Assembly: GCF_004345365.1 (NCBI RefSeq)
Contig: NZ_SLVF01000004.1
Location: forward strand, 124,001 to 188,000
Reading direction: 5' to 3'
Length of the DNA stretch: 64,000 nucleotides
Source of the DNA: Kribbella sp. VKM Ac-2568
GTDB taxonomy: Bacteria; Actinomycetota; Actinomycetes; Propionibacteriales; Kribbellaceae
Part shown: one piece after another, positions 1-64,000 of the stretch
Position numbering within the stretch: position 1 is the first letter of the stretch
Layout: every line of letters begins with the position of its first letter
Position numbers and translations under genes: made by a program
The notes under the pieces: generated by a model
The model's database searches: none
Told to the model about the DNA's origin: nothing
Seen by the model: only the letters and a program-made list of their open reading frames with translations

Positions 1-1
1 A

Positions 2-445
2 CAGCTGGGCCGGACCGCCCGCGGGATCCGATCGATCGCGCACCGTTGCACGTGTGGTCTGCCCGACGTGGTGGAGACCGAGCCGCGGCTGCCGGACGGG
101 ACCCCGTTCCCGACCACGTACTACGTCACCTGCCCGCGGCTCGCGTCGGCGATCGGCCGGCTCGAGGCCGAGGGCGTGATGAAGGAGATGACGGACCGCC
201 TCGCCACCGACGACGATCTGGCCGCGCAGTACCGGGCCGCCCACGAGGACTACCTGGCCCGGCGCGAACTGCTGGGCGACGTCCCCGAGATCAGGGGGAT
301 CAGCGCCGGCGGGATGCCGACCCGGGTGAAGTGCCTGCACGTCCTGGTCGGTCACTCGCTCGCCGCCGGGCCGGGCGTGAATCCGCTCGGCGACGAAGCG
401 CTGGAGATGCTCCCCGACTGGGGCCGTCGGGGCCCCTGTGTCTGA
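2..445 (+). CDS. DUF501 family protein (5' truncated by window edge)
   Basis: The reading frame is already open at base 2, so the N-terminus lies upstream of the window. The first internal GTG (68) is not the start, because the conserved segment with the paired cysteines of HRCTCGLPDVV lies before it. About 147 residues are visible, with PRLPDGTPFPTTYYVTCPRL and a C-terminal KCLHVLVGHSLA segment, which match the actinobacterial DUF501 family. Its biochemical function is unknown. The stop overlaps the next gene by 8 bases. DUF501 next to an exopolyphosphatase gene is a familiar actinobacterial arrangement, so the two are probably co-transcribed and translationally coupled. Confidence 0.88.
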   Translation, partial: QLGRTARGIRSIAHRCTCGLPDVVETEPRLPDGTPFPTTYYVTCPRLASAIGRLEAEGVMKEMTDRLATDDDLAAQYRAAHEDYLARRELLGDVPEIRGISAGGMPTRVKCLHVLVGHSLAAGPGVNPLGDEALEMLPDWGRRGPCV

Positions 446-1415
446 CGCTGTGTCTGATTCCGGTACTGCGGCCGCCCCCGTCCGCGTCGCCGCGGTGGAC
501 TGCGGGACGAACTCGATCCGCCTGCTGATCGCCGACTACGCCGACGGCGGCCTGACCGAGATCGACCGGCGGATGCAGATCGTCCGCCTCGGCCAGGGAG
601 TCGACTCGACCGGCGCGTTCGCTCACGACGCCTTGCTGCGGACCTTCGCGGCCTGCGCCGAGTACGCCGAGGCTGTCCGCGCGGCCGGGGTCGAGCGGTT
701 GCGGTTCGTCGCGACCTCCGCGGCCCGCGACGTCAGCAACCGCGACGAGTTCTTCGCCGGAGTCGCCGCCCGCTTCGGAGTGGAGCCGGACATCATCTCC
801 GGGGCCGAGGAGGCCGCGTTGAGCTTCCGTGGCGCGACCAGCGGACTCGCTGAGCTCGAACTGCCCGGTCCGTACCTTGTGACCGACATCGGCGGGGGCT
901 CCACGGAACTGATCCTGGGTGACGAGTCCGGCGTCATCGCGGCGGAGTCGCTCGACATGGGCTCCGTCCGGATGACCGAGCGGCACCTGCCGTCCGACCC
1001 GCACTCGGTCGAGGAGATGGCCGCAGCGACCAAGGACGTGGACGAGTTGCTCGACTCCACGGTCGTCCCGCTGTCCGAGGCGCGCTGCCTGATCGGGGTC
1101 GCGGGCACGGTGACCACCGTGGCCGCGGTCGCGCTGGGATTGAAGGAGTACAACCCGGGCGCGATCCACCATTCGCGGATCCCGGCCGACGTGCTGCTCG
1201 ACACCACGTCGTGGCTGATGGGGTCGACCCGGATGGCGCGTTCCGAAGTACGGGCGATCCATCCCGGGCGGGTGGATGTGATCGGCGCCGGGGCGCTGAT
1301 CCTGCAGCGGATCCACGACCGGATCGCCGGGGATCTCGCCTACGACGAGGTCGTGGTGTCCGAGCACGACATCCTCGACGGTGTCGCGCTGGCCCTGGGG
1401 GAGTCGGCGGGTTAG
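438..1415 (+). CDS. Ppx/GppA family exopolyphosphatase
   Basis: A 325-residue protein of the ASKHA-fold Ppx/GppA phosphatase family, which hydrolyses terminal phosphates of polyphosphate or pppGpp in the cytoplasm. The phosphate-1 motif VDCGTNSIRLL lies near residue 20, the catalytic region GAEEAALSFRGA near 120, and the phosphate-2 motif VTDIGGGSTELILG near 150. The length equals the short single-unit actinobacterial Ppx1 type, without the C-terminal HD-like domain of E. coli Ppx. The GTG at 438 overlaps the DUF501 stop; a second GTG at 450 is an equally possible start. The substrate (polyP or pppGpp) cannot be decided from sequence. Confidence 0.93.
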   Translation: MSDAVSDSGTAAAPVRVAAVDCGTNSIRLLIADYADGGLTEIDRRMQIVRLGQGVDSTGAFAHDALLRTFAACAEYAEAVRAAGVERLRFVATSAARDVSNRDEFFAGVAARFGVEPDIISGAEEAALSFRGATSGLAELELPGPYLVTDIGGGSTELILGDESGVIAAESLDMGSVRMTERHLPSDPHSVEEMAAATKDVDELLDSTVVPLSEARCLIGVAGTVTTVAAVALGLKEYNPGAIHHSRIPADVLLDTTSWLMGSTRMARSEVRAIHPGRVDVIGAGALILQRIHDRIAGDLAYDEVVVSEHDILDGVALALGESAG

Positions 1416-1452
1416 TGCCCCGCGTCGGGTGTTCCTTGGCGCTTGCGGCGCA

Positions 1453-2025
1453 CTAGCGGGCTCGGACGCCGTCCAGGGCGATTGCCAGTACGCGCTCGCG
1501 CTGCTGGTCGTCGACGAACCCGGCGGCGGTGAGGCCGCTGACCATCCGCAGTACGTCGTCGAAGGTGATGTCGGTGCGGGCCTCACCGGCCTCCTGCGCG
1601 CGGACCAGCAGCGGTTCTCCCGCCTCGTACATCGCGACGCGGGCGGATTTGAACATCTCGGAGTCGCGGTTGAGCGACTCGTAGATCGCGCGCTTGGTGG
1701 CGGCGTACCCGACGAAGCGGCGCAGCCAGGTGGTCAGCGCCTCCCAGGGCGGCAGGTCGGCGACGTCGTCCGCGGCGTCGCAGAGTTCCTCGACCTCGCC
1801 GAAGTAGACGCTGTCGAAGAGGTGCTGGCGGGTCGGGAAGTTGCGATAGAGCGTCCCGATGCCCACGCCGGCCCGGCGGGCGATCTCCTCCAGCGACGCG
1901 CCGGTGCCCTGCTCGGCGAAGGCGTCGCGGGCGGCGGCGAGCAAGGCGTCGAAGTTGCGGCGCGCGTCGGCGCGCGTCGGTCGCTGGACCGCTGCCCGGA
2001 GGATCGTGCGTGTCTTGTCTGTCAC
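1453..2025 (-). CDS. TetR family transcriptional regulator
   Basis: About 190 residues with an N-terminal TetR helix-turn-helix (FAEQGTGASLEEIARRAGVG followed by GTLYRNFPTRQHLFDSVY) and a variable C-terminal ligand domain. The frame stays open upstream to 2058, but that codon lies inside the inverted repeats at 2048-2086, so GTG 2025 (reading VTDKTRTIL) is the more sensible start. It is divergent from the MFS transporter at 2170, the classic layout of a TetR repressor controlling an efflux pump. It converges on the Ppx gene with 37 bases between stops. The ligand is unknown. Confidence 0.9.
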   Translation of the reverse strand: MTDKTRTILRAAVQRPTRADARRNFDALLAAARDAFAEQGTGASLEEIARRAGVGIGTLYRNFPTRQHLFDSVYFGEVEELCDAADDVADLPPWEALTTWLRRFVGYAATKRAIYESLNRDSEMFKSARVAMYEAGEPLLVRAQEAGEARTDITFDDVLRMVSGLTAAGFVDDQQRERVLAIALDGVRAR

Positions 2026-2047
2026 CTCGTTCACCCTAACGACTAGA

Positions 2048-2086
2048 AACGGAGGCATCCCTCCGTTATAGTGGAGGCACGCCTCG
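2048..2086. promoter_or_regulatory. Tandem palindromic operator between tetR and MFS genes
   Basis: A perfect 8-4-8 inverted repeat, AACGGAGG-CATC-CCTCCGTT, spans 2048-2067. A second related palindrome, GAGGC-AC-GCCTC, spans 2074-2085. TATAGT at 2067-2072 is a possible -10 hexamer of the MFS promoter lying between the two arms. Two similar dyads in the divergent spacer are what a TetR repressor controlling both genes would need. This is seen in sequence; binding is inferred. Confidence 0.7.
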
Positions 2087-2169
2087 ACTTTACCACTGGG
2101 GCGTCTCTCACACCCGCGCCGCCGAACGCCGCGGCCGCCGTGAGCTCATCAACCTCGAAGGACTTCGTC

Positions 2170-3603
2170 ATGCCTGGAAACGCGTCCTCCCCGCGGATCA
2201 CTCTGCTGGTGCTGGCCTCTGCCACTGCCGCCTTCTCGATGTTGCAGTCGCTGGTCAGCCCCGCGTTGCCCATCATTCAGCGCGACCTGCACACCAGTCA
2301 GGGGACCGTCACCTGGGTCCTCACCGCCTGGCTGCTCGCGGCCTCGGTGGCGACCCCGCTGCTCGGCCGGATCGGCGACATGATCGGCAAGAAGCGCACC
2401 CTGCTGATCGCCCTCGGCGCCGTCGCCGCCGGTTGCCTGATCGCCGCGCTCGCCCCGACGGCCGGCGTACTGATCGTCGGGCGGGTGGTGCAGGGACTCG
2501 GCGGCGCCATTTTCCCGCTGTCGTTCGGAATCATCCGCGACGAGTTCCCGCGCGAGCGGGTGCCGTCGCTGGTCGGCATCGTGTCGGCCGTCATCGCGGC
2601 GGGCGGCGGTCTGGGGATCGTGCTGGCCGGGCCCGTCATCCAGGCGCTGAACTGGCGCTGGCTGTTCTGGATCCCCTTCCTGGTCGTCGTTCTGGCCGCG
2701 TTCACCGCTTTCCGGTTCGTGCCGGAGTCGCCGTCCCGGGCGCCGGGCCGGATCGACTGGCTGGCCGCAGTACTGCTGTCCGGGTGGTTGGTGGCGCTGC
2801 TGCTGCCGCTCAGCAAGGCGGCGGCGTGGGGCTGGGCGTCGGTGCAGACGATCGGCCTGCTCGTCCTGGCCGTGGTGCTGGTGGCGGGCTGGATCACCGT
2901 TGAACTCCGGTCGCGCAATCCGCTGATCGACATGCGCATGCTGCGGCTGCCGGCGGTCTGGACCACCAACCTGGTAGCGCTGCTGTTCGGGGCGGGGATG
3001 TTCGCCGCCTACGCGTTCGTGCCGCAGTTCATGCAGATCCCGACGCTTGCCGGGTACGGGTTCGGCGCCACGGTGACTCGGGCCGGACTGTTGATGCTGC
3101 CGATGCTGGTGGCGATGGCTGTCGCCGGGTCGCTGAGCGGGCCGATCGCTCCTCGCTTCGACGTGAAGGCGCAGTTGGTGCTCGGGTCGGTGTTCAGCCT
3201 GATCGCTTGCGTGGCCTTCGCCGGATTCCACGACCAGGCGTGGCAGGTCGCGCTCGCGGGTGCGTCGTTCGGGCTCGGCATCGGGCTGGCGTACGCCTCG
3301 ATGACCAGTCTGATCGTGCAGAACGTGCCGATGAGCCAGACCGGGGCTGCGAGCGGCATGAACGCGAACATCCGCACCATCGGCGGCGCGATCGGTACCG
3401 CGGTGGTCAGTTCGATCGTGACGAGCCACCTGCAGGCCAACGGGCTGCCGTTCGAGTCCGGCTACACGGACGCGTTCGCGCTGCTGGCGGTCATCTCGGC
3501 CGTCGCCGTCGTCCTCGCGCTGCTCGTACCCACCGCGCGCCGCCGGGCCGCCGCACACCCGGAGCTGGTACTGGCGGGAGCCTCAGCGGCGCCGGGCGAG
3601 TAG
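2170..3603 (+). CDS. MFS transporter, drug-efflux type
   Basis: A 477-residue polytopic membrane protein of the major facilitator superfamily, probably a proton-coupled drug exporter of the DHA2-like (14-helix) type, judging by many hydrophobic segments and the motif A-like loop GRIGDMIGKKR after the second helix. ATG 2170 is chosen because AAGGA sits 7 bases upstream; the frame is open from GTG 2071, but that would place coding sequence on the operator. The last 21 bases overlap the convergent methyltransferase gene. Control by the divergent TetR protein is likely. The substrate cannot be inferred. Confidence 0.9.
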   Translation: MPGNASSPRITLLVLASATAAFSMLQSLVSPALPIIQRDLHTSQGTVTWVLTAWLLAASVATPLLGRIGDMIGKKRTLLIALGAVAAGCLIAALAPTAGVLIVGRVVQGLGGAIFPLSFGIIRDEFPRERVPSLVGIVSAVIAAGGGLGIVLAGPVIQALNWRWLFWIPFLVVVLAAFTAFRFVPESPSRAPGRIDWLAAVLLSGWLVALLLPLSKAAAWGWASVQTIGLLVLAVVLVAGWITVELRSRNPLIDMRMLRLPAVWTTNLVALLFGAGMFAAYAFVPQFMQIPTLAGYGFGATVTRAGLLMLPMLVAMAVAGSLSGPIAPRFDVKAQLVLGSVFSLIACVAFAGFHDQAWQVALAGASFGLGIGLAYASMTSLIVQNVPMSQTGAASGMNANIRTIGGAIGTAVVSSIVTSHLQANGLPFESGYTDAFALLAVISAVAVVLALLVPTARRRAAAHPELVLAGASAAPGE

Positions 3604-4329
3604 CGAGAAGGTGTTCGGCAGGCGGCCCTGCCAAGCGGCCGCATCGACACCCGCTGGTTGCCAGAAGGGCTCGGGATACTCCTCCACCGAGGAGATCTCG
3701 AGCCCGGCCGCCACTACGGCGGAGATGATTTCGCCGAGGGACCACTGCCACTCCCGGGCACCGTTGGCGGGGAAGCTGTCGTTGATGTGCGAGCGGCCGA
3801 AGTAGCTCCGGTCCGCCCGGATCCTCGGCTCGTCCTCGTCCCAGCTCCACAACGGCACCATCGGGTGCGCCTCGTACACGAACAACTGCCCGCCCGGCTT
3901 CAGCAGGCGTGCCACGTCAGCCGCCCAGGCCCCGATGTCCCGCATCCAGATCAGCGCGCCCTTGCCGGTGTAAACCAGCTCGGCGCATCCATCCCGCAAG
4001 GGCACGCCCGGCACCTCGGCGACGACGTACCGGCAGTTGGTTTCGAGCTGGATGGCCCTCCGCTGAGCCGCAGTAGCCGCCGTCACGCTGTAGTCGACCC
4101 CGACAACTTGCCGTGCCCCCGCCTTTGTCAACGCAACGTCATCCAGCCCATGCCCACTCTGCAAATGCACCACCGCAGGCCTGGCTTGGAGCACCTCACG
4201 CAACAACCGGAGCTCCCTCTCCAGCAGCTCCGCTTCGGCCGCCGCAGTCAGCAGTTCGTCGTACTCCCGAACGTGCTTCTGGGAAGCGATCTCCCAAGCA
4301 GCTCTGTTGCCGGCAACCTCGGCATCCAT
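3583..4329 (-). CDS. Class I SAM-dependent methyltransferase
   Basis: A 248-residue protein with a Rossmann methyltransferase core. VVHLQSGHGLDDVALTKAGA is a variant motif I (the usual DxGxGxG is altered, as in a clade of related small methyltransferases), VVGVDYS is motif post-I, and LLKPGGQLFVYE is motif III. ATG 4329 is chosen because GAGGGG lies 7 bases upstream and it starts 10 bases after the flavoprotein stop; the longer frame to 4395 would overlap that gene. It is second in a two-gene minus-strand operon. The substrate is unknown. Confidence 0.85.
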   Translation of the reverse strand: MDAEVAGNRAAWEIASQKHVREYDELLTAAAEAELLERELRLLREVLQARPAVVHLQSGHGLDDVALTKAGARQVVGVDYSVTAATAAQRRAIQLETNCRYVVAEVPGVPLRDGCAELVYTGKGALIWMRDIGAWAADVARLLKPGGQLFVYEAHPMVPLWSWDEDEPRIRADRSYFGRSHINDSFPANGAREWQWSLGEIISAVVAAGLEISSVEEYPEPFWQPAGVDAAAWQGRLPNTFSLLARRR

Positions 4330-4339
4330 CCCGCGCCCC

Positions 4340-4864
4340 TCACCCGATCCGTTCAACGGCGTCCAGGATCTCCCGCCACGGCAGCTCCCGGCCACCGCTT
4401 TCCACCCGCGGTTCCAGGGGATGCCACTCGATCAGCGCTGCACCCGCGGCGCGCAACGCGTTCAGGTGTCCCGCCCAAGCGGGATGCCGCACGTGGCCCG
4501 CGTTGACGCGCGGGAAGACGACTATGGGCGTGGTCCCGAGGGCCTCGGACAAGACCGTGAGCGCCTGATTGTCGCCGACCCCCAGCGCCAGCTTGGCCAC
4601 GGAGTTGGCGCTCAGCGGTGCTCCCACGAAGACATCGATCGGTGGATGCGGGCGCTGCTCGCCGGGCATTCTCGGGTGGGATCGCACCGGCAGGCCGGTG
4701 AGCTTCTCCAGGTCGCTCAGCTCGTGTGGATCGAACCAGCTTGCGGCTGTTGGGGTCAGCGTGACCGCGACCTGGTGGCCTCGCTGGATGAGCGGCTGGA
4801 CGAGGCCCTCGCGGAGTTGTTCGACGCCGCCGACTGCTGCCGCGACGACACCGATCACTGTCAT
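4340..4864 (-). CDS. Flavoprotein (HFCD / decarboxylase-like fold)
   Basis: A 174-residue cytoplasmic protein of the flavoprotein family that includes phosphopantothenoylcysteine decarboxylase. The N-terminus MTVIGVVAAAVGGVEQLREG forms the first beta-alpha unit, LTPTAASWF is the usual TPTA loop, and VFVGAPLSANSVAKLALGVG matches the APLSANTLAK-type FMN-binding segment. It lacks the CoaB half, so it is not Dfp. It is the first gene of the operon with the methyltransferase and diverges from the uracil-DNA glycosylase with 23 bases between start codons. Role unknown; an FMN-dependent decarboxylase or processing function is a family-based guess. Confidence 0.82.
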   Translation of the reverse strand: MTVIGVVAAAVGGVEQLREGLVQPLIQRGHQVAVTLTPTAASWFDPHELSDLEKLTGLPVRSHPRMPGEQRPHPPIDVFVGAPLSANSVAKLALGVGDNQALTVLSEALGTTPIVVFPRVNAGHVRHPAWAGHLNALRAAGAALIEWHPLEPRVESGGRELPWREILDAVERIG

Positions 4865-4887
4865 CCGGACACCCTAAGGTGGCTGGT

Positions 4888-5718
4888 ATGCGATTGCCGC
4901 ACCCGTTGACGGGGGAGTTGTTCGAGAGCCCGGTGCCGCCGGGGACGGGGTGGCCCGAGGATCCCGCGGTACGGCGTACTCCGGTGGCTCGGAGTACGGC
5001 AGACGTCGTCGAGCTGGCGCAGACCGACGAACTGGCAGAGCTGGACGCGCGGGTGTCCGTGTGCCGGGCGTGCCCGCGGCTGGTGGAGTGGCGTGAAGAG
5101 GTTGCCCTGAGCAAGCGAAAGTCGTTCGCGGACCAGCCGTACTGGGGCCGGCCGATCGCCGGCTGGGGAGATCCCGAGCCGCGGGTGCTGATCGCCGGTC
5201 TCGCGCCGGCCGCGAACGGCGGGAATCGGACCGGCCGGGTGTTCACCGGCGACCGTTCGGGCGACTGGTTGTTCGCCTCGCTCCACCGGGTCGGCCTGGC
5301 CACACAGCCGACGAGCGAGCACGCGGGGGACGGGCTGAGGCTGCTCGGCGCCCGGATGATGGCGGCGGTCCGCTGCGCTCCACCCGCGAACAAGCCGACC
5401 CCGGAGGAACGCGACACCTGCTCCCCATGGTTCCGCCGCGAACTCGAACTGGTGCTCCCGTCCACCCGGGCGATCGTATGCCTGGGCAAATTCGGCTTCG
5501 ACGCCCTCCTGAACGCCCTGCAGTCGGTAGGCGGCGCAGTACCGAAGCCCCGCCCGAAGTTCGGCCACGCGGTCGAGTACCCGATCCCCGGCCCGTACGG
5601 CGAGGTCGTGGTCCTCGGCTGCTTCCACCCCAGCCAGCAAAACACCTTCACCGGCAAACTAACCGAACCAATGCTCGACACCGTAATGACCCGAGCCAAG
5701 GAACTCGCTGGGCTCTGA
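4888..5718 (+). CDS. Uracil-DNA glycosylase, family 5 (UdgB type)
   Basis: A 276-residue DNA repair enzyme that removes uracil and other deaminated bases. C59 and C62 (CRACPRL) are the first two ligands of the iron-sulphur cluster. GLAPAANGGNRTGRVFTGD (from about residue 104) is the family 5 active-site motif, with Ala where family 4 has an acidic residue. HPSQQNTFTGK near residue 245 is the C-terminal catalytic/DNA-binding loop. ATG 4888 is chosen because AGGTGG lies 5 bases upstream; GTG 4879 would put the ribosome site inside the gene. It is followed by a 1.5 kb repeat region without genes. Confidence 0.92.
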   Translation: MRLPHPLTGELFESPVPPGTGWPEDPAVRRTPVARSTADVVELAQTDELAELDARVSVCRACPRLVEWREEVALSKRKSFADQPYWGRPIAGWGDPEPRVLIAGLAPAANGGNRTGRVFTGDRSGDWLFASLHRVGLATQPTSEHAGDGLRLLGARMMAAVRCAPPANKPTPEERDTCSPWFRRELELVLPSTRAIVCLGKFGFDALLNALQSVGGAVPKPRPKFGHAVEYPIPGPYGEVVVLGCFHPSQQNTFTGKLTEPMLDTVMTRAKELAGL

Positions 5719-5803
5719 TGTTCCAGAACAGCCTCTGGTGGTTCCACCGGCTTGGGGCTGAGGTGGTCGCGTCCGGCATGGGCGGAGGTGGTTGCGTCCC
5801 CGG

Positions 5804-5919
5804 GCTGCGTGATGGTGCTGGTCGGGGTGATGTGCGTCAAGAGCGCTTCGCGTCCCTTCGGGATCGGAACAAGTTCCGACTCTGGACCCACACCACCCCG
5901 ACCAGGGAAGGAACGCAGC
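5804..5919 (+). repeat. Cloverleaf element, copy A
   Basis: The core at 5836-5887 folds as a four-way junction with no unpaired joining bases: GTCAAGAG pairs with CTCTGGAC (one mismatch), enclosing hairpins CGC-TTC-GCG, TCCC-TTC-GGGA and TCGGAAC-AA-GTTCCGA. The closing stem extends outward through TGTG/CACA to GTCGGGGTG (5821-5829) pairing perfectly with CACCCCGAC (5894-5902). An outermost GCTGCGT/ACGCAGC pair sits at 5804-5810 and 5913-5919. Whether it works as RNA or as DNA is not known. Confidence 0.8.
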
Positions 5920-5956
5920 TATCCCGGAGCCGCTGAGAGGTGTGGCGACAAGGCCC

Positions 5957-6079
5957 AGGGAGCTCCTTCGCCCAAACGTCGGGGAGTTGGCTTGCCAGAC
6001 GTTCGGGGAGCTGCCTTGCTTAGAAGCTCGGGGAGCTGCATCGCCCCGAAGTTCGGGGTGTTCCTTTGCTCGGGCCGCG
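5957..6079 (+). repeat. 24-25 bp tandem repeats, five units
   Basis: Five imperfect head-to-tail units begin with GGGAGCT or a close variant and end with a TTCG or CGCG-like trinucleotide block (starts near 5958, 5982, 6006, 6031, 6056). A partial sixth starts at 6080. The homologous position at the second locus has three units, so this behaves as a variable-number repeat. No gene is evident. Confidence 0.75.
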
Positions 6080-6101
6080 GGGCTCCCGAAACCGGCACCC
6101 T

Positions 6102-6150
6102 GTGCACCACCTGAGCAGATCCCGGCGAGCCGGACACTCAACCGGTGCAC
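6102..6150 (+). repeat. GTGCACC inverted repeat (hairpin), locus 1
   Basis: GTGCACC at 6102-6108 and GGTGCAC at 6144-6150 are inverted copies, with CTGAG/CTCA as a weaker inner pair. The same hairpin at 42271-42325 is better preserved. Function unknown. Confidence 0.65.
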
Positions 6151-6417
6151 AAAGTGCGGGCTCGGACACCAAGTCGCGACCTCGGACACGACATGACCTG
6201 TCCCTGGGCCCCACAGGGTGTCCGAGGTCCCCCCAACCGCACCGCCGTCCGGCGTCACACCCCCCAGAAGGTGTCCGAGGTCCCCACCACCGCACCCCGT
6301 TCGGGCCCAGCCCGGCGACTGGCCTCCCGATGTCGGGTTGTTCGGCCGCTGGCGCCTTACGAGCCGCCAGCCGGCGAACGACCCGCCAGCGGACCCGCGA
6401 ATAGCCACAGGTGGCCG

Positions 6418-6493
6418 AACAACGGGCCAGCCGGCTAACAACCTGCCAGTGGTCGAACAACCCGCCAGCGGTCGAACAACCTGTCAGCACCAG
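6418..6493 (+). repeat. 19 bp tandem repeats, four units
   Basis: Four head-to-tail units of 19 bp start at 6418, 6437, 6456 and 6475, with the shared frame AACAAC-NNGCCAG-NGGTCG (the last is more diverged). This array is specific to locus 1. The rest of 6494-6748 is C-rich sequence with short direct repeats such as CACCCCGACCCGGCTCA (twice, near 6675 and 6710) and no convincing gene. Confidence 0.75.
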
Positions 6494-6748
6494 CCCCCGA
6501 ATGGCCGCAACCACCACTCCTCGGGGCGAACACCCACGCCCGGGGCCCGCCGGCGTACCGACGGAAGTTGTCGCCGCACACACCACCCCGACGCGCCGCC
6601 CACGCCTGGAACCTCCGCGACCACCCCCAGTACTACCTGTCGGTCCGTACACCCACCCCCGGAAACACCACCCCGACCCGGCTCAAACCTCCGTCGCCCG
6701 GTGCACCCCACCCCGACCCGGCTCAGACCTCTGCGCGGGATCCGCGTA

Positions 6749-6865
6749 GCTGCGTCCTTCCCTGGTCGGGATGGGGTGGGTCAAGAGTCGAAACTTGTTT
6801 CGATCCCGAAGGGACGCCAAAGGCGCTCTTGACGCGCACCAGCACGACTAGCACCATCACGCAGC
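6749..6865 (-). repeat. Cloverleaf element, copy B (inverted)
   Basis: The same structure as copies A and C in opposite orientation. The core at 6780-6833 has GTCAAGAG paired with CTCTTGAC around hairpins TCGAAAC-TT-GTTTCGA, TCCC-GAA-GGGA and CGCC-AAA-GGCG. Relative to A and C, one G-C pair of the long hairpin has become A-T on both sides, a compensatory change. GTCG/CGAC ends (6765 and 6848) and GCTGCGT/ACGCAGC (6749-6755, 6859-6865) close the element. Between it and the ndh promoter (6866-7137) I see no gene. Confidence 0.8.
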
Positions 6866-7137
6866 GGAGACCGCGAACCACCTCCGCCTATGCCAGGGGT
6901 ACAACCGCGCGCTCCACAGGCTGGGAACAGCGCACTCTGTCGGGTGAACTGGCTATCCGCTCGGCGGGAGCACCTGGCCCAGGCATGTGGTTTCTCGTAC
7001 CGGTCTTGCGGTTGTGTATCGGGTGGCGAGACGGTGGTTCCGGGTTGTAGGTGTGGGCGGCGAGAGGCCGCACGATAGGGCATGGAGACCCTCGAACGAG
7101 GGGCCCTCCCGGTAGGTGAGATCACCCGGAAGAGGGA

Positions 7138-7167
7138 TTGTGAAAGTTTTCACGAGCCCGCTATCCT
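7138..7167 (+). promoter_or_regulatory. ndh promoter with Rex-like operator
   Basis: TTGTGAA-AGTT-TTCACGA at 7138-7155 matches the Rex (redox-sensing repressor) half-site pattern TTGTGAA-N4-TTCACAA at 17 of 18 positions, counting the spacer as free. TTGTGA (7138-7143) can act as the -35 and TATCCT (7162-7167) as the -10 with an 18 bp spacer, so a bound repressor would cover the -35. Rex control of respiratory genes including ndh is established in Streptomyces; here it is inferred. Confidence 0.72.
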
Positions 7168-7212
7168 GAAGTGGACATGAAGTTAGGACTGCACTCAGGG
7201 AGAGTGAAGAGC

Positions 7213-8520
7213 ATGGCAGCCCAGGTACCGCACATCCTCGTCGTCGGGGGCGGTTACGTCGGGATGTACACCGCGTACGGCCTGCGCAAGGCCGCTCGCC
7301 GGGGCAAGATCCGGGTCACCGTGGTCGACCCTCGCTCGGTGATGACGTACCAGCCGTTCCTGCCCGAAGCGGCGGCCGGCTCGGTCGAACCGCGGCACGT
7401 GGTGGTGCCGCTGCGGAAGACCCTCAAGGGCTGCCGGGTGGTCACCGGCCGGGTGACCGGGATCGACCATGCGAACAAGGTCGCCAAGGTGATGCCGGAG
7501 GAGGGTCCGGACTACGACCTCGCCTACGACCAGGTGGTCGTCGCGCTCGGTTCGATCGCCCGCACGCTGCCGATCCCGGGGCTGGCCGAGGAGGCTACCG
7601 GCTTCAAGAACGTCGAGGAAGCCATTGCCCTGCGCAACAAGGTGCTCGACCGGCTGGACGTTGCGTCGTCCCAGCCCGACCCGGCGCTGCGCAAGTCCGC
7701 GCTGACCTTCGTTTTCGTCGGCGGTGGGTACGCCGGGGTCGAGGCGTTCGCGGAGCTCGAGGACATGGCCCGCTACGCCACGCGGTACTACGACAACATC
7801 CAGCCCGAGGACATGCGCTGGGTGCTCGTCGAGGCGACCAACCGGATCCTGCCCGAAGTCGGCCCGGAGCTCGGTCAGTACACGGTCGAGCAGCTCCGCA
7901 AGCGCAACATGGACATCAAGCTGGAGACCCGGCTGGAGTCCTGCGAGAAGGGTCACGTGATCCTCAGCGACGGCGACGAGTTCGACTCCGACACGATCGT
8001 CTGGACCGCCGGCGTGAAGGCGAACCCGGCGCTGGCCAGCACCGGCTTCCCGCTGGACGAGAAGGGCCGGGTCAAGTGCCTGCCGAACCTGCGGATCGAG
8101 GGCGTCGAGGACGCCTGGTCCGCCGGTGACAACGCGGCCGTGCCCGACCTCACCTCCGAGACCGGCGCGTACTGCGCCCCGAATGCCCAGCACGCGGTCC
8201 GCCAGGCGCGCCGCCTCGCGGAGAACATCCTCCGGGTAGTCGACGGGCAGCAGCCGCAGGACTACAAGCACAAGTACGTCGGCTCGGTCGCGAGCCTCGG
8301 CCTACACAAGGGCGTCGCCCAGCTGTACGGCGTGAAGGTGAAGGGCTGGCCGGCCTGGTTCCTGCACCGGACGTACCACGTCTCCCGGGTCCCCACCTTC
8401 AACCGCAAGTCCCGGGTCATCCTGGACTGGACGCTGGCGCTGTTCTTCCGCCGCGAGGTCACCAGCCTCGGCAGCCTCCAGACCCCCAATGAGGAGTTCC
8501 GCCGGGCGACTGACTCCTAG
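7213..8520 (+). CDS. ndh: Type II NADH dehydrogenase-like FAD oxidoreductase
   Basis: A 435-residue two-dinucleotide-binding-domain flavoprotein that would pass electrons from NADH to quinone at the inner face of the membrane without pumping protons. ILVVGGGYVGMYTAYGL near the N-terminus is the FAD-binding GxGxxG fold, FVFVGGGYAGVEAFAEL near 165 the NADH-binding fold, and AGDNAAVPD near 310 the C-terminal FAD-contact motif. QHAVRQARRLAENI is the helix associated with quinone binding in NDH-2. ATG 7213 follows AGGGAGA by 9 bases; the in-frame ATG 7171 directly follows the -10 and is less likely. A Rex-like operator precedes it. Its stop overlaps the GH92 pseudogene stop. Confidence 0.88.
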   Translation: MAAQVPHILVVGGGYVGMYTAYGLRKAARRGKIRVTVVDPRSVMTYQPFLPEAAAGSVEPRHVVVPLRKTLKGCRVVTGRVTGIDHANKVAKVMPEEGPDYDLAYDQVVVALGSIARTLPIPGLAEEATGFKNVEEAIALRNKVLDRLDVASSQPDPALRKSALTFVFVGGGYAGVEAFAELEDMARYATRYYDNIQPEDMRWVLVEATNRILPEVGPELGQYTVEQLRKRNMDIKLETRLESCEKGHVILSDGDEFDSDTIVWTAGVKANPALASTGFPLDEKGRVKCLPNLRIEGVEDAWSAGDNAAVPDLTSETGAYCAPNAQHAVRQARRLAENILRVVDGQQPQDYKHKYVGSVASLGLHKGVAQLYGVKVKGWPAWFLHRTYHVSRVPTFNRKSRVILDWTLALFFRREVTSLGSLQTPNEEFRRATDS

Positions 8521-10260
8521 TGGTCCACGGGAGCGGTGCCCCAGTTCAAGGAGGCCGCTCCCATCCGCGCGCTGATCCTGCCGCCGTGAGTGATGAACGA
8601 CACCGGCAGCCAGGACTCGGCGCGCGGTTTGCCGTTCAGCGTCAGCGACTGCACATACTGGTTGGCGTCCGACGTCTCCGGAGCCTCGACAGTCAGCCGT
8701 ACTCCGTTGCTCCGGTGCAGCTCGACCTTCGGGAACAGGGGGACTCCCGACCAGCAGTTCCGCCCGGCCCGGCGTCCGCGGGAACAGTCCGATCGCCGCG
8801 AACACGTCGGGTCATACCTGAGCGCGCTCCCGCCCTTGACCGCCCAGTTCCCGGCCTCGTCGTGGAAGAACCCGTCCAGCCTCTGTACTGCGTTGCCGTT
8901 CATCGCCGCCGCCAGTCCGGAGACGTCCTGCGGGACCATCCACGTGTAGGTCGCGCTCGATCCCTGCGCGAAGCCGACATCGGTCGACGGGGTAAACCCG
9001 GGCTGCCAGGTCCTGTCCGCCTTCCGGGCCCGCTGGTATCCCACGGCCGGGTCGAACGTGTTCTTCCATTAAGTCCCACGCTCTGCCAGGTCGCCGTCCG
9101 GCTGGCCGATCCGCTTCGCCCATTGCGCCAGGGAGAAGTCGGCGAGTGAGTTCTCCAGCGTCTCGGCGGCACCACCCCAGCAGTGGCAGGCATCCTGCGG
9201 CGCATAGTGCTTCGTCAGGTACGTGTCGAGCGCAGGTCGTTGCTCGGTGCATTGTCCGGGGCAATCACCGTCGTTCTCTGCCTCGGAGTTCTGGACGGTT
9301 GCCTGGTGCACCAAAGACGCATAGGCGCCCCGGGCATCGAAGTTTCGCACGCCCATCGCCGCGAATGTCGCGAGCGTCGGCGCCGTCGGATCACCAGTCA
9401 TCACGTGGGTGGCGCCGTTGTTGTGCAGCCAGCGGTCCCAGATCCCCTTGTTCTGCTGGGCGAACTAGGACATCGACTGCGCGAAGTCGCCGGAGATCTC
9501 TGGCTTCAGCAACGCCAGCAACTGGATGTGCGCCCGATACTGATCCCACCCCGAGAACGTCCCGTACTGCGCTCGCTGCCCCTTGGCGAAGCGGTGAATC
9601 TGCTGGTCGCTGCCCAGGTAGCGCCCGTCGACGTCGTTGAAGATGTTCGGCTGCAGCATCGAGTGGTAGAGCGCGGTGTAGAAGGTGGTTCGCTGCGCGT
9701 CCGACCCACCGGTGATCCGGATGCTCTGCAGTTCCTTCTTCCACTCCTGGTAACCGTCGGCGGCGAGCCGGTCGACGGTCGCGCGACGGCTGACCTCGGC
9801 CGCGAGGTTCTGCTCGGCGCCGGCCAGGCTCACGTAGGAGATGCCGATCCGCGTCGGACCTTGGCGCTGGGCGCGAACTCACGTAGCCGCCGGAGCCGCG
9901 GCCCCGCCGATCTGCGCCGGTCAGCACGGACCCGGTCACCTTCCGCTTCGCCGCGTCGATCGAGATCTCCGCGTCCTCGCTACCGTTCAGCGAGTTCGAC
10001 GTGCGGAAGAGGAGATTGGCCGGGCCGGTGGTGGGAAACCCGAACTCGCCGACACCCGCGCGAGTGGTGACCGCCAGGTCCGACTTCACCCCGTTCTCCA
10101 GGGTGACGGTGTACCGGCCGGGCTTCGCGACTTCCTGTGCGTGGCTGAAGTTGCTCGCGTACTTCGTGTCGGTGGTGTCCGCCGTCGGCGACGAGTCCAC
10201 CTCCCCGACGTACGGCACGATCGGGACGTCGCCGGCCGCCCCCGCTCCCTCAGGCTATTC
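8517..10260 (-). pseudogene. Decayed GH92 family glycosidase (alpha-mannosidase-like)
   Basis: Translations in more than one minus-strand frame reassemble parts of a secreted glycoside hydrolase family 92 protein: PYVGEVDSSPTADTTDTKYA and GVGEFGFPTTGPANLLFRTS (N-terminal sandwich domain), RIGISYVSLAGAEQNLAAEV, GTFSGWDQYRAHIQLLALL and DACHCWGGAAETLENSLADF (catalytic part), then LFPKVELHRSNGVRL (C-terminal). There are in-frame stops at 9465-9467 and 9069-9071 and frameshifts near 9850 and 8745. A deletion removes the segment between ALRYDP and FAAIGLFPRTPG. The 5' end with signal peptide is missing, apparently replaced by the response-regulator locus. No product is expected. Confidence 0.85.
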
Positions 10261-10282
10261 CGGACGAGTGACTGGCAGGTGA

Positions 10283-10948
10283 TCAGCGGCTGTCGTCCAG
10301 GAGACCGGCATCGCGCACCAGCAGCGCGATCTGTACCCGATTGTTCAGGTCGAGCTTGGTCAGGATCCGCGACACGTGGGTCTTCACCGTCGGCACGCTG
10401 AGGTAGAGCGTCGCGCTGATCTCCGCGTTCGACTTGCCCTCGCCGACCGCGACGGCGATCTCGCGCTCCCGGTCGTTCAGCCCGTCCAGCCGGCTCGTCG
10501 CCTTGGTCTTGCGCTGGTCGTGCCCGGACGCCGCGACCCTCGAGATCAGCCGCTTCGTCACCGTCGGCGACAACACCGGCTGCCCGCCGGCGACCCGTCG
10601 TACGGACTCGACGATCTCGGCCGGCGGGGTGTCCTTGAGGACGAACCCGGCCGCGCCCGCGCGGAGCGCGCGCAGTACGTGCTCGTCGGCGTCGAACGTG
10701 GTCAGGATGACCACCTCCGGCGCGCTGGGACGGGATCGGATGGTCTCGGTCGCGGTCAGGCCGTCGGTGCCGGGCATCCGGATGTCCATCAACACGACGT
10801 CGGGGGAGAGCCGGTCGATCAGCGCCTGGACGCCGCTGCCGTCACCCGCCTCGCCGACCACCCGGATGTCCGGGGCGCCGCCGAGCATCATCTTCAGCCC
10901 TGCGCGCAGCAGTGGATCGTCATCCACGATCAACACCCGAATGGTCAT
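10283..10948 (-). CDS. NarL/LuxR-type response regulator
   Basis: A 221-residue two-component response regulator. The receiver domain has the acidic pocket VDDD (residues 8-11), phosphoacceptor D55 in VVLMDIRMPG, T in LTTFDA and K in FVLKDTPP. The C-terminal LuxR helix-turn-helix reads LNDREREIAVAVGEGKSN, then KTHVSRILTKL. The start is ATG 10948, overlapping the kinase stop as ATGA; the longer start at 10957 would lie deeper in the kinase gene. It is co-transcribed with the kinase. Target genes are unknown; the kinase operon itself or divergent 12.2 kb genes are possible. Confidence 0.93.
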   Translation of the reverse strand: MTIRVLIVDDDPLLRAGLKMMLGGAPDIRVVGEAGDGSGVQALIDRLSPDVVLMDIRMPGTDGLTATETIRSRPSAPEVVILTTFDADEHVLRALRAGAAGFVLKDTPPAEIVESVRRVAGGQPVLSPTVTKRLISRVAASGHDQRKTKATSRLDGLNDREREIAVAVGEGKSNAEISATLYLSVPTVKTHVSRILTKLDLNNRVQIALLVRDAGLLDDSR

Positions 10949-12087
10949 GCAGGCCACGGTAGCCAGGCGGCGAGGCGGAACTCGCCCTCGGAGGTGCGGC
11001 CGTGCTCGAGGCGCCCGTCGACCAACTGGGCCCGCTCGTGCAGACCGATCAGCCCCTGTCCTTCTCCTGGTCGCCTGCCGTCGGCCGGGTTCTTGACCTC
11101 CACGCTCAACCCGTTGCCCGGAGCACCGACCACCCGAATCTGGACCGGTTCGCCCGGCGCGTGCTTGAGCGCGTTGGTCAACCCTTCCTGCACGATCCGG
11201 TACGCCGTACGCCCGACGTGGTCTGGCGGACTGCCGGTGGCATCGAAGTGCAGATCGACGGGCAGCCCGGCGCGGCGGGAGTCCTCGACCAGCACCGGGA
11301 GGTCCGCGAAGGTAGGCTGCGGCAGTTCGCCGACGGGCGCGCGCAGTACGCCGATCACCTCGCGGAGATCCTGCAGCGCCTGGTGTGCGCTGGCCCGGAT
11401 GATCTCCGCGGCCCCGGCGACCTCCCTGGTGGTCGCATCGGGGCGATAGGCCAGGGCACCCGCATGCACGCTGAGCAGCGACAGACGATGACCCAGCACG
11501 TCATGCATCTCTCGGGCGATCTCCTCCCGAGCTCGCATCTGCGCCTGCTGCGCCTGCAGCCGCGCCACCGTCTCTGCCCGATCCGCCCGGTCCCTGAGCG
11601 TCTGCACCAGTTGGCGACGGGACCGGATGTAGAAGCCCCAGCCGGCTGTGGCCAGGTAGAACGCGACCGCGAAGCCGATGGTGATCCCCAGCGGGTCCTC
11701 TTTCGGGCGGACCTGGACATAGATCAGCAGGCAGAGCGCGTTCACGCCGAAGACCATCCAGGTCGTCCGCCAGGGCCGGTGGATGGCGACGGTCAGCATC
11801 AACAGCAGCGTGGCCACGCCCGCGGTGTCGGAGAAGGTGGACACGAGCGCCGCGACCAGCGCGAGCTGGACCGGCCAGCGCCTTCGGAACCACAGCGCGA
11901 GGCACAGTGCCATCCCGGCGAAGAAGTCGAGCGCGAGCAGGTCCGGCGAGATCGGGTCGTGCCGTCCGTCCTCGTACAGCAGGAAGCCGCAGATCACCGC
12001 GAAGGCAAAGGCCAGGGTGTCCACGACCCAGTCGCGCGCGCTGCGCCTGGGACGGCGGCCTGCGCTGCGGATGTCGGTACCGGCCAT
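10945..12087 (-). CDS. Sensor histidine kinase (HisKA_3 type)
   Basis: A 380-residue membrane sensor kinase of the NarX/DesK-like class. About five hydrophobic segments occupy residues 20-155. A short coiled region follows, then the HisKA_3 dimerisation domain with phosphoacceptor H195 in AREMHDVLGHRL. The HATPase_c domain has IVQEGLTNALKHAPGEPVQI (N box) and GLIGLHERAQLVDG (G box). There is no recognisable extracellular sensor domain, so the signal is probably sensed in the membrane. Overlap with the response regulator (ATGA) shows translational coupling. Confidence 0.92.
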   Translation of the reverse strand: MAGTDIRSAGRRPRRSARDWVVDTLAFAFAVICGFLLYEDGRHDPISPDLLALDFFAGMALCLALWFRRRWPVQLALVAALVSTFSDTAGVATLLLMLTVAIHRPWRTTWMVFGVNALCLLIYVQVRPKEDPLGITIGFAVAFYLATAGWGFYIRSRRQLVQTLRDRADRAETVARLQAQQAQMRAREEIAREMHDVLGHRLSLLSVHAGALAYRPDATTREVAGAAEIIRASAHQALQDLREVIGVLRAPVGELPQPTFADLPVLVEDSRRAGLPVDLHFDATGSPPDHVGRTAYRIVQEGLTNALKHAPGEPVQIRVVGAPGNGLSVEVKNPADGRRPGEGQGLIGLHERAQLVDGRLEHGRTSEGEFRLAAWLPWPA

Positions 12088-12190
12088 AGGTCGAATCTAG
12101 CCAGCTCAGGGCGCCTCGAGGGTCCGCCCGGCCCGTCCGGATACCGAAGTCGTGCGGAGTCGAGACTTTGGTCCGGGTAGGTTTCCGCCC

Positions 12191-12697
12191 ATGAGTCAGC
12201 TCGCCGTCACCGTCATCGGCCCGGACCGCCCGGGCATCATCGCCGACGTCACCGAGGCCCTCGCGCAGGCCGGGGTCAACCTCGAGGACTCGACCATGAC
12301 GCTCCTGCGCGGCCACTTCGCGATGATGATCGTCTGCTCGGGCTCCCTGCCCGAGGTGAAGGAGGCGGTCGAGCCGCTCCGCGGGGAACTCGTCATCACG
12401 GTGCGCCAGATGGGTCCCGAACACGCCCACGCGCCGATCGGACCGCCGTACATCCTCAGCGTCCACGGCGCCGACCGCCCCGGCATCGTTTCCGCGATCA
12501 CCCGGATGATCGCGTCCGTCGGCGGCACCATCACCGACCTGACCACCCGGCTCAGCGGCCAGCTGTACGTCCTCACGGCCGAGGTCGAACTCCCGCCCAC
12601 CGCCGCGCTCGGCATGCTGCAACGAGCCTTGGAGATCACAGCCGAGGAACTCGGCGTGGGCGTCACCCTGCGCCCGGCCGAGAGCGACGACCTGTGA
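12191..12697 (+). CDS. Tandem ACT-domain protein (GcvR-like regulator)
   Basis: A 168-residue protein made of two ACT domains. AVTVIGPDRPGIIADVTEAL begins the first (residues 5-70) and LSVHGADRPGIVSAITRMIA the second (from about 92). Proteins with this architecture bind amino acids and act as regulators, GcvR of the glycine cleavage system being the best-known relative. ATG 12191 is chosen because the MSQLAVTV start fits the family; the upstream open frame has no ribosome site. It overlaps the deformylase start by four bases (GTGA), so the two are coupled. Confidence 0.85.
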   Translation: MSQLAVTVIGPDRPGIIADVTEALAQAGVNLEDSTMTLLRGHFAMMIVCSGSLPEVKEAVEPLRGELVITVRQMGPEHAHAPIGPPYILSVHGADRPGIVSAITRMIASVGGTITDLTTRLSGQLYVLTAEVELPPTAALGMLQRALEITAEELGVGVTLRPAESDDL

Positions 12698-13260
12698 CTC
12701 TCGGACACCTCAACCACGCCCTAGCCAGCTGGAGTCCAGCCCAGCTCGGTATCACCGGAGATGTCCTGGAGGTGGTCCGCGCCCCGCACCCAGTACTCGC
12801 CAACGACGGCGCCGAGATCGACCCCCTCGACCCGGTGATGGTCACCCTCGCCGCCGACCTGGTCGCCACCATGCGCGTCTCACCCGGCTGTGTCGGTCTG
12901 GCTGCACCCCAGGTGGGTGTGGCGGCCCGGATGTTCGCCCTCGACGTGACGGGCCACCCCAAGACCCGCACCTGCCACGGCGTCTTCGTCCTCTGCAACG
13001 CCGTCGTAGTCGAGGCCACCCGCAAGGAAAAGGCCCGCGAAGGCTGCATGTCCGTCCCCGACCTCACCGGCGACGTCAAACGAGCCACCCGCCTGACCGT
13101 CACCGGAGTACTCCCAGGGACCAAAGACGAGGTAACCCTCACCACCGACGCCTTCGAAGCCCGAGCCGTCCAACACGAAATAGACCATTGCACCGGGCAG
13201 CTCTTCCTGGACCGGGTAGCCGGCGCCCACGCCATCTACCCGCGCAAGGTCTACCTGTAG
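12694..13260 (+). CDS. def: Peptide deformylase
   Basis: A 188-residue metalloenzyme that removes the N-formyl group from nascent proteins. All three motifs are present: GLAAPQVG (68-75), EGCMS (116-120, Cys ligand to the metal) and HEIDH (161-165, two His ligands and the catalytic Glu). The GTG start overlaps the ACT-protein stop. The pair with an ACT-domain regulator is unusual for the housekeeping def gene, which normally sits with fmt, so this may be a second deformylase. That last point is inference since the rest of the genome is not visible. Confidence 0.93.
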   Translation: MTLGHLNHALASWSPAQLGITGDVLEVVRAPHPVLANDGAEIDPLDPVMVTLAADLVATMRVSPGCVGLAAPQVGVAARMFALDVTGHPKTRTCHGVFVLCNAVVVEATRKEKAREGCMSVPDLTGDVKRATRLTVTGVLPGTKDEVTLTTDAFEARAVQHEIDHCTGQLFLDRVAGAHAIYPRKVYL

Positions 13261-13463
13261 GTAGTTCCAGCCACCCACCCAGCCCACGGGTAACTCGATC
13301 GACCTGGCGGGCCGAACGAAGGTGATCCGCCGGCCTCCCGGGGCGCGAGCGGCGTACAGGCGTCTTCGGGGCACATCCAGCGCGGCGAGCCCAGACTCAC
13401 CCCACCCATCCTTACCCTGTGTCCGTGGCCAGGTTCTACTTGTAAGGTGCTCCTCTGGCTCCT

Positions 13464-13544
13464 GCCCGGGTGGCGGAACGGCAGACGCAGCGAGCTTAAA
13501 CCTCGCAGCCGAAAGGCATACGGGTTCGAATCCCGTCCCGGGCA
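13464..13544 (+). tRNA. tRNA-Leu (anticodon TAA), bldA type
   Basis: Acceptor arms GCCCGGG (13464-13470) and CCCGGGC (13537-13543) pair perfectly and are followed by discriminator A. The anticodon stem GCGAG/CTCGC encloses loop CTTAAAC, giving anticodon TAA. The long variable arm GCC-GAAA-GGC marks a class II tRNA, and the T arm is ACGGG-TTCGAAT-CCCGT. CCA is not encoded. It reads UUA, the rarest leucine codon in high-GC actinomycetes; in Streptomyces this tRNA (bldA) limits expression of developmental and secondary-metabolism genes. Confidence 0.93.
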
Positions 13545-13823
13545 CTTGCGGGTCTGACCTGCGCAGATGCCGCCCAAGAAATATCAGCCCGGCTGGAAAC
13601 AAGGCCGCCATGGTTGCAAGGGTGGTTGCAGTTGTCACCGCATGATGCCCACAGCGCCTCCCCGGACCCGCCACCCCACAGCCTGCGACCCCGCTCCGGA
13701 CAGCTTCCTGACACGGAGGGGAGTCAAATGCGTGCGTCGGTTCGTGCCTACCTGCCGGGAGTGTCATGGGGTGGTTCAAGGCGTGCGGTGGGAGAGGGTT
13801 CAGCGCTCGAAGCGAACCTGAAC
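13545..13823. other. Intergenic spacer after tRNA-Leu
   Basis: I see no recognised gene. A possible 36-residue frame at 13728-13838 (+) has a good ribosome site (GGAGGGGAG) but a composition and sequence I cannot match to anything, and its end runs through the arsR promoter. No repeat of the tRNA 3' end was found nearby, so there is no sign of an attachment site. Confidence 0.4.
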
Positions 13824-13864
13824 GCTTATGTACCTTGACGATTACATAAGCCCGTCGATACATT
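13824..13864 (+). promoter_or_regulatory. arsR promoter with 9-bp inverted-repeat operator
   Basis: GCTTATGTA (13824-13832) and TACATAAGC (13843-13851) form a perfect 9 bp inverted repeat with a 10 bp spacer. It overlaps the -35 TTGACG (13835-13840); GATACA or TACATT near 13857-13864 would be the -10. An AT-rich dyad on the promoter of an ArsR-type gene is typical for autoregulation. Confidence 0.72.
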
Positions 13865-13870
13865 GATCGA

Positions 13871-14197
13871 GTGGAAGCAGTATTGCGGGCACTGGCGGAC
13901 GAGAGCCGGCGCACGGTGCTAGAGGCGTTGGCCAACGGGGAAGCGACCGCGGGTGAGCTGGCGGCCCTGCTGCCGATTGCCCGCCCGGGCGTGTCCCGGC
14001 ATCTGCGGGTGCTGCGTGAGGCGGGTCTGGTCGAGGTTCGCCAGCAGGCGCAGCGGCGCATCTACGGCCTCCGCCCGCAGCCTCTCGCCGAGGTCGATGA
14101 ATGGCTGGGTCGATACCGGGCCTTGTGGGAGCAGCGGCTGGACGCCCTGCACACCGAGGTCGCCCGAGGAAAGCACGAACAGAGGAGCACCAGATGA
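13871..14197 (+). CDS. ArsR family winged-helix regulator
   Basis: A 108-residue regulator with the ArsR winged helix: LRALADESRRTVLEALANGE, GELAALLPIARPGVSRHLRV (recognition helix) and LVEVRQQAQRRIYGLRP (wing). No CxC or other metal-binding cysteines are present, so it belongs to the non-metal branch often paired with SRPBCC proteins. The GTG start lies shortly downstream of the inverted-repeat promoter. It overlaps the next gene by ATGA, making a coupled two-gene operon that it probably represses. Confidence 0.9.
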   Translation: MEAVLRALADESRRTVLEALANGEATAGELAALLPIARPGVSRHLRVLREAGLVEVRQQAQRRIYGLRPQPLAEVDEWLGRYRALWEQRLDALHTEVARGKHEQRSTR

Positions 14198-14769
14198 CCA
14201 AGAGCACAAAGGAGCACCGGATGACCGACAACGCAGGTCGCCGTACCCGCGTCCTGGGCAGGCTACGATCAGCCGATGGCACGGGCGTCGTACGCATCGA
14301 GGACCGCTACGACACCGATATCGACGACCTGTGGTCCGCCCTCACCGATCCGCGCCGTCTAGCCCGCTGGTACGGCGAGGTCGAGGGTGACCTCCGCCGC
14401 GGCGGGCAGTTCAACGTGTACCTCGAAGCCGCTGGCTTGCACGGGGTCGGGCGGGTGGAGGTGTGCGAACCCCCGCGGCGGCTGCAGGTGGTGACCAGGG
14501 AAACCGACGAGTCCTGGCAGCAAGGTGGTGGCGTGCCGCCCTTCGACCAGACCCTCGAGGCAACGCTGACCGCCGACGGAGGCCAGACCATCCTGGTCAT
14601 TGAGACCCACGGCATGCCCTTGGACAAGATTGCCTTCTACGGGGCCGGGTGGCAGATCCACGCCGAAAATCTGGCCACCTACCTCGCCGGGCGCGAGCCC
14701 GGCGACACGGAGGCGCGGTGGAATGAGCTCGTCCCTCGCTATCAGGAGCTGGCAACAACCATCGGCTAG
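14194..14769 (+). CDS. SRPBCC (AHSA1-like) domain protein
   Basis: A 191-residue protein with the START/SRPBCC helix-grip fold, AHSA1 branch. VRIEDRYDTDIDDLWSALTD, RRLARWYGEVEGDLRRGGQF and LEATLTADGGQTILVIETHG are the recognisable core strands. Family members bind small hydrophobic ligands. The pairing of ArsR with AHSA1-like proteins is very common in actinobacteria, and the ligand protein is often proposed to modulate or detoxify the inducer. ATG 14194 overlaps the arsR stop; ATG 14221 with GGAGCACCGG upstream is an alternative start. Confidence 0.88.
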   Translation: MTKSTKEHRMTDNAGRRTRVLGRLRSADGTGVVRIEDRYDTDIDDLWSALTDPRRLARWYGEVEGDLRRGGQFNVYLEAAGLHGVGRVEVCEPPRRLQVVTRETDESWQQGGGVPPFDQTLEATLTADGGQTILVIETHGMPLDKIAFYGAGWQIHAENLATYLAGREPGDTEARWNELVPRYQELATTIG

Positions 14770-14904
14770 CACCGCCACAGCGTCCGGGAGCGACGCAAGG
14801 GCCGTTCTGCATCTTTGTGGGCGATGTGACGCAGCGAGCCGCTGGCGATCGTCCTGCAGCAGCCGTGTCGCGAGCCGGATGCTGAAACCATCCCGGATCT
14901 GTCC

Positions 14905-15382
14905 ATGGCTGTTCAGAGGGTGAGTGCCATGCGGAAAGTGCTATCGCCAAGAAGGCTGCGATCGCCGCCACTGTCGGGTTTGCCGGCCTGGCCGTCTTCC
15001 AACTGACGCGTGCGGCGGGCGCCCCGCTCGGGGAGGCGGCCTGGGGAGGAACAACCGGGGGGCCAACTCTCGGCCGGCCTCCGTGTCGGCAGCGCCATCT
15101 ATCGTCGTGTACGCCGTCTCTGCCGCGCTGATCCTGCGGCGCGCGAGTGTCCGGGTCCCTTGGCTTTCCCGCGGAGTTGCACGGATCGGCTCGTGGGTGC
15201 TCGTGGTGCTGCTGACGCTTGGAACGGTGGCGAACATCTTGTCCCAAAGTCCGTGGGAACGGTTCCTGCTCGGCCCAGTCACGTTCGTGCTGGCCGGATT
15301 GTGTTTCGTCGTTGCTCGCAGCGCCGCGGACACCGTCGCCTCTGCGTCCGAGAGGCCCGAGCGCCAGCAGGCTACGCAATGA
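14905..15382 (+). pseudogene. Frameshifted small membrane protein
   Basis: Three plus-strand frames have to be joined to recover one protein. AIAKKAAIAATVGFAGLAVF with LTRAAGAPLGEAAWGG lies at 14940-15055, SAGLRVGSAI near 15075, and IVVYAVSAALILRRASVRV with GSWVLVVLLTLGTVANILSQ to 15382. The product would be a four-helix membrane protein of roughly 150 residues, resembling uncharacterised actinobacterial proteins. At least two frameshifts (near 15060 and 15095) make it non-functional unless the assembly is wrong there. The start is unclear; ATG 14905 and ATG 14929 are in a different frame. Confidence 0.6.
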
Positions 15383-15622
15383 GCAACACCGCTCACAGGT
15401 CCTGAGCTGGAAGACTTCTACGCCGAGCACAAGGATTGGGTTGAATACGCCGGACTGGTTGACGCAGTGCAGGACCAACTCTCAGAAGGGCTGCAACAAG
15501 AGGTTCTACACAGACCTGACCATGCCGGTCTTTTCAAGATGGGCATTCCTTCGGATGCGCTGGCGGCTTCGCGCGGCCTAGCGTCGGTGTCTGAAGGTTC
15601 CCCTTGGAGGTCATCACCATGA
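15383..15622 (+). pseudogene. 3' remnant of an unrecognised gene, overlapping the methyltransferase start
   Basis: An open frame without a start codon encodes about 79 residues containing ELEDFYAEHKDWVEYAGLVD and FKMGIPSDALAASRGLA. The sequence looks like real protein (charged, amphipathic), but I do not recognise the family. A TGA at 15380-15382 ends it upstream, while ATG 15379 opens another frame (MSNTAHRS), suggesting a frameshift or deletion. Its stop overlaps the next ATG as ATGA, so it was probably the upstream partner in an operon with the methyltransferase. Confidence 0.45.
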
Positions 15623-16665
15623 GCAGCACTGGTGGAGAGAAAAGAGACCGCGAAGGTGGCGGCGACCGGGCCCGAGAGCTACACCGCCTGGTCACCGGGT
15701 ACCAGGTATCGCAGGCGGTGCACGTCGCCGCGACCTTGGGGCTGTCCGACCTGCTCGCCGACGGTCCGAGAAGCGTGGCCGAGCTCGCTGCGGCCACGGG
15801 AGCGGACGCACGTTCGTTGACCCGCCTGATGCGCGCGCTGGCAGCGGTCGGGCTTTATGTCGGCGACGGCGGCGAGAGGTTCGCGAACACCGAGCTCGGT
15901 GACGCATTCCGGACCGATGCGCCGCATTCGGTCGCCGGCTGGGCGCGCTTGGTCGGCCGGCCGTTCCACTGGCAGACGTATGCGTCGCTGGAGCACAGCA
16001 TTCGCACGGGTGAGAACGCATTCGCAGCTGTCCACGGGGAGTCGGTCTGGGACTATCTTGCCAAGCACCCCGCCGAGCAGAAGGTCTTCGACGAAGCCAT
16101 GACGGCGTTGTCCCAGGCGGTGGCTGATGAGGTCGTCAACGCCTACGACTTCGGTCGGTTCGGCACGGTCGTCGACGTCGGCGGCGGTCGGGGGATGCTA
16201 TTGGGGGCCATCCTGTCGCGCTACCCCGCGGTCAACGGCGTGCTGTTCGACCAGCCCGATGTCGTGACCGGCGCGCACGAGCTGCTGTCGGCGACCGGTG
16301 TGTCGCAGCGCTGCCGAGTGGTCGGGGGCAGCTTCTTCGACTCTGTCCCCGACGGCGGGGACGCGTACCTCCTCAAGGCGGTGATCCACGACTGGCCGGA
16401 CGCCGAGTCCGTCGAGATCCTGCGCACCTGCCGGCGCTCGATGCCGGCGCACGGTCGCCTGCTGTTGGTGGAGCAGCTGCTTGACGAGTCTCCAGACCCC
16501 GTTCGGACGGCGTTGTCCGACCTCACCATGCTGGTCGTGGCAGGCGGTCAGGAACGTACGACGGACGAGTACCGCTCGTTGCTTGCGGCGGCTGGCTTCG
16601 ACCTCACCCGTACGGTGCCGACCGAGAGCGACGTGTTCGTGCTCGAGGCGGCGCCAGCTCAGTAG
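15619..16665 (+). CDS. O-methyltransferase (acetylserotonin/hydroxyneurosporene-like)
   Basis: A 348-residue SAM-dependent methyltransferase of the plant-type O-methyltransferase family (Methyltransf_2). The N-terminal dimerisation winged helix is seen in VSQAVHVAATLGLSDLLADG and TGADARSLTRLMRALAAVG. The catalytic domain carries VVDVGGGRGMLLGAIL (SAM motif I) and the family HDWPD signature after LLKAVI, with the usual catalytic His. GGAGG lies 8 bases before ATG 15619. Such enzymes act in polyketide and phenolic tailoring, but no biosynthetic genes are nearby, so the substrate is open. Confidence 0.88.
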   Translation: MSSTGGEKRDREGGGDRARELHRLVTGYQVSQAVHVAATLGLSDLLADGPRSVAELAAATGADARSLTRLMRALAAVGLYVGDGGERFANTELGDAFRTDAPHSVAGWARLVGRPFHWQTYASLEHSIRTGENAFAAVHGESVWDYLAKHPAEQKVFDEAMTALSQAVADEVVNAYDFGRFGTVVDVGGGRGMLLGAILSRYPAVNGVLFDQPDVVTGAHELLSATGVSQRCRVVGGSFFDSVPDGGDAYLLKAVIHDWPDAESVEILRTCRRSMPAHGRLLLVEQLLDESPDPVRTALSDLTMLVVAGGQERTTDEYRSLLAAAGFDLTRTVPTESDVFVLEAAPAQ

Positions 16666-16809
16666 GTGTCGTTCGCACGTTCCGGATTGCCCTCGACGGC
16701 ACACGCCCAAATGCTCGGCGGCCCGGGCGGGGCGTCTTGGGCGGGGAGTGTCGCATGGCCCACTGGCTGGTTCATAACACTCGTCCACCTGGGCATAGGG
16801 TTGGGCGGC

Positions 16810-17547
16810 ATGGCCCTGCGACTTGTTCAGGTGAATTTCAAGGCTCGGGATGACTCGGCGCTGGGCCTGTTCTGGGCGGGGGCGCTCGGCTGGGGTGTTT
16901 CCAGCGAGGAACCCGGTGCGACCAGCGTTACGCCCGTGGGTTCCGCCTGGCCTGTCCCCGACGCGGTCTCCGTCGATGTCATCGCCGTCCCGGACCCCGA
17001 AACAGTGAAAGACCGCGCGCACATCGAGCTCGCCACCACCTCTGCGGCCCATCACGCGGAGTTGGTCGCGCGCCTGAAGGAGCTCGGCGCGACGCCCGCC
17101 GACGTGCGCCAAGGCGACCTCCCGTGGACAGTTCTGGCCGACCCTGAGGGCAACGTGTTCTGCGTCCTGGAGCCTCGAGAGACCTACCGGGACACCGGCC
17201 CGATCGCCGCGGTGGTCGTCGACTGCGCGGACCCGCGGGCAATGGCCCGGTTCTGGGGCGAGGCGATGGACTGGACCCTGCACGAGGTGACCGACGATCA
17301 TGCGCTGCTGCGTTCGGCCGAGGGCGTCGGCCCGTATCTGGAGTTCCTCCGCACGCCCGATTTGAAGGACATGTCGAACCGCGTCCATCTCGACCTGCTG
17401 CCCTACCCCGTTGACGGTCAAGCGGCAGAGGTGGCCCGGGTCGAGGCCCTGGGCGCGACGCCCGCCGACGTAGGGCAGGGCGACGTCCCGTGGAAGGTTC
17501 TGGCCGACCCGGAGGGCAACGTGTTCTGCGTCCTCGGCCCGGCCTGA
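16810..17547 (+). CDS. Duplicated VOC (glyoxalase-like) protein
   Basis: A 245-residue protein made of two vicinal-oxygen-chelate domains, each ending in a near-identical block: LADPEGNVFCVLEP (about residue 118) and LADPEGNVFCVLGP at the C-terminus. LVQVNFKARDDSALGLFWAG and VVVDCADPRAMARFWGEAMD are the opening strands of the two halves. The conserved Glu of DPEGN is a metal ligand in related lyases and resistance proteins. The start at ATG 16810 is the first Met that leads directly into the first strand. No function beyond fold can be assigned. Confidence 0.85.
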   Translation: MALRLVQVNFKARDDSALGLFWAGALGWGVSSEEPGATSVTPVGSAWPVPDAVSVDVIAVPDPETVKDRAHIELATTSAAHHAELVARLKELGATPADVRQGDLPWTVLADPEGNVFCVLEPRETYRDTGPIAAVVVDCADPRAMARFWGEAMDWTLHEVTDDHALLRSAEGVGPYLEFLRTPDLKDMSNRVHLDLLPYPVDGQAAEVARVEALGATPADVGQGDVPWKVLADPEGNVFCVLGPA

Positions 17548-17677
17548 GGCAGGAGCGCTCGTGGGGGACACGCGGCACCGTCGGGGATCGCCGGAGCCGG
17601 CATGGGTTGCGTAGGATGAGCTCGTCGTCGGTTCGCTAGGTCGGATGATCCTCCGCTGCGACCGAGAGGAGTTCGGC

Positions 17678-18535
17678 ATGGTGTCCATTTCGGAGCGGGA
17701 GAGCAGGGAGATCGAGGCGGCGAACGCCTCCGGTACCACTCCGGTTGTCTTCATCCACGGCCTCTGGCTGCTGCCGAGCAGCTGGGCCAACTGGGCGGAC
17801 TTCTTCAAGCAGGCCGGCTACGTGCCGCTGACGCCGGACTGGCCAGACGATCCCGAAACGGTTGAAGAGGCGCGGGCGACCCCGGACGTCCTCGCCAACA
17901 AGACACTGAAGCAGGTTGCCGACCACACAGCCGATGTGATCGGCAAGCTCGAGAAGAAGCCCGCCGTGATGGGCCACTCGACCGGCGGATTGTTCGCCCA
18001 GATGCTCGCCGGCCGTGGGCTCTCGGCAGCCACGGTTGCCATCGACCCGGGCGTATTTCGTGGCGTCCTGCCGCTGCCCCTCTCCACGCTCAAGGCGAGT
18101 GGACCTTTCTTATTGAACCCGCGGTATCGAGGCCGAGCCATCACGCTCACCTTCGATCAGTTCAAGTACGGCTGGACGAACGCCCTCGATGATGACGAGG
18201 CGAAGCGCCTGTACGACACCTACCACGTGGCCGGGTCGGGGATCGCCCTGGCCCAGATGGCCAACGCCAACCTCAACCCCCGGACCGAGTCGAAGGTCGA
18301 CACGATGAACCCCGATCGGGGTCCGCTGCTGATCCTCGATGGGGAGAACGACCACACGGTTCCCTGGGCGATCGCCAACGCCTCCTACAAGCGGCAAAAG
18401 GGCAACCCCAGCGTCACCGAGATCAAGAAGATGCCCCGCCGCGGCCACTCGCTGACCATCGACCACGGCTGGCAGGATGTCGCGCAGACCGCGCTCGACT
18501 TCGTCGACCGGTTCGTCCCGGCCAAGCCGAACTAG
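17678..18535 (+). CDS. Alpha/beta hydrolase
   Basis: A 285-residue alpha/beta hydrolase. VVFIHGLWLLPSSWANW holds the oxyanion-hole HG motif, the nucleophile elbow is GHSTGG (Ser near residue 106), LILDGENDHTVPW supplies the acid, and RRGHSLTIDHGW the catalytic His. AGAGGA lies 7 bases before ATG 17678, so that start is preferred over 17645. The Leu in GPFLLNPR is encoded by TTA (18110-18112), placing the gene among the few in this window that depend on the tRNA-Leu(UAA) at 13.5 kb. Substrate unknown; the family includes non-haem peroxidases and esterases. Confidence 0.88.
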   Translation: MVSISERESREIEAANASGTTPVVFIHGLWLLPSSWANWADFFKQAGYVPLTPDWPDDPETVEEARATPDVLANKTLKQVADHTADVIGKLEKKPAVMGHSTGGLFAQMLAGRGLSAATVAIDPGVFRGVLPLPLSTLKASGPFLLNPRYRGRAITLTFDQFKYGWTNALDDDEAKRLYDTYHVAGSGIALAQMANANLNPRTESKVDTMNPDRGPLLILDGENDHTVPWAIANASYKRQKGNPSVTEIKKMPRRGHSLTIDHGWQDVAQTALDFVDRFVPAKPN

Positions 18536-18774
18536 CCGGCCTCGATCTGCTCGAGCAGGTGGACGTTCTCTGTGAGGTCAGGGTCGGTTGGAACGCGGAC
18601 TAGCCGCGGCCTCGCGTCTTCCAGGTCCAGCGCGTGAGTTTGGCGAAGTCGTCCCAGTGGCTTGGGTGCTTGGCCGCCGGGTGGGCCGCACCGTGCTCGC
18701 GAGGGTCCGGTGTAAGACGGGTGCGGCAGCGGTATCGGCGTCCGGTGCGGAGGCGGACGCCGATACCGGTCAGG
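18536..18774. other. Intergenic spacer between convergent hydrolase genes
   Basis: No gene is assigned. On the minus strand a short open stretch ending at the hydrolase stop reads LVRVPTDPDLTENVHLLEQI, which looks protein-like but has no start and no family I recognise; it may be a remnant. Confidence 0.3.
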
Positions 18775-19548
18775 TCAGGCCGGTGACGGGCTGACCCGGC
18801 CGAGGTGCCGGGGCAAGAACTCGTGGTCGAGCCCGTACCAGCGGATGTTGCGGTGATCGCCCGGGTTGGCGTGCAACGTCTTTTCCTTCGAGGCGAAGGC
18901 GTCGAACAACGTGAGAGTGGATTGGCGGTCGACGTGCTCGTCGTCCCACGGGAGCAGGAACTGGATCGGGACGGTGATCCGTCTCGCTGCCTCGATCAGC
19001 GCCTCGTGCACGACGAACCCGCCACCGAAGATGGCGGCGGTGATCCTGGGGTCGATCGCCGTCAGCGGTATCCCGATCGCGGTGCCCAAGGTGATGCCAC
19101 CGCCATAGCCGATCGGCGCTTCGGTGCCGATCTCGGGCAGTTTCTGAAGGGCGTCCAGGGTCGCCTGCCATTCCGGTACGGCACGCTCCGCCAGTGAGAT
19201 GCCGTAGTGGACGCTGATCGACTCGACGCGCTCGGTCTCGCCCGCCATCATGGCCTGCCGGAGGTCGGCGCGGACCTGCTCGTCCTCCGCCGTGCGCGGG
19301 CGGTCGCCGTGTCCGGGCGCATCGATGGCGGCCACGGTGAAACCCCAGGTGGTCACGTTTTCGTGGGCGCGGGCCATGAGTTCCGGTGCCTTCTTGTGCA
19401 GGCCGCCACCGTGACCCATCAGCACCAGTGGGGCGTGATCGGAGCCGGATACGGGCGACCAGAGCACGCCGGGGACTTCGCCCACGATGAAGTCGCGTTC
19501 GAGCACACCGTTCGACGATGTCTCCGCGGTGAAACGTACAGAATGCAT
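18775..19548 (-). CDS. Alpha/beta hydrolase lacking the usual nucleophile serine
   Basis: A 257-residue alpha/beta-hydrolase-fold protein similar to dienelactone-hydrolase/acyl esterase-like proteins. LVLMGHGGGLHKK is the oxyanion loop, FTVAAIDAPGHGDRP the following strand, and PWDDEHVDRQ and GDHRNIRWYG the acid and His regions. At the nucleophile elbow the sequence is GYGGGITLGTAIG, where relatives have a GxSxG-type Ser; here Thr occupies that place. It may use Thr, or be a non-catalytic relative. ATG 19548 is preferred over 19599. A putative leader peptide and hairpin precede it. Confidence 0.82.
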   Translation of the reverse strand: MHSVRFTAETSSNGVLERDFIVGEVPGVLWSPVSGSDHAPLVLMGHGGGLHKKAPELMARAHENVTTWGFTVAAIDAPGHGDRPRTAEDEQVRADLRQAMMAGETERVESISVHYGISLAERAVPEWQATLDALQKLPEIGTEAPIGYGGGITLGTAIGIPLTAIDPRITAAIFGGGFVVHEALIEAARRITVPIQFLLPWDDEHVDRQSTLTLFDAFASKEKTLHANPGDHRNIRWYGLDHEFLPRHLGRVSPSPA

Positions 19549-19563
19549 AGGTTGTTGCCTTTC

Positions 19564-19658
19564 GGGAGTGCCTTGTAATGGAGGCGCTCCCGGCGACACT
19601 TACGTCAATCGCCCGACCGCGACGAAGCAGGGAGCACCCACGTGCGTACAGCGTTCAT
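19564..19658 (-). promoter_or_regulatory. Possible leader peptide and hairpin upstream of the hydrolase
   Basis: A 17-codon frame at 19605-19658 starts with ATG and has a consensus ribosome site, GGAGGTGAG, 5 bases upstream; it reads MNAVRTWVLPASSRSGD. Between its stop and the hydrolase start a hairpin (19564-19573 with 19582-19591, one mismatch in ten pairs) could form in the RNA. The arrangement suggests translational or transcriptional attenuation. This is seen in sequence but not proven. Confidence 0.45.
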
Positions 19659-19888
19659 GGGTCTCACCTCCTCGGGCAGTGTCACGGCCTCCGGCACGTT
19701 ATCAACCCTGACGCGGCCCCGCCCACCCATTTCCTGTCGACCAACCCAATGGTGAATCCAGCGCTCATGCGGCGGGCCATCGCATGGTCGGTGCCGAAAC
19801 ATGAGTCCTGCCACCGTGCCCGAGCAAGACCAGGGCCCGCCAACGCACGCATCTGCCGTGGAGTGGACAGTGGGCCTACGCTGACCGG
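19659..19888. other. Divergent spacer, hydrolase and LAL regulator
   Basis: About 230 bases that must hold the promoters for the minus-strand hydrolase leader and the plus-strand LAL gene. I could not pick convincing -35/-10 pairs, and no further gene is visible. Confidence 0.3.
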
Positions 19889-22615
19889 ATGCCTGTGTTG
19901 GGCACCAAACTGCATCTGCCTTCGCCGCGTCGGCGGCTGGTGCAGCGCGCCCGCCTCACCGACCAGTTGCGCGCGGACGGAGGGGAAGGGCCGCGGCTGG
20001 TCCTCGTCGTGGCACCGGCCGGGTTCGGCAAGACCACACTCCTGGCGCAGTGGCTGGCAGCCGAGCCGTCGCAGCGCAGAGTGGCGTGGCTGGCTCTGGA
20101 CTCGGGCGACGCCGACCTCCGACGGTTCCTGGCGCACCTCGTGGCTGCGATCCAGACCGCCGAACCCGAGGCTGGTATCGAGGCGCTCGCCCTGCTGGAG
20201 GCCGGCGGCACCACGCCGACCGACGCCGTACTGGTCAGCCTGATCAACGATCTCGACGTCCTCGCCGGTCCCACAGTGGTGGCGCTCGACGACTACCACG
20301 TCATCGACGCGGCCGCCGTCCATGAGGCGGTGACCTTCCTCCTGGACAACCTGCCTCCGCAGGTCACGTTGGCGATGACCACTCGGGCCGACCCGCCGCT
20401 CCCGCTGTCCCGGCTGCGTGCGCGTGGCGAGCTCGTGGAGGTGCGGGCCGCGGACCTCAGGTTCACCACCGACGAAGCGGAGGTGTTCCTCAACGAGGTG
20501 ATGGGGCTGCAGTTGAAGCCCGCCCTCGTGGCCGCGCTCGAGGCGCGCACCGAGGGGTGGGCGGCCGGGTTGCAGCTGGCCGCGCTGTCGGCCCGGACCC
20601 ATGCCGGCGCCGACGGGTCTGGAGACGTCGCCGGGTTCGTCGATGCCTTCTCTGGAAGCCATCGGTTCATCCTCGACTACCTCGTCGAGGAGGTTCTGGA
20701 CCGACAGCCGGACGAGGTACGCAGGTTCCTGCTCGACACCTCCGTGCTCGACCAGCTGACCGGCGGCCTCTGCGACGCCCTGACCGGTCGCTCCGACGGC
20801 CAGCCGATGCTGGAGACCCTCGAGCGCGAGAACCTGTTCGTCGTCCCGCTCGACGACGAGCGCCGGTGGTACCGCTACCACCACCTCTTCGCCGATGCAT
20901 TGCGTGCCCGTCTTGCTGCCCGGCATGCCGACCGGGTCGGTGAGCTGCACGCCGCCGCCAGCCGATGGCTGGCCGAGAACGGGCTGCTTGCCGATGCCGT
21001 CCGGCACGCCATCGCGAGCGGCGACCACGAGCACACCGCCGACCTCGTCGAGCTCACAGTGGCCGACCTGCGCCGACGACGCCAGGACCGCACCCTTCGC
21101 GACTGGCTGGTCGCGCTACCCGACGACGTCGTACGGCGCCGACCGCTGCTCGCCACCCACGTGGGGTGGAGCCGGCTCTCCGAGGGCGACTTCGACGGGG
21201 TGGAGGCGTGGCTCGACGCCGCCGAGGCTGGTCTCGACGCGACGCCGCCATCGACCATCCCCAGCGCGGGTTCGCTGGCCGAGGCGGTCAGGGACCGGGA
21301 GAGCGATGTCCGCTCCCTCCCGGCCATGATCGTGGTCTACCGCGCCTCGGTCGCCCAGGCCCGAGGCGACGTCGACGGTACGGTCTCGCACGCTCGCCGG
21401 GCACTCGCGCTGGCCGGGCCGGAGGACCACTTCCCGCGCGGCGCCGCCGCCGGCTTCGTCGGTCTGGCGGCATGGGCCGCCGGCGACCTCGGTACTGCGG
21501 TGGACACGTTCACCGAGGCGGTCGCCGGCCTGCACGCGGCCGGCATGGTCGCGGACGAGCTAGGCGCGACCGTTGTGCTGGCGAACATGTGGCTGGCGCG
21601 CGGACGTCCGGTCGAGGCGCGCCGGCTCTACGAACGCGCGCTGATCGCAGCCGAGAGCCACCCCGGACCGGTGCTCTCCACCACTGGCGACCTGCACGTC
21701 GGCCTCGCCGACGTCCTCCGCGAGCAAGGCCACCTCGATGCGGCCGCGGAGCACCTCGAGGTCGCCCGCGAGCTCGGCGACCGGGCGTCGCTGCTGGAGA
21801 ACCGGCATCGCTGGTACGCCGCGATGGCCGCACTGCTGCAGGCGAAAGGCGACCTCGACGACGCGATCGCGATGCTCGACCAGGCCGAGCCGCTCTTCCT
21901 GCCCGGCTACTTCCCGGACGTGCGGCCGATTGCCGCGACCAGGGCGCGGCTGCGGATCGTCCAGGGCCGCCTCGATGAGGCGCGGGCGTGGGCGCGCGAG
22001 CGCGGGGTCGCGCCGACGGATCCGCCGACCTACCTGGCCGAGTACGACCAGCTCACCCTCGCCCGGCTGCTCGTCGCCGAGGGTGACGCGCGCGAGGCGC
22101 TCGGCCTGCTCGACCGCGTGCTGGACGCAGCGCGGGCGGCGGGCCGCGACGGCAGCCTGGTCGAGGCGGACCTGGTGCGGGCGCTCGCCCACCACGCGAA
22201 CGGCGACGCGGACTTGGCGGCGGCCGACCTCACTGCCGCCCTCACCGACGGGGTGCCGGCCGGCTACTGCCGCCTCTTCCTCGACGAGGGACGGCCGATG
22301 CTGGAGCTGCTCGGGCAGGTTGCCCGCGCCGCGGCGCACGACGTACGGACGCATGCGGAGCACCTACTGGCCGCCGCACAGAGACCGTCGGCAGCACCCG
22401 CTCCCGCTGGACCCGCCTCCGAGGAAGGACTCAGCGAGCGCGAGCTCCACGTGCTGCGCTTGCTGGCTACCGAGCTCAGCGGGCCGGAGATCGCGCGACA
22501 GCTCTTCGTCTCGGTGAACACGCTGCGCACGCACACCAAGCACATCTTCACCAAGCTCGACGTGAACACCCGCCACGCCGCGGTACGTCGAGCCGCGGAC
22601 CTCGGCCTGCTCTGA
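19889..22615 (+). CDS. LAL-type (MalT-like) LuxR family ATP-dependent regulator
   Basis: A 908-residue large ATP-binding regulator of the LuxR family. Walker A is [17 protein letters not shown] (near residue 35) and the Walker B-like segment is [12 protein letters not shown] (near 130). A long TPR-like helical middle runs from about 420 to 830 ([20 protein letters not shown] and similar repeats). The C-terminal helix-turn-helix is [20 protein letters not shown], then [14 protein letters not shown]. MalT and cholesterol-oxidase regulators share this design; inducer binding to the TPR part and ATP promote activation. It lies 124 bases upstream of a small membrane protein gene that may be its target. 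Confidence 0.95.
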
Positions 22616-22739
22616 GCGTCGCCGCGGCCGAATCACCAACCCGGTCACATCAGATGGTGATGTGGCCTCACCACGTCGATTCCTAACGTCACGACCATCG
22701 CCGGACAACCGCCCGGCACCGAACACCAAGGAATCCGAC

Positions 22740-23426
22740 ATGAACATCACCGCCAATCGCCTCACCGCAGCCTCCGGTCTCTGCGCCGCAGCCGCGGGCG
22801 CCATCTTCATCGGCGTCCAGATCAACCACCCGCCGGCCGACGTCGCGCACATCGCCACCACCGAGATTGCGGTCCGCGAGACCGCGAAGGCCCTGATGAC
22901 CGTCCTGGCGCTGGTCGGCTTCACCGGCATGTTCCTCCGCAACCGCCGCCGGTTCGGCGTCCTCGGGCTCGCCGGCTACCTGCTGCTGACCGTCGGCTAC
23001 CTCGCGATCTTCGCCGTCCAGGTCATCGTCGCCTGCGTCCTCCCGACAGTGGCGAAGTCGAACCCGGGCTACGTCCAGGACGTCCTCGACGCGGCCGTCG
23101 GTGGCAGCCCGCTCGGCGACATCGGCCACATGCACGAGCTGTTCCTCGTCTCCGGCGTCGGTTACTCGCTCGGTGGTCTGCTGTTCGGAATCGCACTGTT
23201 CCGCGCCGGCATACTGGCCCGCTGGGCCTCCCTGCTGCTCGCCTACGCCACCACCTCCGCCCTCGCGCTGGCCGTGCTGCCGGAGTCCTTCAACCGCCCG
23301 TTCGCGGTGCCCACCGGCGTCGCGCTGATCGGCCTCGGCATCTCGCTATGGCGCGACCAGCGCCGGCAGGCCAAGACCGTCGACGCGCCGGCCACGGTAC
23401 GGGTCGCGGAGCCAACCACCCGATGA
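22740..23426 (+). CDS. Polytopic membrane protein, unknown function
   Basis: A 228-residue integral membrane protein with six likely transmembrane segments (LCAAAAGAIFIGVQI, ALMTVLALVGFTGMFL, YLLLTVGYLAIFAVQVIVAC, ELFLVSGVGYSLGGLLFGIA, ASLLLAYATTSALALAVL, VPTGVALIGLGISL). The C-terminal tail is hydrophilic. AAGGA sits 7 bases before ATG 22740. It resembles uncharacterised actinobacterial membrane proteins found downstream of LAL regulators, and co-regulation with the upstream gene is likely but not shown. I cannot assign a function. Confidence 0.75.
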   Translation: MNITANRLTAASGLCAAAAGAIFIGVQINHPPADVAHIATTEIAVRETAKALMTVLALVGFTGMFLRNRRRFGVLGLAGYLLLTVGYLAIFAVQVIVACVLPTVAKSNPGYVQDVLDAAVGGSPLGDIGHMHELFLVSGVGYSLGGLLFGIALFRAGILARWASLLLAYATTSALALAVLPESFNRPFAVPTGVALIGLGISLWRDQRRQAKTVDAPATVRVAEPTTR

Positions 23427-23522
23427 GCACCCGCGAGCGGAGCCGGCCAGCGCCTGTGGCGCTGGCCGCTCAGCGCGCTGAAGCTGTTGGAGATGCACAT
23501 TGCTGGTCGCGGTTGGGAGCGT

Positions 23523-24680
23523 TCAGCCGGACTTCATGGCTGGGGATGGGTAGCCGGTGATGCGGGTGCCGTTGAGCCAGGTGGTTAGGCGGGATGCCTC
23601 TTCGTCTAGGGCGCGGCGGGCGTCAGGGGAGATCCGCTCGAGTAGACGAACCTGTACTGCGCCTGCGGTGTCATGGGTCCAGCAGCCCACTACTCGGCCG
23701 TTGAGCCAGGCGGTTGTGCCGGCGTTGCCGCGGGTGTCGAAGAGTTGGGTGGCGTGCGGGCCTAGGTAGAAGTCGCGTTTCTGCCAGCCCATCACGGTTG
23801 GGTCGAGCACTGGTAGGAGCGCGACCCAGGCGCCGGGGTCGGAAACCTCGTCGAGGTCCCCGGGGAGTAGCCAGCCGGTGCCGCCGTCGTCTAGAGAGAC
23901 CTCGACGGCATCGAGTTCGGACAGGGCCGCTCGTACTACGGTCTTGGTTGCGCCTAGCCACCAGACGAGGTCGTTCTCGGTGCCGGGGCCGAAGGTGTGG
24001 AGCCAGCGGCGGATGATTTCGCGGTAGCCGTCGGCGGCGTCCCACGATGCCGGCACGTTGCCGAGCCAATGGCGCATAAGGGTCAGGCGCGGGCGCGCAG
24101 TACGCCAGTGGGCGGTGTTGGTGCCGCGCACGATGTCCGCGGTGGCACCGAGATGGGTGAGGACCCCGGACGCCGACCAAGTCGCGCCTGCTGCCAACGG
24201 CACCCTCACGTCGATCATCGGTACCGCCTGCCGTACTTCGAGGGCCGAGCGGCCGTCCGGCGCGTCAGCGAGTACTGCGAGGACCTCGGCGCGGGCGTGG
24301 TCGAGCCAATCCTCGCCGTTGTCGGTGAGGCCGGCTTTAGCGGCTTCCTTGGTCATCCGCGCCCGCTCGATGCCGGCAACCCGGGCGGACGCGCTGGGCC
24401 AGACGGCCGGCAGCAGATCGCGCGGGAACGCGAAGAGAGTGCGGCGCATGGCGAGTTGCTTCACGAGGCTGCGGTCGTCGTACAGCGCCCGGTCAACGTC
24501 TTCGACCTCGAGTGACTCGACGCGCGCCCAACAGGACAGGTAGACCGTCGCCGGCTCGGTGGCGTGCAACACGGTCATCGCCCGCGTCGCCGCCTCTGGG
24601 GAGTCAACGCTGAACCCCGGAGCCAGTGCGTGCCGGACGGCCAGCCGAGCCCGCCGCTCGTCGTCGGATACGTGCTGCAT
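23523..24680 (-). CDS. Winged helix DNA-binding domain protein (HTH_42/YcaQ-like)
   Basis: A 385-residue protein of the winged-helix family (PF06224) related to E. coli YcaQ/AlkX-like DNA glycosylases. Signature elements are MTVLHATEPATVYLSCWARV, KQLAMRRTLFAFPRDLL, HTFGPGTENDLVWWLG, WVALLPVLDPTVMGWQKRDF and GRVVGCWTHDTAGAVQVRLL. YcaQ-type members remove bulky alkylated bases or unhook interstrand crosslinks, but many actinobacterial paralogues are untested. A second, diverged paralogue lies at 53.5 kb. The gene stands alone; the start ATG 24680 follows a short leader. Confidence 0.85.
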   Translation of the reverse strand: MQHVSDDERRARLAVRHALAPGFSVDSPEAATRAMTVLHATEPATVYLSCWARVESLEVEDVDRALYDDRSLVKQLAMRRTLFAFPRDLLPAVWPSASARVAGIERARMTKEAAKAGLTDNGEDWLDHARAEVLAVLADAPDGRSALEVRQAVPMIDVRVPLAAGATWSASGVLTHLGATADIVRGTNTAHWRTARPRLTLMRHWLGNVPASWDAADGYREIIRRWLHTFGPGTENDLVWWLGATKTVVRAALSELDAVEVSLDDGGTGWLLPGDLDEVSDPGAWVALLPVLDPTVMGWQKRDFYLGPHATQLFDTRGNAGTTAWLNGRVVGCWTHDTAGAVQVRLLERISPDARRALDEEASRLTTWLNGTRITGYPSPAMKSG

Positions 24681-24741
24681 CGGCCCTCCCCGTCAGACCC
24701 ACCCAAAGGACCGCCTACGGTACTCAGCCGCACCGACAGAC

Positions 24742-25200
24742 TCAGGGGTGTGGCTGATCGGGCAGGTGGTTCCATTCGTGCTCGTCAACTGGGACGTGTT
24801 CGGCGGTGGCCAGGTAGCGGTGGGCCAGGTCGACCAGTTGGGTTGGGGAGATGTCGGGGAGGGCGGCGTAGTCTCGCTGGTTCAGGTCGAGCGAGTAGAA
24901 GCCGGTCGGGCGGTCTCGGAGCTCGGTGATGACCACGCAGCGGCAGAGGTTGTAGGCCTGGCGAGTCATCGGGACGACGTAGTGGTTGCCCAATTCGTTG
25001 CGATGGTAGTCGAGCCACTCGGGACGGCCCCGCGCGCTGGCGTACGGCGTCTGGGTCGCCTTGGCGATGAGGGCCTCGAGGGCATCGGTCGAGACGACCT
25101 TGATGACGCCTGATCCACCGTCGAACAGGAAAGGCAGCTGGTCCGGGCCGAACCTCGGCCACAACCGGACCCGACCGCGCCATCCGAACAGCAGCTTCAT
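24742..25200 (-). CDS. Conserved hypothetical protein
   Basis: A 152-residue soluble protein with no family I can name. It starts MKLLFGWRGRVRLWPRFGPD, contains YHRNELGNHYVVPMTRQAYN and ends rich in His and acidic residues (HVPVDEHEWNHL). No signal peptide or membrane helix is seen. Nine bases separate it from the GrpB-like gene upstream, and DinB precedes that, so the three are probably one minus-strand transcript. Codon use is like its neighbours and the frame is intact, which supports a real gene. Confidence 0.65.
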   Translation of the reverse strand: MKLLFGWRGRVRLWPRFGPDQLPFLFDGGSGVIKVVSTDALEALIAKATQTPYASARGRPEWLDYHRNELGNHYVVPMTRQAYNLCRCVVITELRDRPTGFYSLDLNQRDYAALPDISPTQLVDLAHRYLATAEHVPVDEHEWNHLPDQPHP

Positions 25201-25209
25201 ACCTTGAGC

Positions 25210-25671
25210 CTAGGTGTTGGTCAGGCGGGAGAAGAAGGCCGACTTCTCGGACTCATAGGTCTCCGGGTCACCGGCGTTCTGCTTGAGAGCGTTGTACTGC
25301 GCGCGCAGGGCGGGGTCGTTCGCCAGGAGACGCCAGGCGTGGGTGAAGCGGTGGTCGTGTTCTGAGTTGACGGGAGTCACGGCCAGGCCGGTCGGCAACT
25401 CACGGTCGGGGATGTCGAAGACGGCGAGCGTTGACGCCCAGGAGTGGAGGCTGGCCCGGGGATAGAGGACGTCCAGGGCAGCGACCACCTCGTCGAAGGT
25501 GCCAGTGGGGACGCGGAGGTGAAGGTCCACGTCGCCTTTGGTCAGGAGCCCGGGAAGGCTGGAGGCGCCGGTCCAGAGGAGTTCGCCGGGTATCGCCGCG
25601 GCGGTGAGGTCAGCCTGGATCTGTTGGTGGATCCGGGCAGCCTGGGTGGTGATGGTGTCGGACCAGATCAA
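25210..25671 (-). CDS. GrpB family (UPF0157) nucleotidyltransferase-like protein
   Basis: A 153-residue protein resembling the GrpB/UPF0157 group of the nucleotidyltransferase fold. WTGASSLPGLLTKGDVDLHL carries the GSS-like and DVD motifs of the fold, and LANDPALRAQYNALKQ the typical C-terminal helix. The family has no established reaction; some members are found fused to CoA biosynthesis enzymes. It is the middle gene of a probable three-gene operon (DinB at 26215, this gene, hypothetical at 25200) with 25 and 9 base gaps. Confidence 0.75.
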   Translation of the reverse strand: MIWSDTITTQAARIHQQIQADLTAAAIPGELLWTGASSLPGLLTKGDVDLHLRVPTGTFDEVVAALDVLYPRASLHSWASTLAVFDIPDRELPTGLAVTPVNSEHDHRFTHAWRLLANDPALRAQYNALKQNAGDPETYESEKSAFFSRLTNT

Positions 25672-25696
25672 GGGCGTGTGGAGTCTCTGCGGTCGG

Positions 25697-26215
25697 TCAT
25701 TCGCCGACTGTGCCGTCGGTGGCTTCTCGGAGGAGGTCCAGGTGGCCCAGGTGGCGGGCGGTTTCCTCGATCAGGTGGGTGATGGCGTAGCGGAGGTTGA
25801 AGGCCATGTCCTCCCCGCGAGCCAGGTCGTCGAAGGAGGCGGCCGCCGTGGTGATGGCGCGGGAGCGGGCGCACTCGGCCTGGTAATCCGCGACCAGGGA
25901 GGCGAGGGTGTCACCGGGGGCGATGGGGAAATTGCCGTGCGGGTTCTCGTCGGTCCAGGGCCACTCGGCGTCGGTGGCGGCGAAGTCGATGGCGAACCAG
26001 AAGCGCTCGACGCCCGTGAGGTGTTTGACGAGCCCCGCGGGAGTCAGGGCGGACGGCGCGACCGGACGGCCGAACGCCTGCGCGTCGCTGAGGCCGGCCA
26101 CCTTGTTTACGACGGTGTCCCGCAGGAAATCGAGCATTCCACTCAAGGTGGCCCGCTCATCGGCGGCCTCGGGCGGGCGGACGCGCTCCACAGCCTGTAC
26201 CTGCTCGGAAGACAT
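25697..26215 (-). CDS. DinB/DUF664 family protein
   Basis: A 172-residue four-helix-bundle protein of the DinB-like (DUF664) superfamily. The presumed metal ligands are the His residues in LVKHLTGVERFWF and in ITHLIEETARHLGHLDLLRE. Actinobacterial members include mycothiol-dependent maleylpyruvate isomerase and thiol S-transferases, so a mycothiol-linked detoxification role is possible but not shown. It is the first gene of the minus-strand cluster. A related protein is encoded at 60.8 kb. Confidence 0.85.
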   Translation of the reverse strand: MSSEQVQAVERVRPPEAADERATLSGMLDFLRDTVVNKVAGLSDAQAFGRPVAPSALTPAGLVKHLTGVERFWFAIDFAATDAEWPWTDENPHGNFPIAPGDTLASLVADYQAECARSRAITTAAASFDDLARGEDMAFNLRYAITHLIEETARHLGHLDLLREATDGTVGE

Positions 26216-26283
26216 GGGGGAAAGCTAGCCGCGATCTTGTGCAGTTGCTATCGCAATCGGGCGCAGGCTGGCTGAATGGTCGC

Positions 26284-26763
26284 ATGAGAGAACCCGGCCC
26301 TTTCTTCTTCGGCCTCGTCGCGGTCGCCGGGATCGTGTTCGCCGGGTTGTCGGTCGCCGAGGTTGTCGCGGAGGACCGGTTGCGGGGCGTGCTGGACGCG
26401 CGGGGACAGGTGACAACCGGCGTGGTGATGGAGGTCCAGGAGCGGGACCGGGCCGGGCTGCCGATGTCGGTCGAGGTCGTTCTGCCTGACCGGCGGCGGG
26501 CCGAGGTCCAGTTCGTCAGCAGCGACGACGATCTCGAGATCGCCCGGGCCGAGGTCGGGGAGAAGGTCGAACTGGTCGTCGATCCGCTGGATCCGGACCA
26601 GAACCTGGTGGTTGCCGACTACGGCCGGTGGTGGTCGGGGACCGTGGTCGAGTCGCTCGATTTCAGGACCCTGGTTCCCGCTGGGGCGGCAGTGGTCGCT
26701 TGCGTGCTGGCGCTTCGGGCCCGCCGACGACGGCGGCCGGCTCAATCGGTGGCGCAGACCTGA
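26284..26763 (+). CDS. Small membrane-anchored protein (DUF3592-like)
   Basis: A 159-residue protein with one N-terminal (PFFFGLVAVAGIVFAGLSVA) and one C-terminal (LVPAGAAVVACVLAL) hydrophobic segment flanking a soluble beta-rich domain, VTTGVVMEVQERDRAGLPMS to VELVVDPLDPDQNLVVADY. This two-helix layout with an extracytoplasmic or cytoplasmic domain is that of DUF3592-like proteins of unknown function. ATG 26284 is preferred to 26239 because it leads straight into the signal-anchor. Confidence 0.65.
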   Translation: MREPGPFFFGLVAVAGIVFAGLSVAEVVAEDRLRGVLDARGQVTTGVVMEVQERDRAGLPMSVEVVLPDRRRAEVQFVSSDDDLEIARAEVGEKVELVVDPLDPDQNLVVADYGRWWSGTVVESLDFRTLVPAGAAVVACVLALRARRRRRPAQSVAQT

Positions 26764-26835
26764 GGAGTCGGCTCAGGAGCTCCCAGGAGGCACCCGAAGA
26801 GCCGTGAGACAAGGGGTGAACTCTGTCAGAGTCTG

Positions 26836-27630
26836 GTGAGAAGCGTTGATTGTTCGCGTGGGGTGAGCGTCAATGGAGGAGTGAAGAGTTACCGCAATCA
26901 GGTGCTGACCGCGGCGGTTCTGGTGCCGTTGGCGGTGTGCGCGGCGCTGGTGCCCTTACGGCACAGCTTTGACAATGCGAACGCGGCCTTGGTGCTGGTA
27001 CTCGTGATCGTTGCCGTGGCCTCCTTCGGGATCCGGCCGGCGGGCGTGGTCGCGGCCGTGTCGAGCGCGGTCTGGTTCGACTTCTTCCTGACGGTGCCGT
27101 ACAACCGGCTCACCATCGCGGACCGGGAAGACATCGAGACCACCATCCTGCTGGTCGTGATCGGCGCCGCGGTCACGGAGATCGCGATCTGGGGCCGGCG
27201 GCAACAAGCGCGGGCCAGTCGCCAGACCGGCTACCTGGCCGGCGTGATGACCACCTCGCAGGCAGTCGCGCGCGGCGGTTCCACCGATGACGTGATCGAT
27301 CATGTGCGCACGCAACTGACCGCAGTACTGGGTATCGACGGGTGCAAGTTCGTTGCCGGCGGCAAGCGGCCGCAGGAGCCGCAGTTGAACTCGGACGGGT
27401 CGGTGACCCGCGGCGAGCACGAGTACAAGGTCGAGCGGGACGGGTTGCCGACGGACTCGGAGATCGAGCTCGTCGTGCAGCACGCCGGTGTCGTCCGCGG
27501 CCGGTTCCTGCTGACGGCGGCGAGCCGGATCGCCCGGCCGGATCTCGAGCAGCGCCTGGTCGCGGTCGCCCTGGCCGACCAGGTCGGCGCGGCGCTCGCG
27601 TCGCAGGAGTCTCCGCTGAATCATCCCTGA
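26836..27630 (+). CDS. DUF4118 membrane protein with GAF-like domain (KdpD-like sensor part)
   Basis: A 264-residue protein. The N-terminal half has about four hydrophobic segments and the DUF4118 signature ASFGIRPAGVVAAVSSAVWF with FFLTVPYNRLTI, known from the KdpD sensor. A GAF-like domain follows (DVIDHVRTQLTAVLGIDGC to QVGAALAS). There is no histidine kinase or effector domain. Possible starts are GTG 26836, 26866 and 26881; none has an ideal ribosome site. Leu in ALVPLRHSF is encoded by TTA (26956-26958), a second gene needing the UAA tRNA. A strong hairpin follows the stop. Confidence 0.8.
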   Translation: MRSVDCSRGVSVNGGVKSYRNQVLTAAVLVPLAVCAALVPLRHSFDNANAALVLVLVIVAVASFGIRPAGVVAAVSSAVWFDFFLTVPYNRLTIADREDIETTILLVVIGAAVTEIAIWGRRQQARASRQTGYLAGVMTTSQAVARGGSTDDVIDHVRTQLTAVLGIDGCKFVAGGKRPQEPQLNSDGSVTRGEHEYKVERDGLPTDSEIELVVQHAGVVRGRFLLTAASRIARPDLEQRLVAVALADQVGAALASQESPLNHP

Positions 27631-27674
27631 ACTGGCCTGCGGGAAGAACCACATCCTGGGTGGCCACCGGTCCC

Positions 27675-27706
27675 GGCGTCGTACTTGCCCATACAGGTAC
27701 GACGCC
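27675..27706 (+). terminator. Hairpin downstream of DUF4118 gene
   Basis: GGCGTCGTAC (27675-27684) and GTACGACGCC (27697-27706) form a perfect 10 bp stem with a 12-base loop. It begins 45 bases after the stop. There is no T-run, as is usual for actinobacterial terminators. Confidence 0.6.
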
Positions 27707-28058
27707 GTGCCGCGTCCGCAGCAAGTTGCAACCACCCTGGTCAGACCGCCGTAGCTACGGCATTATCCCCACGTGAACGAGCAGGCCGGGGTGCTCGGTC
27801 GGAGCGAATTGCTGGGGCGCTGCGGGCTGGTGGAGGCGGGGTGCTGGCGGCGTGGTGTTCGGTCGTATTCGCGTGCCGCGATTCCGATGCCTCCGGAGCG
27901 GTTGTGCTGGCTCGGAAATGCTTGAGCTGGTTGGGTTTTGCAACCTGTGGGATCCGGTTGGGGAACACGTAGGTGTTCCTCAGGCGTTGTTAAGGGTGGA
28001 CCCGTAGTATCGCGACACGACCCACAGCGGGTCGACAGTGGGTCATCAGGAGGATGAC
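27707..28058. other. Intergenic spacer before the Bax1-like gene
   Basis: About 350 bases without a supported gene; the longest frames have no ribosome sites and no family resemblance. GACCCACAGCGGGTCGAC-type short dyads near 28018-28040 could be part of the downstream promoter or operator. Confidence 0.35.
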
Positions 28059-28898
28059 ATGCAGAGCAGTAACCCGGTCCTGAACCGGTCGAGTGCATTT
28101 GCGCCTGGCCAAGGCCAGGCCTATCCCGGGGCCGCTCCGTACGGTCAGCCGGGTCCTTACGGTCAGCCCGGCCAGTACGGCGGGCCCGGTATGCCGCCCC
28201 AGCAGTACCAGGGCGCGCCCGCAGCCAGCCGTCCCATGACGTTGGACGACGTCATCGTCAAGACCTCGATCACGCTGGGTGTCGTCGTCGCGGCGGCCTT
28301 CGTCGCATGGTTCACGACGCCTGACAACCTGGTCACGCCGGTGTTCCTGGCCGGCGCGCTGCTGGCGTTCGCGATCGCGATGGTGCTGTCGTTCTCGCGC
28401 AAGATCAACCCCGCGCTGCTGATGGTGTACGCCCTCGCCGAGGGTGTGTTCCTCGGCATCGGCAGCAAGTTCATCGCCAACTGGGTCGGTGACCCGGGCA
28501 TCATCGTGCAGGCGATCCTGGCCACGATGGTGACTGCCGGCCTGACGCTCGCGACGTACAAGTACTTCGCGATCAAGGTGACACCGCGGTTCACCAAGAT
28601 GGTGATCATCGGCACGATGGGCTTCGTCGGCGTGCTCCTGATCAACTTCATCGCCAGCCTGTTCGGCGTCAACACCGGCATCGGCGGGTTCGGCGCGATG
28701 GGTCTGTTGTTCGCCGCGCTCGGCGCCGGCCTGGCCGTGTTCAACCTGATCCTCGACTTCGACATGGTCGAGCAGGGTGTCCGCGCCGGAGCCCCGCAGA
28801 ACGAGGCCTGGCGGGCCGCGTTCGGCCTGACCGTCACGCTGGTCTGGCTGTACTGGAACCTGCTGCGGATCCTGGCGATCCTGCGCGGTGGCGACTGA
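28059..28898 (+). CDS. Bax inhibitor-1/YccA family membrane protein
   Basis: A 279-residue protein. The first 60 residues are a Gly/Pro/Tyr/Gln-rich cytoplasmic tail with short repeats of the PYGQPG type. Seven hydrophobic segments follow (for example TSITLGVVVAAAFVAWF, ALLAFAIAMVLSF, LLMVYALAEGVFLGIGS, GLLFAALGAGLAVFNLILDF). The pair of Asp residues in ILDFDMVEQGV is the pH-sensing calcium-channel pair of the TMBIM/YetJ family. Bacterial homologues leak calcium; the role here is unknown. AGGAGG lies 5 bases before ATG 28059. A 12 bp stem hairpin follows the stop. Confidence 0.9.
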   Translation: MQSSNPVLNRSSAFAPGQGQAYPGAAPYGQPGPYGQPGQYGGPGMPPQQYQGAPAASRPMTLDDVIVKTSITLGVVVAAAFVAWFTTPDNLVTPVFLAGALLAFAIAMVLSFSRKINPALLMVYALAEGVFLGIGSKFIANWVGDPGIIVQAILATMVTAGLTLATYKYFAIKVTPRFTKMVIIGTMGFVGVLLINFIASLFGVNTGIGGFGAMGLLFAALGAGLAVFNLILDFDMVEQGVRAGAPQNEAWRAAFGLTVTLVWLYWNLLRILAILRGGD

Positions 28899-28930
28899 CC
28901 GGCCGACTAGCATCGGCTAGCTGACTCGAG

Positions 28931-28967
28931 AGGCTCGGTTCCTTCAGGTGGAGGAGCCGGGCCTTTC
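28931..28967 (+). terminator. Terminator after Bax1-like gene
   Basis: A 12-pair stem (28931-28942 with 28953-28964, two G-T wobbles) with a 10-base loop, followed by TTCG. It starts 33 bases after the stop codon. Confidence 0.65.
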
Positions 28968-29039
28968 GCATGCCCCGGAACCGTAGTGCCCACGAACTGC
29001 CGGCTGGGAACTGTCGGTGGGCCTTGCCAGAGTTGCCGC

Positions 29040-29477
29040 ATGACGACCAGGTGGACGATGACGATCGACTGTGCGGACCCGGCGCTGGTGGCGCGGTTCT
29101 GGTGTACTGCGCTGGGCTACGTGGAGGCTGATCCGCCGGAGGGCTGGGACACCTGGGAGTCGTGGCTGGTGGAGCAGGGGGTGCCCGAGGAGGAGTGGAA
29201 CGACGGGGCCAACGTGTCCGATCCGGACGGCAGGCTGCCGTCGATCTCGTTCCTGAAGGTGCCCGAGCCGCGGACGACGAAGAACCGGCTGCACCTGGAT
29301 CTCCAGGTGAGCGGTGGGCGTGCTCAGCCCCAGGAGTTGAGGGACAGCCGGATCAGGGAAGAGGTCGGGCGGCTGGTCGCCGCGGGGGCGACGGTGAGGG
29401 CCGAGGTCGAGCAGAACGGCTCACTCGACCACTTCTGGATGGCCGACCCGGAAGGGAACGACTTCTGCGTGGTCTGA
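29040..29477 (+). CDS. VOC family (glyoxalase-like) protein
   Basis: A 145-residue single-domain vicinal-oxygen-chelate protein. MTIDCADPALVARFWCTALG is the first beta-alpha unit and FWMADPEGNDFCVV the closing strand with the conserved Glu. It has the KNRLHLDL strand usual for the actinobacterial glyoxalase-like group. ATG 29040 fits the family start; the longer frame to 28986 has no support. It converges on the DUF4287 gene with a bidirectional hairpin between. Enzymatic activity cannot be inferred. Confidence 0.85.
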   Translation: MTTRWTMTIDCADPALVARFWCTALGYVEADPPEGWDTWESWLVEQGVPEEEWNDGANVSDPDGRLPSISFLKVPEPRTTKNRLHLDLQVSGGRAQPQELRDSRIREEVGRLVAAGATVRAEVEQNGSLDHFWMADPEGNDFCVV

Positions 29478-29534
29478 CGCCGGCACCCGGCAGCTCGCCA
29501 CGAGGGTTCAGAGCAAGAGGGGGCTGACGGCAAC

Positions 29535-29570
29535 GAAGACCTGCCCCTCCACCTGAAAGGGCAGGCCTTC
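29535..29570. terminator. Bidirectional hairpin between convergent genes
   Basis: GAAG-A-CCTGCCC (29535-29546) pairs with GGGCAGG-C-CTTC (29559-29570): 11 pairs and one A-C mismatch, with a 12-base loop. It lies between the stops at 29477 (+) and 29599 (-), so it can serve both. Confidence 0.7.
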
Positions 29571-29598
29571 GGCTGAATTCAGACTCCTGTTCGGCTCG

Positions 29599-29829
29599 TC
29601 AGCCCATTCGCCTGTGCGCTCTGACCAGGTCGTATTCATGGACGATGGCTGTGGCGTGCCCGTGAGCGAGGGCGTACTCGGTCAATAGCCATCTCACCCG
29701 CTCATCGAAGCGCAGGAACGACGGTCCGTCGTTCATCAACTTGAACCACTCTGTCATCTCGCGTCCGGTGCACTCGGGCACCTTCTGCACCAGACGTTGG
29801 TGCGTCTCCTCGGAGTGGTTCAAGCCCAT
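29599..29829 (-). CDS. DUF4287 domain protein
   Basis: A 76-residue protein with the DUF4287 signature: HSEETHQRLVQKVPECTGRE, then WFKLMNDGPSFLRFDERVRW and HGHATAIVHEYDLVRA. The family is common in actinobacteria, often as a lone small gene, and has no known function. The frame is intact and begins with ATG 29829. The spacer to the SGNH hydrolase stop is about 100 bases. Confidence 0.85.
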   Translation of the reverse strand: MGLNHSEETHQRLVQKVPECTGREMTEWFKLMNDGPSFLRFDERVRWLLTEYALAHGHATAIVHEYDLVRAHRRMG

Positions 29830-29932
29830 CTTCGCCTCCCGTCATCGGGGTACTGCGTAGTTATCGACTGTGCACCAGGACATCGAGGCAAATCAAGACC
29901 TTCGGTATGAAAGTCCTCGCTCAGCGGACGCG

Positions 29933-30961
29933 CTATTTCCCAACAGGCACTGCGTCCGCCGGGCTCGCGAACCCTTCCTCGACCCGGTCGACATCGGCCT
30001 TCGGATGCCGGCGACGGTGCCGCAGTTGGGCCCAGCGTCCGCGGGGGCCGCGGTCGTTTCCGGCGACCTTGGCGGCGGCCACCTCCGTACCGGCCGTTCG
30101 GGCAGCCTGGACGGCAGCCTCGGCGATCGGGAGGACCGCCTCGCCACGAAACGACTCCGGGTGCACGAAGGACTCCGGGCCGACCCCGACGGCCGCGGCG
30201 ACCGAGGGCAGCAGCGCGGCCGCGGCAGCGGCGTACCCGGTCACTGACGGGTGGAAGTTGTCCGGGCCCCACATCGACGGGTTGGTCCGGAACGCCTCGC
30301 TCAGCAGCGAGCCCATCGACACCGTGCGGCCTCCGGCCTCGACCACGCTGATCGTCTGGGCGGCGGCGAGCCGCTGGCTCCACGACCTGGCCACCTGGCG
30401 CAGCGGCGGCATGATCGGCCGGACCACGCCGAGGTCCGGGCAGGTGCCGACCACGACCTCGCAGTTCGCGGCCCGCAACCGGCGGACCGCGCTGTCGAGC
30501 AGCCGGACGGAGGTCGACGGCGGCATCTGCGACTTGACGTCGTTGACGCCGATCAGGATCGCCGCCACGTGCGGTCCGGCGAGCAGCGCGGTGTCGACCT
30601 GGCCGGCCAGATCGTTGGACTTCGCCCCCGTCCGCGACACGTCGACCAGGCGGACCGGACGCTTCGCCAGCTCGGCGAGACCGCAGGCCAGCAGCACGCC
30701 GGGCGTCTCGTCGGGTGAGGAAGTGCCGTATCCGGCTGCGCTGGAGTCTCCGATCATCGCGAGCGTGATCGGGTGACCTGGGTACCGGCCATACAGGCCG
30801 TCGCCCTTGGCCGGGTGAGCCTTCATCGGACCGATGACGTGCTTGGCGTACCGCGCTTCCGCGGTCAGTACGCCGTACAGCGTCGCTCCGATCAGTCCGA
30901 GTCCCCCACCACCGAAGGCTGCGGCCTGGGCCAGTTTCTTGGCGGCCCGGGCTTTTGTCAT
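29933..30961 (-). CDS. SGNH/GDSL-family hydrolase, membrane-anchored
   Basis: A 342-residue esterase-like protein. The N-terminus has a basic stretch and a hydrophobic segment (AFGGGGLGLIGATLYGVL), a likely signal-anchor. Block I is IGDSSAAGYGT (nucleophile Ser), block III GVNDVKS (oxyanion Asn) and block V DNFHPSVTGY (catalytic Asp-His). The C-terminal 70 residues are Ala/Arg-rich and not part of the domain. ATG 30961 is chosen; the frame upstream to 31093 overlaps the divergent cbs promoter. Mycobacterial relatives are cell-envelope esterases, so a lipid or glycan deacylation role is possible. Confidence 0.88.
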   Translation of the reverse strand: MTKARAAKKLAQAAAFGGGGLGLIGATLYGVLTAEARYAKHVIGPMKAHPAKGDGLYGRYPGHPITLAMIGDSSAAGYGTSSPDETPGVLLACGLAELAKRPVRLVDVSRTGAKSNDLAGQVDTALLAGPHVAAILIGVNDVKSQMPPSTSVRLLDSAVRRLRAANCEVVVGTCPDLGVVRPIMPPLRQVARSWSQRLAAAQTISVVEAGGRTVSMGSLLSEAFRTNPSMWGPDNFHPSVTGYAAAAAALLPSVAAAVGVGPESFVHPESFRGEAVLPIAEAAVQAARTAGTEVAAAKVAGNDRGPRGRWAQLRHRRRHPKADVDRVEEGFASPADAVPVGK

Positions 30962-31092
30962 AGGACCAGGATTACACGCTGTGACGCTGGCGCAAGCGAA
31001 AATAGGGACCGACGCGCTGCGTGACTCGTCACTCCTGCCGCCGCGTCGACGGGGATGGTGACGGCGATGGCGCTGTGGAGGCGCATGTCCCA

Positions 31093-31098
31093 TACAGT
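31093..31098 (+). promoter_or_regulatory. -10 element of a probably leaderless cbs transcript
   Basis: TACAGT at 31093-31098 is a good -10 hexamer only 7 bases before the GTG start at 31106, so transcription would begin at or next to the start codon. No ribosome site is visible, which agrees with a leaderless mRNA. Confidence 0.5.
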
Positions 31099-31105
31099 GA
31101 GATGC

Positions 31106-32479
31106 GTGCGCTACGTGAACTCACTCCTGGACCTGATCGGCAACACCCCGCTGGTGCGGCTCTCGAAGACCACCGACGGCGCGAAACCGCTGGTGCTCGC
31201 CAAGGTCGAGTACCTGAACCCCGGCGGCTCCGTGAAGGACCGGATCGCCGTCCGGATGGTCGAGGCAGCCGAGGCCGCCGGCGAGCTCAAGCCCGGCGGG
31301 ACGATCGTCGAGCCGACCTCCGGCAACACCGGGGTCGGGCTGGCGATGGTCGCCCAGGCGAAGGGCTACAAGTGCGTCTTCGTCTGCCCGGACAAGGTGA
31401 GCGAGGACAAGCGCAACGTGCTCAAGGCGTACGGCGCCGAGGTGGTCGTCTGCCCGACCGCGGTCGCGCCGGAGCACCCGGACTCGTACTACAACGTCTC
31501 CGACCGGCTGGTCCGCGACATCGAGGGCGCCTGGAAGCCGAACCAGTACGCGAACCAGAACAACCCGCTGTCGCACTACGAGACCACCGGCCCGGAGCTC
31601 TGGGAGCAGACCGAGGGCAGGATCACCCACTTCGTCGCGGGGGTCGGCACCGGCGGCACGATCAGCGGCACCGGCAAGTACCTCAAGGAGGTCTCCGGCG
31701 GCCGCGTGCAGATCATCGGCGCGGACCCCGAGGGCTCCGTGTACTCCGGAGGCACTGGCCGGCCGTACCTGGTCGAGGGTGTCGGTGAGGACTTCTGGCC
31801 GGAGACCTACGACAAGACCATCTGCGACCGGATCATCGAGATCTCCGACGCGGACTCGTTCGCTGTCACCCGGCGGCTGGCCCGCGAGGAGGCGATGCTC
31901 GTCGGTGGGTCCGCGGGCATGGCCGCAGCCGCGGCGATCAAGCTCGCGCACGAGCTCGACGACCCGGACGCGGTCATCGTCGTACTGCTGCCGGACGGTG
32001 GCCGCGGCTACCTGACGAAGGTGTTCAACGACGACTGGCTCGCGCAGTACGGGTTCCTCGCGCACGCTCGGCAGGGGACGACGCTGGGCCAGGTGCTGGC
32101 CGGCAAGGACGGCAGCATGCCGCCCCTGGTCCACACCCACCCGCACGAGACGATCGCCGAGGCGATCGAGATCCTGCGCGAGTACGGCGTCTCCCAGATG
32201 CCGGTGGTTCGGGCCGAGCCGCCGGTAATGGCGGCCGAGGTGGCCGGCTCGGTGTCCGAGCGGACCCTGATGGACGCCCTGTACTCCGGCCAGGCCCGGC
32301 TGGCCGACATGGTCGAGCTGCACATGGACCCGGCCCTGCCGTCCCTCGGCGCGGGCGAATCCGTGGCCAAGGCCGTCGAACTGCTGGAGGGCAAGGACGC
32401 CCTCATGGTCCTCGACGACGGCAAGCCGGTAGGCGTTCTCACCCGGCAGGACCTGCTCGGTCATCTGTCGGTCGGCTGA
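31106..32479 (+). CDS. cbs: Cystathionine beta-synthase
   Basis: A 457-residue PLP enzyme that condenses serine (or acetylserine) with homocysteine in reverse transsulphuration. The PLP lysine is K44 in NPGGSVKDR, the substrate loop is PTSGNTGVGLA near residue 72, and the phosphate-binding loop is GVGTGGTISGTGKYL near 177. Two CBS domains (from about 335, HPHETIAEAIEILREYGVSQ and ALMVLDDGKPVGVLTRQDLL) occupy the C-terminus and normally bind adenosyl ligands. The haem domain of the animal enzyme is absent. GTG 31106 fits the family N-terminus RYVNSLLDLIGNTPL. Confidence 0.93.
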   Translation: MRYVNSLLDLIGNTPLVRLSKTTDGAKPLVLAKVEYLNPGGSVKDRIAVRMVEAAEAAGELKPGGTIVEPTSGNTGVGLAMVAQAKGYKCVFVCPDKVSEDKRNVLKAYGAEVVVCPTAVAPEHPDSYYNVSDRLVRDIEGAWKPNQYANQNNPLSHYETTGPELWEQTEGRITHFVAGVGTGGTISGTGKYLKEVSGGRVQIIGADPEGSVYSGGTGRPYLVEGVGEDFWPETYDKTICDRIIEISDADSFAVTRRLAREEAMLVGGSAGMAAAAAIKLAHELDDPDAVIVVLLPDGGRGYLTKVFNDDWLAQYGFLAHARQGTTLGQVLAGKDGSMPPLVHTHPHETIAEAIEILREYGVSQMPVVRAEPPVMAAEVAGSVSERTLMDALYSGQARLADMVELHMDPALPSLGAGESVAKAVELLEGKDALMVLDDGKPVGVLTRQDLLGHLSVG

Positions 32480-32594
32480 CGATTCCCAACCGTCGGGGTG
32501 GTTCGGCGTACAGCTGATCCACCCACCCGCCCCACGGGCTGATCCGCAGCTTGGTTGCCGCAGGTAGTTCCAGAGCTCAGCGGGTAGGCGATGG

Positions 32595-32777
32595 TCACTC
32601 GTCCAGCCACTCGGCGCCGGTGTCGTCGCGGTGGTAGCCCTGGTGGTAGCCGCGGTCGCAGGTACGTCCCGTGAGTGGGTGCGTGCCGTCGCAGGGCTCG
32701 TCCGCGGAGTGGAGGATCGGCCAGCCTCGGGCGTCGACCTCCACGCCGCTGCGCGTCCTCCCCGTGTCGGTGCTCAT
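32595..32777 (-). CDS. Small conserved hypothetical protein (60 aa)
   Basis: A 60-residue protein starting MSTDTGRTRSG and ending in GTHPLTGRTCDRGYHQGYHR and DDTGAEWLDE. Two Cys and five His in about 28 residues (C-x10-C, then HQGYH) suggest a small metal site. It is divergent from the XRE regulator at 32877 with 99 bases between starts. The frame continues upstream, but ATG 32777 leaves a sensible promoter spacer. I do not know a function; similar His/Cys-rich tails occur in small actinobacterial proteins. Confidence 0.6.
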   Translation of the reverse strand: MSTDTGRTRSGVEVDARGWPILHSADEPCDGTHPLTGRTCDRGYHQGYHRDDTGAEWLDE

Positions 32778-32876
32778 GTCGAAAGCATGGCTACTCGACG
32801 AGGTGGGATCGAGGACTCCCGCGTATCCCTCTGGTTCAGAATGCAGGGATACAGCACTGTGGGTAACACTGGTCGT

Positions 32877-34037
32877 GTGAGCTTCGGGAGCCGGCTGAGG
32901 GAGTACCGCGATCACCGTGGTTGGTCGCTGGCTGACCTGGCTCGGGAGACCCACTACAGCCGGTCTTACCTGTCGAACCTGGAGAACGGACGGAAGGCGC
33001 CGACTGATGACCTGGCCCGAGCGTGCGACGAGGCCTTGCGGGCCAAGGGTGAACTGATCGCCGCTGCGCGAGGTGACACGGTTTCGCAGCTTGACCGAAC
33101 TCCTTGGCAGACGGCTGAGTTGGTTCAGCGGATGCAGGCCAGTGACACGACCAAGAACACGCTGGAGAGCCTCCACTCGACGATCGAGGAGCTCTGCTGC
33201 CAGTACAGCCACCGTGACGCTCTAGAGCTCCGGCAGGAAGCGCAGGGCTGGCTTCAGCATGTCGCCGGATTGCTCCGCCGGCCGGTCGGTCTGCAGGCAC
33301 ACCAGGAACTGCTTGTTGCCGGTGGCTGGCTTGCGCTGCTGGCCGGTTGCGTGGAGTACGACCTGGGCATGCGTACGGCGGCCGAGTCCACCCGGACGGC
33401 GGCGATGCAGCTTGGGCTCGAGGCGGGTCACCCTGAAATCGCAGGCTGGGGACACGAGATGACGGCCTGGTTCGCGCTCACGCAGGGGCGCTTCCGCCAG
33501 GCGGTCGAGGCGGCTCAGAAGGGTCAGGCTGTCGCGCAGACCAGCAGCGTGCACGTCCAGCTGATCGCGCAGGAGGCGAAGGCGAAGGCGCGACTCGGTG
33601 AGTCCGGTCTCCGCCCGCTGCTCGAGAGCGGCAAGGAGATGCTCGAACAACTGCCGTATCCCGGCCGTCCCGACAACCACTTCAAGGTCGACCCGGCAAA
33701 GTGGGACTACTACGCGATGGATGTTCACCGGATCGCTGGAGATGACGAGCAGGCGACTCAGTACGCGCGCGCCGTGATCCGGGACAACATCACGCCGGAT
33801 GGGGTGGAGCTGAGACCGATGAGGGTGTCTGAGTGCCGGATCACCCTTGGCATCGTCGCGGGCCGACGGGGTGATCTGGAGCAGGCCGTCGAGCTCGGGA
33901 GGAGCGGGCTCGAGGGTGATCGGCAGAGCAAGCTGCATCTGCAGATGGTCGGCGGGGAGCTGGATCAGGAGCTGCGTCGCCGGTACCCCGGCGAGGGTCT
34001 GGTGGCCGAGTTCGAGGAGACCCTGCGCGGCCTATGA
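32877..34037 (+). CDS. XRE family regulator with C-terminal TPR-like region
   Basis: A 386-residue regulator. The N-terminal XRE helix-turn-helix is FGSRLREYRDHRGWSLADLA, then HYSRSYLSNLENGRKAPTDD. The remaining 300 residues are helical, TPR-like (GWGHEMTAWFALTQGRFRQA, CRITLGIVAGRRGDLEQAVE), as in actinobacterial regulators that may sense peptides. GTG 32877 is preferred: TAACACT at 32864-32870 fits a -10 that would make the mRNA leaderless from this codon, and the XRE domain starts four residues in. GTG 32859 and ATG 32841 are alternatives. It converges on the 31-residue peptide genes. Confidence 0.85.
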   Translation: MSFGSRLREYRDHRGWSLADLARETHYSRSYLSNLENGRKAPTDDLARACDEALRAKGELIAAARGDTVSQLDRTPWQTAELVQRMQASDTTKNTLESLHSTIEELCCQYSHRDALELRQEAQGWLQHVAGLLRRPVGLQAHQELLVAGGWLALLAGCVEYDLGMRTAAESTRTAAMQLGLEAGHPEIAGWGHEMTAWFALTQGRFRQAVEAAQKGQAVAQTSSVHVQLIAQEAKAKARLGESGLRPLLESGKEMLEQLPYPGRPDNHFKVDPAKWDYYAMDVHRIAGDDEQATQYARAVIRDNITPDGVELRPMRVSECRITLGIVAGRRGDLEQAVELGRSGLEGDRQSKLHLQMVGGELDQELRRRYPGEGLVAEFEETLRGL

Positions 34038-34057
34038 CGCTGCGCAGTACCAGGCGG

Positions 34058-34153
34058 TCAGCGGTCGACGACGGTGGGGACGATGGCTATCAGGATCGTG
34101 ACGAGGATGCCGAGGACGATCGCTGCTGTTCCGAGGATCTGGAGGATTTCCAT
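34058..34153 (-). CDS. 31-residue hydrophobic peptide 1
   Basis: ATG 34153 to TGA 34058 encodes 31 residues: a short MEILQILG head, a single hydrophobic span (about residues 10-25, rich in Ile, Leu and Val) and the tail PTVVDR. It is 21/31 identical to the peptide at 34410-34505, with similarity extending upstream (AAGAC-GG-CC and AGACCGA blocks about 35-55 bases before each ATG). AAGGA lies about 10 bases before the ATG. Paired conservation of the frame argues for a real gene. Function unknown: membrane peptide, small subunit or toxin-like peptide are all possible. Confidence 0.65.
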   Translation of the reverse strand: MEILQILGTAAIVLGILVTILIAIVPTVVDR

Positions 34154-34295
34154 ACTTCAAGAGTCCTTCGGGAAGGCCTGCCGGCCATCGGTCTCCGGGC
34201 CGGTCTTGCGCTCCTCCCGCGGTAGCACCGGCGCGCTCGCAGCTCATACTTCCGTTGCCTGGGGCAACGCCGTGCGGGGACCACGAAAATGCAGC

Positions 34296-34329
34296 ACGCC
34301 CGGCGGACCCAAGTGGGTCTGCCGGGCGT
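34296..34329 (-). terminator. Strong terminator for peptide 2 transcript
   Basis: ACGCCCGGC-G-GACCC (34296-34310) pairs with GGGTC-T-GCCGGGCGT (34315-34329): a 15-pair stem with one non-canonical pair and a four-base loop. On the minus strand it is followed by GCTGCATTTTC, a short T-run, so it fits termination of the minus-strand peptide gene at 34410. A second small hairpin, CGTTGCC-TGG-GGCAACG, lies at 34253-34269. Confidence 0.7.
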
Positions 34330-34409
34330 CGGCATCATCCGGCCGCGCTCGAGCGGATCGGTGGTGCGCTCGAGCGGTCGACGGTGGGATCAGCGGTCGA
34401 TCGGTGGGG

Positions 34410-34505
34410 TCAGCGGTCGACGACGGTGGGGATGATGGCGATCAGGGCGGTGATCAGGACACCGCCGACGATGACGACTGTGCTCAGGATCTGGAGGAGG
34501 CTCAT
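34410..34505 (-). CDS. 31-residue hydrophobic peptide 2
   Basis: ATG 34505 to TGA 34410 encodes 31 residues with head MSLLQILS, one hydrophobic span and the same tail IPTVVDR as peptide 1. Substitutions between the two are conservative (I/L, V/I, A/V), and length is conserved exactly. CCTTGAAGC directly before the ATG matches TCTTGAAGT before peptide 1. No clear Shine-Dalgarno is seen. Both peptides lie on the minus strand between the convergent XRE gene and the monooxygenase 3' end, so they need their own promoters. Confidence 0.65.
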   Translation of the reverse strand: MSLLQILSTVVIVGGVLITALIAIIPTVVDR

Positions 34506-34639
34506 GCTTCAAGGATCCGTCGCCGAGCGGCAGAAATCGTCGGTCTTTGGACCAGTCTTCGTCTCCACCCATAGTCGTACGCCGGCCCGGTCGCCTCCTC
34601 CCGTAGTACTCCGGGAGAACCCCCGGCCGGGGCCAGGGG

Positions 34640-36097
34640 TCAGCTGACGACGACGTAGTCCGAGGGATCCAGGCGGCGGGTGCGGCGCCAGTAGGAGACG
34701 GTGAAGTCGGGCCAGATCGTGGAGTTGCGGCCCTGCGCGTCGAGATACCAGCTGTTGCAGCCGGACTGCCAGACCGTGTCGTCGAGGTCGGCCTGGACGG
34801 TCTGCACGAACCGTTCCTGAGCCTCTTCGCGCACCTCGACCGACGCCGCGTTGCGCCGCCTGAGCAGGTCCAGGGCCTGCATCACGTACCGGACCTGGGC
34901 CTCGATCATGAACACCATCGAGGAATGGCCGAGCGCGGTGTTCGGCCCGACCAGCAGGAACAGGTTGGGGAATCCGGCGACGGCGATCCCGAGGTGGGCG
35001 CCGATGCCGTTACGTTTCCAGGCGTCGCCGAGATCGACGCCGTCGCGGCCGAGGATGCCCATCCTGGTCAGGTTGCCGGAGATCTCGAACCCGGTGCCGA
35101 GCACGATCGTGTCGGCCGGGCGCTCGACGCCGTCGGCGGTGACCACACCTGTCGGCGTCACCCGGGAGATGGGGGTGGTGACCAGGTCGACGTTGGCCCG
35201 CGCGAATGCCGGGTAGTAGTCATTCGATTGGAGGAGCCGCTTGCAGCCGATCTGGTAGTCCGGCGTGAGACGAGCCCGGAGCTCCGGATCGGTGACCTGC
35301 CTGCGGAGATGCCACTTGGCCTGCAGTTCGAGGCCCTTCATCAGCTTGGGGGTGCCGGCGAAGCCCACACCGCGAGCCTCCAAACCCCAGAAGATGACGT
35401 CCCGGATCGCCCGTTGTCCCGCCGGGAAGCGCGCGTGCAGGGCGCGCTCGCGCGGGCCGATCGCCCGGTCCGGCTTCGGCGTGATCCAGGGCGCCGTGCG
35501 CTGGTAGACGTCGAGCTGCGCGGCCTGCTCGGCGACCCGCGGTACGAACTGGATCGCCGAAGCGCCCGTGCCGATCACCGCGACGCGCTTGCCGGTGAGG
35601 TCGTGGTCGTGGTCCCACTGCGACGAGTGGAACGCCGTGCCGCTGAACGAGTCGAGCCCCGCGATATCCGGGAACTTGGGCTGGTGCAGATTGCCCACGC
35701 CGGCCACGAGCGCCTGCGCGTCGAGGGTCTCGGTGCCGTTGATCGTGACGGTCCACCGGCCGGTCGCCTCGTCGTACGCGGCCTCCGTGACCTCGGCGCC
35801 GTACCGGATCTTGTCGGCGATCCCGTACTTCGTCGCGCAGTGCTTCAGGTAGGCGAGGATCTCGTCCCAGGGCGCGAACATCCGGGTCCAGCGCGGGTTC
35901 TGCTCGAACGAGAACGAGTACAGGTACGACGGGACGTCGCAGGCGCAACCGGGGTAGGTGTTGTCCCGCCAGGTGCCGCCGAGCTCGTCGGCCTTCTCCA
36001 GGATGACGAAGTCCTCGCATCCAGCCTGCCGCAGCTTGATCCCCATGCAGAGCCCGGCGAACCCGGACCCGACGATCGCGACCTCGGTCTGTCCCAT
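34640..36097 (-). CDS. Flavin-dependent monooxygenase (Baeyer-Villiger type)
   Basis: A 485-residue FAD- and NADPH-dependent monooxygenase. The first Rossmann motif is VGSGFAGLCMG (residues 9-19), the Baeyer-Villiger fingerprint FxGxxxHxxxW appears as FSGTAFHSSQWDHD (151-164), and the NADPH fold is VIGTGASAIQF (174 on). GGTWRDNTYPGCACDVPSYL is the conserved active-site block. The final residue of the fingerprint is D rather than P, as in many type I enzymes. It starts 33 bases after the LarA-like gene stop on the same strand and may share a transcript with it. The substrate (ketone or sulphide) is unknown. Confidence 0.9.
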   Translation of the reverse strand: MGQTEVAIVGSGFAGLCMGIKLRQAGCEDFVILEKADELGGTWRDNTYPGCACDVPSYLYSFSFEQNPRWTRMFAPWDEILAYLKHCATKYGIADKIRYGAEVTEAAYDEATGRWTVTINGTETLDAQALVAGVGNLHQPKFPDIAGLDSFSGTAFHSSQWDHDHDLTGKRVAVIGTGASAIQFVPRVAEQAAQLDVYQRTAPWITPKPDRAIGPRERALHARFPAGQRAIRDVIFWGLEARGVGFAGTPKLMKGLELQAKWHLRRQVTDPELRARLTPDYQIGCKRLLQSNDYYPAFARANVDLVTTPISRVTPTGVVTADGVERPADTIVLGTGFEISGNLTRMGILGRDGVDLGDAWKRNGIGAHLGIAVAGFPNLFLLVGPNTALGHSSMVFMIEAQVRYVMQALDLLRRRNAASVEVREEAQERFVQTVQADLDDTVWQSGCNSWYLDAQGRNSTIWPDFTVSYWRRTRRLDPSDYVVVS

Positions 36098-36129
36098 GCG
36101 GGGAAGGTTACCGGCGAGTCACGTCAATG

Positions 36130-37380
36130 TCAGCGGAGCCGGTGCAGGATCTCGCCGGCGTTCGGCAGCACCAGGGTCTCGGGATCGTTCTCGTACTGCG
36201 TGAGGTCGATGCTCGCGGGGTCCAGATAGCCCAGGTTCGCCCGGCGGACCACGTCCTCGGGGATGCCGGTGGCCAGGGTGACGTCGACGCGGCATCGCTC
36301 GCCGTTCACCGGGTCCCAGGTGCCTGCGCCGCGGAGATGGGTGGAGTGCGCGAGGACTCCCCAGTGGGCGTCGCGGAACTGGTCCCACTGGCCGAGGAAG
36401 TAGTCGCGACAGTGGTACCCGATCTGCTCGATCTCCGGGTGCATCGCGGCCAACTGGGTCACGTGCGGCGCGTAGAGGATGACCTCGCCGCCGTCGGCCA
36501 CGATCGGCTCGACCTTGTAGAAGCCTTTCGCCGCGGTCCAGACGTCCTGGTAGCGGGACGGCATCAGCGAGACGACCCGGCGTACCGGTTTGTCGAGGTA
36601 GCGGATGTGGGTCTCGGCGGAGACGGCGGACGCCGCTTGCCAGGAGGAGACGGTGTCGCCGAAGGCCACCGCGTGCAGGGCGTTCGTGCCGCTCTGGGCG
36701 ACGACGCTGAGCGCGAGTTTCTCCGCCGGGATCAGCGAGGCGGCTTCGTCGATCAACGCGCGCACGGGGGTGTTGCCCGGCGTGCCGATGATGCCCGCGC
36801 TGGTGATCAGGGCGCCGAGCCAGTGGGACAGGTCGATGACCTCCTGGCCGGCGACTCCGGGGAAGAAGTACTTGTTGCCGCCCGAGAAGCCCACGACCTC
36901 ATGCGGGAACACCGGGCCGACGACGAGGGCGACGTCGTGCTCGACCACGGCGCGGTTGAGCCTCACGGTGACCGCCTCGTGCAGCAGGCCGCCGGAGATC
37001 TCACCGACCCGGTCCGCGCTGATCGTGCCGAGGTCGACGAACGTGTCTTCCTTCCACCATTCGTGGTTGAGCACTGTGACCCCGTCGTACGAACCGCCGA
37101 GGTGGGACGTCAGCTGGGCCGGCGTCATCTCCGCATGGGTGCCCAGGGCAACGAGTATGGTCAGTCGGCTGACCCTTCCGGTCAGAGCGCCGCGCACCGC
37201 TGTCAGCAGCAGCGGCAACGGGCAACTCCGGGTCGCGTCGGGTACGATCACGCAGACGCTCTTCCCGTCGAGCCCGGCCTTCGCCAGTGACTCGTGGATG
37301 AACCCGGTGACCTCGTCCTCGCCGAGCACCTGCCCGGCGCCACCGAGTACCGCGACCGGCCGCACGTCTACACCACTCAT
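36130..37380 (-). CDS. LarA-like (nickel-pincer racemase superfamily) protein
   Basis: A 416-residue protein of the lactate racemase N-terminal domain family. VCVIVPDATRSCPLPLLLTA is the conserved DxTR block, VALGTHAEMT contains the catalytic-type His, LNHEWWKEDTF the second His region, and GPVFPHEVVGFSGGNKYFFP the loop whose Lys anchors the nickel-pincer cofactor in LarA. No larB, larC or larE (cofactor synthesis) genes are in the window. ATG 37380 is chosen; the open frame upstream overlaps the methyltransferase. Ten bases separate it from the upstream methyltransferase, so the two are co-transcribed. The substrate may be a 2-hydroxy acid other than lactate. Confidence 0.85.
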   Translation of the reverse strand: MSGVDVRPVAVLGGAGQVLGEDEVTGFIHESLAKAGLDGKSVCVIVPDATRSCPLPLLLTAVRGALTGRVSRLTILVALGTHAEMTPAQLTSHLGGSYDGVTVLNHEWWKEDTFVDLGTISADRVGEISGGLLHEAVTVRLNRAVVEHDVALVVGPVFPHEVVGFSGGNKYFFPGVAGQEVIDLSHWLGALITSAGIIGTPGNTPVRALIDEAASLIPAEKLALSVVAQSGTNALHAVAFGDTVSSWQAASAVSAETHIRYLDKPVRRVVSLMPSRYQDVWTAAKGFYKVEPIVADGGEVILYAPHVTQLAAMHPEIEQIGYHCRDYFLGQWDQFRDAHWGVLAHSTHLRGAGTWDPVNGERCRVDVTLATGIPEDVVRRANLGYLDPASIDLTQYENDPETLVLPNAGEILHRLR

Positions 37381-37390
37381 ACAGTGAACC

Positions 37391-37993
37391 CTAGCTGGCA
37401 AGCGGTTGCCGCTGGAATCGCATCCACTGCGCGGAGAGTTTGGAGAGCCGGTCCGGCAGTACGGCGGGCTCGGTGTCGGTGAGCTTCCAGTCCGCGAAGA
37501 GCCGCTCCACCTTGTCCGGATCGATGCCGTTGGGCATGCCGCGTCCGGTCGCGCCGGTAAAGGCGAACAGCAGCAGTGCCGCATCGGAGTCCGCGACCAC
37601 CGCGGACTGTCGCGCGTAGGCGGCCTGCTGGTCCGGGGTGAGGCTGTGGAAGCAGCCGAAATCCATCAGGAGCCCGTAGCCGGTCCCCGCCACCGCGGAC
37701 ATCTCGGTCGCGTCGCCGACCTCGAACCGGATGTTGACTCCGGCGGCATCGGCCCGCTTGCGTGCCTGCTTGATCGCCCGCGGCACGAAGTCGATCCCCG
37801 TCACCTGCCAGCCGCGCCGGGCGAGTTCGATCGAGTGACCACCCCGGCCGCACCCGATGTCGAGCGCCTTCTTCGCCGGGCCGCCGCTGTCGTCCTCACG
37901 CTCCAGCAGCCGTTCGATCTGCGCGGCGCCGAGCTCCCCGGTCTGCTCCCACGGGGTGAATCCGACCAGGTAAAGCACCTTCCACACGTTCAT
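37391..37993 (-). CDS. Class I SAM-dependent methyltransferase
   Basis: A 200-residue methyltransferase. ALDIGCGRGGHSIELARRGW is motif I, VTGIDFVPRAIKQARKRA post-I, and the Thiopurine/TehB-like small-molecule type follows (LLMDFGCFHSLTPDQQAAYA). The N-terminal NVWKVLYLVGFTPWEQ segment matches small actinobacterial methyltransferases. It is the first gene of a minus-strand run with the LarA-like protein and monooxygenase, 10 bases upstream of the former. Upstream, CTATCGAATATAG (near 38016-38028) is a small dyad that could be an operator for the TetR protein encoded next to it. Substrate unknown. Confidence 0.87.
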   Translation of the reverse strand: MNVWKVLYLVGFTPWEQTGELGAAQIERLLEREDDSGGPAKKALDIGCGRGGHSIELARRGWQVTGIDFVPRAIKQARKRADAAGVNIRFEVGDATEMSAVAGTGYGLLMDFGCFHSLTPDQQAAYARQSAVVADSDAALLLFAFTGATGRGMPNGIDPDKVERLFADWKLTDTEPAVLPDRLSKLSAQWMRFQRQPLAS

Positions 37994-38047
37994 GAGCGAG
38001 TCCCCCTATATTCGATAGAGTGAGACTCCTCCTAAATCGCGCCGGCC

Positions 38048-38110
38048 GTCAAGACCTCAGCTCGTCAAGACCTCAGCAGGTCAAGGCTTCAGCAGGTCAC
38101 GGCTGAGCAG
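38048..38110 (-). repeat. 16 bp tandem repeats across the tetR 3' end
   Basis: Units starting at 38048, 38064 and 38080 (GTCAAGAC-CTCAGC type), with a more diverged fourth at 38096, run head to tail through the TetR stop codon (38081-38083). The C-terminus of the regulator has thus been shaped by slippage-type duplication. Confidence 0.6.
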
Positions 38111-38755
38111 GTCGGCGAACCAGGCTTCCCAGGCGGCCGGCGACCAGCCGTGGTCGCGAACCAGCATCCGGTAGAGCTCGTGGTCCATCAGCGTAGAGAT
38201 GATGTCCGCCACCGCCGGTACGTCGAGGTCGGTGCGGAGGTGGCCCGTCTCGAAGAGATGTTGCGCGAACTGGCCCTGGCCGAAGCGGCGCTGCTCGAGC
38301 ATGGTCCGCCAGAGGTCGGCGATGTCCGGGTCGGAGCCCGCCGCGGCGCGCAGGGCCGAGAGCACGTCGACCGTGCGTTCGTGGACCTCGCGCAGGTGCT
38401 CGGCGAAGATCCTGAACTTCTCCAGCACGTCCGGTGTGGCCTGGATCCGTTGTACGAAAGGCTGTTCGATCACCGGGACCGGCTCGTCGTTGCCGGCGAT
38501 CCTGGTGTCGACCAGTTCCTTGAGGATCGCCCGTTTGGTACCGAACGCGGAGTACACGGTCTGCGGTGCGACCGCGGCGGCCGCGGCGATCTCGGTGATG
38601 GTGGTGGCGGCGTAGCCGGAGGTGGTGAAGAGGTCCTCGGCCGCGCTGAGAATCCGCAACCGGGTCTGCCGGGCCCCCTCCTGCCGACGGGTGCCGTCGT
38701 ACCGGCGGCGATCGGTCGAGGGCGTCAGCGGGCGTTCCGGGGCCGACCCTGTCAT
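38081..38755 (-). CDS. TetR family transcriptional regulator
   Basis: A 224-residue regulator. The helix-turn-helix is RILSAAEDLFTTSGYAATTI, then EIAAAAAVAPQTVYSAFGTK. The C-terminal domain has no recognisable ligand signature. ATG 38755 gives the usual short basic N-terminus; the frame upstream to 38896 has no ribosome site and overlaps the divergent promoter region. It is divergent from the FAD-oxidase pair (start 38941) and upstream of the methyltransferase-LarA-monooxygenase run on its own strand; either could be its target. A tandem repeat spans its stop. Confidence 0.9.
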   Translation of the reverse strand: MTGSAPERPLTPSTDRRRYDGTRRQEGARQTRLRILSAAEDLFTTSGYAATTITEIAAAAAVAPQTVYSAFGTKRAILKELVDTRIAGNDEPVPVIEQPFVQRIQATPDVLEKFRIFAEHLREVHERTVDVLSALRAAAGSDPDIADLWRTMLEQRRFGQGQFAQHLFETGHLRTDLDVPAVADIISTLMDHELYRMLVRDHGWSPAAWEAWFADLLSRDLLKP

Positions 38756-38866
38756 GTCGGGCAGTCTAGAGGGCGGCGACGAGAAGTCAGGGCGGACGAG
38801 CGGTGATCGCGTGAAAACCCTTGGTAGGCAAGGGATTCGCGTGATCGTGCGGTAAGCGGAAAGGCG

Positions 38867-38896
38867 TTGACCGGTCCGCCGCAGAAGGAGCAGCAT
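38867..38896 (+). promoter_or_regulatory. Promoter of FAD oxidase 1
   Basis: TTGACC (38867-38872, preceded by GCG) and CAGCAT (38891-38896) are spaced 18 bases apart. The same GCGTTGACC and GCAGCAT pair recurs upstream of the second oxidase at 40326-40354, which argues that both hexamers matter. Confidence 0.55.
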
Positions 38897-38940
38897 CGGG
38901 CTTGTCCACTGGGGAACGGCTATGCAAGGGGGAGTTCCCG

Positions 38941-40305
38941 ATGTCTGACACGATGCAACGGCCTGTCGGGTTCCAAGGGGGAGTACTGCGCCCGGGCGAC
39001 TCGTCGTACGACGAGGCCAGGACCGTGTTCAACTCGATGATCGACAAACGGCCCGGGATGATCGCGCAGTGCGAGTCCGCGGCCGACGTCGCGGCGGCGG
39101 TGCGCTACGGGGTCACGGAGGGGTTGGAGATCGCCGTCCGCGGTGGCGGCCACAGCGTCGCCGGCGCCGGGGTGACGGACGGCGGCATCGTCGTCGACCT
39201 GCGCAAGCTGAGGAAGGTCCAGGTCGATCCGGACGCCAGGATCGCCCGGGTCGAGGGCGGGGCCACCTGGGCAGATCTCGACGGCGCCTGTCAGCCGTAC
39301 AACCTGGCCACCACGGGCGGTCGCGTGTCGACCACGGGTGTCGCCGGCCTCACGCTCGGTGGCGGTTCGGGGTGGCTGGAAAGGAAGTTCGGGCTTGCCT
39401 GCGACAGCCTGGTGTCGGTGGAACTGGTCACCGCCGCGGGCGAGACGGTGATCGCGGACGAGAACCAGAACACCGAGTTGTTCTGGGCGCTGCACGGTGG
39501 CGGCGGCAACTTCGGGGTGGCGACCGCGCTCACGTTCCGGCTGCGGCCGTTGCCGACGGTGACGCTCGCGATCCTGTTCTGGCCGGCCGAGTCCGGACCT
39601 GAGGTCATCCGTGCGTACCGCGACCTGATGGACGCCGATGCGCCGGAGGAGTTGGGCGGCGGCGTGATCTACCTGACCGGGCCGCCGGAGGAGTTCGTGC
39701 CGCAGCACCTGCAGGGTGAGCGGCTCGTAGGGGCGGCGGCCTTCTACGCGGGAACGGAGGCGGAGACACGCGAGGCATTCGCGCCGATGTTCGCCCTCGC
39801 GCCGGAAGGGCAGATGGTCGCCGAGATGCCGTACGCCGCCGCGCAGTCGGCACTCGACGATCCACCAGGGTTCCGCAACTACTGGTCCGCTGAGCACCTG
39901 AGCGAGTTCCCGGACAAAGCGGTGAAGGCCTTCTGCGACCGCGCGGCGGACATGCCGCACCCGTCCCCGTCCCAGCAACTGGTGGCGCCCTGGGGTGGAG
40001 CGGTGGCGCGCGATGCCGACAAGTGGCCGCTGCCGCACCGCCAGGCCGACTGGGTGATCCATCCGTTCGGGTTGTGGAGCGACGCGGCGGAGGATGCCGC
40101 CGGCATCCGTTGGGCTCGCGACCTGTGCACGGACATGAAGCCGTGGGCAACGGGTGCCGTCTACCTGAACTTCATCGGCGACGAGGGGCACGATCGGGTG
40201 GTGGCCGGGTTCGGCAAGGAGAACTACGACCGGATGGCTCAGGTCAAGCGCGAATTCGACCCGGGCAACGTGTTCCACCTGAACCAGAACATCCGCCCGG
40301 CCTGA
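38941..40305 (+). CDS. FAD-linked oxidase (berberine-bridge-enzyme-like), copy 1
   Basis: A 454-residue oxidase with the FAD_binding_4 domain (residues 38-175) and a C-terminal BBE domain (YDRMAQVKREFDPGNVFHLN). H71 in AVRGGGHSVAG is the probable covalent FAD attachment. The second, cysteinyl link of bicovalent relatives is absent: the block reads ATTGGRVSTTGVAGLTLGGG without Cys. GGGGGAG lies 6 bases before ATG 38941. Such enzymes oxidise sugars, alcohols or secondary metabolites with oxygen. It is followed 91 bases later by a close paralogue with its own promoter. Confidence 0.92.
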   Translation: MSDTMQRPVGFQGGVLRPGDSSYDEARTVFNSMIDKRPGMIAQCESAADVAAAVRYGVTEGLEIAVRGGGHSVAGAGVTDGGIVVDLRKLRKVQVDPDARIARVEGGATWADLDGACQPYNLATTGGRVSTTGVAGLTLGGGSGWLERKFGLACDSLVSVELVTAAGETVIADENQNTELFWALHGGGGNFGVATALTFRLRPLPTVTLAILFWPAESGPEVIRAYRDLMDADAPEELGGGVIYLTGPPEEFVPQHLQGERLVGAAAFYAGTEAETREAFAPMFALAPEGQMVAEMPYAAAQSALDDPPGFRNYWSAEHLSEFPDKAVKAFCDRAADMPHPSPSQQLVAPWGGAVARDADKWPLPHRQADWVIHPFGLWSDAAEDAAGIRWARDLCTDMKPWATGAVYLNFIGDEGHDRVVAGFGKENYDRMAQVKREFDPGNVFHLNQNIRPA

Positions 40306-40325
40306 GCGGGACTTCCCCCGAAGCG

Positions 40326-40354
40326 TTGACCGAACAGGGGTGGCAGGGCAGCAT
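40326..40354 (+). promoter_or_regulatory. Promoter of FAD oxidase 2
   Basis: TTGACC (40326-40331) and CAGCAT (40349-40354) with a 17-base spacer duplicate the promoter of the first copy. The second gene can therefore be expressed on its own as well as by read-through. Confidence 0.55.
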
Positions 40355-40396
40355 GCGGCCTGTCACTGGGGGAGCGGCGGCACGAGGGGGAGTTCC

Positions 40397-41782
40397 ATGT
40401 CCGACACGGTTTGGCGACCCTTGCGGGCGCACGGGGCGCGACCGGAGGGATTCGGGGGAGTGATGCTGCGGCCGGGCGATCCGGCGTACGAGGCGGCGCG
40501 GGTCGTCTTCAACGCCATGATCGACAAGCGGCCGGCGGTGATCGCGCAGTGCGAGTCCGCGGCGGATGTCGCCGCCGCGGTCCGGTTCGGGGTGGCCGAA
40601 GGGCTTGAGATCGCGGTCCGCGGGGCCGGCCACAGTGTCGCCGGGACCGGGGTTAGCGACGGCGGGCTGGTCATCGACCTGCGCAAGATGCGGAGCGTGC
40701 AGCTCGATCCGGACGCGCGGATCGTCCGGGTCGGTGGCGGTGCGACCTGGGGCGATCTCGACGGCGCCTGCTGGCCATACGCGCTGGCGACCACCGGCGG
40801 CCGGGTTTCGACCACGGGGGTCGCCGGCCTCACGTTGGGCGGCGGTTCGGGCTGGCTGGAGCGAAAGTTCGGGCTGGCCTGCGACAGCCTGGTGTCGGTG
40901 GAACTCGTGACTGCCACCGGTGAGTTGGTGATCGCCGACGACACCAGGAACCGGGAGCTGTTCTGGGCGCTGCACGGTGGCGGCGGCAACTTCGGCGTCG
41001 CGACCGCGCTGACATTCAGGCTGCGGCCGTTGCCCGGTACTGCGCTCGGGAGGTTGTTCTGGCCGGCCGACGCCGGGCCGGCGGTGATGCGGGCTTACAG
41101 GGATCTCTTCGAGGGCGGAGCGCCCGAGGAACTCGGCGGGAGCGTGTTCTACTCGGCCGCACCGATCCGGGATTACGTCCCACCCGGGCTGCAAGGACGA
41201 CCCGCGGTCGGGGTGACAGCGACGTACACCGGCTCGGAGGCCCAACTCCGGTCAGCCCTGGCGCCTGTGATCGACCTTGCGCCGGAGGGCATGATGCTGG
41301 CCGAGCTGTCGTATGCAGAGATCCAGTCAGCGCTCGACGACCCGCCCGGACTGCGCAACTACTGGTCGGCAGAGCACCTCGAGTCCTGGCCGGATGAGGC
41401 AGTGGACGTCTTCACCGCACGCGCGACCGAGATGCCGTCGCCCGAGACCTCCCAGCAATTGGTGTGCCCATGGGGCGGGGCAGTCGCCCGGTACGCCGAC
41501 CGGTGGCCGCTGCCGCACCGCGGAGCGCCATGGGTGGTTCAGTCGTACGGCGTCTGGGCTGATCCGGCCGAGGATGCGAGAGGTATCGCCTGGGCGCGGA
41601 ACGTCTGCGCCGACCTCAAGCCGTACTCGACGGGTTCGGTCTATCTCAACTTCATCGGCGACGAAGGGCCCGAGCGGGTCAAGGCGGCGTTCGGCGATCA
41701 CTACGACCGGCTGGCCAGGGTCAAGGCCGAGTTCGACCCGGGCAACGTCTTCCACCTGAACCAGAACATCAAGCCCGCCTAG
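40397..41782 (+). CDS. FAD-linked oxidase (berberine-bridge-enzyme-like), copy 2
   Basis: A 461-residue paralogue of the preceding protein with the same domains. H79 in AVRGAGHSVAG is the predicted FAD-linked His; GGRVSTTGVAGLTLGGGSGW is identical to copy 1, and the C-terminus DPGNVFHLNQNIKPA differs only by one residue in that segment. Copy 2 is longer at the N-terminus. GGGGGAG again precedes ATG 40397. The substrate-binding stretch (copy 2 YSAAPIRDYVPPGLQ, copy 1 YLTGPPEEFVPQHLQ) has diverged most, suggesting different substrates. A 1 kb repeat region follows. Confidence 0.92.
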   Translation: MSDTVWRPLRAHGARPEGFGGVMLRPGDPAYEAARVVFNAMIDKRPAVIAQCESAADVAAAVRFGVAEGLEIAVRGAGHSVAGTGVSDGGLVIDLRKMRSVQLDPDARIVRVGGGATWGDLDGACWPYALATTGGRVSTTGVAGLTLGGGSGWLERKFGLACDSLVSVELVTATGELVIADDTRNRELFWALHGGGGNFGVATALTFRLRPLPGTALGRLFWPADAGPAVMRAYRDLFEGGAPEELGGSVFYSAAPIRDYVPPGLQGRPAVGVTATYTGSEAQLRSALAPVIDLAPEGMMLAELSYAEIQSALDDPPGLRNYWSAEHLESWPDEAVDVFTARATEMPSPETSQQLVCPWGGAVARYADRWPLPHRGAPWVVQSYGVWADPAEDARGIAWARNVCADLKPYSTGSVYLNFIGDEGPERVKAAFGDHYDRLARVKAEFDPGNVFHLNQNIKPA

Positions 41783-41856
41783 GGAATCGGGGATCTTCAG
41801 CCGGCGGGGCGATTGCCAGGTTGGTGCTCGACGAAGTACGTCGATTCGTTGTGCTT

Positions 41857-41886
41857 GGCAATCGTCGGCAATCGTCGGCAATCGTC
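41857..41886 (+). repeat. 10 bp tandem triplicate
   Basis: GGCAATCGTC occurs three times head to tail at 41857, 41867 and 41877. It lies just upstream of the composite repeat locus 2 and is not present at locus 1. Confidence 0.85.
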
Positions 41887-42014
41887 GGCGAATGGCGCGG
41901 GTGGTTGGGTGTGGTTTGGGCTGGGGGGTGTTCGCCGGCTTCGGCTGGGGTGGCATCGGTGGCATATGCGGAGGTGGTCGCGTCTGGCATCAGCGCGGGT
42001 GGTTGCGTCTCCGG

Positions 42015-42132
42015 GCTGCGTGATGGTGCTAGTCGCGCCGGTGTGCGTCAAGAGCGCCTTCGGCGTCCCTTCGGGATCGGAACAAGTTCCGACTCTTGAC
42101 CCACCCCAGCCCGACCAGGGAAGGAACGCAGC
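42015..42132 (+). repeat. Cloverleaf element, copy C
   Basis: The best-preserved copy. The core at 42047-42100 has GTCAAGAG perfectly paired with CTCTTGAC, enclosing CGCC-TTC-GGCG, TCCC-TTC-GGGA and TCGGAAC-AA-GTTCCGA with no unpaired bases between helices. Outer pairing continues imperfectly to GTCG/CGAC (42032 and 42115) and ends in GCTGCGT/ACGCAGC (42015-42021, 42126-42132). Confidence 0.82.
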
Positions 42133-42170
42133 TATCCCGGAGCCGCTGGGGGGTGTGGCGACAAGGGCGA

Positions 42171-42242
42171 GGGAGCTCCTTCGCTCAGGCGTTCGGGGAG
42201 TTGGCTTGCATGGACCTTCGGGGATCTCTTTTGCCCGGAAGG
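42171..42242 (+). repeat. 24-25 bp tandem repeats, three units
   Basis: Units start at 42171, 42196 and 42221 with GGGAGCT, GGGAGTT and GGGATCT. This is the same family as the five units at 5957-6079. Confidence 0.72.
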
Positions 42243-42270
42243 GGGTAGTGGTGCCTCCTGAAAGCAGCAC

Positions 42271-42325
42271 CTTGTGCACCACCTGAGCAGATCCCGGCGC
42301 TCCGGACGCTCAACTGGTGCACAAG
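42271..42325 (+). repeat. CTTGTGCACCA palindrome (hairpin), locus 2
   Basis: CTTGTGCACCA (42271-42281) and TGGTGCACAAG (42315-42325) are perfect 11 bp inverted copies. After two mismatches, TGAGC and GCTCA pair further inside. The loop is about 19 bases and contains CCCGG and TCCGG. Confidence 0.8.
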
Positions 42326-42385
42326 GTGGGGCTTCGGACACCAAGTCGGGGCCTCGGACACGACATGACCTGTCCCAGGTCCCCA

Positions 42386-42660
42386 GAACGCGCCCGAGGT
42401 CCCGACAAACGCACCGCCACCGGCTGTCGCGGCCCCCAGGAGGTGTCCCGAGTCCCGACAACTGCACCGCCGCCGGCTGTCACGGCCCCAGGAGGTGTCC
42501 CGAGTCCCGACAACTGCACCGCCACCGGCTGTCACGGCCCCAGGAGGTGTCCCGAGTCCCGGCAACTGCACCGCCACCGGCTGTCACGGCCCCAGGAGGT
42601 GTCCCCAGTCCCGGCAACTGCACCGCCACCGCTGTTACGGCCCCATTTGGTGTCCGCGGT
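42386..42660 (+). repeat. 52 bp tandem array
   Basis: About five and a half head-to-tail units with starts near 42386, 42438, 42490, 42542, 42594 and 42645. The middle units are nearly identical, with the shared core AGGAGGTGTCCCGAGTCCC, then CAACTGCACCGCC. Divergence increases toward both ends, as expected for unequal crossing-over. Two related units are at locus 1 (from 6215). Confidence 0.85.
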
Positions 42661-42849
42661 CCCCAGTGGCGCACGCCGTCGGGCCCGGGTCGGTGATCGG
42701 CCTCCCGATGGCGGGTTGTTCGGCCGGTGGCGCCTTACGAACTGCCAGGCGGCGAGGAACCCGCTAGCGGGCGGGATGGTTCTTGCGAGTCTGGGAGTGG
42801 AGGGATTCGGGCGGTCATGGAGCTGATTCGAGTTGGCTAGGGTGAGGCC

Positions 42850-43878
42850 ATGGCTAGGGCGCCGCGACAGGCGGATATTGCTGCGGCAGCGGGAGTTTCG
42901 CAGACTACGGTGTCGTTGACCCTGTCCGGGAACACCGACGGGGTGCGGTTGTCCGAGGGGACCAGACAGCGGGTGCTCGACGCGGCCGAGAAGCTCGGCT
43001 ACGTGCCGGACCCGGTCGCCACTCGGCTGGCCTCCTCGCGCAACCACATGCTCGGCGTCTACACCTTCGCCTCCGCCTTCCCGACGGACGTGGACGGGTT
43101 CTACTACCCGATCCTGGTGGGGATCGAGGAGGAGGCGGCCGCGCTCGGCCAGGACCTGGTGCTGTTCACCGGGACCGGCGGCGGCCAGGGACGTGCGCAC
43201 GACAAGACCGCGATCCGTCGGACCCGGGTGGCCGACGGCTGCCTGTTCTTCGGGCGGCACGTGCCGGAGGAACCGATCGACTGGTTGCTCGGCGGCGGTT
43301 TCCCACTGGTCTACATCGGCCGCCGGGACGAGTTGGACGGGCGGATTCCCTTCGTGGGCGTGGATTACGTCGCCGCCTCGGCCGCCGTGGGGGAGCGGCT
43401 CGTCGCTCTCGGACACCGCGAGCTCCGCTACCTGCGCGAGGACGACGACGCCCCCTCGTCCTCGGACCGCGAGACAGGTGTCCTCGCCGCCGCCCGGAAG
43501 GCCCGCCTCGCCGTACGGCGCATCGTCGTACGGGCGACACCGGCCGAAGTCGGCGCCGGGTTGATCGAGCGGTGGCGGGCTGAGGGGGTCACGGCCGTCG
43601 TCGTGGAGGAGACCGACACGGGCGAGTTGTCCGCGGCGCTGCTGGCAGCGGTGGAGGCCGCCGGCCTGCGTACTCCGGTCGACCTGTCTGTGGCGGTGCT
43701 CGGTCAGCCGAAGGATCGGCCGGAGGTCAGCGGGTTCGAGGTGCCTCGGCGGGAGCTGGGACGCCGGGCGGTTCGCCTGCTGGTCGACCAGATCACCTCG
43801 TCAGGACCGCGGACCCCCCAGCAGATCTTCCTCGATTGTGTCCCCGTCGCCGGCTCCACCATCGGCCCGCCGGGCTAG
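42850..43878 (+). CDS. LacI family transcriptional regulator
   Basis: A 342-residue regulator. The N-terminal helix-turn-helix reads QADIAAAAGVSQTTVSLTLS and the hinge LGYVPDPVATRLAS; the type 1 periplasmic-binding-like sensor domain runs from NHMLGVYTFASAF onward. Such proteins usually repress sugar-uptake or glycosidase operons, but no such genes flank it. The nearest carbohydrate-related gene is the dead GH92 at 9 kb. ATG 42850 starts the protein directly at the DNA-binding domain. Its last 78 bases overlap the convergent membrane-protein gene. Confidence 0.92.
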   Translation: MARAPRQADIAAAAGVSQTTVSLTLSGNTDGVRLSEGTRQRVLDAAEKLGYVPDPVATRLASSRNHMLGVYTFASAFPTDVDGFYYPILVGIEEEAAALGQDLVLFTGTGGGQGRAHDKTAIRRTRVADGCLFFGRHVPEEPIDWLLGGGFPLVYIGRRDELDGRIPFVGVDYVAASAAVGERLVALGHRELRYLREDDDAPSSSDRETGVLAAARKARLAVRRIVVRATPAEVGAGLIERWRAEGVTAVVVEETDTGELSAALLAAVEAAGLRTPVDLSVAVLGQPKDRPEVSGFEVPRRELGRRAVRLLVDQITSSGPRTPQQIFLDCVPVAGSTIGPPG

Positions 43879-44601
43879 TCGCCTCCACTGCATCCGGACG
43901 AGGGCGACGGAGGCGATGGCGCCGACAGGTGCGGCCCAGAAGCGGAAGAACGGCAGGTCGCCGGTCAGCGCCGTCGCGGCGAAGATGGCGGCGAACGTGC
44001 CAAAGCCGACCGCGACACCTCGGCGGCGGGAGTCCAGCGCAGTACTCGGGAGCGGGCCGATCTGCCGGTCGAGTGAGGCCGCCACGGCCGACAGAAGGAG
44101 GGCGAACGCGAGCGCGCCGACCAAGCCGCCGAGTGGCCCGCCGAGAACGAGGGCGAAGACATTGGCGAAGGTGAAGGCGGCGATCAGGACGAAGCTGACC
44201 GTGCCGCCGGTGATCAGGTGCCGGATCTGCCGGGCGCGCAGGTCGACCGCCTCGGCCGAGCGGACCACCCCGGCAGGCTCGAAGAGCCGACGGGCGACGA
44301 GGTACAGGCTGCCGAGGACCACCACGGCGATCAGGATCAGCGCGATCGTCAGGATGGCCGATTTGGTGGGCGAGATGAACTGGACGACGTCGCCGCCGCC
44401 GAAGTCGCACGCCGCTCGCGGCGGGAACCACTGGCTGGTGACGGTGATGTCGTAGCTCTCCGAGCGGTGCAGGGTCAGCGCGCAGTCCTCGCGGGAGTCG
44501 AACCAGCTCGGCATCGAGGCGGCCACCACGAAGCTCCAGCCCAGCAGTGCGAAGAGTGACACTGCGAGCACGGAGCCGGCCCTGCGTCTGATCCAGTCCA
44601 C
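43801..44601 (-). CDS. Polytopic membrane protein, unknown function
   Basis: A 266-residue protein with an N-terminal helix (SVLAVSLFALLGWSFVVAA), an exposed loop containing two Cys (SREDCAL and RAACDF) and five to six further hydrophobic segments (SAILTIALILIAVVVLGSLY, GTVSFVLIAAFTFANVFALV, GGLVGALAFALLLSAVAASL and others). I recognise no family. GTG 44601 is the start. The 3' end overlaps the LacI gene by 78 bases, an unusually long convergent overlap, so the last 25 residues (Gly/Asp/Glu-rich) may be non-essential. Confidence 0.7.
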   Translation of the reverse strand: MDWIRRRAGSVLAVSLFALLGWSFVVAASMPSWFDSREDCALTLHRSESYDITVTSQWFPPRAACDFGGGDVVQFISPTKSAILTIALILIAVVVLGSLYLVARRLFEPAGVVRSAEAVDLRARQIRHLITGGTVSFVLIAAFTFANVFALVLGGPLGGLVGALAFALLLSAVAASLDRQIGPLPSTALDSRRRGVAVGFGTFAAIFAATALTGDLPFFRFWAAPVGAIASVALVRMQWRRLARRADGGAGDGDTIEEDLLGGPRS

Positions 44602-44668
44602 CTGTCCAGCCTCTCATTCGTTCGGGATCGCGCCGTTCGGGATCGCGTCAGGCGGGTACCCGGTCTGA

Positions 44669-46186
44669 GTGAGCGACTGGTTCCTGACGCCGGAGGAGCG
44701 GGGCAACCCGGCCACCGAGATCGACCGGGACGGTTCCTGGACCGACGGGAACCTGGTCCGGCCGCTGGTCCACGGCGCCGTCTACTTCCAGCGCCTGTAC
44801 GACGAACTGTGCGCGCTGAAGGCCGGAGACCGGGTGTACTTCACCGACTGGCGCGGCGACGCGGACGAGGCGATGTACCCCGACGGGCCGACCGTCGGCA
44901 AGGTGCTCTGCGACCTCGCCAGGTCAGGGGTCGAGGTACGCGGCCTGCTCTGGCGATCGCACTCGGACCACATGCAGTTCAACGCGCAGGAGAACCAGCG
45001 GCTCGGGCGGGACCTCAACGAGTCCGGTGCCGAGGTCCTGCTCGACCAGCGGGTCCGCCGGATGGCCTCGCACCACCAGAAGCTGTTCGTGATCCGGCAC
45101 CGCGGCGCACCCGAGCGGGACCTGGCGTTCGTCGGCGGGATCGACCTGAGCCACCAGCGCCGGGACGATGCCCGCCATCACGGTGATCCCCAGCAGGCGC
45201 CGATGGACGAGCGATACGGATCCCGCGCGCCCTGGCACGATGTCGCGCTGGAACTGCGGGGCCCGATCGTGGGGGATCTCCTGCGAACCTTCGTGGAACG
45301 GTGGGACGACTCGCACCCGCTGGACCGCCGTACGCCGTACCGGGTGCTGGTCCAACGAAAGGCGCGGATGCCGCGTCATCCGTCGACGCTGCCCGAGGCG
45401 TTCCCGGATCCGCCGGCGGTGGGGGAGCACGCAGTACAGGTGTTGCGGACGTACGGGCACAAGCATCCGCCGTTCCCGTTCGCGGCGAAGGGCGAGTACA
45501 GCGTGGCGCGGGGGTATCGGAAGGCGTTCGGGCGGGCGCGGCGCTTGATCTACCTGGAGGACCAGTATCTGTGGTCCGAGGTGGTTGCCGAGGGCATCTG
45601 CCGGGCATTGGAGCGGGAGCCGGGGCTGCTGGTGATCGCCGTGGTACCGCGGTATCCGGACCAGGACGAACGGCTCAGCGGTCCGCCGGCGCGCTACGGG
45701 CAGCTGCAGGCGCTGCGGATGCTGCGGGCTACGGCGCCGAACCGGGTCGGGATCTACGACTTGGAGAACGACAAGGGAGTGCCGATCTACGTGCACGCGA
45801 AGGTGTGCGTCGTGGACGACGAGTGGTTCGCGTGCGGGTCGGCCAATCTCAACCGTCGCTCCTGGACCAACGACAGCGAACTCACCTGTGCAGTGGCGAG
45901 CTCCGACCTCGCCGCCTCGCTCCGCACCGAGCTATGGACCGAGCACCTCGGCACCGAGCCCGCCCTCGATCCGCTCGGGGGCTTCGACCAACTGAGGGAT
46001 GCCGCCACCGCCCTGGACGTCTGGCACGCCTCGGGCGAGCACGGCCCCCGCCCGCCCGGCCAACTCCGACACCACAACCCCGAGCCCGTCACTCGCCTCC
46101 AGACCCTCTGGGCACGCCCCCTCTACGACCACCTCTACGACCCCGACGGCCGCCCCCGCCACCTGCGCCGCAACCACGAGTTCTGA
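44669..46186 (+). CDS. Phospholipase D-like protein
   Basis: A 505-residue protein with two PLD half-sites. The second, VHAKVCVVDDEWFACGSANL, is a complete HxKx4D motif with GSxN. The first, SHHQKLFVIRH followed by FVGGIDLSHQR, has HxK but Arg in place of the motif Asp, so the active site may be asymmetric. There is no signal peptide. Related actinobacterial proteins are annotated as phospholipases or cardiolipin-synthase-like. GTG 44669 is the start. It is divergent from the membrane protein at 44601, with a 67-base shared spacer. Confidence 0.87.
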   Translation: MSDWFLTPEERGNPATEIDRDGSWTDGNLVRPLVHGAVYFQRLYDELCALKAGDRVYFTDWRGDADEAMYPDGPTVGKVLCDLARSGVEVRGLLWRSHSDHMQFNAQENQRLGRDLNESGAEVLLDQRVRRMASHHQKLFVIRHRGAPERDLAFVGGIDLSHQRRDDARHHGDPQQAPMDERYGSRAPWHDVALELRGPIVGDLLRTFVERWDDSHPLDRRTPYRVLVQRKARMPRHPSTLPEAFPDPPAVGEHAVQVLRTYGHKHPPFPFAAKGEYSVARGYRKAFGRARRLIYLEDQYLWSEVVAEGICRALEREPGLLVIAVVPRYPDQDERLSGPPARYGQLQALRMLRATAPNRVGIYDLENDKGVPIYVHAKVCVVDDEWFACGSANLNRRSWTNDSELTCAVASSDLAASLRTELWTEHLGTEPALDPLGGFDQLRDAATALDVWHASGEHGPRPPGQLRHHNPEPVTRLQTLWARPLYDHLYDPDGRPRHLRRNHEF

Positions 46187-46235
46187 ATTCGGTTCGACAG
46201 CGTGGGGCGGCTGACGGTGGGATGGGGGCGTGAAG

Positions 46236-47126
46236 ATGCATGCCGGTGAGGCTGAGATCGATGACGCGCTCGTACTTCGGCTCGTGGCTGCGCAGTTTCC
46301 GCAGTGGGCTGGGTTGGGGGTCGAGGAGATCCCGTCGAGTGGCACGGTGAATGCGATGTTCCGGCTCGGGGACTCGTTGACCGTGCGGTTGCCGCGGATC
46401 GAAGGTGGCGTTTCGGACATCGAGAACGAGTTCGAGTGGTTGCCGCGGTTCGCGCCGCTGCTGCCTGTCGCCATTCCGTCGCCGGTGGGGATGGGCAAGC
46501 CGGGCGACGGATATCCGTGGCCGTGGTCAGTGCAGCGCTGGATCGAGGGGTCGATCGCCGTTGCCGGGGCGGTGGAGGATCCCGCGGGGCTTGCGGAGGA
46601 CCTCGCGTCGTTCATCCGGGCGTTCCGGGCGATCGACCTGCCGGGCGGACCTCCGGCGTACCGGGGTGGTCCGCTCGAGCTGGAGGACAAAGGGACTCGC
46701 GAGGCGCTCGTCCAGCTCGAGGGCTGGATCGACACCGAGACCGCCTTGGCTGTTTGGGAATCGGCGCTGGCTGCTGCACCCGCCGCTGAGGCTGTCTGGG
46801 TGCACGGTGACCTGATGCCGTCGAACCTGCTGACGGCCGGCGGTCGCCTGACCGCAGTACTCGACTTCGCCACCGCGGGCCTCGGTGATCCTGCCTGCGA
46901 CCTGATCCCGGCCTGGAACCTGCTGCCCGCCTCCGCCCGTCCGGCCTTCCTCGAGGCGCTGGCAGTGGATGACGCCGCCTGGATCCGGAGCCGCGGCCGT
47001 GCCCTGTCGATGGCGCTCATCCAACTGCCCTACTACCGCGAGACCAACAAGGGCATCGCCGCCAATGCCCAGCACGTCATCGACGAGGTCCTCGCCGACT
47101 ATCAGCGAGGGATCGCTGCTCCGTAG
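46236..47126 (+). CDS. Aminoglycoside phosphotransferase-family kinase
   Basis: A 296-residue protein of the APH kinase fold. The N-lobe has SGTVNAMFRLGDSLTVRLPR (nucleotide-binding strand with Arg in the usual Lys position), the catalytic loop is WVHGDLMPSNLL (HGDxxxxN) and the metal-binding loop is VLDFATAGLGDPACDL. The subgroup resembles APH proteins whose natural substrates are small alcohols or macrolide-like molecules; resistance is possible but unproven. ATG 46236 has GGGGG 7 bases upstream; GTG 46230 is an alternative. The 3' end overlaps a minus-strand fragment at 47102. Confidence 0.85.
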   Translation: MHAGEAEIDDALVLRLVAAQFPQWAGLGVEEIPSSGTVNAMFRLGDSLTVRLPRIEGGVSDIENEFEWLPRFAPLLPVAIPSPVGMGKPGDGYPWPWSVQRWIEGSIAVAGAVEDPAGLAEDLASFIRAFRAIDLPGGPPAYRGGPLELEDKGTREALVQLEGWIDTETALAVWESALAAAPAAEAVWVHGDLMPSNLLTAGGRLTAVLDFATAGLGDPACDLIPAWNLLPASARPAFLEALAVDDAAWIRSRGRALSMALIQLPYYRETNKGIAANAQHVIDEVLADYQRGIAAP

Positions 47127-47257
47127 CGCTCTAACCAGCCGGCGAAGTCCAGCAGGTCCGGGACCAGTTCGCGGGTGGCAGCGACCGGCCGGCTCGCGCA
47201 GTACTCGGCGTTGAAGAGTTGCTTGTACAGCAAGATGTTCGCGCCGTCCTCGCGCAA
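47102..47257 (-). pseudogene. Short fragment or small gene with no good start
   Basis: A minus-strand frame ends at 47102 and encodes REDGANILLYKQLFNAEYCA, then VPDLLDFAGWLERYG, which reads like a genuine protein C-terminus. It remains open upstream to about 47281 and beyond, but has no ATG or GTG near; a TTG at 47257 is the only nearby start. It overlaps the kinase gene end by 25 bases. It could be a TTG-started protein of 51 residues or a remnant. Confidence 0.35.
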
Positions 47258-47290
47258 TCTCTTGACCTGCTGGGTGGATACGGTGGGGTG

Positions 47291-47911
47291 GTGGACTTGA
47301 TCACGACGCACAACTGGGCCTCCGCCGTCGATCCCGCGCACATCGCCGAGATCAGGAGTTCGGCCGACCAGTACGCCGAGGGGGGGCTCCTGCATCTGGC
47401 GCTCGAAGTACTGGCCTATCCGCTGGATGAGGCGGCTCCGGAGGGGACGACGACCTGGGCGCGGGTGGTCCTGCACGGGGACGGGTCGATCTCGGTGGAG
47501 GACAACGGGCGCGGCACGGACACCCGGTACGACGAGGCCGGGGTACCAATGGTGAAGCCGATCATGGCGACCCGGGATCTGCGGTTCTACGGGGTTGCTG
47601 ACACCGAGGTACTGCCGGACGGCCGACCGCGGTCGGGGATGTCGGTGGTCGCCGCGCTGAGTTCGTGGCTCACGCACACGAACCTTCGCGTCGACGGTCG
47701 CGGCTGGGTCCAGCGGTATGAGCGCGGTCTTCCGCCAGGTCCCGCGACGGAGATCGAGAGCGGCGACACCACGGGCACACTGGTGCGTTTCCTGCCCGAC
47801 CCGGACGTATTCGGCCCCGAGCCGCTGTCGGCCGAAGCGCTCCTCGCCGCCTGCGCAGACTTCGACACCAAGATCAATATCGAGGTCCTCGAGGAGAGCC
47901 CATCGCCTTGA
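47291..47911 (+). CDS. Small GHKL ATPase (GyrB N-terminal-like)
   Basis: A 206-residue protein resembling the ATP-binding domain of DNA gyrase B. YAEGGLLHLALEVLAYPLDE corresponds to helix 1 with the Glu/Asn region, VVLHGDGSISVEDNGRGTDT to the DxGxG motif, and RSGMSVVAALSSWLTHTNLR to the GxxxSVVNALS block, followed by GTLVRFLPDPDVF. It lacks the transducer and toprim domains, so it cannot be a gyrase subunit. Such stand-alone proteins occur in actinobacteria without a known role. GTG 47291 or 47288 is the likely start; no clear ribosome site is seen. Confidence 0.75.
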   Translation: MDLITTHNWASAVDPAHIAEIRSSADQYAEGGLLHLALEVLAYPLDEAAPEGTTTWARVVLHGDGSISVEDNGRGTDTRYDEAGVPMVKPIMATRDLRFYGVADTEVLPDGRPRSGMSVVAALSSWLTHTNLRVDGRGWVQRYERGLPPGPATEIESGDTTGTLVRFLPDPDVFGPEPLSAEALLAACADFDTKINIEVLEESPSP

Positions 47912-47922
47912 GCCCAGGCCGC

Positions 47923-48222
47923 TTAATGGCGGAAGAGGCGGATGCCGGTTTGGGTGAGGGTGATGCCGTTGTCCTTGCAGGCTTGGATGATCTCTGTACT
48001 GCGGAGTGAGCCGCCGGGCTCGGCGATGGAGCGGACTCCGTAGCCGTGGGCAACGTCGATGTTGTCGCGGAACGGGATCGCGCCGTCCGACACCATGCTC
48101 ACGTCGGTGAGGTGCGACAACCAGGCGTCCCGCTCGGTGGACCCCAAGCTGTCCAGCAACGCGAGCTGCCGGGCGATGCGGTCCGACAGCTTGATGCCGA
48201 GCATGCAGTACCGCAGTTCCAT
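47923..48222 (-). pseudogene. Internally deleted AICAR transformylase (purH-like) gene
   Basis: A 99-residue frame begins MELRYCM, like the start of actinobacterial AICAR transformylase-family proteins (MELRYG-x-NPHQ). It jumps directly to the C-terminal part: VSMVSDGAIPFRDNIDVAHG, YGVRSIAEPGGSLRSTEII and CKDNGITLTQTGIRLFRH. The middle of the enzyme, more than 250 residues, is missing. GGAGG lies 6 bases before ATG 48222, so the remnant may still be translated. It is probably a deletion derivative of a second purH-like gene, not the cell's only copy. Confidence 0.75.
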
Positions 48223-48332
48223 CTGCTGCCTCCGGTTACTTCGACCGAAGGCGCCCAGGCGGACGACGCCACTCCGTAATACCCGCTCCCCGGTGGTATC
48301 CCACCCTCGCCAGTCGCGTGCCCCCAATCTAC

Positions 48333-49967
48333 TCAGGCGTGGGTGAGGGTTAGCTGTTGGTGCGGCCAGTGGGTGCGGAGGTGGCGGTCGTGGGTGGCCA
48401 GGACAATGGCGCCGGGGGTGGTGGTGAGGGCTTCTTCCAGTTCGTCGCAGAGTTGGGGGGAGAGGTGGTTGGTGGGCTCGTCGAGGAGAAGTAGTTCGGG
48501 TGGGTTCGCGATCAGGAGGGCGAGGTCCAGGCGGCGGCGTTGGCCCACCGAGAGGTCCCGCACGGGCTTGTCCAGCTCCCGGGAGGCCAGCAGGCCAAGG
48601 GATTCCAGAGGTACGGAGTCGGTGCCTGGGGCGAGGTTGTAGGTCTCTCGGGCAGTGCGGTCCGGGCGGCCGAAGGTGGTGTCCTGGGACAGGAGGCCGA
48701 TCCTGAGGTCCGGGCGCCGTCGGGCGCCTGGCACGTGCAACTGCCCAGCCAGGAGGGCAAGGAGTGTGGATTTGCCAGTGCCGTTCGGGCCGGTGATGAG
48801 CAGGTGGTCCGTAGCCTTCACATCCAGGTTGTCCAGCGTGAGGCGACCTGGCACCTGGATGCTCCGCAGCGACACCAGCAGACCCTCGTCGGCAGCAGTG
48901 GACAACGCGGGGACTGTCAGCCGGAGTGGTTCCGGGGGAGGAGGGACCCGGGTGCGTTCAAGTACTTCGAGCCGGCGGGCGGCGTTGCGGATGCGCCGGG
49001 AGATCTGGTTCTGCACTCGGCCGGTGGTGTGGCCGAAGCCCATCTTCTCGTTGTCCCGTTTGAGCCGGCCGGGCGCGACCTCGCGGGCAGTCTCGCCGAC
49101 GGAGCGGCGCAGTACAGCGAGCTCTTCTTGTTCCTCCGCGAAGCGCCTCCGCCAGCGCTCCCGTTGCGCACGCTGGGCTGACAGATAGGCGGAGTAGTTG
49201 CCGCCGTACCGGGTCGGCCCATCCACCGCCGGGTCGAGGTCGATCACGTCGGTGCAGACGGCGTCGAGGAAGGTCCGATCGTGGCTCGCCACCACGACGA
49301 CGCCAGGCATCCCCCGCAGTCGCTCCTCCAGGAACACCGCGGCGTCGTCATCAAGATGGTTGGTCGGTTCGTCGAGCAGCAGCGCCGCGGGTTGCCGGAT
49401 CAGCAGCGCGGCCAGGGCGAGCCGGCCGCGCTGACCGCCAGACAGGGAACCGAGTGTCCGTTCCTGCGGGATCGCCCCGAGACCGAGCCCGGCCAGGATG
49501 ATCCCCGCCCGTCGATCGGCGTCCCAGGCCGCGTGGTCCTGCGCACGCTCCAGCCACTTCCCGTACTCCGCGAGCAACTCCGCAGAGTCGGGGGAGTCCT
49601 CCTGTTGCTCGCCGAGGAGCTTCGTCAGCCGGTCGAGCTCGGCCAACTCCTCGCGCACGCCCTGCAGCGCGTGATCGAGCACGTCCGCCATCGACGAGCC
49701 AGCGTCGTACTGCGTCTCCTGCTGCAGGAATCCGAGGTCAGGAGGCCGTACGACGGTGCCGGCGTCCGGCTGGTCCGTCCCAGCGAGGAGCCGGAGCAGG
49801 GTGGACTTGCCGGCGCCGTTCTCGCCGATCAGGCCGATCCGGTGTCCGGGGGACGCGATCAGCGAGACCCCGTCCAGCACCCGGCGGGTGCCGAAGGTGC
49901 GGACGAGGTCGTTCGCGATCAGCGCCGGTGCGGACACGTGACGAGAGGTCGCCCGTGCCTCACTCAC
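48333..49967 (-). CDS. ABC-F family ATPase (second gene of pair)
   Basis: A 544-residue cytoplasmic protein with two ABC ATPase domains and no membrane part. Domain 1 has Walker A GENGAGKSTLLRLL and signature LGSLSGGQRGRLALA with DEPTNHLDDD; domain 2 has GPNGTGKSTLLALL, LSVGQRRRLDLA and DEPTNHLSP. The linker (residues 245-325) is Arg/Glu-rich coiled coil. ABC-F proteins bind the ribosomal E site, and several protect from macrolides, lincosamides and pleuromutilins. GTG 49967 overlaps the stop of the upstream ABC-F gene by 8 bases, so the two are coupled. Drug specificity cannot be read from sequence. Confidence 0.92.
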   Translation of the reverse strand: MSEARATSRHVSAPALIANDLVRTFGTRRVLDGVSLIASPGHRIGLIGENGAGKSTLLRLLAGTDQPDAGTVVRPPDLGFLQQETQYDAGSSMADVLDHALQGVREELAELDRLTKLLGEQQEDSPDSAELLAEYGKWLERAQDHAAWDADRRAGIILAGLGLGAIPQERTLGSLSGGQRGRLALAALLIRQPAALLLDEPTNHLDDDAAVFLEERLRGMPGVVVVASHDRTFLDAVCTDVIDLDPAVDGPTRYGGNYSAYLSAQRAQRERWRRRFAEEQEELAVLRRSVGETAREVAPGRLKRDNEKMGFGHTTGRVQNQISRRIRNAARRLEVLERTRVPPPPEPLRLTVPALSTAADEGLLVSLRSIQVPGRLTLDNLDVKATDHLLITGPNGTGKSTLLALLAGQLHVPGARRRPDLRIGLLSQDTTFGRPDRTARETYNLAPGTDSVPLESLGLLASRELDKPVRDLSVGQRRRLDLALLIANPPELLLLDEPTNHLSPQLCDELEEALTTTPGAIVLATHDRHLRTHWPHQQLTLTHA

Positions 49968-51597
49968 CCTCGGGCGCCCCGGTCTCCAGCAGGCGTCCGT
50001 CGGCTAGTCGGAGCCAGCGGTCTACCCTGATCTCCGCTAGGAATCGTTCGTCGTGGCTGACCACCACGAAGGCGCCCTCGTAGGCGTTGAGCGCGCTCTC
50101 GAGTTGGCCGACGCTGATGAGGTCGAGGTTGTTGGTCGGCTCGTCCAGCAGGAGGAGTTGCGGCGCTGGTTCGGAGTACAGGACACAGGCGAGCGTGGCG
50201 CGCAGCCGCTCGCCCCCGGACAGTACTGCGACCGGCAGGTGGATCCGCGAGCCGCGGAACAGGAACCGGGCCAGGAGGTTCATCCGCTGCGCCTCGGGCA
50301 TCCCAGGGGCGAAGGCGGCGAGGTTCTCCGCGACGGTGCGATCGAGGTCGAGCAGGTCCAGCCGCTGCGACAGGTACGCGACCCGGCCGTCGGCTTGTCG
50401 GGCCACACCGCCGACAGGTTCGAGGTCGCCGTTGATCAGTCGCAGCAGGGTGGACTTGCCGGCTCCGTTCGGGCCGGTGAGCGCGATCCGCTCGGGTCCC
50501 CGGATCGTCAGGTCGACGCCGTCCTCGGCGAATATCGACTTGTCGCCGAGGCGGACCTGCAGCTTCTCCCCGAGGAAGACCGTGCGCCCGGCGGGCACGT
50601 TCGTGTTGGGCAGTTCCAGCGCGATCTTCTGGTCGTCCCGGACGGCACGGCCGGCGTCGTCCAGCCGGGCCTTGGCGTCGTTGACCCGGGCGGCGTGCGT
50701 CTCGTTCGCCTTGCCCGCGGACTCCTGGGCGTTGCGCTTCATGGTGCCGGCGAAGATCTTCGGCAGGCCGGCGTTGCCGAGGTTGCGGCTGGCGTTGCTG
50801 GCCCGCCTCGCGGCGCGTTCCCGGGCCTGCTGCAGTTCGCGCTTCTCCCGCTTGACCTCCTGTTCGGCGTTGCGGACGTTCTTCTCGGCGACCTCCCGCG
50901 CGGCCCGGACAGCCTCCTCGTACGCGGTGAAGTTGCCGCCGTACGAGCGGAGCTCACCCCGGTCGAGCTCGGCGATCCGGTCCATCCGGTCGAGCAGTGC
51001 CCGGTCGTGGCTGACCAGTAGCAGGCAGCCGTTCCAGTCCTCGAGTACGCCGTACAGCTTGCGGCGGGCGTCGTGGTCGAGGTTGTTGGTGGGCTCGTCG
51101 AGCAAGAGGACGTCGGGTCGGCTGAGGAGTTGCGCAGCGAGGCCGAGGGAGACGACCTGGCCGCCGCTCAGGGTGTCCAGGCGACGAGCGAGGTCGACGT
51201 CGCCGAGGCCGAGCCGATCCAGTTGGGCACGGGTGCGCTCCTCGATGTCCCAGTCGTCGCCGATCGTGGTGAAGTGGTCCTCCGCCACGTCGCCGGCCTC
51301 GATCGCGTTGATCGCCGCGATCACCGGGGCGATCCCGACGACCTCCGCGACGGTCAGGTCACCAGCGAGCGGGAGGCTCTGCGGCAGGTAGCCGATCGTG
51401 CCGTCGACGGTCACGCTGCCGCGACTCGGCCGGTACTCGCCGGCGATCAGCTTGAGCAGTGTGCTCTTGCCGGCGCCGTTGGGTGCGACAAGGCCGGTGC
51501 GGCCGGCGCCCACGGTGAAGGAGAGGTCCTGGAAGACCGGGGTGTCGTCCGGCCAGGAGAAGGACAGGTTGGAGCAGATGATGAAAGCGTCGGACAT
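49960..51597 (-). CDS. ABC-F family ATPase (first gene of pair)
   Basis: A 545-residue ABC-F protein. Domain 1: Walker A VAPNGAGKSTLLKLI, signature LDTLSGGQVVSLGLA, Walker B DEPTNNLDHD. Domain 2: TGPNGAGKSTLLRLI, LSGGERLRATLA, DEPTNNLDL. A long Lys/Arg/Glu coiled-coil linker spans about residues 225-315 (EKNVRNAEQEVKREKRELQQ and following), the arm that reaches the peptidyl-transferase centre in resistance-type members. The signature GGQVVSLG in domain 1 departs from the usual GGQ-x-x-R. A leader with a possible attenuator precedes ATG 51597. Confidence 0.92.
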   Translation of the reverse strand: MSDAFIICSNLSFSWPDDTPVFQDLSFTVGAGRTGLVAPNGAGKSTLLKLIAGEYRPSRGSVTVDGTIGYLPQSLPLAGDLTVAEVVGIAPVIAAINAIEAGDVAEDHFTTIGDDWDIEERTRAQLDRLGLGDVDLARRLDTLSGGQVVSLGLAAQLLSRPDVLLLDEPTNNLDHDARRKLYGVLEDWNGCLLLVSHDRALLDRMDRIAELDRGELRSYGGNFTAYEEAVRAAREVAEKNVRNAEQEVKREKRELQQARERAARRASNASRNLGNAGLPKIFAGTMKRNAQESAGKANETHAARVNDAKARLDDAGRAVRDDQKIALELPNTNVPAGRTVFLGEKLQVRLGDKSIFAEDGVDLTIRGPERIALTGPNGAGKSTLLRLINGDLEPVGGVARQADGRVAYLSQRLDLLDLDRTVAENLAAFAPGMPEAQRMNLLARFLFRGSRIHLPVAVLSGGERLRATLACVLYSEPAPQLLLLDEPTNNLDLISVGQLESALNAYEGAFVVVSHDERFLAEIRVDRWLRLADGRLLETGAPEGE

Positions 51598-51652
51598 GGA
51601 GAAGAAGCCTTTGGTGTGATCCCGGGGCGCGACGAAACGGCCCGCGGAGGGA

Positions 51653-51759
51653 GACAGGTCAGTGGAACGACGAAATGGCCACGGCGGCTGCGCTACCGCG
51701 CGCCGACCTGCGGCCTGTCACCCCGGGACTCACCCGGAGATGTCGTCGTCCACCACCAC
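51653..51759 (-). promoter_or_regulatory. Putative attenuator leader of the ABC-F operon
   Basis: On the minus strand a 9-codon frame (51730-51759) reads MVVDDDISG after a GAGGAG ribosome site. Downstream, GACCTGTC (51653-51660) can pair either with GACAGG (51714-51719) or with GCAGGTC (51705-51711); the two pairings exclude each other. Two TTTCGTCG copies lie near 51608 and 51668. Leader-peptide attenuation by ribosome-targeting drugs is established for several ABC-F genes; here it is inferred. Confidence 0.5.
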
Positions 51760-51852
51760 GTCAGATCTCCTCAACACTCAAAACAACCGTAGCAGCCGGT
51801 CTCCAACCGCAAACCGCGATCAGAACCCGCTGCTCTCCAACCGCAAGCTGTG

Positions 51853-52254
51853 TCAGGAATCGCGGGAGCTGAGGACGCAGAACTCGTTACCCTCGGGGTC
51901 CGCGAGCACTGTCCACGACGCGTCCTCGCTCTGCCCGACGTCAACCCGGCTGGCACCGAGGCCCTCCAGCCGGGCGATCTCGGCGTCCCGGTCCTGGCTG
52001 GTGTGGGGAGCCAGATCGATGTGCAACCGGTTCTTGACCGTCTTCCTCTCAGGAACGGTGACGAAGACCAGCCCCGGCCCGATCCGCTCCCACGGCGTCT
52101 CCCGCACCACCTGCTGATCCACCCAGCCCGGAATGATCACGCACTCGTCGTCGGACTCATGGATGAGCTGCCACTCGAGCGCCTCCGCCCACCACGCGGC
52201 CTGCTTGCGCACATCCAGGCAGCCAACCACCGTCGTGTACCACCGAAGCGCCAT
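51853..52254 (-). CDS. VOC family (glyoxalase-like) protein
   Basis: A 133-residue single-domain VOC protein. VVGCLDVRKQAAWWAEALEW opens the fold and WTVLADPEGNEFCVLSSRDS closes it; VKNRLHIDLAPHTSQDRDAE is the middle strand-helix. ATG 52254 is preferred to 52317, since the upstream part is not VOC-like. It is downstream of nothing on its strand and may be transcribed from its own promoter between 52255 and 52421, a spacer shared with the divergent oxidoreductase gene. No function beyond fold. Confidence 0.85.
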   Translation of the reverse strand: MALRWYTTVVGCLDVRKQAAWWAEALEWQLIHESDDECVIIPGWVDQQVVRETPWERIGPGLVFVTVPERKTVKNRLHIDLAPHTSQDRDAEIARLEGLGASRVDVGQSEDASWTVLADPEGNEFCVLSSRDS

Positions 52255-52421
52255 AGCAGTCCTAACCGTTCTCGTTGGGCAGTTGCGGACACCCAGGTTA
52301 TGAGATCCGTGGGGCATGGGGGTTGTCCCTGATGGCTGTGATGCCGGCGGACGCCTACCGTCACGAGTAGGCCGGAGCCTCCGGACAACGCACGCACCGA
52401 ACCAGCGTCACGGAGTACCCA

Positions 52422-53417
52422 ATGAAGGCAATAGTCCAGGATCGGTACGGCTCACCTGATGTGCTGGAGTTCGGCGAGGTCGAGAAGCCGGTGGCCGTTG
52501 GCAACCTGGTGCTGGTCCGGGTGCGTGCGAGCTCGGTCAACGCGTACGACTGGCACGTGATGCGGGGCGACCCTTACCTGGCGCGGCTGATGCTGCCGGC
52601 GGCCTTCGGGCGCAAGGGACCCAAGGCCAGGATCCGCGGACGGGACTTCGCCGGGAGGGTGGAAGCGGTCGGGCCCGACGTGACGCGGTTCAGCCCGGGT
52701 GACGAGGTGTACGGCGATCTAGGCGACGCCAACGGGGCCTTCGCGGAGTACGTGTGCGCCCCGGAGGACCTGGTGGAGTTGAAACCGATCAACCTCACCT
52801 TCGAGCAAGCGGCGGCGATTCCGTTGGCGGGGAGTACCGCGCTGTTCGGCCTGCGTGATGTGGCGAAGGTCGAAGCGGGGCAACGCGTGCTGGTGAATGG
52901 GGCGTCAGGGGGCGTGGGGACGTTCGCAGTACAGCTCGCCAAGACGTTCGGCGCGGAGGTGACCGGCGTGTGCAGCACGAGGAACGTGGACCTGGTCCGC
53001 TCGCTCGGCGCCGACCACGTCATCGACTACGGCAAGGAGGACTTCACTCGCAACGGAGTCCCGTACGACGTCGTGCTGGACCTCGTCGCGAACCGCTCCC
53101 TCGCCGACCTCCGTCGCTGCTTGACCCCGTCCGGAACCCTCGTGCTCTCCGGCGGCGGCACCTTCACGGGCGGCTCCGTGGTCGGCCCGATGCGCATCCT
53201 CCTCCAGGCCAAACTGCAGTCCCGCTTCGTCCGCCACCGCCTGATCGACTTCTCTACCCCTCTGACCCTGGAACATCTGACAACGCTCAAGAAGCTCGCC
53301 GAGTCGTCCCAACTGACCCCCGCCATCGACCGCAGTTACGCGCTCGCAGATGTCCCCGCCGCCATCACTTACCTCGAAACCCATCACGCCCAGGCCAAGG
53401 TCACCATCACCATCTGA
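52422..53417 (+). CDS. Zinc-independent MDR-family NADPH:quinone reductase-like enzyme
   Basis: A 331-residue medium-chain dehydrogenase/reductase. MKAIVQDRYGSPDVLEFGEV is the catalytic-domain start, GRDFAGRVEAVGPDVTRFSP the second block, and VLVNGASGGVGTFAVQLAKT (near residue 157) the NADPH-binding Rossmann motif. The zinc-binding cysteines of classical alcohol dehydrogenases are missing, placing it with quinone oxidoreductases and related enoyl reductases. ATG 52422 leads directly into the family start. The next gene follows after 85 bases on the same strand. Confidence 0.9.
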   Translation: MKAIVQDRYGSPDVLEFGEVEKPVAVGNLVLVRVRASSVNAYDWHVMRGDPYLARLMLPAAFGRKGPKARIRGRDFAGRVEAVGPDVTRFSPGDEVYGDLGDANGAFAEYVCAPEDLVELKPINLTFEQAAAIPLAGSTALFGLRDVAKVEAGQRVLVNGASGGVGTFAVQLAKTFGAEVTGVCSTRNVDLVRSLGADHVIDYGKEDFTRNGVPYDVVLDLVANRSLADLRRCLTPSGTLVLSGGGTFTGGSVVGPMRILLQAKLQSRFVRHRLIDFSTPLTLEHLTTLKKLAESSQLTPAIDRSYALADVPAAITYLETHHAQAKVTITI

Positions 53418-53502
53418 CGCCGCACCAGCCGGCTCCGGTACTGCGACGTACGACCGCAGGCGCGGCTGATCTTCCTTGCCCGGTGGCAGCGGACAGGCGA
53501 CG

Positions 53503-54654
53503 ATGCTGGGTGTGGACCGACACCAGATCCTTGCGTTCCGGCTGTCACGTCACCATCTGGCCGAGCGGCTCCCGGCCGGCTCGATGATTCAGGCGGTCGC
53601 CGCCGCCGGGGTTCAGGAGACGCCGCGACAGACCGCCTCCCTCGCGTTGCATGCCCGGGTCGCGGGCGTGAGCATCGCCGGGATCGAGCAGGCGCTCAAG
53701 CAGGACAAGACCTTGCTGGCGATCTGGTCGCTGCGCGGTGCGCCGTACCTGGTGCCTACTCAGGACGCGGCTGCCTTCACCACAGGCGCCATGCCCACCG
53801 GAGAGGACTCGTGGCGGACCTTCTTCGGCGGTTGGGCCACGTCCTTGGATATGCCGCTCGCAAGCCTGGTGGAGCACGCCGCGAAGGTTGCGCGCGAAGT
53901 ACTGGACGGTCAGCAACTGGAGGTGGAGGCGTTCCGTCAGCAAGTCGCCCGGCGGATGGAGGAGATCCGTGACCTCGACCCCCCGTCCGGCGCACACGCC
54001 GATCTCCCCGAACCGCTCTTTCGTGCGATGGGGCAGCTCGGGATCGCCTGCATCGCGGACAACCGCCGGATGACCGACGCCCTCCTTGCCCGTAAAGACC
54101 AATGGCTCGGCGAACCAGCGGGGATCGTCGACCAGGACATCGCTCAGGCCGAGCTCCTGCGCCGCTACCTTCGCTGCTACGGGCCGGCCTCCCACCAGAG
54201 CTTCGCCGAGTGGACCCTGCGCAGCCTGTCCGACGTACGCGCGATCTTCGAGCTGATCGAGCCGGAACTCGTTCAGGTGAACGCGAAACGGCGCCCCGTC
54301 CAGTGGTTGCTGGCGTCCGACGTGGAAGCGCTGGCCTCACCACCCGAACCGACCGGCGTCCGTCTGATCCCTGCCCAGGATCCCTTCCTGCAACAGCGTG
54401 ACCGAGACCGGCTGCTCCCGGATCGCGACCTGCGCAGGCGACTCTGGCGTCCGGTCGGCGCCCCGGGCCTCGTCCTTGTCGACGGCGAAGCCAAAGGAGT
54501 ATGGACCTCACAACGCCGCGGCAAGAGCATCCAGTTCACCGTGCAGCCCTTCGACCGAATCACTTCCGCGGAACGCGACGCGATCGCCGCCGAGGCCGAC
54601 ACCCTTGCCCCACTCCGCGAAGCAGACCGAACCACCCTCGTCCTCAAGACCTGA
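53503..54654 (+). CDS. Winged helix DNA-binding domain protein (HTH_42-like)
   Basis: A 383-residue protein of the same broad family as the one at 23.5 kb but only distantly related. QTASLALHARVAGVSIAGIE, LLAIWSLRGAPYLVPTQDA, RRYLRCYGPASHQSFAEWTL and VRLIPAQDPFLQQRDRDRLL match the winged-helix family blocks, and GLVLVDGEAKGVWTSQRRGK the C-terminal strand. Relatives of YcaQ can be alkylation-damage glycosylases, but most of this actinobacterial branch is untested. ATG 53503 or GTG 53512 is the start. The 3' end overlaps the convergent kinase gene by 11 bases. Confidence 0.8.
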   Translation: MLGVDRHQILAFRLSRHHLAERLPAGSMIQAVAAAGVQETPRQTASLALHARVAGVSIAGIEQALKQDKTLLAIWSLRGAPYLVPTQDAAAFTTGAMPTGEDSWRTFFGGWATSLDMPLASLVEHAAKVAREVLDGQQLEVEAFRQQVARRMEEIRDLDPPSGAHADLPEPLFRAMGQLGIACIADNRRMTDALLARKDQWLGEPAGIVDQDIAQAELLRRYLRCYGPASHQSFAEWTLRSLSDVRAIFELIEPELVQVNAKRRPVQWLLASDVEALASPPEPTGVRLIPAQDPFLQQRDRDRLLPDRDLRRRLWRPVGAPGLVLVDGEAKGVWTSQRRGKSIQFTVQPFDRITSAERDAIAAEADTLAPLREADRTTLVLKT

Positions 54655-55264
54655 GCCGGTCGAAGGCTGTGGGCGGGCCTTCGTCGAGGCGGTCGCGGAT
54701 CTGGGAGGCGCACTCGGCCGGCGTATGGAGCTCCGAGTCGACCTCGACGTCGTACACCGCGTGGTCGTGGACGAGGGGGAACTGGACAGCGGCCCGCCCG
54801 ATCGTCCGGTTGCCGCGTTCGCGTTCACGCCGCTCGAGCTCGGGCAGCGAACACCGCACACCGACGAACAACACCGGCAGGCCCTCGAACGTCGCCAGAC
54901 AGTCCGCGAGACGCCAGCGCTCACCCAGTACGTGATCCACGACCACGTCATTGCCGGCCGAAGCCATGCCAGCCACGGCCCGGTGAAACCCCAGAACCGT
55001 TCGCTGGAAGACAGGCAAGAACGTCTCGTCGGTCCAGTCCCGCCGATTCCGCGCGCGGTGAAACCCGTCAACGCCCAAGTGGTACCAGGCCCCATCCAAC
55101 GTGGCCAGCAACTCATCGGCAATGCTGGTCTTCCCCGAGCTGGACGTCCCATTGAGCAGAATCAACCGCCCAACCCGCCGCTCCCGAGCCCCCACCACCA
55201 ACTCATGACTAGCACTGATAGACACACCCCCATCCTCCCAGCCCCGCAGTACGGCAGGATCCAC
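54644..55264 (-). CDS. P-loop kinase of the chloramphenicol phosphotransferase-like family
   Basis: A 206-residue P-loop protein. LILLNGTSSSGKTSIADELL is Walker A, WYHLGVDGFHRA the substrate-side Asp loop, VVVDHVLGERWRLADCLATF the second acidic loop and LFVGVRCSLPELERRERERG the lid. These match the CPT-like/AAA kinase family; chloramphenicol 3-O-phosphotransferase is its founding member, but most relatives phosphorylate unknown substrates. GTG 55264 is the outermost start; a GTG 13 codons in (VSISASHEL) is also possible. It is divergent from the gene at 55269, with only 4 bases between start codons, so each promoter must lie inside the other gene or be leaderless. Confidence 0.82.
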   Translation of the reverse strand: MDPAVLRGWEDGGVSISASHELVVGARERRVGRLILLNGTSSSGKTSIADELLATLDGAWYHLGVDGFHRARNRRDWTDETFLPVFQRTVLGFHRAVAGMASAGNDVVVDHVLGERWRLADCLATFEGLPVLFVGVRCSLPELERRERERGNRTIGRAAVQFPLVHDHAVYDVEVDSELHTPAECASQIRDRLDEGPPTAFDRLRS

Positions 55265-55268
55265 ACCC

Positions 55269-56102
55269 GTGCCCCCGCAGCAAGACAGCTATGACGCGTC
55301 CCCCAGCAGCGTGCGTCCACTGCTGGACACGTTCTGGTCCTCCTCAGGTTGGCGCGAGCCTCCCGACTGGCCCGATGAGCAGTCCATGCGGGCGGCCGTG
55401 CGGAGAGGGGTGATGTTCGATGCGCCGGTTGTCCTCGATCATGGCGGTTGGGTTGAAGCCGCTCGTAGTGCGGCTGCCCAGATCTCGCCAAGGGAGGTCG
55501 AGGACGCGTTCGTGTCGAGCCTCACCAGTCGCAGACTCGATCTGCGCTCCGCCTTGGCGTCGTTCCTGATCGCACGCGCTCTGCCGGACCACCACTTCAC
55601 CGCGATGCGCAGCGGCAGGATGTGTGCCGTCTGCGGTCTGTACTCCGGATCGGCGCCTGAAGACCTCAACGTCCTGAACTTCGAGCGCTTCAAGTGGGGC
55701 GGTATCCGACGCGACGACATCACGTACGTCGCTTTCGACCTCCAGCAGTTCATCCGCGCACCGCGGCGCGAAGTCACCCCGGATGACCGGAAGCTTGGTA
55801 GCGCAGTACTCGAGATCCTCCGCGGGTTGCCGACCGAGACGACAGTCGCACAAGCGCCAAGCCATCTCGGCTTACTCAAGGGCAACAAGCCCGAGCGCAG
55901 CGTGCTGATGGACATCCTGGGAATCTGCGGCGTCCTCGACACTGCCGATCACCGCGGATACGCCGAGGGCTTCGTCCGCTTCGGCGATCGCGAACTCCCG
56001 CCATACCGCTTCGTCGACCGCGCCTATCCGGCCTGCTGGTGGCAAGCCTCCACCGGAATCAACTTCCGAGCCGTCAAGAATGTCCTCCCGACTCTGTCCT
56101 GA
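55269..56102 (+). CDS. Hypothetical protein with CxxC pair and TTA codon
   Basis: A 277-residue protein I cannot assign. The N-terminal half is acidic (REPPDWPDEQSMRAAVRRGV). A single Cys pair, RMCAVCGLYSG (near residue 118), could bind metal. FERFKWGGIRRDDITYVAFD and RSVLMDILGICGVLDTADHR look like conserved blocks, the second as a helix-turn-helix-like element. The C-terminus ends FVDRAYPACWWQASTGINFR. Leu in SHLGLLKG is TTA (55872-55874), so translation depends on the rare tRNA. No signal peptide or membrane helix. It starts 4 bases from the divergent kinase start. Confidence 0.7.
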   Translation: MPPQQDSYDASPSSVRPLLDTFWSSSGWREPPDWPDEQSMRAAVRRGVMFDAPVVLDHGGWVEAARSAAAQISPREVEDAFVSSLTSRRLDLRSALASFLIARALPDHHFTAMRSGRMCAVCGLYSGSAPEDLNVLNFERFKWGGIRRDDITYVAFDLQQFIRAPRREVTPDDRKLGSAVLEILRGLPTETTVAQAPSHLGLLKGNKPERSVLMDILGICGVLDTADHRGYAEGFVRFGDRELPPYRFVDRAYPACWWQASTGINFRAVKNVLPTLS

Positions 56103-56243
56103 GTTCTTTGAATGCTGGTGGTTGCGGGCTCTGGCCAGGTGTGGTTTTGCCGGTTTAGATTGCGAGCAGCGCGACGCACCTCGGGGGTCGGTCAAAACGC
56201 TCTATTGGGGAACCATGTGTGTCTTCCGTCGTATTGGGGGGAC

Positions 56244-56906
56244 TCAGACCTGCAGGCTGACGGGGAAGGTGAAGAGCCAGGCGATGGCCGTGAGGAGCAC
56301 GATGCAGGCGGTCACGAGCATGAACGTGCGGACGCGGCGACTGGCGATCTTGGTGCTCATACCGGCGAAGAACAGGACCACGCTGTACAGCACAACCGTC
56401 AGGACATAGTTGCTGGCTCGCTGGATGTTGCGGCTCACTTCGGCCGCCGATGCCTCGGCCGCCAGGTCCAGCCGATCGGCATCAGCCCGAGCCGCCAGCT
56501 GGTAGTCGGGCATCGCGAAGGGCGTCTTCGGCGCGCTCGCGTTCGTGAGGGGTTTGGTCGCGAGCCACGCGTCGAACGCCTTCGCGAACTCTGGGCGGAA
56601 GCGGCTCACATAGAAGCCGGCGAGCTCGCTGTCACCGCTGCGGTCCGCATCGGCCCACGCGATGAAGGTGGCGACGTCGACCTGGGTCTGCCCCTCGGCC
56701 AGACTGGACGATCGGGCGGCGTCGATCCGGATGGCTCCGGTGCGGCCTGCCGCCTTGGCCTGCTCGCCGTTCCATCGCGTCGCCTGGTAGCTGCTCCACG
56801 ACGTGGCGACGGCAGCAACCACCAAGAGCACGGCGACGAGCAACTCGTGCCAGCGGTCGAAGCCGGATGCCGGCCGGTTCTCAGTTTGCTCTGCCACTTG
56901 AATCAC
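56244..56906 (-). CDS. Membrane protein, DUF4337-like
   Basis: A 220-residue protein with an N-terminal helix (ELLVAVLLVVAAVATSWSSY), a central helical cytoplasmic or periplasmic region rich in Ala and Asp (residues 45-150), and two C-terminal helices (YVLTVVLYSVVLFFAGMSTK and TFMLVTACIVLLTAIAWLF). The layout is that of DUF4337-like proteins of unknown function. It is the second gene of a coupled pair: its GTG start (56906, or 56897) lies inside the 3' end of the DUF4239-type gene. The two proteins probably act together in the membrane. Confidence 0.75.
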   Translation of the reverse strand: MIQVAEQTENRPASGFDRWHELLVAVLLVVAAVATSWSSYQATRWNGEQAKAAGRTGAIRIDAARSSSLAEGQTQVDVATFIAWADADRSGDSELAGFYVSRFRPEFAKAFDAWLATKPLTNASAPKTPFAMPDYQLAARADADRLDLAAEASAAEVSRNIQRASNYVLTVVLYSVVLFFAGMSTKIASRRVRTFMLVTACIVLLTAIAWLFTFPVSLQV

Positions 56907-57705
56907 ACGGAGGCTTCAGGTCCAGTCCGACGATCTCGAGCTCGGATTCGATCTGGCGGAGGGATCGTTCCATCGCCGTCGGCTGCAGCCTGCCGAAGCC
57001 TTCACCGTGCGGGTGGTTGAAGAACACGAGCAGGAGCAGCAACAAGGTGATGACAATGGTCACGCTGCCCATCAGCACGCCTTGTGTCACGGCCCGTTCG
57101 CCTCGATCGGCGAAGAACAACATGTACCCGAAGATCACCCCGGAGATCACTGCCAGAACGATCCACAAGGGCGTCGGGATGATTCCCTCCGCCCCATGGA
57201 CCCGGGCGACCCGCGCCTGCTGACGATCCGCCGTTTGGTCCATCCAGCGGTCGTAGGCCGACTGCTCGGTAGCTGTCTTCGGATCGGTCGCCTTGAGCGT
57301 TCGGAACATCTCCGCTCCCCACGGATTGATCGCGTCGCCGAGCGTGCCGTGCTCGAGGGCGCTCCACTCGAGCCCGACGACCGATCGCGCGTAGCAGACG
57401 AGCTCGCCGGTCAGTCGCTCAGAAGTGGCCTTCGGCATGTACTGCGCCGTCTCGACCTGCTGCGCCAGGATGGTCGCCTCCGTCTCGGCGCCCGAACGCG
57501 ACTGGTCATACGAGTCGAACGCGAGAAAGATGATGAACCCGAGGAGCACCGAGAAGCCGGTGGCCAGCACTCCGAAGACACCCGACGCACGGTCACCGTC
57601 GCTGAAGTAACTGCCTTCAGGCGCACGTCGCCGTACGACGAGCATCAGCGTGACGGTGATCGCTGCGACAGCTATGACCAACAGCGCGCCGAGGAAGACG
57701 TTCAC
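56881..57705 (-). CDS. DUF4239 (bestrophin-like) membrane protein
   Basis: A 274-residue protein. Two N-terminal helices (VFLGALLVIAVAAITVTLML and FGVLATGFSVLLGFIIFLAF), a helical domain, and two C-terminal helices (PLWIVLAVISGVIFGYMLFF and VLMGSVTIVITLLLLLLVFF) match the DUF4239 pattern, including the GFIIFLAFDSYDQSRSGAET motif after the second helix. The family is distantly bestrophin-like, but no channel function is proven. GTG 57705 with GGAGG 6 bases upstream is chosen; the frame is open to 57831. The following gene overlaps its end. Confidence 0.8.
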   Translation of the reverse strand: MNVFLGALLVIAVAAITVTLMLVVRRRAPEGSYFSDGDRASGVFGVLATGFSVLLGFIIFLAFDSYDQSRSGAETEATILAQQVETAQYMPKATSERLTGELVCYARSVVGLEWSALEHGTLGDAINPWGAEMFRTLKATDPKTATEQSAYDRWMDQTADRQQARVARVHGAEGIIPTPLWIVLAVISGVIFGYMLFFADRGERAVTQGVLMGSVTIVITLLLLLLVFFNHPHGEGFGRLQPTAMERSLRQIESELEIVGLDLKPPCDSSGRAN

Positions 57706-57879
57706 GTCGACCTCCACGAGCCGAGGGTTTCCCGCCGCCTGCCGCCGGTTTGCCTCACCGTAGGGGCCAACCTGCAGAAGCTGCGTCATCCCTCCGGGAG
57801 GATTCCGGCGCGATGAGGAAGAGGGCGTCACCCGCAGGTGACACCCTCTGACAGTTGGTGATCTGAGCCTCTGGTCGGG

Positions 57880-58041
57880 CTAGGCGTCCTGCTTACCGGT
57901 CGCGACGGGAGCTCGCAAGACCCCCCAGCCGCGCTCCTGACCGTCCGACAGTACCCGGATCAGCCCGACCCGGATCGGGTCGCTCAGCGCAGCCGTCACC
58001 TCGGTGAGGGCGATGTCGGCCTGGCTGGGGTGGTGCGTGGC
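57880..58041 (-). pseudogene. Truncated ArsR family regulator
   Basis: About 53 residues, THHPSQADIALTEVTAALSD then PIRVGLIRVLSDGQERGWGV, are the start of an ArsR-type winged helix. The frame ends soon after LRAPVATGKQDA, before the recognition helix, and there is no proper start codon (upstream frame continues). The DNA to 58280 contains another protein-like minus-strand stretch (QVVQVIDLDGEPTQELADAL) without a start. The region looks like decayed genes. Confidence 0.6.
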
Positions 58042-58284
58042 GGTCAGCCGTCGTGGGGCTGCCTTGAAGGAAACCGCGGAGCACCACCAAGCCATCTCGG
58101 CGGCTAGATCGTCAACATCTCGAGCGCCTACGGCCATCGCCCGCACCTCGATGGATGGAAGACGGCCGGGCCATCGAGCAAAGCATCGGCGAGCTCCTGC
58201 GTGGGTTCCCCGTCAAGATCGATCACCTGGACCACCTGGCCTCGAAGGTGAGTGACGTCCCGGGCAGCGCTGAGCCGTGACGGA

Positions 58285-58306
58285 GGAGCAGCGTGGGGGC
58301 TGCTCC
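58285..58306 (-). terminator. Terminator after DUF998 gene
   Basis: GGAGCAGC (58285-58292) and GCTGCTCC (58299-58306) form a perfect 8 bp stem with a 6-base loop. It lies 16 bases beyond the stop of the minus-strand gene at 58323. Confidence 0.65.
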
Positions 58307-58322
58307 CCGTCGTAATAGCAGA

Positions 58323-59027
58323 TCAGCGCCGACCGGTTGCGACCCGCAGCAACCTGATCGAGAGGAGGATGCGGCAGGGGAACAGGACGGCGACGACCAG
58401 CACTCGCTGGTACAAGCCGGCCCAGTCGTGCAGCGGAGCGTCGTCCGGCATCACGAGTCCGCCGCCTACGAGGAAGCCGACGAAGGCGACGATCCCGGCG
58501 GCAAGCGAGTACGTCGCGAGGCTCTGCCACCTTGGGTCATGCGCCACTCGACGCGACACCACGATCAGCCCGACCGCGCTCGTCAGGAAGAACATGAACC
58601 CGGCGACGATGTGGCCGCCCGGGTCATACGTCACGCCGGCGGCGTCCTGCCGCAGCGGGAAGATCGCGGCGAGCAGACTGCCGACGCCGCTGAGGAACAG
58701 CAACGCGGGGCCGGCGACACCCGCCCGCGATGGCCGCAGGCCGCGGTGCAGTCCCAGTGCGAAGACGATTGTGAGCACGCCGAACACGACGAAGTTGACC
58801 TGCTGAATCCATCCGTTGGGTCCAGCCTCCAGCGCGCTGACCGGCTCGGCGAGCGCGTCGTACTCGCTCCTGCGGAAAGCCTCCTGGGCCAAGAACGTCG
58901 CCGTGAACAGGACTGGACCGATGATGCCGGCCCAGGCCGGCAAAGAGAGGGACCAGTCGGATCGTTCGTGGAGACGGCCGCCGGCCGACTCTTGGTTTCG
59001 CGTGTGCGCGTCCTGCACAGCACTCAT
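58323..59027 (-). CDS. DUF998 family membrane protein
   Basis: A 234-residue protein with six predicted transmembrane segments: AGIIGPVLFTATFLAQEAFR, FVVFGVLTIVFALGLHRGL, AGPALLFLSGVGSLLAAIFP, GHIVAGFMFFLTSAVGLIVV, AAGIVAFVGFLVGGGLVM and GLYQRVLVVAVLFPCRILLS. The motif EYDALAEPVSALEAGPNGW after the first helix is typical of DUF998. Function unknown. ATG 59027 has GGAGG 5 bases upstream. It follows the regulator gene on the same strand by 56 bases and could be its target or part of the same transcript. Confidence 0.85.
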   Translation of the reverse strand: MSAVQDAHTRNQESAGGRLHERSDWSLSLPAWAGIIGPVLFTATFLAQEAFRRSEYDALAEPVSALEAGPNGWIQQVNFVVFGVLTIVFALGLHRGLRPSRAGVAGPALLFLSGVGSLLAAIFPLRQDAAGVTYDPGGHIVAGFMFFLTSAVGLIVVSRRVAHDPRWQSLATYSLAAGIVAFVGFLVGGGLVMPDDAPLHDWAGLYQRVLVVAVLFPCRILLSIRLLRVATGRR

Positions 59028-59083
59028 GACCGCCTCCGTTCGACGGCATCCGGTCGATCTGCCGGGTGCTCTCGATGGCGACG

Positions 59084-60748
59084 CTACGGACGGCCGTCGG
59101 CTCGAACCATCGGGAGTTCTCCCCATGCGGCGAGACCGTGCTGCATCGCGAACACGGTGGCGGCAGCTCGGGTCGAGATGCCGATCTTGGCGTAGGCGTT
59201 CTGGATGTGGCGGTCCGCCGTCTTGGCCGAGATCCCGAGCAGGCGCGCGATTTGCTTTGTCTGCAAGCCGCGAGCGAGTAACCCGACGACCTCGGCCTCT
59301 CGCTCGGTCAACCCCGCGGGCCGCGCTACACGGCGGGCCCGATGTCCGGCGGCGTCAAGTACTGCGACCACGCTGTCGGCGTCCAACCGCCCCGCGCGTG
59401 CCTCCTGGCCGAGCAGGTCAGCCGCCTGTTCCGGCGTTAGCGCAATCCGGTGCGGACGCTGCTCGGTCATGGCGTGGTACACGTCCGCGGCGGCGAGCAG
59501 GCGCGCCGGGGGCGTGAGGGCAGCCGCTGTCGCCCCGCGGTGGTAGCCGGCGCCGTCGAGCCGTTCGTGGTGGAACGTCGCCACTGGCACAAGGGTTGCG
59601 AGAAAGGGCGATCGGCACAGGACGCGTTCGGAGTGGTACGCGTGCAGCCTGACCTGCTCCCACTCGTGCGGCGACAATGGCCCGCCCTTCTGCCAGATGA
59701 GGATGGAAACAGCGACGCGCCCCACGTCGTGAACGAGCGCGGCCCGCCGAGTCGCCGCCACCTCGCCAGGTGGAAAGCCGCACCGCTGTGCCGCGGCCGC
59801 GGTCAGCTCCGCGACACCCGCTGAGTGGCCGACCAGGTACTTCGATGCCAGGTCAGCGAAGTCGCCCATCGCCGCGAGCGCCTGGTCGATCGCCTCGCCA
59901 TGCAACATCAAATGAGGAGTGGGCTCGGCTGCGAGGACGTCGTCCCACGCAGACCGCTCGTCATCGAGCGCCAGGATGTCGGTCGCCTCATCCGCGAGTA
60001 GCGCAGCTATCGCTGGATCGAACGCGCCTTCGGCTCGCTCCCGGACGACACGTGCGGCATGGTCCACGCCACCGATCATTCGGTGCAGAGCGGCGTCGCG
60101 AGCCACGTGGATGATCCGTAACGGGAGCGCGATCTCCTCGCCCCGCAGGCCGGTCAGGCCTTTGCCGTCCCAGCGCTCGGTGAAGTGGACGAACAGTTGT
60201 CGCACGTCGGGCGACATGCCGAACCGTTCGCTCAGGAGCTGGGCGACCTCGCAAAGCGCGGCGATGTGACGGCGATGCCCCCGAACGGCCATCGGAAGCC
60301 GGCCGGCCGCCTGCAGTGCGCGGACAGGCATCGCGCTTTCCGGATCGGCCAACGCGCGCAGTATGCCGGCCATCGTTTGCGCGGGCGTCCCGAACATCAC
60401 CGGGTTGAAGTTCGCGAGCAGATCGCCCTTGAACAACCCAGCGCTGATCTCGGCGTCCACGGTGCACCCGACATAGAACAGCAGGCATCCGTAGTACGTC
60501 TGCGACGCGGTCGCGGAGTCGACCCCCAGCCGATCGGCAAGCCGCATCGCGAACTGAGTGCTCTGCAGGCCGTGCTCGAGCGGAAGCCCCATGCCAAGAT
60601 CCGTCGCCAGGCACAGTGACCCGATCACCTCAGCGGTCCGAACCTCGTCCTGGCCCCGGCCCGGCTCTCCAACCACAAATCGACCGTACCGCCGCCCGTG
60701 CCCACTACGGCGGAATCTGCGCGAGCTCGTGTTCGCAGTACCGTCCAA
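59084..60748 (-). CDS. HD-GYP-type phosphohydrolase fused to a LuxR helix-turn-helix
   Basis: Up to 554 residues. The N-terminal half is helical and contains TYYGCLLFYVGCTVDAEISA, related to an HD-like region. The second half has HDVGRVAVSILIW and FHHERLDGAGYHRG, the HD and HHExxDGxGY signatures of HD-GYP domains. The C-terminus is a LuxR helix-turn-helix (LTEREAEVVGLLARGLQTKQ, then SAKTADRHIQNAYAKIG). HD-GYP domains hydrolyse cyclic di-GMP, but the last conserved Pro is His here and activity is uncertain. The start is unclear: GTG codons near 60676 are alternatives. Leu in IALPLRIIH is TTA (60119-60121). Confidence 0.85.
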   Translation of the reverse strand: MDGTANTSSRRFRRSGHGRRYGRFVVGEPGRGQDEVRTAEVIGSLCLATDLGMGLPLEHGLQSTQFAMRLADRLGVDSATASQTYYGCLLFYVGCTVDAEISAGLFKGDLLANFNPVMFGTPAQTMAGILRALADPESAMPVRALQAAGRLPMAVRGHRRHIAALCEVAQLLSERFGMSPDVRQLFVHFTERWDGKGLTGLRGEEIALPLRIIHVARDAALHRMIGGVDHAARVVRERAEGAFDPAIAALLADEATDILALDDERSAWDDVLAAEPTPHLMLHGEAIDQALAAMGDFADLASKYLVGHSAGVAELTAAAAQRCGFPPGEVAATRRAALVHDVGRVAVSILIWQKGGPLSPHEWEQVRLHAYHSERVLCRSPFLATLVPVATFHHERLDGAGYHRGATAAALTPPARLLAAADVYHAMTEQRPHRIALTPEQAADLLGQEARAGRLDADSVVAVLDAAGHRARRVARPAGLTEREAEVVGLLARGLQTKQIARLLGISAKTADRHIQNAYAKIGISTRAAATVFAMQHGLAAWGELPMVRADGRP

Positions 60749-60801
60749 ACTGTTCGTAATAGAGGTCAGAAACTGGCCGCTAAGGCTCTTAGGCTCAGTA
60801 C

Positions 60802-61332
60802 ATGACAGCGAACGAGCAGAGCTTGACCGGCGAGAGGGCCGACATCCTCGACTTCCTCACCAAGCACCGCTACTTCCTGCGCCACACCGCGGAAGGCCTC
60901 TCCGACGAGCAGGCGAACACCCGCAGTACCGTCAGTGCGCTGACGGTCGGCGGCCTGATCAAGCACGTCACCGAAGTCGAGCGGAATTGGGCCGACTTCG
61001 CCCAGGTGGGCGGCGGCAAGGACACGCCTGAGGAGATTGAGTACACCCCGGAGCGAATCGCCCAGTGGGAGAACCAGTTCCGCCTCACCGAGGGCGAGAC
61101 GCTGGCCGGTGTACTGGCCGAGTACGAGAAAGTCGCAGCCGCCACCGACGACCTCGTCCGGACCCTCGACCTCGACACCACCTACGAACTTCCGGCCGCC
61201 CCTTGGCAGCCACCCGGCGTCTTCTGGACGGTCCGCCGCGTCTTCCTCCACATCGCCGCCGAAACGGCTCAGCACGCCGGCCACGCCGACATCATCCGAG
61301 AAACAATCGACGGCCAGAAAAGCATGGGCTGA
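60802..61332 (+). CDS. DinB/DUF664 family protein
   Basis: A 176-residue four-helix-bundle protein. The presumed metal-binding His residues are in LIKHVTEVERNWADF, and FLHIAAETAQHAGHADIIRE near the C-terminus, the order expected for DinB-like/DUF664 proteins. It resembles the 25.7 kb protein in motif layout but is otherwise distinct. Mycothiol- or bacillithiol-dependent transferase activity is known for some members. ATG 60802; the 53-base spacer to the divergent regulator contains CTTAGG-type sequence but no clear promoter pair. Confidence 0.87.
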   Translation: MTANEQSLTGERADILDFLTKHRYFLRHTAEGLSDEQANTRSTVSALTVGGLIKHVTEVERNWADFAQVGGGKDTPEEIEYTPERIAQWENQFRLTEGETLAGVLAEYEKVAAATDDLVRTLDLDTTYELPAAPWQPPGVFWTVRRVFLHIAAETAQHAGHADIIRETIDGQKSMG

Positions 61333-61389
61333 CCCAGCCAACGTTGGGACGGGGATCACGCTGACACGAACGTGACTGACCCAGGACGG

Positions 61390-61408
61390 TTAGGGTAGCC
61401 TCACCTGC
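61390..61408 (+). promoter_or_regulatory. IdeR/DmdR-type iron box at bfd start
   Basis: TTAGGGTAGCCTCACCTGC matches the actinobacterial iron-box consensus (TTAGG-TTAGGCTA-ACCTAA pattern) at 14 of 19 positions and ends directly before the bfd ATG. TAGGGT (61391-61396) also fits a -10, so a bound iron regulator would block the promoter. Repression when iron is plentiful is the expected output. Confidence 0.65.
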
Positions 61409-61618
61409 ATGATTGTCTGCCACTGCGAGGTCGTCAGCGACCGGGAGGTCCGCGAGAGCATCGACCTCGGCGCTCGCACGCTCGCACAGGTGTGCGGGGC
61501 GACCGGGGCGGGGCGGAACTGTGGCGGCTGCGTCTTCTCGTTGAAGCGGTTGTTGTGCCAGCATGGGAGGTCGGTCTCGGCAACCTCGTTCACGGAGGTG
61601 GCAAGTGCAACCGGTTAA
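61409..61618 (+). CDS. bfd: Bacterioferritin-associated ferredoxin (Bfd-like)
   Basis: A 69-residue [2Fe-2S] protein. C4 and C6 (MIVCHCEVVSD) and C38 and C41 (GRNCGGCVFS) are the cluster ligands in the CxC-(n)-CxxC pattern of Bfd, with an additional C29. Bfd passes electrons into bacterioferritin to reduce and release stored iron. It overlaps the next gene by 14 bases, and that gene is a bacterioferritin, so the pair is a functional operon. An iron box abuts the start codon. The mRNA would have almost no leader, and no ribosome site is seen. Confidence 0.93.
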   Translation: MIVCHCEVVSDREVRESIDLGARTLAQVCGATGAGRNCGGCVFSLKRLLCQHGRSVSATSFTEVASATG

Positions 61619-62093
61619 CCCACGCGTCGTCGTACTGCTCAACGAGGCGCTGACACTCGAGCTGACGGTGATCAACGGGTACTTCCTGGAGGCCAGGATG
61701 CTCGACAACTGGGGATTCGACCGGCTGGGCAAGGCCTTCTACGACCTGTCCATCGACGAGATGAACGACGCCGACGCGCTGATCAACCGCATCCTGTTGT
61801 TCGACGGTCACCCGAACCTGCAGAAGCTCGGTGCCGTGACGGTCGGCGAGGACGCCCAGGAGATGCTCCGGCTGGGCGCTGACGGCGAGCGAGCCGCGGT
61901 GGCGCAGTTCAACGCGGCCGCGAAGGAGTGCCACGACCTCGGCGACCACGGCACCGCCGCGGTGTTCGAGGAGATGGTCCGCGACGAGGAGAAGCACGTG
62001 GACTGGTTCGAGAGCCAGCTCGACGCGATCGAGCGGGTCGGCGCCCAGCAGTACCTCGCCCAGCAGATCGACCCAGGCAAGTCACCCGGCTGA
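61605..62093 (+). CDS. bfr: Bacterioferritin
   Basis: A 162-residue ferritin-like iron store. LLNEALTLELTVINGYFLEA supplies the first ferroxidase Glu and the conserved Tyr, SIDEMNDADALINRILLFDG the second Glu and the haem-ligand Met, and FEEMVRDEEKHVDWFESQLD the last Glu and His. In E. coli Bfr the DEM block reads DEMKHAD; here the His ligand is replaced by Asp (DEMNDAD), which may alter the di-iron site. GTG 61605 follows GGAGG by 6 bases and lies inside bfd. A hairpin (62105-62129) follows. Confidence 0.92.
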   Translation: MQPVNPRVVVLLNEALTLELTVINGYFLEARMLDNWGFDRLGKAFYDLSIDEMNDADALINRILLFDGHPNLQKLGAVTVGEDAQEMLRLGADGERAAVAQFNAAAKECHDLGDHGTAAVFEEMVRDEEKHVDWFESQLDAIERVGAQQYLAQQIDPGKSPG

Positions 62094-62104
62094 CGGCGGT
62101 CAAC

Positions 62105-62129
62105 CACCCGGGCCTGTTGAGCCCGGGTG
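62105..62129. terminator. Hairpin between convergent bfr and YCII genes
   Basis: CACCCGGGC (62105-62113) and GCCCGGGTG (62121-62129) form a perfect 9 bp stem with a 7-base loop, placed between the stops at 62093 (+) and 62153 (-). Confidence 0.65.
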
Positions 62130-62152
62130 ATCGCCTCGCTCACGACGCCATC

Positions 62153-62509
62153 TCACTCGATCTCCGGGTCGTACATGAACTTGCGGATGTCTTGCGCACA
62201 GCGGCAGGCGGCTGCGTTTTTGGCGGCCCACTCCAGGGCGGCCTCCCGGGTGGGTACATCGACGATCATCACGCCGCCGACGAGCTCTTTGCTCTCCGGG
62301 TACGGGCCGTCGGTGACCATCCCGTCAGTGGCCACCAAAGCGTGCTCCACGTCGTCGTCCTCGTAGTCCAGCCCGCCTGCGAAGACGAACACGCCGGCGT
62401 CCTTGGCCTCCTGCTCCACCGCGTGGGAGGCCTTGCCCACCTCGGGCCAGTCCTCCTCGGTGAAGTGGTCCATCGCGCCCTTCTCGAACGAGATCAAGTA
62501 CTTCGGCAT
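62153..62509 (-). CDS. YCII-related (DGPF-domain) protein
   Basis: A 118-residue protein of the YCII-like dimeric alpha/beta barrel family. MPKYLISFEKGAMDHFTEED is the first strand-helix; ATDGMVTDGPYPESKELVGG holds the DGP motif that names the family, and VMIVDVPTREAALEWAAKNA follows. The C-terminus CRCAQDIRKFMYDPEIE is less conserved. In actinobacteria these are often next to ECF sigma factors, but none is here. AAGGAG lies 7 bases before ATG 62509; the frame upstream is not family-like. Function unknown. Confidence 0.87.
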   Translation of the reverse strand: MPKYLISFEKGAMDHFTEEDWPEVGKASHAVEQEAKDAGVFVFAGGLDYEDDDVEHALVATDGMVTDGPYPESKELVGGVMIVDVPTREAALEWAAKNAAACRCAQDIRKFMYDPEIE

Positions 62510-62790
62510 CTCATCACTCCTTGTCCCGGCGGCCAGTCTCCGGCCGACTCTCACCCCTGCAACGAACGCCTCACTCCGGATCCGACAGGCTACTGGCAGA
62601 ATTCTCACGGGATCTCAGCGCTGCGGCTGCTCGGCTATGTATCTTCCGATCGAGTAGGGGTTGGTGCGTCCGGACGTGCCGACGGTGGTGCAGTCCGCTT
62701 CGTCCAGATCGCCATAGGAGTGATCAGTCGACTTGGTGCGCGCGGCCTCAGATCAGACCTTGGTGGCAGCGGCGTGCCACGCCTACAGGG
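62510..62790. other. Intergenic spacer
   Basis: About 280 bases without a supported gene. It must hold the promoter of the YCII gene, but I cannot pick its elements with confidence. Confidence 0.3.
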
Positions 62791-62821
62791 CTGCGGACCG
62801 GACGAGGCGCCCGGTCCGCAG
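62791..62821 (-). terminator. Terminator after the edge gene
   Basis: CTGCGGACCGG (62791-62801) and CCGGTCCGCAG (62811-62821) form a perfect 11 bp stem with a 9-base loop. It lies 21 bases beyond the stop of the minus-strand gene at 62843. Confidence 0.72.
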
Positions 62822-62842
62822 TCGTTCAGCTCACGGCCCAGT

Positions 62843-64000
62843 TCACTGACTGAGCTTGGTGAGCCTGGTGTACCAGTTTCCGAGACTGGTGCGCGTGCCT
62901 CCGCAGCTTCCGAAATTGGCCAGGGTCGGCGAGGGGAAGTATTCCGCCAATGTGCAGGTCTGGCCGATGTACTCCGACGCCAACCAGATGTTGCCGCCGT
63001 CGGTCACGGCGGCGCCGTAGTCACCCCAACGGGTCCGCGGCGGATCCCCGACGAACGCCTTGTACGAGGTGAAACCGTCAGCCGGCCCGAGCCCCGCGGC
63101 CGCGACGTGGATCGGCCCCACCGACCCGCTCTCGTCGATGCGGACGTAACCCGCGCTCGGGAAGTTGGTCTCGCCGAGGACCGTGAACGCGATCGCACCC
63201 TTGCCGGCCGGGGTGAAGGCGATGGCCGGCATGGTCAGGTTGTTGTTCGCGAGGGCGATGTAACCCTGCTTGGTCACCCGTCCCTCGATCTTGCCGGCGC
63301 CGTTGATCTTCGGGCTCACCGCGAACCAGGCGACGCCCGCCTTGAGTTCGCCGTTCACCCTGACCGCAGTACCGGAGGAACCCCACAGGGTGCCGTTGAC
63401 GTACCAGGTCTGCTGCATCCGGGAATCCAGCGAGTCCGGCGTGGACTCCACCTCGTCGTGCGCGGGCTCGTCCTCGGGCAGGAAGAACGCCTGCCAGCAC
63501 CCCGGACCGAACGGTGTCGGCATCGTCGTGTCGTTGATGCACTCGCCGAGCGGGATGTCGCCCGGCTTCTGGTCCGACTTCGGCGGGAACACGTACGTCT
63601 GGCTGTTCGTCAGCCGGCTCGTGATGCCGAGGTCCGGAGACGCGGTGTCCAGCGACGCGGTGTTGGTGATCGCCCAGATGCCCAGCCGGCGCGCGGTACC
63701 GGTCGGGTTGCCGGTCTCGCTGCCGTCACCGGCGATCGTGCTCAGCGCGTACTCCGTGCCGTTCCGCTCGCTGGAGTACTCCCCGGCCGGCGAGTTGGCC
63801 GGCCAGACGGTGAAGCCCGGCGAGCCGTCGACGGCGAGGTTCTCTATCAGGGTCAGGTTGACACTGGCCGGGTGGCCGGCGAGCTGTGCCTTCGAGAACG
63901 CGAAGATCTGCGCGGCGTTGAAGTTCGGCCCGAACAGGTCGTACTCGTTGGTCGACACGTACACGCCGTTGGCATCCTGACCGATGTGCGGGTAGTCCTG
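62843..64000 (-). CDS. Large, probably secreted protein (5' part beyond window)
   Basis: At least 385 residues; the frame is still open at base 64000, where it reads DYPHIGQDANGVYVSTNEYD, so the start is outside. The visible part is Gly/Asn/Thr-rich and beta-like, with FKPGDIPLGECINDTTMPTP-type loops, paired Cys (GECINDT, GPGCWQAFF, GQTCTLAEY, FGSCGGTR) and the blocks ARVNGELKAGVAWFAVSPK-like and TRWGDYGAAVTDGGNIWLAS. The HIGQDANGVYVSTNEY block with paired Cys suggests an exported beta-propeller-like protein, but I cannot name a family. The N-terminal signal peptide, if any, is not visible. Confidence 0.75.
   Translation of the reverse strand, partial: QDYPHIGQDANGVYVSTNEYDLFGPNFNAAQIFAFSKAQLAGHPASVNLTLIENLAVDGSPGFTVWPANSPAGEYSSERNGTEYALSTIAGDGSETGNPTGTARRLGIWAITNTASLDTASPDLGITSRLTNSQTYVFPPKSDQKPGDIPLGECINDTTMPTPFGPGCWQAFFLPEDEPAHDEVESTPDSLDSRMQQTWYVNGTLWGSSGTAVRVNGELKAGVAWFAVSPKINGAGKIEGRVTKQGYIALANNNLTMPAIAFTPAGKGAIAFTVLGETNFPSAGYVRIDESGSVGPIHVAAAGLGPADGFTSYKAFVGDPPRTRWGDYGAAVTDGGNIWLASEYIGQTCTLAEYFPSPTLANFGSCGGTRTSLGNWYTRLTKLSQ

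Follow-up and report, generated by a model that had tools for sequence, protein, structure and literature searches.

Two repeat loci lie in the window (the whole 64,000-nucleotide stretch of Kribbella sp. VKM Ac-2568 DNA analysed here), both directly downstream of plus-strand genes and both built from the same kinds of module. Read from left to right, locus 1 and locus 2 have in common a set of outer 25-bp units, a cloverleaf, inner ~25-bp units, a GTGCACC palindrome, ~52-bp units, and a CGGGTTGTTCGGCCG block. The two align with 78.5% identity over 545 bp, and this alignment, together with the module map, confirms the claim of the initial annotation that the same modules recur in one order. 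The bounds given there for locus 1 (5751–6376) are cut short, as the locus extends past 6376 to ~6905 through 19-bp units, a spacer, and an inverted second cloverleaf. The latter (6735–6865, minus strand) is an inverted repeat of the first cloverleaf, with 84.6% identity over 175 bp. Locus 1 is a complete ~1.15-kb element (about 5745–6905), the left two thirds of which make up the stretch originally described. Locus 2 is a truncated copy that retains the left arm only and stops at the closing block. The features of both loci are collected in Table 1.

Tandem Repeats Finder (TRF) calls only one array per locus among the inner 25-bp and 52-bp units: neither the 52-bp array of locus 1 nor the inner 25-bp array of locus 2 is called. 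For this reason, the earlier contrast in copy number, with more inner units at locus 1 and more 52-bp units at locus 2, is right in direction, while the exact numbers were counted by eye. The cloverleaf is predicted to be a stable multi-hairpin fold. A tRNA or tRNA-like identity was considered and rejected, as ARAGORN detects no tRNA and Rfam returns no match at gathering thresholds at the two loci. Two other features were seen in the window: a perfect 10-bp tandem repeat, GGCAATCGTC, in 3.3 copies at 41857–41889, just left of locus 2, and a ZMP/ZTP riboswitch (RF01750, 56 bits) at 48246–48327 on the minus strand.

Table 1. Modules of the two loci, in window coordinates.
Feature	Position	Strand	Evidence
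Locus 1, outer ~25-bp tandem units, variable in number, left of the left arm	5745–5803	+	TRF 5747–5799, period 25, 2.1 copies; module map
Locus 1, left arm core: cloverleaf, or long stem with three tip hairpins, L subtype	5804–5934	+	Covariance model R1 match L055:3105-3235 (+), 135 bits; fold; pairing count
Locus 1, inner ~25-bp units	5956–6065	+	TRF, 3.2–3.4 copies of 24–25 bp inside 5958–6058; module map
Locus 1, GTGCACC...GGTGCAC palindrome module	6099–6150	+	Module map; sequence
Locus 1, ~52-bp unit region (GTGTCCGAGG), two units by eye	6151–6310	+	Module map; sequence
Locus 1, CGGGTTGTTCGGCCG block, self-complementary	6326–6380	+	Module map; inverted self-match
Locus 1, 19-bp tandem units CGAACAACCTGCCAGCGGT	6381–6490	+	TRF 6416–6488, 3.8 copies
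Locus 1, spacer ahead of the right arm, common to other copies	6491–6734	+	Module map
Locus 1, right arm core, inverted, R subtype, overlooked by the initial annotation	6735–6865	-	Covariance model R1 match L055:4035-4166 (-), 123 bits; 84.6% inverted repeat
Locus 1, right arm, outer edge, near which homology with other copies stops	6866–6905	-	BLAST of the element against copies
Locus 2, outer ~25-bp units	41935–42014	+	TRF 41960–42010; module map L056
Locus 2, left arm core	42015–42147	+	Covariance model R1 match L056:3116-3248 (+), 127 bits
Locus 2, inner ~25-bp units	42171–42245	+	Module map
Locus 2, GTGCACC palindrome module	42271–42330	+	Module map
Locus 2, 52-bp array	42331–42700	+	TRF 42393–42645, 4.8 copies of 52 bp, 94%
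Locus 2, closing CGGGTTGTTCGGCCG block; element truncated here, without right arm	42701–42757	+	Module map; sole R1 core position in L056 is the left arm

Searching the genome that holds the window (8.88 Mb, 40 contigs) with locus 1 and locus 2 yielded 75 and 71 matches, of which 12 and 9, respectively, have E below 1e-100 (self included), far more than chance would give. These matches were grouped into about 40 loci, all of which were fetched, and a covariance model of the arm, R1, identifies 25 full-length arm cores in them. In the full element, the left core lies between outer and inner 25-bp units and is followed by the GTGCACC palindrome, the 52-bp units, and the closing block; 19-bp units and a spacer then lead to the inverted right core, beyond which outer units appear again. 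Counting pieces of 30 bp or more and leaving out the outer units, 28 of the 30 clusters that contain three or more kinds of module are colinear with this order, both arms being present in eight. The two exceptions are L025, with an extra 52-bp-type piece ahead of the rest, and L019, in which the arm at the left end is scored as R subtype. The proposal of a composite with a maintained module order and an old divergence is thus supported, and the random order of modules that would have spoken for coincidence is not what other genomic copies display. Modules standing alone, the other sign of coincidence named at the outset, do occur, in that no more than two kinds of module are present in 13 further clusters (e.g., L017, L029, L043, L053), while most multi-module clusters are colinear. 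L017, L043, and L053 have palindrome and 52-bp modules without arms, and the inverted GTGTCCGAGG pairs in them may be what is left of another repeat. As for the pair of matching loci first described, the likeness is real, and both turn out to be members of a dispersed, mobile-like family whose unit is ~1.15 kb long and has two inverted arms.

The element carries no evident gene. Of 30 elements with both neighbours called, 29 contain no ORF of 100 aa or more that passes a codon-bias score, the exception being L040a, with an ORF of 167 aa. The position directly downstream of plus-strand genes holds for the two loci in the window; across these 30 elements the setting is convergent in 13, tandem in 12, and divergent in five.

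Arms occur again in inverted pairs in relatives, with starts 0.5–1.1 kb apart. One relative (G036) has five copies of ~1.0–1.1 kb, four of them 90.8–93.1% identical to the fifth, in unrelated flanks, and indels are present inside near-identical copies. At the locus 1 site, the flank matches are separated by 46, 104, and 103 bp in three relatives, against 1.36–1.45 kb in the window, and by 0.5–2.5 kb in five other relatives inspected; none of the eight has an R1 match there. The inserts in two of these five that were read (L099 and L100) look unrelated; that of L099 (G008) is a different, CTCGC-rich repeat-like sequence occupying the same intergenic site. At the locus 2 site, 35–63 bp separate the flanks in two relatives and ~1.06–1.37 kb in six others, so that an insertion at locus 2 is not cleanly shown. 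The lack of an arm at the locus 1 site in all eight relatives and the five ~91–93% identical copies in one relative together establish that the element has dispersed, and it has done so into intergenic gaps. Inspection by eye of arm flanks and of the five G036 copies revealed no target-site duplication; the ends of the element fade into variable 25-bp units with no clear terminal boundary, and no autonomous copy with the same ends was seen among the arm pairs listed.

The fold of the arm is found well beyond the element. At least 30 of 38 genomes of the genus have R1 matches: among the matches listed, at least 52 fall in the genome of the window, at least 33, 23, and 21 in three others, and 1–8 in the remaining matching genomes, counts that often score one palindrome on both strands (the 52 matches correspond to the 25 full-length cores mentioned above). 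In the order, 43 of 245 genomes match, 29 of them in the genus, and in a sample of 394 genomes from the class, 56 match, 52 of them outside the order. Many of the Kribbella matches are solo cores of a B type, lying in a ~340-bp conserved unit. First Pfam passes over the genes flanking solo cores returned AbiV, KAP NTPase, Macro, RelA_SpoT, MFS, glyoxalase, and others; a gene-cassette reading of the B-type solo cores was dropped once a linkage to RepSA appeared.

Several other occurrences were recorded. In a genome from another family of the order (G049; L150–L156, L169), the fold is present as dispersed solo repeats, one pair of which shares 97.7% identity over 175 bp; it may have dispersed there independently and without pairing of arms. 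Two contigs of G011 (L121 and L122) hold an identical ~10-kb stretch with a solo core, suggestive of a recent duplication or an assembly artefact. A scan of a genome collection with exact patterns, which are insensitive, retrieved 15 stretches, all from Kribbella or ‘Streptomyces sp. SID13031’ bar one from Nocardia beijingensis. The SID13031 record (G036) is probably mislabelled; its genome is classed in the Kribbella genus. The N. beijingensis stretch (L125) has a core match and a weak second match ~150 bp away on the same strand (6460–6587 and 6744–6929). The tip pattern has no match among the viral contigs of IMG/VR, and one 345-bp B-type element has none in plasmid and phage collections.

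The fold also occurs singly in AICEs, actinomycete conjugative elements integrated at tRNAs, where it lies opposite in strand to repSA, which encodes the initiator of rolling-circle replication. RepSA (PF20199) is encoded in 22 of the 38 genus genomes, by 32 genes after merging split matches. For at least 16 of the 32 (G000:C5 included), an R1 match lies 4–13 kb away on the 5′ side and on the opposite strand, which is the fair rate of the repSA–core link in the genus; the remaining 16 have no core nearby among the matches listed, and many solo cores adjoin no known repSA. Among the same matches, G026, G018, and G029 have 6–8 arm matches and no repSA, and G015, G007, G022, and G025 have repSA and no arm match. 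Arm matches, therefore, do not track the presence of repSA.

Twenty genus stretches were fetched for an analysis of att sites, 15 of them selected for having both an R1 match and repSA listed, which makes the result conditional on that choice. Sixteen of the 20 contain repSA and both tRNA-derived att repeats, and a core is present in 14 of these 16 (L216 and L219 have none). In all 14, one core lies between the att repeats, 0.2–1.8 kb from the repSA-distal att, and in the excised circle it would come to lie beyond int, downstream of repSA. In L207, a further core is found outside the att repeats, and in L217, which has an integrase and no repSA, the core is outside. The L212 stretch (G033) has two att repeats in tandem, at 620–677 and 5051–5093, each with its own core 0.7–1.5 kb inside, and looks like a stacked AICE and remnant.

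The same arrangement recurs outside the genus. In other families of the order, 20 loci were fetched, eight of them from G049; in the other 12, five cores sit directly beside a RepSA gene on the opposite strand, three lie 1.4–7.4 kb on the 5′ side of RepSA, again on the opposite strand, and for four no link to RepSA is known. Ten further neighbour proteins in the order include no RepSA. A further genome of the order (G037) has the opposite-strand layout among the matches listed, and an AICE remnant in G055, also of the order, has a repSA fragment and a core on the same strand. Outside the order, 20 loci were hand-picked from the R1 list with RepSA unknown at the time of picking; they are mostly the best match per genome, with some higher matches passed over and G518 included twice. 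RepSA matches, obtained with HMMs built here, are found at 12 of the 20. Eleven of the 12 read repSA and then core, on opposite strands, with an integrase beyond the core in 10 of the 11 and FtsK across repSA in nine, and in the twelfth (L267) the core and a RepSA fragment share a strand. FtsK and integrase surround the core without RepSA in L282, and seven of the 20 loci have no RepSA, FtsK, or integrase match. The distance between repSA and core in the integrated form ranges from tens of bp to 13 kb, and the core accompanies RepSA proteins of high score (~500 bits) as well as of lower score (~240–330 bits). RepSA, FtsK, or integrase is found at 0 of 68 dispersed-repeat loci, which are mostly ~6-kb stretches, too short to include a repSA 4–13 kb away. 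Linkage to repSA in a conserved orientation is seen in the single-copy members and not in the dispersed copies.

Each arm is a ~130-bp fold composed of an outer stem, a long inner stem, and three small tip hairpins. In a plain MAFFT alignment of 49 distinct arms, read against a structure hand-written from ViennaRNA folds, 90.3% of cells are paired over 46 pairs, and 15 pairs are changed on both sides. The arms exceed all 500 shuffles in pairing, in two-sided counts, and in covariation score, and sliding the partners drops the pairing to 33–38%; the number of further pair types is not above that of shuffles (331/500). RNAalifold run on the arm alignment alone gives a weaker consensus of 27 pairs. 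G-U accounts for 8 of 1998 paired cells in the arms (0.4%), and the ratio of one-sided to two-sided changes is 7:97. The RNase P RNA of the genus, analysed as a control (29 distinct rows, RNAalifold structure), has 210 G-U in 3596 paired cells (5.8%) and a ratio of 96:82. As selection on DNA pairing predicts such an avoidance of G-U, the alignments indicate that the inner fold of the arm is maintained as DNA. Likewise, in 43 B-type, AICE, and other-family cores, with rows fitted to the model structure, G-U is confined to 6 of 1340 paired cells in the inner helices, and the outer stem has 33 in 195 (39 for the whole fold minus the 6 inner). Given these outer-stem pairs, either the argument for DNA is limited to the inner fold, or the alignment of the B-type/AICE set is wrong at the outer stem.

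In a tree of 92 cores, a branch (82/91) separates the 49 arms from the other cores. Within them, an R subclade of 19 rows (88/81) and an L subclade of 29 rows (81/91) each span several genomes, and one arm, L094, falls outside both. Since each subclade holds several genomes, the L/R arm pair is probably older than the species compared. With few columns, many open forks, and no outgroup, the tree does not show a direction, i.e., arms from AICEs or the reverse.

Two ways of accounting for the repeats without mobile-element replication can be weighed against these data. If the element were a structured RNA (a terminator, an mRNA stabiliser, or an ncRNA) that had spread as a repeat, one would expect the very stable predicted fold, the intergenic and often convergent setting, and the G-U pairs in the outer stem of AICE-type cores. 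We consider this very unlikely, however, as the frequency of G-U in the arms (0.4%) and in the AICE-type inner helices (6/1340) is far from that of RNase P RNA (5.8%), two-sided changes dominate, and Rfam has no match at gathering thresholds. A chance clustering of unrelated local repeats would leave modules in ones and twos, as in the 13 smaller clusters, but it would explain neither the colinearity of 28 of the 30 multi-module clusters nor the old pairing of L and R arms, and on these two grounds it was rejected as practically negligible.

The family is one of dispersed elements, and the arms have a conserved DNA fold in common with the replication modules of AICEs. In our preferred reading, to which we assign a probability of roughly 0.62, both loci are copies of a Kribbella-specific, gene-free, dispersed element of ~1.0–1.2 kb that is non-autonomous and has arms that are ssDNA hairpins resembling AICE replication origins, probably of the single-strand-origin type; we infer both the origin activity and the mobilising enzyme. 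The plan of the element (left arm, arrays and palindromes, spacer, inverted right arm) would then be built around a cis-acting rolling-circle replication element, the arm fold, that works as single-stranded DNA, most likely as a single-strand (minus) origin (sso) and less likely as a double-strand origin (dso). As a non-autonomous derivative, the dispersed element would have exploited an intermediate of strand-displacement replication, with help in trans from a RepSA-type HUH initiator or from host replication proteins. Having two inverted arms, it would present an origin-like hairpin on whichever strand is displaced.

What is described of related systems bears on the type of origin. RepSA binds and nicks the dso of pSAM2, and the RepSA proteins of AICEs are reported to form two subfamilies with different predicted dso binding regions (PMC3218068), to which the two score groups found here would correspond. 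In ICEBs1, sso1 is described as lying immediately downstream of the relaxase gene, with three predicted stem-loops and an orientation-specific activity (PMC4595007). The ICEBs1-sso-like place, shape, and orientation rule of the core, its association with both RepSA score groups, and its varying distance from repSA lead us to favour an sso over a dso.

Were the core a dso nicked by RepSA, the element would be flanked by two inverted nick sites and could move as a RepSA-driven rolling-circle or rolling-hairpin satellite, in the manner of IS91/Helitron or of parvovirus ends. The constant side and orientation relative to repSA agree with this possibility, and so does a TCAAG/CTTGA pair that hardly varies in the tip stem; initiators of the phiX174/pC194 type nick at CTTG^A. 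It is nonetheless an unlikely reading, if one to be kept in mind, as the core, in the integrated form, lies anywhere between tens of bp and 13 kb from repSA, and it pairs with both RepSA score groups even though the two subfamilies are predicted to read different dsos (PMC3218068). Doubtful, too, is a MITE-like element that owes its movement to an ordinary DDE or Y1 (RAYT) transposase recognising its arms, with the AICE copies as hitchhikers. Such an element would explain the inverted arms, the lack of coding sequence, the dispersal, and the near-empty sites, as well as the solo copies in G049 with their 97.7% identical pair over 175 bp. Yet neither crisp ends nor a target duplication are seen, a hitchhiker would not be expected to show one constant AICE layout across several families, and the Y1 transposase (PF01797), present in 1 of 38 genus genomes, is absent from the genome of the window; a RAYT/IS200 mechanism was rejected on this last ground. 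A bolder proposal, which we hold only tentatively and rate as improbable, is that Kribbella chromosomes carry AICE satellites, i.e., gene-free units with two inverted AICE rolling-circle origins that would be copied and inserted by RepSA-type HUH initiators. They would be a bacterial counterpart of Helitron/IS91 or of parvovirus-like hairpin-ended elements.

Under the preferred reading, that of a non-autonomous element with origin-like arms, a puzzling chromosomal repeat would be tied to the machinery by which a major group of conjugative elements replicates. The fold of the arm provides a cis-element of RepSA AICEs that can be searched for across actinomycetes (a match is present in 56 of 394 class genomes) and a concrete candidate for their minus origin. 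If these repeats are indeed satellites of AICE replication, they would add a route for the origin of non-coding mobile DNA in bacteria, and a fold beside an AICE replication gene hints at how parasites of parasites may arise.

Among the papers listed by a literature search, none describes this repeat or this AICE fold, and the closest comparisons are with known classes of repeats and origins. REP/BIME sequences with RAYT transposases (PMC2817692, PMC3733652) are, like the element, palindromic, intergenic, and found in opposite orientations; as described there, REPs are 20–40 bp long and of high copy number, whereas the element has ~130-bp folds in tens of copies, in a genome without a Y1 transposase. 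Bacterial MITEs (PMC2229807) share with it a non-coding sequence, inverted arms, and dispersed intergenic positions. The MITEs treated in that review are units under 200 bp, most of them with terminal repeats and target-site duplications, unlike the ~1.1-kb element with its ~175-bp arms, VNTR edges, and no duplication seen. Viewed as a MITE, the element has the inverted arms and the lack of coding capacity, but not the crisp ends or the target duplication. In eukaryotes, foldback elements and AAV-type hairpin ends have palindromic inverted ends with tandem units in or beside them. The element is alike in its inverted palindromic ends and tandem units, a resemblance only. RepSA-type AICEs (pSAM2 family, PMC3218068) hold the fold in single copy along with repSA, an FtsK-like Tra, a tyrosine integrase, and a tRNA att site; the element in the window is without these genes, and no tRNA att site is seen there. 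Finally, the sso elements described for ICEBs1 (sso1, PMC4595007) and pIJ101 (sso/sti, PMC4170104) resemble the core in being structured, ssDNA-type elements near an initiator gene in a fixed orientation, on an integrative conjugative element in the case of ICEBs1. The core differs from them in occurring also as dispersed, inverted, and paired chromosomal copies, and its likeness to these origins is one of place, shape, and orientation.
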